The notes under the pieces were generated by a model. The model was given only the letters and a program-made list of their open reading frames with translations, ran no database searches and was not told the DNA's origin. A DNA stretch of 19,381 nt from Desulfuromonadales bacterium (lineage in GTDB: Bacteria > Desulfobacterota > Desulfuromonadia > Desulfuromonadales > BM103). Position numbers and translations under genes: made by a program. The stretch lies in the NCBI GenBank assembly GCA_030640215.1, contig DAOWJU010000297.1:1-19381 (forward strand), written 5' to 3'. Shown one piece after another: positions 1 to 19,381 of the stretch. Numbering within the stretch: position 1 is the stretch's first letter; the number at the start of each line of letters is the position of its first letter.

Positions 1-448
1 ATCCTTTGTGCTGAACGGCCCAGCTCATTCGATCTTCTGGCGTCCAATTGTCAATTCCATCCAGAGCTTCTAGTATTTGTTTATACGTGAGCTCAGCATC
101 ATCTAGGCCTAAACGTTGAAGGTGGTCAGCAAACACAGCTAAGCCCCGCTCGCTGCCAAAAGCGACGCACATCTGCTGACCCTCTTGGCTGACAAACTCA
201 ACACCGTGCTTGTGAAGATGGTCAAAATCCAGAGCACCTGTATAGTTCAGCTTCAGAACATAATTGTCTGGGTCTGCGGCGACTTCTTGCCGTGCTTGCT
301 GAATCGTTTTGTCAAGATTGCCAAACAACATCTGGCCGTGCGTTCGTAGATCGCCACGGTTAGGGTGCGGTATATTCATCTTGCGGGTACGTCTATTGTT
401 TCTTAGCAGCTCCCTTTCAATAACAAGGTGTCTGTAGCTGTCTGGCAT
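1..448 (-). CDS. ietS: Subtilisin-like (S8) protease of an IetAS-type system, N-terminal part only
   Basis: The gene enters from the left edge, so only about 149 N-terminal residues are visible and the catalytic Asp/His/Ser lie outside the window. I place the start at the ATG at 448, which is in frame with a later ATG at 379. The extra 23 residues begin MPDSYRHLVIERELL, and they lead into a HGQMLF segment. The Y-R-H-L opening and the H-G-Q-x-L helix are typical of S8 proteases encoded next to AAA ATPases. The ATG immediately follows a TAA triplet and a run of nine G, and overlaps the end of the ATPase gene. In the IetAS pair of the Agrobacterium Ti plasmid, and in related anti-phage pairs, the ATPase acts with the protease. 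That role is inferred here from family and neighbourhood. The subtilase identity rests on N-terminal pattern recognition only. Confidence 0.72.
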   Translation of the reverse strand, partial: MPDSYRHLVIERELLRNNRRTRKMNIPHPNRGDLRTHGQMLFGNLDKTIQQARQEVAADPDNYVLKLNYTGALDFDHLHKHGVEFVSQEGQQMCVAFGSERGLAVFADHLQRLGLDDAELTYKQILEALDGIDNWTPEDRMSWAVQHKG

Positions 449-1446
449 TTACCCCCCCCCTGTTGTAATGTTCGCTGATTCTCCCTCGCAAGGGCATTTT
501 CTAGGTCTTTGATAGTAAGAAATTCTTGGCTACGCAAGATCATACGTTTAACGGCCCGACGAACAACTCGTTCAATATCCGCACCGCTTTTGTTGGCGAA
601 AAGGTTAATAAGTTCGTTTTCATCCAACTCGAACTGGCGTCGAACACCTCGCAATTTGAGCTTGAGTATCTGGCCAGTTTGTTTCGCGCCGGGTACTGGA
701 AATTCGATGGTTTCATCGAAGCGTCGCCAAATGGCAGTATCAAGAATTTGTTCGTGGTTAGTCGCCGCCAAGATCAGGCTTTGCCCTTGATAGGCGTCCA
801 TCATTTGCAATACAGCATTCACGACTCTGCGTAATTCGCCATGCTCACCGCTGTCACCTCGTTCCTTGCCTATAGCATCAAACTCATCAAAAAGGGCTAC
901 CATGGAGTGTTCGGCGATAAAGTCGAATACCCTTCGAAGGTTAGCTGCCGTTTCACCGAGGAATGACGAGACCAGAGCATCTAGGCGAACAATTGCTAGA
1001 GGACGATCCAATTCAAAGGCGATCACTTCACCCGCCAGGGTTTTCCCGCATCCAGGAGGACCACAGAAGATTACTTTGCCGGATGGTTTCATGCCATAAC
1101 TGTGTAGCACATCACTGCGACGATGCTCCTCCAACAATTCTTCAAGGGCTAGCGCGCTTGATTCAGGTAGAATTATCTCTTCCAATGCACGTTGTGGCTG
1201 CTTTATATCAAGGAGAGACAAACCTCGCTCTTTGTCTACTGGAGCGTTTGGTATCAATCGGTGAACATTTTTGGACGCTTGTTCAAGATGCTCACCATAC
1301 AGAATTTGCTCAAGATCGTTGGCAAGCAAATGGTGCTGTTTCTGACGTTCATTTTCGATGATAGCTTCGGAGACACGGCGAAAGGCCGTAGCGTCACCAG
1401 AGGTCCCAGCTTTAATCAGTTGTCTTAAGTTCTTTCCGTTGGCCAT
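403..1446 (-). CDS. ietA: AAA+ ATPase of an IetAS-type defence/stability pair
   Basis: This is a 347-residue AAA+ ATPase. Visible motifs are Walker A GPPGCGKT (residues 129-136), Walker B VALFDEFDAI (183-192), a sensor-1 Asn in AATN (230), the arginine pair in WRRFD (241-242), and a sensor-2-like GADIERVVRRA segment (288-298). The N-terminal ~90 residues are helical and end in the LDIKQPQ linker common in this single-AAA family. The gene is followed on the same strand by the subtilase, which makes the pair recognisable as IetAS-like. The last ~15 codons are doubtful: they come after a G9 tract and overlap ietS by 46 bases. One more G would end the protein at a TAA directly abutting the ietS ATG. 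No strong Shine-Dalgarno sequence is visible before the start. The AAA assignment is certain; the IetA name is likely. Confidence 0.85.
   Translation of the reverse strand: MANGKNLRQLIKAGTSGDATAFRRVSEAIIENERQKQHHLLANDLEQILYGEHLEQASKNVHRLIPNAPVDKERGLSLLDIKQPQRALEEIILPESSALALEELLEEHRRSDVLHSYGMKPSGKVIFCGPPGCGKTLAGEVIAFELDRPLAIVRLDALVSSFLGETAANLRRVFDFIAEHSMVALFDEFDAIGKERGDSGEHGELRRVVNAVLQMMDAYQGQSLILAATNHEQILDTAIWRRFDETIEFPVPGAKQTGQILKLKLRGVRRQFELDENELINLFANKSGADIERVVRRAVKRMILRSQEFLTIKDLENALARENQRTLQQGGGKCQTATDTLLLKGSC
452..460 (-). repeat. G9 homopolymer at the ietA/ietS junction
   Basis: Nine consecutive C on the plus strand read as nine G in ietA. The present length reads through into ietS sequence to a stop at 403-405. 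Ten G would put the TAA at 449-451 in frame, directly before the ietS ATG. Eight G would give a third tail of about a dozen residues. It could be a slippage site or a sequencing length error. Confidence 0.8.
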
Positions 1447-1604
1447 ATCTCATATCCCGATAGTGAATTTCTATAGTTATGTGCTTATTTTACACAAATA
1501 GATTCTATCAAAAGCTTATACACAAAGCTATAACTTCACCTCTGTCCTTTAAGTACCAACAAGTCTGTAGAAAAAGCTTCTCAAAATTCTGGCTTTTCCC
1601 CATA

Positions 1605-1862
1605 TCAATCCTTGTCCCATCCCGCTTTGCCATCACACTGATTGCATCCGGCCCAGTAGCTGTGCTCTATGTCACCCGTATTCAGCGTGTTACACTAGCC
1701 ACACTGACCTATTGACTCAAATACTTCGAAACAGCAGGTACATAAATATTCATTGTCTTCAGTTTCAACAACTGTTTCGTAGCCATCACAAAAGCCACAG
1801 TTTGCTGGGAAAAGTGGGGGTCTCCATCCATTGCCGCAATGTGGGCAGCGCCGGGAATAGGG
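1605..1862 (-). pseudogene. Broken zinc-ribbon protein gene (5' truncated, in-frame TAG)
   Basis: Reading the minus strand from 1862 to the TGA at 1605-1607 gives about 85 codons of a multi-knuckle zinc-ribbon protein: CPHC, CGFC, CTCC, C-G-stop-C and CNQC pairs, with a CDGKAGW-type ending. The single internal stop is a TAG at 1695-1697, inside what should be a CxxC pair. The 5' side has no start codon, because an in-frame TGA lies at 1863-1865 exactly where a repeat begins (1859). The coding pattern is clear from the evenly spaced Cys pairs and the sensible residues on both sides of the TAG. I cannot name the family beyond small zinc-ribbon protein. It is most simply a decayed gene cut at its 5' end by the rearrangement that brought in the adjacent toxin-antitoxin module. 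Confidence 0.65.
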
Positions 1863-1885
1863 TCAGGCCTGAAAGACTGCAAGTT
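1859..1885 (+). repeat. Repeat copy A bordering the RelE/Xre module
   Basis: AGGGTCAGG at 1859-1867 is followed by TGCAA beginning at 1878. A second copy at 2651-2678 has the same AGGGTCAGG and the same 19-base offset to TGCAA, in the same orientation. This copy sits at the broken 5' end of the zinc-ribbon gene. Similar GGGTCAGG-type sequences are common near REP-associated transposases, but no transposase is present here. Confidence 0.5.
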
Positions 1886-2020
1886 GAGCTCGGGGGGAGG
1901 GGCAGATTTCCGTTTAACTCATGTTGGTAGGAGTTTTTTCCTTATTGTTGGTTTAAAAACTCTGACAAGCTTCCAAGTCATATCATTTTAGTGAGCGAAC
2001 TTAATCCACTCGAAAGCAGC

Positions 2021-2060
2021 TTGACATACTAAAGATAGTATGTATACTCAATTTAGTATG
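2021..2060 (+). promoter_or_regulatory. Promoter with overlapping operator for the RelE/Xre operon
   Basis: TTGACA (2021-2026) and TATACT (2043-2048) are separated by 16 bases, a near-consensus sigma-70 promoter. A perfect palindrome CATACTA-AAGA-TAGTATG (2025-2042) fills the spacer, and a third TAGTATG half-site lies at 2054-2060 over the toxin start codon. This arrangement is expected for autoregulation by the Xre antitoxin, alone or with the toxin. Transcription would begin near 2054-2056. Confidence 0.75.
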
Positions 2061-2339
2061 TGGGAAATCTACGAACATAGAAAAGTTGAAAAACAGCTGC
2101 AGGGAATACCTGTCGAAATTCTGAAACGTTACGAAAAATGGAAAGACATTGTTTATGTCTCGGGGCCGGAAGGCCTGAAACGAATCAAGGGATTCAGAGA
2201 CGAAGCACTAAAAGGAGAATGGCAAGGTTATCGTTCCTCAAGACTTAACCTGCAATACCGCGTTATTTATAAAGTTAAACATAGTAAGATTTATGTTCAG
2301 GTCATGAGTGTAACGCCACATGACTACCGGAGAAAATAG
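2058..2339 (+). CDS. RelE/ParE-superfamily toxin
   Basis: This encodes a 93-residue toxin beginning MWEIYEHRKVEKQLQ. The family core GYRSSRLNLQYRVIYK and the C-terminal VTPHDYRRK are typical of ribosome-dependent mRNA endonucleases of the RelE/HigB type encoded before an Xre antitoxin. I chose the ATG at 2058, because the in-frame ATG at 2040 lies inside the promoter spacer and -10 element and so cannot be on the transcript. This start leaves at most a few bases of leader, and no Shine-Dalgarno sequence can be transcribed ahead of it. The antitoxin ATG follows the stop codon with no gap. The gene appears intact: basic residues and the aromatic C-terminus are all present. Family assignment is firm; the exact subfamily (RelE versus HigB) is not resolved from sequence alone. 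Confidence 0.87.
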   Translation: MWEIYEHRKVEKQLQGIPVEILKRYEKWKDIVYVSGPEGLKRIKGFRDEALKGEWQGYRSSRLNLQYRVIYKVKHSKIYVQVMSVTPHDYRRK

Positions 2340-2600
2340 ATGAAAGAATTTACCAAGGCTGAGAAGCGCATTGAAGTCACCGTTGGTGATTCGCTCAGAA
2401 TTATCCGTGAGTTGCAGGAAATAAGTCAAAACGAGTTGTCTCGATGGTCTGGAATTCCACAGTCAACCATTTCTGCGATCGAACATGATCGGACGAAACT
2501 GGGTGTAGAGAGAGCAAAGGTTCTAGCTCGTGCACTCAAATGCCATCCGGCGGTGCTGGTTTTCCCCGGATGGAACCTGGAGCAAGAATCAGCCGCTTGA
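2340..2600 (+). CDS. Xre-family antitoxin of the RelE-type module
   Basis: This is an 86-residue protein with a helix-turn-helix core at about residues 16-70: the recognition-helix stretch SGIPQSTISAIEHDR is characteristic of Cro/C1-type DNA-binding domains. Its ATG abuts the toxin stop codon, with GGAGA just upstream inside the toxin gene, so the two are translationally coupled. The toxin-first order with an Xre antitoxin is the HigBA arrangement. It should neutralise the toxin and bind the TAGTATG half-sites at 2025-2060. The C-terminal PAVLVFPGWNLEQ tail probably contacts the toxin, which is an inference. The reading frame is full length with no defects seen. Confidence 0.88.
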   Translation: MKEFTKAEKRIEVTVGDSLRIIRELQEISQNELSRWSGIPQSTISAIEHDRTKLGVERAKVLARALKCHPAVLVFPGWNLEQESAA

Positions 2601-2629
2601 GGAAAACGGGGACTGTTGAAGTCCCTTCC
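2601..2629 (+). terminator. Weak hairpin after the RelE/Xre operon
   Basis: GGGACT (2609-2614) pairs with AGTCCC (2620-2625), and flanking GGAA (2601-2604) can pair with TTCC (2626-2629). It starts one base after the antitoxin stop codon. There is no proper T-tract, so termination would be weak. It may instead be a repeat-type palindrome. Confidence 0.4.
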
Positions 2630-2631
2630 TG

Positions 2632-2802
2632 TTAAACAGACGTTCGGCCCAGGGTCAGGGGGGCAGGATTGCAAACTTTTAAAGAAGACATTTCGTCTGG
2701 TGAGATGATGATACATGGTCTGGTCTTCTTAATTTCAGAACCTTGTGTCGGATTCAACTGAACTAACCAAACGTCGAATCTCTGAACAGCGGGATTTACC
2801 AT
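2632..2802 (-). pseudogene. mazF: MazF toxin gene, truncated after about 42 codons
   Basis: The minus-strand ATG at 2802 has a good GAGGA Shine-Dalgarno sequence and opens a typical MazF N-terminus: RFDVWLVQLNPTQGSEIKKT followed by RPCIIISPDEM. Similarity stops at about residue 42 (position 2677), exactly where repeat copy B (2651-2678) begins. The last 14 codons are read from the repeat and end at a TAA. Full MazF proteins are about 110 residues, so roughly 60% is missing, including the second half of the beta-barrel. It lies 35 bases downstream of the MazE-like gene, the expected order. The toxin is very unlikely to be active. Confidence 0.83.
2651..2678 (+). repeat. Repeat copy B bordering the RelE/Xre module
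   Basis: AGGGTCAGG (2651-2659) followed by TGCAA from 2670 matches copy A at 1859-1885 in sequence and spacing. It replaces the 3' part of mazF. The two direct copies are 792 bases apart and bracket the intact RelE/Xre operon. Confidence 0.5.
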
Positions 2803-2837
2803 TCCCAGTCCTCGTTATGTGTTAGGGGAGCATCAAG

Positions 2838-3110
2838 TCAATCTTGGTCAACTAGCCCAGCGTCTTCTCTGTGAAGCACTTTGTTAAATTCACTTTTCCA
2901 GTCTTGCCTTGGTTCTCTCACTGGTTTTATTAAAAGCCCTTCTTCTACAACTTTAAAAACTAAGGCCTTATTGCCTAAATGTGCTTGTTCGGTAATTGCT
3001 TTGGGAATCCTCACGCCCTGTGAGTTACCAATTCCGCTCTGTGGAATACGATTCCATAAAAGTGTTGACTGGTCATCCCTCCTTATGCAAAGATACAAGA
3101 CATAATTCAT
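2838..3110 (-). CDS. mazE: MazE/AbrB-type antitoxin (start region doubtful)
   Basis: The central part IGNSQGVRIPKAITEQA followed by VFKVVEEGLLIKPVREPRQDW is a classic MazE swapped-hairpin DNA-binding domain with the start of the toxin-binding tail. The N-terminal ~28 residues before it are not family-like. The only in-frame ATG (3110) has no Shine-Dalgarno sequence. A strong AAGGAGGG further inside sits one base before an ATG in a different frame, which stops after about 20 codons. Either the start has been damaged, or the gene uses an unusual start. The gene precedes the truncated mazF on the same strand. The antitoxin domain itself looks intact, so it may persist as an orphan. It is divergent from iclR, which begins 40 bases away. 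Confidence 0.65.
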   Translation of the reverse strand: MNYVLYLCIRRDDQSTLLWNRIPQSGIGNSQGVRIPKAITEQAHLGNKALVFKVVEEGLLIKPVREPRQDWKSEFNKVLHREDAGLVDQD

Positions 3111-3150
3111 AAGTAGAAATTCTTTCTAGCACCCCTCAAGGTCAGCAAAG

Positions 3151-3936
3151 ATGAGTGACGAAAACAAAACAGCCAACGCTGAAAATGATCGCCAGGTTGT
3201 TACAGCTCTGGCGCGTGGGTTGAGCGTACTGCGCAGCTTTCGTCAGGGAGACCGTTTCCTCGGTAATCAGGAGATTGCCGAGCGTACCGGACTACCCAAA
3301 GCCACCGTTTCCCGTCTGACCCACACCCTGACAGTTTTAGGTTATTTACACCACTCCAAGCGCTTCAGCCAATACAGCCTTGGACCGGCGGTCCTCTCCT
3401 TAGGCTATTCCATGCTCGGCAACCTGGATATTCTTAAATCTGCGCGTCCGCTGATGCAGGAACTGGCTGATAGTGTGGAAGCCTCTGTGTCGTTGGCGGC
3501 TCGTGATGGTCTGCACATGGTCTATCTGGAAAACTGTGTTGCATATGCCAATATGATCACCTTGCGCATCGATGTGGGTGCACGTACCCGAATCGCTAAC
3601 ACCGCCATGGGCAGAGCCCTGCTTTGTGGCCTGCCTGAAGAAGACCGAGCTGACCTGATCGGCCAAATCCGTCAATCCATCCCAAAAGGGGAATGGCAAA
3701 AGATCAAGGCTGGGATCGACCAGGGAATGATTGACTACCGGGAAAAGGGCTTCTGCTTCTCGCTTGGTGACTGGCGCGAAAACGTCAACTCAATTGCTGT
3801 TCCCCTGGTTCAGGCCGATAACTCAGTGTTGGCGATCAACTGCGGTGGTCCAGCGTGGCAACTCAGTGCCGAAAAACTCGAAAATGAGATTGGACCACGT
3901 TTGGTTGAGATCAGCCGTAACCTCGGTAATCTTTAG
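3151..3936 (+). CDS. IclR-family transcriptional regulator of the glutaryl-CoA locus
   Basis: This 261-residue protein has an N-terminal winged helix-turn-helix (about residues 16-75), with NQEIAERTGLPKATVSRL forming the HTH. An IclR effector domain follows (about 90-260), including the family-typical GRALLCGLPEEDR and NSIAVPL segments. IclR proteins often control aromatic, dicarboxylate and acyl-CoA catabolism by binding a pathway metabolite. It is the first gene of the cluster, transcribed in the same direction, 60 bases before the dehydrogenase. It most likely controls the downstream genes; the effector is unknown, and glutarate or glutaryl-CoA is only a guess. No convincing operator was found. 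Upstream is the divergent MazE-like gene, so this is the left edge of the catabolic locus. Confidence 0.88.
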   Translation: MSDENKTANAENDRQVVTALARGLSVLRSFRQGDRFLGNQEIAERTGLPKATVSRLTHTLTVLGYLHHSKRFSQYSLGPAVLSLGYSMLGNLDILKSARPLMQELADSVEASVSLAARDGLHMVYLENCVAYANMITLRIDVGARTRIANTAMGRALLCGLPEEDRADLIGQIRQSIPKGEWQKIKAGIDQGMIDYREKGFCFSLGDWRENVNSIAVPLVQADNSVLAINCGGPAWQLSAEKLENEIGPRLVEISRNLGNL

Positions 3937-3996
3937 ATATTTAAGTACGGTACGACAGAGATACAAATACTCATAAGTTATGCTCAGGAGGTTAAC

Positions 3997-5154
3997 ATGC
4001 AGTTCGGACTCACCGATGAACAGCGGATGATGCAAGAAATGGCCAAGGATTTTGCCCATAAAGAAATCCTTCCCAACCTTAAGGATGATGAGGCGAATCA
4101 CAGGTATCGTCCCGAGCTGGTTAAGCAGATGGCCTCGCTAGGCTTCTTTGGCTGCGCTTTACCAGAAGAGTACGATGGCAATGGTTTCGGTTTTCTCGAA
4201 TCCGTTCTCCTCTCTGAACAGATCGCCAAAGTCAGCGGTTCCTGGCGGCTACCTTTTAATATGCAGAACATCGGTCCCGCTGTAACTGTCAACAAATTCG
4301 GCAGCAAGGAACAGAAGCAACGCTTCATACCTGACTGGGTCAGTGCTGAGTCTTGCGGCTTCTTCGCTATCACCGAGCCCAACTCTGGTTCTGATGTTGC
4401 CAGTATGGGTACCACAGCCACCGATTGCGGTGACCACTGGGAGCTTAATGGCCAGAAGATGTGGATTTCCAATGCCCATGTCGGTGATTGGGGCCTGCTT
4501 TATGCCTTTACTGACAAAAGTAAAAAATACAAAGGGATGACCTGTTTCATCGTCAACCTTAAGGACAACGAGGGAATCGTTACGGCTGCCATTGAGACCA
4601 AACTCGGGTTGCACTGTGCTCCCACCGGAGAGATTGCCTTCACTAAAGCGAAGATTCCTAAGGATTCCGTTCTTGGTGAAGTCGGTCAGGGCTTTCAGAT
4701 CTGCATGTGGCAGCTTAATAACACTAGAATCAGCTGTTCCGCCGGTGCTCTCGGTATTGCCGGAGGCGCCATCGATGCGGCCATTGAGTACGCCAATGAG
4801 CGTACCCAGTTCGGCAAGAAAATCGGAGCCTACCAGATGATCCAGGCCCAGATTGCCGATATGGTTGCCGAGCACGAAGCTGCCAAACTCCTTGTTTATC
4901 GGGCTGCCTGGCTCAAGGATCAGGGATTGCCCAATCAACAACAGACGTCCATTGCCAAACTCTTCGCCTCAGAGGCTGCGGTTCATGCTGCCAGTGACAC
5001 AATGAAGATTTTCGGTAGCTACGGTTTCTCCACAGAGTACCCGGCTGAGCGTTTTTTACGTGATGCACAGTCCTTACGGGTGGTTGAAGGAACCAGTAAT
5101 ATTCAGAAGACTATTATCGCTGGGATCGCTATGGGTGATGTTACTAACCGATAA
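3997..5154 (+). CDS. Glutaryl-CoA dehydrogenase, probably non-decarboxylating (glutaconyl-CoA forming)
   Basis: This is a 385-residue acyl-CoA dehydrogenase with family segments FFAITEPNSGSD (122-133), WISNAH (156-161), RTQFGKKI (269-276) and the catalytic-base region VVEGTSNIQ (362-370, Glu364). Arg84 in SGSWRLPFNMQ aligns with the conserved Arg that binds the distal carboxylate of glutaryl-CoA in human GCDH (Arg94). The residue before the catalytic Glu is Val363. Human and other decarboxylating enzymes have Tyr there, and a Tyr-to-Val exchange distinguishes the non-decarboxylating Desulfococcus multivorans enzyme. The expected product is therefore glutaconyl-CoA, with electrons passed to ETF. 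A strong AGGAGG (3986-3991) precedes the ATG. The genes immediately downstream encode a glutaconyl-CoA decarboxylase, which fits exactly. Substrate assignment rests on these residues and context; the enzyme family is certain. Confidence 0.86.
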   Translation: MQFGLTDEQRMMQEMAKDFAHKEILPNLKDDEANHRYRPELVKQMASLGFFGCALPEEYDGNGFGFLESVLLSEQIAKVSGSWRLPFNMQNIGPAVTVNKFGSKEQKQRFIPDWVSAESCGFFAITEPNSGSDVASMGTTATDCGDHWELNGQKMWISNAHVGDWGLLYAFTDKSKKYKGMTCFIVNLKDNEGIVTAAIETKLGLHCAPTGEIAFTKAKIPKDSVLGEVGQGFQICMWQLNNTRISCSAGALGIAGGAIDAAIEYANERTQFGKKIGAYQMIQAQIADMVAEHEAAKLLVYRAAWLKDQGLPNQQQTSIAKLFASEAAVHAASDTMKIFGSYGFSTEYPAERFLRDAQSLRVVEGTSNIQKTIIAGIAMGDVTNR

Positions 5155-5237
5155 AAGGTTTCCAACTCAGCAAAGCGCATTAAACTGATTCTGTTGAAAT
5201 TTGAAGAACACGCTAAGCCTTTGTAAAGGAGCGAACA

Positions 5238-5399
5238 ATGGGGACTGACTGGTCCAAAGTTATAGAAGTTTTTGGTAGCGGTATTATCGGTGTTTTTCTG
5301 GTCATGATACTTCTGCAATTTCTGACTCAGCTCAGCACCAGAGTGATTGATCTGATCGAAACCAGAAATAATGGCGAGGACGCAGAGCCTGATGCCTAA
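5238..5399 (+). CDS. gcdD: Small membrane subunit of glutaconyl-CoA decarboxylase (GcdD/OadG-like)
   Basis: This 53-residue gene is easily missed because of its size. It starts with ATG after AAAGGA (5225-5230) at good spacing. The protein has a short N-terminus (MGTDWSKVIEVFGSG), one transmembrane helix (about residues 14-31, IIGVFLVMILLQFL), and an acidic polar tail ending EDAEPDA. Sodium-pumping decarboxylases (oxaloacetate, methylmalonyl-CoA, glutaconyl-CoA) have a gamma/delta subunit with this plan, which anchors and assembles the carboxyltransferase on the membrane beta subunit. It sits between the dehydrogenase and gcdB, as expected for such a subunit. Sequence in this subunit class is poorly conserved, so the assignment depends on topology and position. 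Confidence 0.75.
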   Translation: MGTDWSKVIEVFGSGIIGVFLVMILLQFLTQLSTRVIDLIETRNNGEDAEPDA

Positions 5400-5412
5400 A
5401 CAGAACCCGCAG

Positions 5413-5449
5413 GTAGGGGCTAAGCAAGTTTTATCTGCTTAGCCCCTAC
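5413..5449. repeat. 14-bp perfect inverted repeat between gcdD and gcdB
   Basis: GTAGGGGCTAAGCA (5413-5426) is perfectly complementary to TGCTTAGCCCCTAC (5436-5449) with a 9-base loop. No T-tract follows, so it is not a standard terminator. It could attenuate, or protect the mRNA segment encoding the membrane subunit. Its GTAGGGGC/GCCCCTAC ends recur in the repeat block between gcdC and gcdA (GCGCCCCTAC at 6956-6965), suggesting one dispersed palindromic family. Confidence 0.8.
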
Positions 5450-5497
5450 AGCTGAAAAGGTATTTCGGAGATTACCGAAACCCTGAGGAAATGAACC

Positions 5498-6616
5498 ATG
5501 TTCGATATACTCAAAGATCTCATTTATTCAAGTGGACTGGTCAGTCTGACCGCTGGCAATATGGTCATGTGGCTGATCTCCTTCATCCTGCTCTATCTGG
5601 CTATCAAGAAGCGATATGAGCCGTTGCTGCTTCTGCCGATTGCTTTCGGCATCTTGATCGTTAATCTGCCGCTGACTTACCTCATGGAGCCCGAACATGG
5701 CCTGATCTGGTTTTTTTATCACTACGGCATCGAACTTGACATCATTCCACCAATAATTTTTCTCGGCTTGGGAGCGATGATTGATTTCGGCCCTCTGATC
5801 GCCAATCCCAAGACGCTGCTTCTGGGAGCAGGTGCTCAAGCTGGTCTATACGTCACATTCTTTGCCGCTGTCCTCTTCGGTTTCGACCTGCAAGAGGCTG
5901 CCTCTATTGCTATCATTGGCGGAGCCGACGGCCCGACCACCATTTATCTGACCTCCAAGCTTGCACCGCACCTACTTGGCGCCACAGCGGTTTCTGCCTA
6001 CGCTTACATGGCACTGGTCCCCATTATTCAGCCACCAGTGATGAAGCTGCTGACGACCAATCATGAACGCAAAATCGTCATGAAAAAACTGCGTCCTGTC
6101 AGCAAACTGCAAAGGGTCTGCTTTCCGATTATCACTGCCATGACCATCATGCTGATTGTCCCCTCGGCAGCACCGTTGATCTCCATGTTGATGCTCGGCA
6201 ATCTCTTTAAAGAATCAGGTGTTGTTGAACGCCTGACCAACGCTTCTTCCAACGAGTTGATGAACATTGTGACCATTTTTCTTGGTCTTTCGGTCGGTGC
6301 TACCATGACCGCTGGCACCTTTCTCAATCCCAAGGTCCTGTTCATCTTCTTCCTCGGTCTCTTTGCCTTCGTTATCAGTACCGCTGCCGGGTTGCTCATG
6401 GCCAAGTTTATGAATCTGTTCCTCAAGGATAAAATCAACCCGTTGATAGGTGCCGCTGGGGTCTCAGCTGTGCCAATGGCCGCACGCTGTGTTCACAAAG
6501 TTGGCTCAGAAGCGAATCGACGCAACTATCTGCTGATGTATGCCATGGGCCCAAATGTGGCCGGGGTTATAGGTACTGTCGTGGCCGCGGCCATCCTGCT
6601 AAAAAATCTTGGATAA
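5498..6616 (+). CDS. gcdB: Glutaconyl-CoA decarboxylase beta subunit (Na+-translocating, OadB family)
   Basis: This 372-residue polytopic membrane protein, close to the ~375 residues of GcdB, couples removal of CO2 from carboxybiotin to Na+ export. Residues shown to matter in Klebsiella OadB are all present at a constant offset: Asp144 in GGADGPT (141-147; D203 there), Tyr170 (Y229), and Asn314, Gly318, Ser323 and Arg330 in NPLIGAAGVSAVPMAAR (N373, G377, S382, R389). Many hydrophobic segments span the whole chain. It starts at an ATG after TGAGGAA and is preceded by a strong hairpin (5413-5449). The specific substrate is not encoded in this subunit; it follows from the neighbouring GcdA. Full length, with no defects. 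Confidence 0.93.
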   Translation: MFDILKDLIYSSGLVSLTAGNMVMWLISFILLYLAIKKRYEPLLLLPIAFGILIVNLPLTYLMEPEHGLIWFFYHYGIELDIIPPIIFLGLGAMIDFGPLIANPKTLLLGAGAQAGLYVTFFAAVLFGFDLQEAASIAIIGGADGPTTIYLTSKLAPHLLGATAVSAYAYMALVPIIQPPVMKLLTTNHERKIVMKKLRPVSKLQRVCFPIITAMTIMLIVPSAAPLISMLMLGNLFKESGVVERLTNASSNELMNIVTIFLGLSVGATMTAGTFLNPKVLFIFFLGLFAFVISTAAGLLMAKFMNLFLKDKINPLIGAAGVSAVPMAARCVHKVGSEANRRNYLLMYAMGPNVAGVIGTVVAAAILLKNLG

Positions 6617-6667
6617 ATGAACTCTTAGGATAGACTTAACGCAACGACTCAACAGAGGAGAGAACCA

Positions 6668-6880
6668 ATGTCTGAACTGACTGCACCGATTGCCGGAAAT
6701 GTCTGGAAAATTCTTGTTGCTGTAGGCGACAAAGTCGAGATGGATGATGAAGTCATCATTCTCGAAGCTCTGAAGATGGAAACTCCCATCTACTGTGAAG
6801 AGAGTGGCACCATTGCCGAGATCAAAATTAAGGAAGGCGATGCGGTCAACGAAGGCGATGTCTTGGTCATCTTCGGCTGA
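6668..6880 (+). CDS. gcdC: Biotin carrier subunit of glutaconyl-CoA decarboxylase, minimal form
   Basis: At 70 residues this is essentially a bare biotinyl (lipoyl-fold) domain. The biotin-accepting Lys36 lies in EALKMET, a Leu-for-Met variant of the usual EAMKM. The Ala/Pro-rich linker and N-terminal extension of the classical Acidaminococcus GcdC (about 145 residues) are absent: the chain begins MSELTAPIAG, directly at the first beta-strand. The carrier would shuttle CO2 from the carboxyltransferase GcdA to the membrane pump GcdB and must be biotinylated by a BirA-type ligase encoded elsewhere. A good AGAGGAGAG precedes the ATG. It lies between gcdB and gcdA. How a linkerless carrier reaches both sites is an open question; it may be a free small protein. 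Confidence 0.9.
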   Translation: MSELTAPIAGNVWKILVAVGDKVEMDDEVIILEALKMETPIYCEESGTIAEIKIKEGDAVNEGDVLVIFG

Positions 6881-6890
6881 TTTCAGAACG

Positions 6891-6990
6891 CCCTACAAAT
6901 GATTGAGGGCGTGGCAAGCAGCGGCCATATAAATGATCGAGGGCGCGGCAAGCAGCGCCCCTACAATGATGGTGCACAAGCGGCGCCCAG
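6891..6990. repeat. Three degenerate ~33-bp tandem repeats between gcdC and gcdA
   Basis: The core CTACAAATGAT..GAGGGCG.GGCAAGCAGCG starts near 6894, recurs near 6928 and again, more diverged, near 6961; the AATGAT steps are 34 and 33 bases. The second unit contains GGGCGC (6941-6946) and GCGCCC (6955-6960), an inverted pair that would fold as a hairpin. The block sits in the 151-base gap before gcdA and ends about 40 bases before its start codon. It resembles a mobile REP-like palindromic element. Confidence 0.7.
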
Positions 6991-7031
6991 GCAATAATAA
7001 AGGGTGCCCCAACAATAAAAAGGGATTTGCC

Positions 7032-8789
7032 ATGTCACGCAAACAAACACCACTGCGCCCATACTTCGAGAAAATGGCGGAAATCGGCAAGGAGCTCAGG
7101 GAAGGAGAGGTGCGTCGCTCTCAAGCCAACGTTGATCTGGTTCGTGAGCAAGAAGCGATCATCAGCCAGGAAGTTGAAAGAGTGAGAAACGCAGGCATCC
7201 CTGCTGAGAAAATTCACCAGCGCGGCGGTATGACTATCTACGATCGCCTGGATTACCTGGTCGATGAGGGCACATGGAACCCACTACACACCCTCTATAA
7301 CCCGGCTGACAACGAAGAGGGTTGTACCGGCGTTGTTAATGGTCTTGGTAAGATTGAAGGCAAATGGGCGGTCATTATTGGCTTTGACAATAAAGTCATG
7401 GCTGGCGCCTGGATCGCCGGGCAGGCCGAGAATATCCTCATGGTCACCGATCTGGCCAAGCGGCTCAATATACCCCTAGTCTGGATGACTAACTGCAGTG
7501 GCGTCAAGCTCATGGAACAGGAAACTGTCTACGCAGGTCGTCGCTCCAGCGGTGCGCCTTTCTATCGTCACGCCGATCTCAACCATCTGGGGATTCCAAT
7601 TTTAAATGGCATCTACGGTACCAACCCGGCTGGTGGCGGTTATCAGGGGATCAGCCCCACCATTCTCTTGGCTCACGACGGCGCGAACATCGCTGTTGGC
7701 GGGGCAGGCATTGTTGGCGGTATGAATCCCAAAGGGTATATCGATGAAGAGGCTGCCCAGGCATTGATTGAAGGCACCAAGAACTTCAAAGGCAAGGCTC
7801 CTGGACGAGTGGAAACTCACTTCGATCAGACCGCTTATTTTCGTGAAGCGCATGATACCGAGCAGGGCGTCCTCGATGGTATCAAGGACTATATGCGCAT
7901 GATGCCCGCTTACGATCCGACCATGTTCCGGGTGGCAGAACCCGCTGAGCCTAGGCTAAATGTCGAGGATCTCAACCTGATTCTCCCCGCGAACCAGAAA
8001 CGCCCCTACGACGCCATTCAGATCCTGGCTCGTCTCACAGATAACAGCGAGTTCATGGAATACCGGCCCGACTACGGTCGCGAGGTGTTTACCGGTATCG
8101 CCAAGATCGACGGTTTCCCGGTCGCCTTTATTGGCAATCAGCAGGGCGTTTTTCCCGGCTACCCAGAATACGCCAAAGGAGAGTATCCAGGTGTCGGTGG
8201 CAAGCACTACCGCGAAGGTCTCATCAAACAAGGGGAGTTTGTTACCCTCTGCGGTCGCGATAACCTGCCGATTATTTGGTTGCAGGATACCACCGGTATC
8301 GATGTCGGCGATCTCGCCGAAGAAGCGGAACTGCTTGCCCTGGGCCAATCCCTGGTCTATTCCATCGAACAGACCGAACTCTCCATGATGTGCGTTGTCC
8401 TGCGCAAAGGAACCGCCGCTGCCCACTACATTATGTGCGGGCCACAGGCCAACAATAACAATGCTTTTACACTCGGCACTCCGTTGACAGAGATCTACGT
8501 TATGCATGGTGAAACAGCTGCCGCTGCCTCCTATGCCCGACGCCTGGTCAAGGAAGACGATGCTGGCAACGACCTCTCTCCGATTCTGGACAAAATGAAT
8601 CAGATGATCCAGGACTACCAGGATAAGTCGCGCCCGGTTTACAGCGCCGAGAAAGGTTTTGTTGATGAGATCGTTTCGTTGACCGATCTGCGTAAATATA
8701 TCCAGGCTTTCACCGGTGCCAACTACCAGAACCCCAAGTCGATTACCCCGGTGCACCAGATGCTTCTGCCGCGCATCATCAAAGGATAA
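7032..8789 (+). CDS. gcdA: Glutaconyl-CoA decarboxylase alpha subunit (carboxyltransferase)
   Basis: This 585-residue cytoplasmic carboxyltransferase (Acidaminococcus GcdA is 587) transfers the C4 carboxylate of glutaconyl-CoA to biotin, releasing crotonyl-CoA. It has two crotonase-fold halves. The N-half contains GIYGTNPAGGGYQ (193-205) and GGAGIVGGMNPKG (223-235); the C-half contains WLQDTTGIDVG (416-426) and LRKGTAAAHYIM (457-468). The C-terminal FTGANYQNP and HQMLLPR segments match GcdA closely rather than propionyl- or methylmalonyl-CoA carboxyltransferases. I place the start at 7032 (MSRKQTPLRPYF, preceded by AAGGGA), because the open frame upstream from 6933 only translates repeat sequence. 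This gene fixes the substrate of the whole complex and supports glutaconyl-CoA as the dehydrogenase product. Confidence 0.95.
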   Translation: MSRKQTPLRPYFEKMAEIGKELREGEVRRSQANVDLVREQEAIISQEVERVRNAGIPAEKIHQRGGMTIYDRLDYLVDEGTWNPLHTLYNPADNEEGCTGVVNGLGKIEGKWAVIIGFDNKVMAGAWIAGQAENILMVTDLAKRLNIPLVWMTNCSGVKLMEQETVYAGRRSSGAPFYRHADLNHLGIPILNGIYGTNPAGGGYQGISPTILLAHDGANIAVGGAGIVGGMNPKGYIDEEAAQALIEGTKNFKGKAPGRVETHFDQTAYFREAHDTEQGVLDGIKDYMRMMPAYDPTMFRVAEPAEPRLNVEDLNLILPANQKRPYDAIQILARLTDNSEFMEYRPDYGREVFTGIAKIDGFPVAFIGNQQGVFPGYPEYAKGEYPGVGGKHYREGLIKQGEFVTLCGRDNLPIIWLQDTTGIDVGDLAEEAELLALGQSLVYSIEQTELSMMCVVLRKGTAAAHYIMCGPQANNNNAFTLGTPLTEIYVMHGETAAAASYARRLVKEDDAGNDLSPILDKMNQMIQDYQDKSRPVYSAEKGFVDEIVSLTDLRKYIQAFTGANYQNPKSITPVHQMLLPRIIKG

Positions 8790-8838
8790 GTGCCATGAGG
8801 CGTCGGGCTTGACAGTACAACGATATAATGAGGTTTAA

Positions 8839-10821
8839 ATGGAGCTAACCAGAGAAATATACTGGAACGTAGGCCATGGAGTAGGCACCTTACTGCCCAT
8901 GTACCTGCTGACCTTTGCTGCAATAGCTGTACTGGTCACTGCGTTCAAGAAACGGATCAAGATCTATAAACAAGGCCAGTCGGTCGATCGACTTGATCAA
9001 ATGCCGGTTCGAATTGCCAACCTGGTCAAGAATGTGTTGCTCCAGAGCAAGGTGACGTTGGTGAAGGGACCGGGACTGGCCCATGGCCTATTTTTCTGGG
9101 GCTTCTTCCTGTTATTTCTCGGTACCTGCCTGATCGTCGTCCAGGCTGATTTTACCGACCTGTTTTTCGGCGTCAAATTCCTTAAGGGGAATTTTTATCT
9201 ACTATTTTCAGTGGCTCTGGATCTGGCTGGTCTGGTCGCCGTTGTAATGCTTGGCGGACTCTTTGTGCGGCGTTACTTTGTATGTCCAGAAGGACTTGAG
9301 AGCAAAAAAGACGACGCCATCATGCATGGTCTGCTCTTTGCGATTCTGCTCAGCGGCTTTGTCATTGAAGGTGCGCGCATGGCGGTCACCGAGCTGGGGA
9401 CTTCATTAGCCTATTGGTCACCGGTCGGGTTGGTCTTTGCCAAGAGTATGGCTGGTCTGGGTGAAGAGAGTCTACGTTCTGTTCATAGTCTCATCTGGTG
9501 GTTCCACCTGTTGTTGGTGATGGCTTTTATCGTTTTGATTCCTTTTACCAAATTCCGACATATCTTTACGACCAGTCTCAATTATCTCTTTGAAGATCTC
9601 GGTCCGACCGGCAAATTGGTCAGCATTGATATGGAAGATGAAGATGCTGAAAGTTTTGGCGCTGCAGTTATTACGGATCTGACCTGGAAAGATATCTTTG
9701 ATACTGATGCCTGTACCCAGTGCAAACGCTGTCAGGATCGTTGCCCGGCGCATAATAGTGATAAGCCCCTTTCACCAATGAAGATTATTAACCAGATTGG
9801 CGAAGTGGCTTTCGAAAACTCTGAAAGTAACCTGATTGAAGCCTGCGACAAGGATGCAATCTGGTCCTGTACGACTTGTCTGGCCTGTCAGGAGATCTGC
9901 CCGGCGAGTATCGAGCATGTCAAAAAAATTGTCGATATGCGTCGTAACATGGTGCTGATGGAAGGCGAGTTCCCCGGCGAAGAAGTGATGGCTGCCATGG
10001 AGCAAACTGAAGTGAACGGCAACCCACTTGGTTTGGGTTACGCTTCACGAGGTGACTGGATCGAAGAGCTCGGTATCAAGCCGCTTTCGGAAGATCCTGA
10101 TGTGGATATCCTCTATTTTGTTGGCTGTTATGCTTCCTTTGACAAGCGTAATATTAAAATTGCCAAGAGCTTTGTTAAGCTTTGTCAGGCTGCTGGTATC
10201 AAAGTCGGTATTCTGGGCAAAGAAGAAAAATGTTGCGGCGAGCCGATGCGCAAGATGGGCAACGAATATCTCTATCAGTCCTTAGCTATTGAAAATGTCG
10301 AACTGATTAAAGACTATAATGTCAAGAAGGTGGTGACAACCTGTCCACACTGTTTTAATACACTGGCGAAAGATTATCGAGATCTCGATTTCGATGTAGA
10401 AGTAGAAAGTTATACGGTCTTCCTTGAAGATCTCTTAAAAACCGGCAAACTGAAAGTCAACGCCGAAGAGTTGCACTGCACTTACCACGATTCATGCTAT
10501 ATGGGCCGCCATAATGATATTTATGCTGCGCCACGCTCTCTTATCAAAGCGGCAGGCGGTCAGATTGCCGAAATGGACAAGAATCGATCCGAAGCTTTTT
10601 GCTGCAGTGCCGGAGGTGGGCGGATTATGGCTGAAGAGAAACTGGGTGACCGGATCAATGTCAAGCGGGTTGAAATGGCGGTCGAGACCGGAGCTCCGAC
10701 CATGATCTCCAATTGTCCATTCTGTCTGACTATGTTCGAAGATGGTATCAAGGGTGCTGACGTCGAGGACAAACTGAGCACAAAAGATATTGCTGAAGTT
10801 CTGGTAGAACGTCTGAACTAA
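8839..10821 (+). CDS. Membrane FeS/CCG oxidoreductase: EtfAB:menaquinone oxidoreductase (EMO type)
   Basis: This 660-residue protein should pass electrons from reduced ETF to menaquinone. The N-terminal half is a NarI/DsrM-like cytochrome b domain with about five membrane helices (near 16-36, 84-102, 119-143, 161-179 and 217-236) and candidate haem histidines His82, His163, His216 and His223. Two 4Fe-4S motifs follow, CTQCKRCQDRC (292-302) and CTTCLACQEIC (344-354). Then come two CCG domains: Cys430, CC465-466, C502/C505; and Cys547 or Cys553, CC588-589, C626/C629. This is the plan of the EMO enzyme described for Syntrophus and the Geobacter DUF224-type homologues. It lies between the decarboxylase genes and etfBA, linking them. 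ATG preceded by TGAGG. Family certain; the electron acceptor is inferred. Confidence 0.92.
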   Translation: MELTREIYWNVGHGVGTLLPMYLLTFAAIAVLVTAFKKRIKIYKQGQSVDRLDQMPVRIANLVKNVLLQSKVTLVKGPGLAHGLFFWGFFLLFLGTCLIVVQADFTDLFFGVKFLKGNFYLLFSVALDLAGLVAVVMLGGLFVRRYFVCPEGLESKKDDAIMHGLLFAILLSGFVIEGARMAVTELGTSLAYWSPVGLVFAKSMAGLGEESLRSVHSLIWWFHLLLVMAFIVLIPFTKFRHIFTTSLNYLFEDLGPTGKLVSIDMEDEDAESFGAAVITDLTWKDIFDTDACTQCKRCQDRCPAHNSDKPLSPMKIINQIGEVAFENSESNLIEACDKDAIWSCTTCLACQEICPASIEHVKKIVDMRRNMVLMEGEFPGEEVMAAMEQTEVNGNPLGLGYASRGDWIEELGIKPLSEDPDVDILYFVGCYASFDKRNIKIAKSFVKLCQAAGIKVGILGKEEKCCGEPMRKMGNEYLYQSLAIENVELIKDYNVKKVVTTCPHCFNTLAKDYRDLDFDVEVESYTVFLEDLLKTGKLKVNAEELHCTYHDSCYMGRHNDIYAAPRSLIKAAGGQIAEMDKNRSEAFCCSAGGGRIMAEEKLGDRINVKRVEMAVETGAPTMISNCPFCLTMFEDGIKGADVEDKLSTKDIAEVLVERLN

Positions 10822-10828
10822 CTGTCTT

Positions 10829-10906
10829 CCGGAGAGCAGGGGTTTTGAGCTTTCAGAGCACTTCTTGAAACTCCCTCCTTCAGGTTCTCCTGCCTCCGGT
10901 TTTTTT
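10829..10906 (+). terminator. Long hairpin with T7 tract between the EMO gene and etfB
   Basis: CCGGAG (10829-10834) pairs with CTCCGG (10894-10899), and GCAGG (10836-10840) with CCTGC (10889-10893), leaving one bulged A. Seven T follow (10900-10906). The loop is long (48 bases) and can pair partly inside. It would end or attenuate transcription before etfBA, implying a second promoter for etfBA in 10907-10946. Confidence 0.68.
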
Positions 10907-10960
10907 AACTAAATATCTGCTTTTTCGAATTGAACAACAAAACTTAAGTGGAGGAAAACG

Positions 10961-11734
10961 ATGAAAATTCTCGTATGCATCAAGCAGGTTCCAGATATGG
11001 AGTCGAGGTTTAAGCTGAATAGCGAAAGTAACTGGTACGAAGGCACCGATCTCGCCTGGCGGATGAACGAATATGACGAATATGCTGTCGAGCAAGCGGT
11101 GCAACTTAAGGGTCAAGTTGGTGATGCAGATCTTACTGTCCTCAGTATCGGGCCGGACCGGGTCAAAGAAATGATGAAGAAAGCGCTGGCTATGGGCTGT
11201 GATCGTGGCGCGCATATCGCTGATGATGACTACTTCAAAAAAGATCCTTTTGAAATTGCTTCGGTGATTGCCGAATTTGCCAAAGATCAGGGCTTCGATT
11301 TGATCTTTACTGGCATGCAGTCTCAAGACCGTGGCTCCGGACAAGTTGGCGTGTTGGTGGCTGAAATGCTTGACTTACCAAGCATTACCACGATTGTTGA
11401 TTTTGCCTTTGACGGCGGCCAGATCACGGTTAAGCGTGAGCTGGAAGGTGGTATCAAGTCGGTCATTAAGGCAACTGCTCCTGCGTTGGTCACTTGTCAA
11501 CTTGGTCTTAATACGCCACGCTACCCGACCTTGCCGAACATCATGAAAGCGAAGCGGAAGGAACTTTTGTCGATCCCGATTTCTGATCTGCTCAAAGTTG
11601 AAGGTAAGCAGGAGACCGCAAAGATGTATTTCCCGGAGAAGAAGGGCGGCGGGCTGGTCCTTGAGGGAGATGTTGCCGATTTGACTGACCGGCTTATTAA
11701 GATCCTTAAAGACAAAACCGCCGTGTTGGCCTAG
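10961..11734 (+). CDS. etfB: Electron transfer flavoprotein beta subunit
   Basis: This 257-residue EtfB starts MKILVCIKQVPDMESRF and contains the family segments MNEYDEYAVEQAVQLK, LIFTGMQSQDRGSGQVG (nucleotide-site region) and the signature region VKRELEGGIKSV, TAPALVTCQ, NTPRYPTLPNIMKAK. It pairs with EtfA to carry electrons from the acyl-CoA dehydrogenase to the membrane oxidoreductase. GTGGAGG lies at good spacing before the ATG. The stop codon is 9 bases before etfA. I cannot tell from motifs alone whether this ETF could bifurcate; with a dedicated menaquinone oxidoreductase next door and no ferredoxin or NADH partner nearby, simple non-bifurcating transfer is the likelier role. The terminator-like hairpin upstream suggests it may be expressed partly independently of the decarboxylase genes. 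Confidence 0.95.
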   Translation: MKILVCIKQVPDMESRFKLNSESNWYEGTDLAWRMNEYDEYAVEQAVQLKGQVGDADLTVLSIGPDRVKEMMKKALAMGCDRGAHIADDDYFKKDPFEIASVIAEFAKDQGFDLIFTGMQSQDRGSGQVGVLVAEMLDLPSITTIVDFAFDGGQITVKRELEGGIKSVIKATAPALVTCQLGLNTPRYPTLPNIMKAKRKELLSIPISDLLKVEGKQETAKMYFPEKKGGGLVLEGDVADLTDRLIKILKDKTAVLA

Positions 11735-11743
11735 GAGATCATA

Positions 11744-12661
11744 ATGAAAACACTACTTGTTGCAGAATATAGAGACGGTGAACTGCTCAACAGCAGCTAT
11801 GAGTTGGTTGCCTTTGCAGAACAACTTGGTGCCGAAAGCGCAATGTTCCTGGTTGGGTCTGACAGCGCACTTCCTACCTACAACGGCACACTTTATCTGG
11901 CTGATGTTGGCAAATATGGTGAATTCAATCCGGCTGTCCACAAGCAGTTGCTGCTTGATGCCATCGCTAAAGAACAGCCCGATATGGTGGTTTTTGCCCA
12001 TAGTTCATATGGCTGGGATCTGGCCCCACGGATATCTCTGGCGTTAAATGTCGCCCATGTTTCCGAAGTGATTGACATTGTCGACGGTGTCCCGGTTGTT
12101 CCCGCCTGTAATGCCAAACTGAGGCGTAACGTCAAGGCGAAGACCAATCAGATGGTCCTTACTCTTCAGGGTGGAGCTTTTGGACTTGAGGATGAGCCGA
12201 GTGGTAGTCCAACCGTGGTTTCAGTCGATACAGATACTGCAGCTCAAGTCGAATTCTGTGGCTATGAGGAAGCAGAGGCCGGTGGCGTCGATCTTTCCAA
12301 GGCCGAGGTGATTGTCAGTGCCGGTCGTGGTATTGGTAAACCGGAAAACTTGGCGATCATAGAAGCCTTGGCCAAGGCCCTTAAAGGTGAGTACGGCGCT
12401 AGCCGTCCGGTGGTTGATTCTGATTGGGCCGATCACAGCCGCCAGGTCGGTACCACAGGCCAGACTGTCTCTCCCAAATTATACGTTGCTTGTGGCATCT
12501 CCGGGGCGATCCAACATTTGGCCGGCATGAAGAAGTCGGAATTCATTGTGGCGATCAATACAGATAAAGATGCTCCTATTGGTGAAGTTGCTGATGTTTT
12601 GATTGTGGCTGACCTCAAAGAGTTTGTTCCGGCGATGACCGAAAAAATAAACAATCTTTAG
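11744..12661 (+). CDS. etfA: Electron transfer flavoprotein alpha subunit
   Basis: This 305-residue EtfA has an N-terminal alpha/beta domain with the family segment [18 protein letters not shown] and a C-terminal FAD domain. The FAD domain contains [13 protein letters not shown], the flavin-contacting [20 protein letters not shown], and AIQHLAGM followed by [20 protein letters not shown]. It has normal length and no added ferredoxin domain, unlike some clostridial EtfA proteins. AGGAGAT overlapping the etfB stop codon is its Shine-Dalgarno sequence, so the two subunits are co-translated. It is the last gene of the catabolic locus; the next gene downstream is a toxin remnant on the opposite strand. 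Confidence 0.95.
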
Positions 12662-12666
12662 TCAGA

Positions 12667-12724
12667 CGCGGCGATTGGATTTGTGGAAAATTTGTGCCAC
12701 GACTTGTTGCGAATTATCGCCGCG
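12667..12724. repeat. 9-bp perfect inverted repeat after etfA
   Basis: CGCGGCGAT (12667-12675) is perfectly complementary to ATCGCCGCG (12716-12724) across a 40-base loop, six bases after the etfA stop codon. There is no T-tract. It could stabilise the mRNA end or mark a rearrangement border, since the adjacent AbiEii remnant breaks off beside it. Confidence 0.5.
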
Positions 12725-12914
12725 TGCGAAGCATCAAAGGCCCCCCTTTGAAAATGAACCGGTCATTGTGCTGCGAGACGCTGAGCCTGTAAAGGAATCG
12801 CTCCATGCCGTACCGGGAGGGTAGAAGATTGAAATCTTCGTTGTTGGTTTTTGCGCGGTTCAGAAGACGCTGAAAGATTGAATGGGCAACGTTTTTCCCG
12901 CCGGGTTCTCTCAC
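12714..12914 (-). pseudogene. AbiEii nucleotidyltransferase toxin, N-terminal fragment
   Basis: A GTG start at 12914 opens 66 codons. Residues 7-55 (NVAHSIFQRLLNRAKTNNED, then LPSRYGMERFLYRLSVSQH and RFIFKGG) match the conserved N-terminus of AbiEii/AbiGii toxins. AbiEii toxins run to roughly 280-310 residues and carry the nucleotidyltransferase GS...D-x-D motif just after the KGA/LF segment. Here the similarity ends right at KGG and the frame closes 10 codons later. No AbiEi antitoxin is found upstream on the minus strand (12915-13005). The catalytic part is missing, so this is a dead fragment of a type IV toxin-antitoxin/abortive-infection system. Confidence 0.75.
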
Positions 12915-13005
12915 CGAGTGGTTATTTTTTGTTCATCATGTAGACTGGTAAGTACATTGATTGATGCTTATTCATAGAAAACCGTAATTTGATGGAGTAA
13001 TTGCA

Positions 13006-13209
13006 ATGCCTTTGAGATTTAATGTTGAGTTGAGAGATGGCTCCGTCTGCCCTATGTCTACGAAAGCTTTTAACATTTTTCTAGCACTAGACAAAGTTGC
13101 CAGATTCAAGCGGTCTGGTGGTTGGGTTGTTGTTGGACAGGACCCGCTGAGAGACTTAGAGAAAGTCAACAGCTATCCTTCTGTTGCTGAGCGCAGAGCC
13201 TTTGTCTAA
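13006..13209 (+). CDS. Small conserved protein, GSU3473-like
   Basis: This 67-residue protein's middle, KVARFKRSGGWVVVGQDPLR, followed by a Tyr-Pro-x-x-x-ERR ending, matches small proteins annotated as the GSU3473 family in Geobacter. Those share the F-[KR]-R-S-x-G-W-V-x-V-G-x-D-P-[IL]-R core and a C-terminal ERR. Function is unknown. The N-terminus MPLRFNVELRDGSVCPM looks like a beta-hairpin. TGGAG lies about 10 bases before the ATG. It stands alone, with a good terminator 37 bases after its stop codon. The family match is from memory of the motif; the family supports a Desulfuromonadales host. Confidence 0.75.
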   Translation: MPLRFNVELRDGSVCPMSTKAFNIFLALDKVARFKRSGGWVVVGQDPLRDLEKVNSYPSVAERRAFV

Positions 13210-13246
13210 GCCTCCTCGTTTACGGTAGGATGGCATAAATGTTTAT

Positions 13247-13280
13247 GGTCGCCAGGGGTTGTTCCTTGGTGGCCTTTTTT
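13247..13280 (+). terminator. Rho-independent terminator after the GSU3473-like gene
   Basis: GGTCGCCAGGG (13247-13257) pairs over 11 positions, including G-U pairs, with CCTTGGTGGCC (13264-13274). Six T follow (13275-13280). The loop is six bases. Confidence 0.85.
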
Positions 13281-13540
13281 ATAATGCAGGGTTTCCAGCA
13301 GCCAGTTTATTGATTATCCGACCGGCTGCTAGTAAACACCTCAAATACGCCACTTCTTATCATCAACACAATGCGGGAGACCATCCAGCTATAGCTGCCT
13401 GAATTTACGAAGGTGATCAGCGTCGGGCTCCCCCTTACTTTATCTAAGTAAGCCTTTACCATCTCGAAAAGCACTGTTATTATCCTCTCCCGTGACTTCG
13501 CACGCCTTTGCAATGTAATGAGTTATGACTGTGGTGAAAT
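13281..13540. other. Intergenic stretch with nothing recognisable
   Basis: Between the terminator and the next small gene I see no coding pattern I trust on either strand. The minus-strand frame 13307-13513 has no family-like sequence. A 7-bp inverted pair AGCAGCC/GGCTGCT near 13298-13330 is the only structure noted. Confidence 0.4.
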
Positions 13541-13756
13541 ATGTTGTGTGAGCATTCTGCTGACTGCGTGTATTACAGAACCCATAAATACAAAACGAGT
13601 CAGCGTCAGTATCAATTGCTTGTCGGTAGTTACTGCGAAGGGGCTCTACAGCCAATGTGTCGTCGCCGTAAATTCAAGGCTGAAATGGGTGAAGACCCAC
13701 CTGATGAACTTTGCCCGAACGGGTATCAGGCAGGTAGTCACCACAAGCTGTATTAG
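13541..13756 (+). CDS. Small Cys-rich protein of unknown function
   Basis: This 71-residue protein begins MLCEHSADCVYYRTHK. Five Cys lie at 3, 9, 32, 40 and 58: C-x5-C-V-Y-Y, then YC, then C-R-R-R, then P-D-E-L-C-P-N-G. This arrangement recurs in small deltaproteobacterial proteins with a C-x5-C-x-[FY], YC, C-x-R, P..L.PN pattern. The function is not known; a metal or FeS ligand set is plausible. The Shine-Dalgarno sequence is weak (GGTG) and no terminator follows. The frame is supported by the ordered Cys and Pro positions rather than by length. A zinc-ribbon gene follows 93 bases downstream on the same strand. Confidence 0.6.
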   Translation: MLCEHSADCVYYRTHKYKTSQRQYQLLVGSYCEGALQPMCRRRKFKAEMGEDPPDELCPNGYQAGSHHKLY

Positions 13757-13767
13757 GTTTTTTGAAC

Positions 13768-13796
13768 TTGTCATTCACACGACGTTAAAGTGTAAA
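13768..13796 (+). promoter_or_regulatory. Possible sigma-70 promoter for the zinc-ribbon gene at 13850
   Basis: TTGTCA (13768-13773) and TGTAAA (13791-13796) are 17 bases apart, followed about 40 bases later by AAGGAG and the GTG start at 13850. The -35 is good and the -10 is moderate. Confidence 0.4.
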
Positions 13797-13849
13797 CTGT
13801 CACCATATCCTTTATTCACATCTACATAAGTTTTAAGGAGCACAAAAAA

Positions 13850-14092
13850 GTGCATACAAATATATCATTGGACTGTCCCTACTGTGGCGAGTCGATCTAC
13901 GAGTCGCTGGAATGGTTCAAGAAAAGCTATTCAACCTGTCCCAGTTGTGACGAAGGTCTGGTCGCTGGCCAGTTCACTGCTATGATCGCCGAACTCGAAC
14001 AGGAAATGGATGCAAACATCGAAGAAATGGTGAACGGACAGCCAAATAGCGGTTGTTGCGGCAAGAAGTCCACTTGTGGTGGTGGCTGCTAA
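13850..14092 (+). CDS. Small zinc-ribbon protein with a Cys/Gly-rich tail
   Basis: This 80-residue protein starts at GTG, with AAGGAG (13835-13840) nine bases upstream. The N-terminal domain has two knuckles, CPYC (9-12) and CPSC (30-33), spaced like a zinc ribbon. A helical, acidic middle follows (43-62, MIAELEQEMDANIEEM). The chain ends CCGKKSTCGGGC (69-80) with four further Cys. Such tails usually bind metal or FeS, but no partner is evident. The function is unknown. Its stop codon overlaps the stop codon of the convergent slp gene, so neither transcript has its own terminator in between. Confidence 0.8.
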   Translation: MHTNISLDCPYCGESIYESLEWFKKSYSTCPSCDEGLVAGQFTAMIAELEQEMDANIEEMVNGQPNSGCCGKKSTCGGGC

Positions 14093-14700
14093 TAAACAGA
14101 ATTGCGATACCAATATTGTGTGTACGGATAGGGGTTGTATCCCGGGTCGTAAGGATGACGGTGTGGATCGTCGTCCTCGCTGACGTAGTATGGATAGGAT
14201 GGATCCAGGTTGTTACGAATGCCATATCGGAACGGGATTTGCCAACGATGAATTTCGGTTAGCTCAAAGACGGGGTAGTCGTATTCGTGTTCGCCTAAAA
14301 GTCGAACTTCATGACCGAGCACAACACCGGCCAGAGTGACCAGTACTCCCGGTTCGTAAATTGCTGGATCAAGCATCTCAGATGTTTTTACCAGGAAACG
14401 ACGTCCAGAATCATCAAGAGAAGTAGGCTCTCCCCACCGGTTCAATCGCCATTCCATAACCTCCAGAATACTGCCTTCTTCATTGTTCTCTGTTTCGATT
14501 ACAGTCCCACCAATGAGGAGATGCTGGTCAAGAAATGCTGTGGGGTTTTCACTGACCATGGCAAAAGTTGTTTGTGGATCAATTTGTTCGCGGGCTTCTT
14601 TTGTGATCGGGTGAACACATGCGGTAAGGAGTGAGACTAGGACGATTGTCGTCAGTTGTAACCTGATTAGGGGTCTTTTGAACCAGTCTGCCAGTCTCAT
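14089..14700 (-). CDS. slp: Slp-family outer membrane lipoprotein
   Basis: This 203-residue protein starts at the ATG at 14700 (AGGATATCAA upstream); the longer open frame to 14781 lacks a signal-like start. It has a basic N-terminus, a hydrophobic stretch (about 12-26) and lipobox LLTAC with lipidated Cys28. The mature part follows the Slp plan: FAMVSENPTAFLDQHLLIGG, TVIETENNEEGS, LEVMEWRLNRWGEP, then GRRFLVKTSEMLDPAIYEPG and a VTLAGVVLGHE segment. Slp was described in E. coli as a starvation-inducible outer membrane lipoprotein; its biochemical role is unclear. The C-terminal ~40 residues are rich in Tyr, Pro, Asp and His, an extension also common in delta- and gammaproteobacterial Slp proteins. 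It is divergent from holC and convergent with the zinc-ribbon gene. Confidence 0.87.
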   Translation of the reverse strand: MRLADWFKRPLIRLQLTTIVLVSLLTACVHPITKEAREQIDPQTTFAMVSENPTAFLDQHLLIGGTVIETENNEEGSILEVMEWRLNRWGEPTSLDDSGRRFLVKTSEMLDPAIYEPGVLVTLAGVVLGHEVRLLGEHEYDYPVFELTEIHRWQIPFRYGIRNNLDPSYPYYVSEDDDPHRHPYDPGYNPYPYTQYWYRNSVY

Positions 14701-14854
14701 TTGATATCCTGTTGTTGATGAGCGCCAAGTCCATTGTAACAGAAAGAGAGAGCAGGTTAAATGTCGACATAGGAGTCTCATCTGTTGACCTGGAAAATGC
14801 GAATTTGCTAGAGTGCCGCAGCAGAATGATTATAACTTGCTTGAGGAGCATCAC

Positions 14855-15274
14855 TTGACCCACATTGAATTTATAAAACTGGCTCGACCGGAACGTGCCC
14901 GGGTCCTCTGCGAGTTGGCTGAGGAGTTTTATCTGGCTGGACAACGTGTTCTGGTGATGGTGCAGGATGACAACCAGGGTTTGACTCTCGACCGGTTCAT
15001 GTGGACCTGGAAAAAAGGTGCTTTTGTCCCGCATGTCTATCAGAATGGTTCCATTGAGTGTCATGATGAGCCGGTGGTGATTGTTGCCGGTGAGGAGAAC
15101 CCAAACGGCTCTGAGATCTTGCTGATGGGCGTGCCTTGCAGCTTGGAGTTTATCAGGCATTTTCGACATGTGATTGACTTTGCTGAGGCCTTTGATGAGA
15201 CGCGCCTGGAAGTTTCGCGAGATCGCTTCAAGGAATATCGGGAGTATGGATTTGCACCAGTCATGCGTCAATAA
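14855..15274 (+). CDS. holC: DNA polymerase III chi subunit
   Basis: HolC links the clamp-loader complex to single-stranded DNA-binding protein. I choose a TTG start at 14855, because GAGGAG (14844-14849 area) lies six bases before it and the protein then begins THIEFIKLARPERARVL, the normal HolC N-terminus. An open frame extends 14 codons further upstream but is not family-like. The 139 residues include AEEFYLAGQRVLVMVQDD, LDRFMWTWKKGAFVPHV and VVIVAGEENPNGSEILL, matching the chi fold. The 3' end overlaps rsmE by 29 bases. The C-terminal FKEYREYGF helix is typical. It is divergent from slp. Confidence 0.87.
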   Translation: MTHIEFIKLARPERARVLCELAEEFYLAGQRVLVMVQDDNQGLTLDRFMWTWKKGAFVPHVYQNGSIECHDEPVVIVAGEENPNGSEILLMGVPCSLEFIRHFRHVIDFAEAFDETRLEVSRDRFKEYREYGFAPVMRQ

Positions 15275-16019
15275 CGGTGGTCTGGCCAGTCTGGTCAGGT
15301 TGAACCATGTGCCACAGCTTGATGAGGAAGCCCACTTGTCGGATGAGGCTTTGACAGCGCTTTCTCACTGGCAAGCAAGGCTCGGCGAGGTGCTGACGGT
15401 GGTCGATCCGGAGGAGACGTCCTACCGCGCACGGATAACCTGTCTTGAAGCTGAACAGGCCACCTGTGTGCCGTTCCAACGTCTTGCGAAGAGTGTCGAG
15501 AGCCAACTACGCATCGAAGTTTACCAGTCGCTGACAGACAAGGAGCGTTTTGAGCTGGGACTGCAGAATCTGACAGAACTTGGCGTGGATCGCATTGTGC
15601 CGTTGGAATCTCAGCACTCTTCGACTCTTGAGGAACGTGACAGCCAGCCGGAAAAATCGCATCGTTGGCCGGAAGTGATCAATGAGAAGTCTCGCCAATG
15701 CCGACGTGCCATGCTGCCGGAACTCCTGTCGGTACAAACTTTTACAGAAGCACTGGTGTGTGCCGGTTCTGCAGAGTTGAAGATAATGCTTTATGAGGGT
15801 GACGTATCCTGGACCTTCACCGAGGGGATTGGTTCATTTAAGCCGCAAAGCATTGCTCTGTTGATTGGCCCGGAAGGTGGTTTCTCTCAAGAGGAAGTAG
15901 AAGAGGCTCAGACGGTAGGCTTTTTGCCCGTCAGTCTCGGGCCACGGATTTTGCGTCCTGAAACGGCGGCCATTATTGCTACTGCGCTGGCGCAAAGTTA
16001 TCTGGGTGATTTGGGCTAG
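15246..16019 (+). CDS. rsmE: 16S rRNA (uracil-1498-N3)-methyltransferase
   Basis: This 257-residue SPOUT methyltransferase modifies U1498 of 16S rRNA. The knot/SAM-binding signature is clear: LLIGPEGGFSQEEVEEA (GPEGGFS at 208-214) and LGPRILRPETAAIIATA (RILRPETA at 234-241). The N-terminal PUA-like domain is divergent: the usual RRFFV opening is missing, and the start at 15246 (GGGAG just upstream) gives MDLHQSCVNNGG before LASLVRLNHV. The start is therefore less sure than the family. It overlaps holC by 29 bases and is followed at once by a palindromic hairpin (16021-16044). Confidence 0.88.
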   Translation: MDLHQSCVNNGGLASLVRLNHVPQLDEEAHLSDEALTALSHWQARLGEVLTVVDPEETSYRARITCLEAEQATCVPFQRLAKSVESQLRIEVYQSLTDKERFELGLQNLTELGVDRIVPLESQHSSTLEERDSQPEKSHRWPEVINEKSRQCRRAMLPELLSVQTFTEALVCAGSAELKIMLYEGDVSWTFTEGIGSFKPQSIALLIGPEGGFSQEEVEEAQTVGFLPVSLGPRILRPETAAIIATALAQSYLGDLG

Positions 16020-16020
16020 G

Positions 16021-16044
16021 GACTGTCCCCATGCGGGGCCAGTC
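16021..16044. repeat. Palindromic hairpin after rsmE
   Basis: GACTGTCCCC (16021-16030) pairs with GGGGCCAGTC (16035-16044) over 9 of 10 positions with an ATGC loop. No T-tract follows. GGGACTGTCCCC-type palindromes often occur as repetitive extragenic elements; a related GGGGACT hairpin lies at 2601-2629. Confidence 0.6.
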
Positions 16045-16092
16045 ACTTGCGTGTGTGTTAATCCTACATATACAACTAATGGTTAAATAATT

Positions 16093-16851
16093 ATGAATCT
16101 CGATAATCTCAGTGTTGTTCTGGTTGAATCTCGTGGTGAACGGAATATCGGTTCCGTAGCCCGTGCCATGGCTAATTTCGGGGTGACCGATCTGCGGCTG
16201 GTAGCACCGAAGGTTGATCATCTGGATGACGAAGCCCGCAAGATGGCGGTCAAGGCGAGTGTTCTACTGGAGCAGGCGACTCTTTATCCTGATCTGAAGG
16301 CGGCACTCAGCGATTGCCATTACGCTTATGCGACCACCCGCCGTTTTGGTAAGTATCGGGTTGATTTTCACCATCCGGATAGTGCTGCAGAGGAGTTGCT
16401 GCCTCTGCTTGACGGCGGACGGGTTGCCATGGTCTTTGGTCGTGAAGATAAGGGCTTGAAAACCGAGGAGTTAGACCTCTGCCAACGCCTGATCACGATC
16501 CCGACCGGTGGCAGCATCGCGTCTATGAATCTGGCTCAGTCTGTGGTCATCTGTCTCTATGAAGTGGCTAAACAACATGGCGAGGCAAGTGGTAAAGGGC
16601 AGGGGGGCAGAAAACTGGCGACTGTTGATCAGCTGGAAGTCCTCTTTGATCATATGCGTGACACCTTACTCAAAATAAAGTACCTGAACCCGCAGAATCC
16701 TGAACATATCATGCGCTCCTACCGGCAAATGTTCGGTCGCGCTGCTTTGGATGAGCGCGAAGTGCGTATCCTGCGTGGTCTTATGAGTGAGATAGATCTT
16801 GTTGAAGAAGAGCGGCTTGAGCTGCTTGGTAAATCTGATGACAACGATTAA
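16093..16851 (+). CDS. trmJ: tRNA (Cm32/Um32) 2'-O-methyltransferase
   Basis: This 252-residue SPOUT (SpoU-type) enzyme methylates the 2'-OH of nucleotide 32 in tRNA. Motif 1 is RGERNIGSVARAMANFGV (14-31), motif 2 AMVFGREDKGL (112-122), and motif 3 IPTGGSIASMNLAQSV (136-151). The C-terminal helical extension (about 170-250, RSYRQMFGRAALDEREVRILRG) is the TrmJ-specific dimer/tRNA-binding tail. The Shine-Dalgarno sequence is poor (AT-rich GTTAAATAATT before the ATG), which may set low expression. It overlaps the next gene by 14 bases. Family certain; TrmJ rather than LasT by the C-terminal extension. Confidence 0.92.
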   Translation: MNLDNLSVVLVESRGERNIGSVARAMANFGVTDLRLVAPKVDHLDDEARKMAVKASVLLEQATLYPDLKAALSDCHYAYATTRRFGKYRVDFHHPDSAAEELLPLLDGGRVAMVFGREDKGLKTEELDLCQRLITIPTGGSIASMNLAQSVVICLYEVAKQHGEASGKGQGGRKLATVDQLEVLFDHMRDTLLKIKYLNPQNPEHIMRSYRQMFGRAALDEREVRILRGLMSEIDLVEEERLELLGKSDDND

Positions 16852-17236
16852 AGAGGGACCCCTGTTAATTAAAGTGGAGCATCTGCCTAACGGCCTGCAG
16901 GTCAACTTTAGCGATGAGAGTAATCGCTATTTCGGTGATTATCATCGGGTCTGCGTGGTGGCCACCATTATCTGCAACTTGCATGATCTGCCGCTGGCAA
17001 GCTCTGATGATGAGGCTTTTCGTTGTCAGGCTGTCGACACACTTGGCGAGCAGCTATCTGTTGTTAAACGCTTCGAACGGATGGGGGTCGCATCGGCGGA
17101 TGTTGAAGATGTCCGCAATGCTTTGATTGACGATTTTCTTCGACACGCTTCTGTTTATCTTTCACGGCCTGGCTATCTGCGTTCTCTCGTCAGCGCTGAA
17201 TTGAAAAAACGCTCCACACATCGTTTCTATGGCTGA
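16838..17236 (+). CDS. Conserved hypothetical protein between trmJ and rlmD
   Basis: This 132-residue protein has no recognised domain. I start it at the ATG at 16838, inside the trmJ end, giving MTTIKEGPLLIKVEHLPNG. The segment LQVNFSDESNRYFGDYHRVCV looks conserved in style (SNRYFGDYHR), and the rest is predicted helical with several Cys (CVVATIIC, FRCQAV) and a basic C-terminus KKRSTHRFYG. It overlaps both neighbours (14 bases with trmJ, 8 with rlmD), so it is translationally embedded among RNA-modification genes. A role tied to rRNA/tRNA modification is only suggested by position. Confidence 0.8.
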   Translation: MTTIKEGPLLIKVEHLPNGLQVNFSDESNRYFGDYHRVCVVATIICNLHDLPLASSDDEAFRCQAVDTLGEQLSVVKRFERMGVASADVEDVRNALIDDFLRHASVYLSRPGYLRSLVSAELKKRSTHRFYG

Positions 17237-18542
17237 ACTCATCAAAGAACTCGACATTTCCTCCCTTGTCCATGGCGGCCGGGGAATCGGTCGCCACGAC
17301 GGCAAGGCTGTCTTTGTACCTATGACGATGCCTGGTGATCGCGTCTCCTGCCGGGTGGTAAAATCCAAACGAAAATATGTAGAGGCTGAGCTGCATGAGA
17401 TAATTATGCCATCACCGCTCCGTCGCGAGCCTCCGTGTCCTTTTTTTGGTTCCTGTGGTGGTTGCCAGTGGCAGCATATTCCTTACCAGGAGCAGGTTCG
17501 CTGGAAAGAGAAGATCTTCTCTGACCAGATGCTCCGCAGTAAAATCATTACTGATAATTGCATCAAGCCGATGGTTCCTGCTCCGGATGAATGGAACTAC
17601 CGCAACCGGGTTCAACTGAAGTGCCATCTCACTGCAGAGGGGCTTGTTGTCGGTTTTTACCGACACGGTTCCCATTTCGTTGTTGATGTTGATAAATGCC
17701 GCCTGGTTGCGCCGCCGATACAGAGGACTCTGGATCTTTTACGCCGCGCACTGCCGGAGATGCCTTGTCACGATTGTCTTGCACAGATTGATGTGGCCTG
17801 TGGTGATGATGGTGAAGTCAGAATCATTCTTCATGTTCACCCGAGAGGACGTCGTCAGATACGCCTCTGGTTGCAGGCGTTTGCTGGTAGTCATCAGATC
17901 AACGCCTGTATACAGTCTGGCGGTAAGCAAGCCCCTGAGGTTGTCTTTGGTGAGAGTGACTTGACTATCAAGGTTGATCAGCCTGCCAAGGTCGATCAGT
18001 CTGAAATTGCGCTTTGCTACGGCCCGGGTGGTTTTGTCCAGGTTAATTCGGCCCAGAACCGTAACATGGTTGCAACCATGCTGGACCTTCTCTCTTTCGA
18101 TGGTACAGAAAAGGTCCTTGACCTCTTTTGCGGCATGGGTAACTTCAGCTTGCCGTTCGCTCGAAGAGTCGGTCTGGTGGTCGGTGTTGAAGATTATGCC
18201 CTCTCCATTGCCAGCGCCCGCAGTAATGCCGCCGCCAATAAAATCAGTAATGTTGAGTTTTATGCCGCCGATGCCGCCGCGATTATGGCGCGTTATCGCT
18301 CTACTGATGATCTGGACCTGGTCATTCTGGACCCTCCTCGTAGCGGTAATTACCAGACGAGTCATGAATTGCTGAAGATCCGCCCGGAACGTATTCTTTA
18401 TGTCTCTTGCGATCCCGCGACCCTGGTTCGCGATCTGACCCCCTTGGTTCAAGGTGGCTATGAAGTTGTGTCCAGCCAGCCTTTTGACCTGTTTCCGCAA
18501 ACTTGGCACATTGAAAGTATTACTTTGTTGGAAAGGGCGTAA
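17229..18542 (+). CDS. rlmD: 23S rRNA (uracil-1939-C5)-methyltransferase
   Basis: This 437-residue RlmD/RumA-type methyltransferase has an N-terminal TRAM domain (about 5-60: ISSLVHGGRGIGRHDGK). 4Fe-4S ligands are Cys70, Cys76, Cys79 (CPFFGSCGGC) and Cys157. The SAM-binding loop is VLDLFCGMGNFSLPFA (296-311), with LDPPRSG (367-373) and the catalytic nucleophile Cys394 in YVSCDPATLVRD (391-402). The family also includes RlmC and TrmA; the TRAM domain plus cluster favour RlmD, although some deltaproteobacterial paralogues methylate other uridines. It overlaps the preceding unknown gene by 8 bases. Full length and intact. Confidence 0.9.
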   Translation: MAELIKELDISSLVHGGRGIGRHDGKAVFVPMTMPGDRVSCRVVKSKRKYVEAELHEIIMPSPLRREPPCPFFGSCGGCQWQHIPYQEQVRWKEKIFSDQMLRSKIITDNCIKPMVPAPDEWNYRNRVQLKCHLTAEGLVVGFYRHGSHFVVDVDKCRLVAPPIQRTLDLLRRALPEMPCHDCLAQIDVACGDDGEVRIILHVHPRGRRQIRLWLQAFAGSHQINACIQSGGKQAPEVVFGESDLTIKVDQPAKVDQSEIALCYGPGGFVQVNSAQNRNMVATMLDLLSFDGTEKVLDLFCGMGNFSLPFARRVGLVVGVEDYALSIASARSNAAANKISNVEFYAADAAAIMARYRSTDDLDLVILDPPRSGNYQTSHELLKIRPERILYVSCDPATLVRDLTPLVQGGYEVVSSQPFDLFPQTWHIESITLLERA

Positions 18543-18665
18543 GAATACACGGTTGTGAGGTTGTAGGGCTGTAAGGCTATCGGGTTTTAACTCTATGAGC
18601 TTTAGCACTTGATTCATATTTTACTTGCATTGGTCGGGGAACTTTGATAGAAAATCTGTAATTAA

Positions 18666-18705
18666 CTTTTCATATGAAAAGTGAGCCTGACGGCTCGCTT
18701 TTTTT
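18666..18705 (+). terminator. Terminator-like hairpin plus palindrome ahead of rimP
   Basis: AGTGAGCC (18680-18687) pairs with GGCTCGCT (18692-18699) around TGAC, followed by seven T (18699-18705). A perfect 16-bp palindrome CTTTTCATATGAAAAG (18666-18681) overlaps its left arm, so the two structures are mutually exclusive. The site ends 17 bases before the rimP ATG and could terminate upstream transcription or attenuate the rimP-nusA operon. Confidence 0.8.
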
Positions 18706-18722
18706 GTTTTGGAACGCAGCGA

Positions 18723-19208
18723 ATGCAACAAGAAAACCTGACAAAAATTGAGTTGCTGGTGATGCCGATCCTTGATGACCTTGGCTTCGAACTGGTCGAT
18801 CTGCAAACGCAGCAAGATGGTCGTCAATTGGCTTTGCGTATCTTTATCGATAAGCCTGGTGGCATCACTCTTGATAACTGTGTCGAGGTAAGTCGTGAAG
18901 TCAGTGCGATTCTTGAAATAGAAGATCCGATCAAGTCTGCTTATCGCCTCGAGGTTTCATCGCCTGGACTCGATCGTCCATTGAAGAAACCAGCTGACTT
19001 TGAACGTTTCTCCGGTCAAAAAATCAAGTTGAAAACGCTTCATTTGCTTGATCCTGATCAGCGTGGCCATAGTCGTAAAACTTTTTTCGGTACCTTGCTT
19101 GGCTTTGAGGACAATCATGTTCGCCTTGATCAAAGTGACAAAAAAGGTGGGCTGGCATTAATCCCGCTGGCCGAGATAGAAAAAGCAAACCTGGAAGAAG
19201 AGTTTTAG
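18723..19208 (+). CDS. rimP: Ribosome maturation factor RimP
   Basis: This 161-residue RimP promotes 30S subunit assembly. I start it at the ATG at 18723, because the earlier in-frame start at 18681 would lie within the hairpin. Family segments: VMPILDDLGFELVDLQ, LRIFIDKPGGITLDNCVEVSREV, YRLEVSSPGLDRPLKKPADFERF and the C-terminal SH3-like part with LGFEDNHVRLDQ and IPLAEIEKANLEEEF. The order rimP-nusA is conserved in most bacteria. The Shine-Dalgarno sequence is weak (GGA). Intact. Confidence 0.95.
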   Translation: MQQENLTKIELLVMPILDDLGFELVDLQTQQDGRQLALRIFIDKPGGITLDNCVEVSREVSAILEIEDPIKSAYRLEVSSPGLDRPLKKPADFERFSGQKIKLKTLHLLDPDQRGHSRKTFFGTLLGFEDNHVRLDQSDKKGGLALIPLAEIEKANLEEEF

Positions 19209-19246
19209 TTTAATATTTTACCAAATACAGACTTCAACAGCAGCCT

Positions 19247-19264
19247 CTACCGCTTAGGCGGTGG
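19247..19264 (+). other. Small hairpin in the rimP-nusA gap
   Basis: CTACCGC (19247-19253) pairs with GCGGTGG (19258-19264) with a TTAG loop, 17 bases before the nusA ATG. It ends just before the AGGGGGAAGG ribosome-binding region and might modulate nusA translation. Confidence 0.45.
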
Positions 19265-19281
19265 GTATGCAGGGGGAAGGC

Positions 19282-19381
19282 ATGAATATCAACCTGAATC
19301 ACATTATCGACCAGGTGGTCAAAGACAAAGGTATCGAGCGTGACGTATTGGTCGAAGCTTTGGAAGCTGCAGTTCTTTCTG
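19282..19381 (+). CDS. nusA: Transcription factor NusA, first 33 codons
   Basis: The ATG at 19282 follows a strong AGGGGGAAGG and opens [20 protein letters not shown], continuing [13 protein letters not shown] to the right edge. This matches the NusA N-terminal RNA-polymerase-binding domain (typical ...[10 protein letters not shown]...[12 protein letters not shown]). NusA controls pausing, termination and antitermination. Only the first 33 codons are visible. Confidence 0.92.

Follow-up and report, generated by a model that had tools for sequence, protein, structure and literature searches.

A predicted non-decarboxylating glutaryl-CoA dehydrogenase beside glutaconyl-CoA decarboxylase genes in a Desulfuromonadales bacterium

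RESULTS AND DISCUSSION

The gene at positions 3997 to 5154 of the window (the whole stretch of 19,381 nucleotides analyzed here, from a Desulfuromonadales bacterium) encodes, on the forward strand, an acyl-CoA dehydrogenase of 385 residues that is predicted to be a non-decarboxylating glutaryl-CoA dehydrogenase. The enzyme probably leaves the carboxyl group of its substrate in place so that the neighboring membrane pump can draw energy from the later decarboxylation. We consider it very probable, as the best explanation of the locus, that glutaryl-CoA is converted to glutaconyl-CoA without decarboxylation and that the Gcd complex then decarboxylates this product and exports Na+. The initial annotation of this gene had read it as glutaconyl-CoA forming; its observation and main inference are supported by sequence, fold, tree, and gene context. 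Systems of this kind are already known: the accessible text of one paper describes the pairing of a non-decarboxylating glutaryl-CoA dehydrogenase with a Na+-pumping decarboxylase as established in strict anaerobes (PMC5852087), and that of another attributes the dehydrogenase step to strict anaerobes (PMC13416013). The window gene is placed in a clade of its own, and the results support energy conservation via glutaconyl-CoA decarboxylation in a lineage of the Desulfuromonadales type, with product and ion pumping as predicted steps.

Fold and phylogeny of the dehydrogenase

The N-terminal, middle, and C-terminal Pfam acyl-CoA dehydrogenase domains are all present in the product. Its top match among solved structures is 3mpi/3mpj (345.7 bits; 46% identity to 3mpi), which we take to be the Desulfococcus multivorans enzyme GDH(Des), followed by the acyl-CoA dehydrogenase 4l1f at 292.8 bits. 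A predicted structure (mean pLDDT 83.9, pTM 0.87) likewise retrieved 3mpj/3mpi chains as its top five Foldseek matches, with short-chain acyl-CoA dehydrogenases close behind. The best of 23 NCBIfam families was NF045552 (GlutCoADH_Des), at 439 bits, which is under the cutoff of 470.

In both of two trees (SH-aLRT 99 in one), the enzyme and its relatives form their own clade next to GDH(Des), away from dehydrogenases with Tyr-Glu and from decarboxylating glutaryl-CoA dehydrogenases (GCDHs); the trees are quick ones made without bootstrap, and the branching order among the Arg84 clades is not settled by them. GDH(Des), the comparison enzyme of the initial annotation, is the nearest solved relative, but the window enzyme belongs to a different clade and scores below the family cutoff. 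Named relatives show that the window clade reaches down to 66% identity and spans several phyla, and the database name of many close relatives is already glutaryl-CoA dehydrogenase (non-decarboxylating). Grouping with butyryl- or isovaleryl-CoA dehydrogenases, tree rows that we take to be of these types from their motifs, was not seen. A dehydrogenase of that type is ruled out by tree, motif, and sequence match, while the fold search by itself draws this line less clearly.

Active-site residues

A Tyr-to-Val exchange at the residue before the catalytic Glu, described in a 2010 paper, reportedly separates non-decarboxylating from decarboxylating glutaryl-CoA dehydrogenases. The earlier placement of Val363 before catalytic Glu364 was confirmed in the 385-residue reading frame: this pair (codons at 5083 to 5088, forward strand; Glu364 is the predicted catalytic base) aligns with V366-E367 of GDH(Des) and with Tyr-Glu374 of the Burkholderia GCDH chain 3d6b. 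The assignment of Arg84 as the substrate-carboxylate arginine of GCDHs also held in alignment, with R87 of GDH(Des) and R97 of 3d6b (a predicted contact) at the equivalent position; from alignment and from its invariance in the clade, Arg84 (4246 to 4248, forward strand) is the predicted holder of the substrate carboxylate. Position 77 (4225 to 4227, forward strand) is Ala in both the window enzyme and GDH(Des). The two enzymes thus share Ala/Arg/Val/Glu at 77/84/363/364, and decarboxylating GCDHs have Glu/Arg/Tyr at 77/84/363. The motif TYEGTHD is also present in human GCDH, whose residues we take to be numbered Arg94/Tyr369/Glu370, and the decarboxylating GCDHs of the class have E77/R84/S85/Tyr-Glu in 6 of 6 loci inspected (from 11 genomes).

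Arg84 never varies in the window clade: all 121 database proteins, all 79 rows from named genomes, and all 29 rows from the class have it. Val363 is equally constant (121 of 121, 78 of 78 covering named rows, and 29 of 29). These tallies are not independent, since the rows share ancestry and some of them recur between sets. Both the 121-protein and the 29-row sets include the window's own sequence. Two of the 80 named loci are affected by gaps (L083, with its gene in two pieces, was left out, and L050 is cut by a contig end before position 363), and one of the 30 class rows, the partial match L118, was left out. The adjacent position 362 varies among V, T, I, and A, and Ala77 is replaced by Gly in 2 of the 121 database proteins. 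The split gene of L083 may perhaps reflect a frameshift or a sequencing error.

The combination of Arg84 and Val363 exceeds chance expectation among the acyl-CoA dehydrogenases of the class. Of 60 other acyl-CoA dehydrogenase rows from the class, 59 cover position 363 and none of these has Val there; 59 cover position 84 and three of these have Arg (L151, L157, and L159). None of the three has Val-Glu, and one is a Tyr-Glu enzyme of the decarboxylating GCDH type. Beyond the class sample, some wider relatives do show Val-Glu. Seven related dehydrogenases (L216, L219, L222, L224, L228, L229, and L231) have Arg84 with Leu-Glu at the catalytic Glu.

Gene neighborhood and proposed pathway

Following the dehydrogenase gene on the same strand, with gaps of 9 to 151 bp, are genes for a 53-residue protein, GcdB, a biotin carrier, GcdA, an Fe-S oxidoreductase, EtfB, and EtfA, all on the forward strand. 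The 53-residue protein (5238 to 5399) sits at the place of the pump delta/gamma subunit and is tentatively called GcdD-like. Its match to Pfam OAD_gamma is just 15.3 bits (E 0.034), under the cutoff of 27; 16 of the 80 named loci have a relative at the equivalent place (57 to 85% identity), and a tblastn search of the GDH(Des)-type locus gave no match, a weak test with so short a query. The GcdB-like protein (5498 to 6616), the membrane subunit of a Na+-translocating carboxybiotin decarboxylase, matches TIGR01109 at 499 bits (cutoff 190.6) and OAD_beta at 517.5 bits and has 6iva as a solved relative. The GcdC-like biotin carrier of 70 residues (6668 to 6880) has a biotinylation-type motif, EALKMET, and a Biotin_lipoyl match of 65.1 bits, above cutoff, with solved biotin carriers among its structure matches.

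GcdA, the carboxyltransferase of glutaconyl-CoA decarboxylase, spans 7032 to 8789, its start being taken at MSRKQ (7032) within a longer reading frame that starts at 6933. It scores 718 bits against glutaconyl-CoA decarboxylase 3gf3, 688 against 1pix, and 131 against the next kind, an acyl-CoA carboxylase beta subunit; judged by these matches, the predicted protein is clearly of the glutaconyl-CoA type. The similarity to the alpha subunits 1pix and 3gf3 extends over nearly the whole length. Known decarboxylases of the 1pix/3gf3 type presumably serve glutamate fermentation; the window gcdA, unlike those systems, sits with a dehydrogenase and ETF. Of the remaining genes, the membrane Fe-S oxidoreductase (8839 to 10821; NarI-like, with 4Fe-4S and CCG domains in Pfam) likely passes ETF electrons to quinone, and EtfB (10961 to 11734; Pfam ETF) and EtfA (11744 to 12661; ETF_alpha and ETF) complete the run.

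Upstream by 60 bp is a gene for an IclR-family regulator (3151 to 3936, forward strand; Pfam IclR_C and HTH_IclR), found at the equivalent place in 12 of the 80 named relatives at 80 to 88% identity. Farther upstream, at 2040 to 2600, is a small gene pair whose products resemble a HigB-like toxin (under the Pfam cutoff) and an HTH protein (above cutoff). A perfect 14-nucleotide inverted repeat with a 9-nucleotide loop lies at 5413 to 5449, between the gcdD-like gene and gcdB, and two tandem 34-nucleotide copies, 88% alike, lie at 6890 to 6957, between gcdC and gcdA.

The residues, genes, and gene order read from the window would fit together in the following scheme, in which product, electron path, residue roles, and ion pumping are predicted. 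An FAD-dependent dehydrogenase would oxidize glutaryl-CoA to glutaconyl-CoA and release it undecarboxylated, with Glu364 abstracting the alpha proton, hydride passing to FAD, and Arg84 holding the distal carboxylate. Val363, which is Tyr in decarboxylating enzymes, and Ala77, which is Glu there, would remove groups that promote loss of CO2. Electrons would pass from FAD to EtfBA, to the membrane Fe-S protein, and to quinone. GcdA would decarboxylate glutaconyl-CoA, transferring the carboxyl group to biotin on GcdC, and GcdB would use this step to drive Na+ export.

GDH(Des) is similar in its fold as well as in its neighboring gcdB-gcdC-gcdA. One genome (G355) has two genes, L249 and L250, identical to GDH(Des) over 380 compared residues; only L250 has gcdB-gcdC-gcdA matches alongside, and the order there is dehydrogenase-gcdB-gcdC-gcdA, as in the window. 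The Geobacter bemidjiensis protein Gbem_1452, with 44% identity to its D. multivorans counterpart, is also a predicted non-decarboxylating glutaryl-CoA dehydrogenase that adjoins gcdA; according to the accessible part of the report, other decarboxylase subunits were looked for at that locus and not found (PMC2996986), whereas the window locus has them.

Occurrence among relatives

The dehydrogenase (E 1e-138 or better) is found in 30 of 195 genomes of the class, GcdA is found in 30, and both are found in 29, counts that are not independent, because the genomes are related. The exceptions are G180, with only a dehydrogenase fragment, and G186, where gcdB and gcdA lie at a contig start. In three further genomes the match to the dehydrogenase is weaker, at about 1e-101 to 1e-106, and these genomes contain other dehydrogenases. 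The benzoyl-CoA pathway marker BamA (TIGR03200 at E 1e-60 or better, with G148 counted from pieces below cutoff) occurs in 32 of the 195 genomes, 29 of which also have the dehydrogenase; the other three are G006 and G172, which have a decarboxylating GCDH, and the contig-start case G186. Conversely, BamA is present in 29 of the 30 dehydrogenase carriers, the sole exception being the window's own genome, which is 83% complete and in which neither BamA nor Had was found at its cutoff. In relatives the dehydrogenase travels with the benzoyl-CoA pathway; no source of glutaryl-CoA turned up in the window's incomplete genome. Among the near-complete relatives sampled from the window's genus, G065 and G067 have enzyme, GcdA, and BamA, and G041, G093, and G143 have none of them.

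This distribution bears on whether the substrate is another dicarboxylyl-CoA, with the small Val363 serving only to accommodate a substrate that is alpha-substituted or has a ring, a reading that we consider very unlikely. According to section 4.3 of a paper whose text is accessible in part (PMC11659651), enzymes for alpha-substituted or otherwise bulky substrates carry a smaller residue (Phe, Leu, Val, or Gly) ahead of the Glu, which the paper reads as giving alpha-substituted substrates space. Close subfamilies combine Leu-Glu or Gly-Glu with Arg84. The same source describes ThnO, a 2-carboxycyclohexylacetyl-CoA dehydrogenase, which has a dicarboxylyl-CoA substrate, as predicted for the window enzyme, and is 45% identical to GDH(Des), but which, unlike the window enzyme, has Gly before the catalytic Glu (PMC11659651). 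The association of the dehydrogenase in the class with GcdA (29 of 30) and with BamA (29 of 30), and GDH(Des) as the nearest solved relative, argue instead for glutaryl-CoA.

The dehydrogenase does not imply the pump, whose gene is often missing in one part of the class; this is a new element. GcdB at 88% identity or more is present in 14 of 14 carriers of the window's order, and no GcdB-like gene was found at E 1e-20 in 15 of the 16 class carriers outside that order; 14 of those 15 have GcdA. These 16 are probably Geobacterales, judging from named relatives. The sixteenth, G148, has a 51% relative of GcdB elsewhere in its genome, and G186, from this same group outside the order, has GcdB at 84% beside GcdA, with the dehydrogenase not found. 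The absences agree with and extend the accessible part of the G. bemidjiensis report, in which the other decarboxylase subunits are given as absent (PMC2996986). Because enzyme, GcdA, and BamA co-occur in the class while nearly all sampled carriers of the sister lineages lack the pump gene, an explanation is needed for why a non-decarboxylating enzyme is kept where there is no pump. In one Geomonas locus, gcdA is followed by a gene whose product is oxaloacetate-decarboxylase-alpha-like and has two biotin domains.

These same absences, with the G. bemidjiensis report, favor a second reading, namely that glutaconyl-CoA is formed and its decarboxylation is not coupled to ions in the window organism. 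For this organism we regard it as very unlikely: the pump genes of the window have open reading frames and stand between those for the dehydrogenase and GcdA, and close GcdB relatives accompany the enzyme in all 14 carriers of the order. The adjacent sodium pump proposed in the initial annotation is matched in gene content by gcdB, gcdC, and gcdA, with a weak assignment for the gcdD-like gene, and the pairing does not extend to most carriers outside the order. Highly improbable is a reading in which the enzyme itself decarboxylates and yields crotonyl-CoA, with the decarboxylase serving another source of glutaconyl-CoA, an identity that we rejected from residues and tree: Arg84 is common to decarboxylating enzymes, but their Tyr and Glu are replaced by the clade-invariant Val363 and by Ala77 (Gly in 2 of 121), and decarboxylating GCDHs form a distant separate clade and are found (E 1e-100 or better) in 11 of the 195 genomes, overlapping with the dehydrogenase in 1 of its 30 carriers, G110.

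Gene content around the dehydrogenase also varies among the 80 named relatives. Within 6 kb, GcdA is found at 500 bits or more in 55 of the 80, and in 49 of the 67 whose downstream sequence extends 4 kb or more; GcdB reaches at least 300 bits in 33 of the 80. GcdA, GcdB, and the biotin carrier are all missing within 6 kb in 9 of the 80, 4 of which have less than 4 kb downstream. Ten relatives with GcdA have only a distant beta subunit (9 are alphaproteobacterial by title, and one such subunit, examined further, proved to be an OAD_beta protein), and eight of the 80, including Desulfacinum, have GcdB with only a distant carboxyltransferase. In L071, L073, L075, L076, L079, L080, and L084, the dehydrogenase gene follows gcdB-gcdC and precedes the gene for a carboxyltransferase 22 to 23% identical to GcdA, which is perhaps a second kind of decarboxylase.

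A sister clade with Arg250

Beside the window clade in the trees is a clade that keeps Val-Glu and has Gly or Ala at position 84. There is also a single row with Thr84, which joins the window clade in one tree (support 81) and the clade lacking Arg84 in the other (62). Val-Glu, which the initial annotation had read as the signature of a non-decarboxylating enzyme, is shared with GDH(Des), and Val363 is invariant in the window clade, but the pair is not diagnostic alone. We rejected it as sufficient evidence of activity, since it occurs in the clade without Arg84, and the trait is not callable from this pair alone, which is also a new element.

In full-length Val-Glu rows, Arg84 is accompanied by Gly250 in 164 of 164 (the Gly250 codon of the window gene is at 4744 to 4746, forward strand), and rows without Arg84 have Arg250 in 15 of 15, some of the rows overlapping. 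Gly84, Arg250, and Val-Glu occur together in the best 120 of 7931 database relatives of one sister-clade member, and Gly84 and Arg250 occur in all of 11 wider sister-clade loci. A biotin-carrier gene adjoins the dehydrogenase in 10 of these 11 loci, and the eleventh locus has GcdA; a had gene is present in 8, and two others have an activase of the acyl-CoA dehydratase/benzoyl-CoA-reductase type, above cutoff only for the general activase model. Overall, the 11 loci contain either a biotin carrier together with genes of benzoyl-CoA-pathway type or gcdA. The idea that the sister clade acts on acyl-CoAs without a second carboxyl group is countered by this gene context and by Arg250. Of 15 genomes searched (14 from the sister clade plus that of the Thr84 row), 7 contain a GcdA homolog at 60% or more, 2 of these 7 only in pieces, a count that speaks against a simple reading of the sister clade.

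In a homology model of ThnO, the carboxyl group contacts N88 and R249, according to the accessible text (PMC11659651). Taking R243/F271/E363 of ThnO as R244/F272/E364, R249 corresponds to position 250 here and not to Arg84. Within the active site, the carboxylate arginine may have changed position. We lean somewhat toward the view, from residue comparison, that non-decarboxylating glutaryl-CoA dehydrogenases would use either of two alternative carboxylate arginines, Arg84 in the window and GDH(Des) clades or Arg250 in the sister clade. This alternation was not met in the open-licence literature searched and would be the newest element of the analysis. If it is real, blocking decarboxylation would not require the Arg84 geometry, and nature supplies a swap for testing the mechanism, a natural experiment on how decarboxylation is prevented. 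The rows with Val-Glu and Arg250 and without Arg84 are L225, L227, L232, L233, L235, L240-L248, L265, L266, and P0122-P0241; Arg250 is also found in L166, which does not have Val-Glu.
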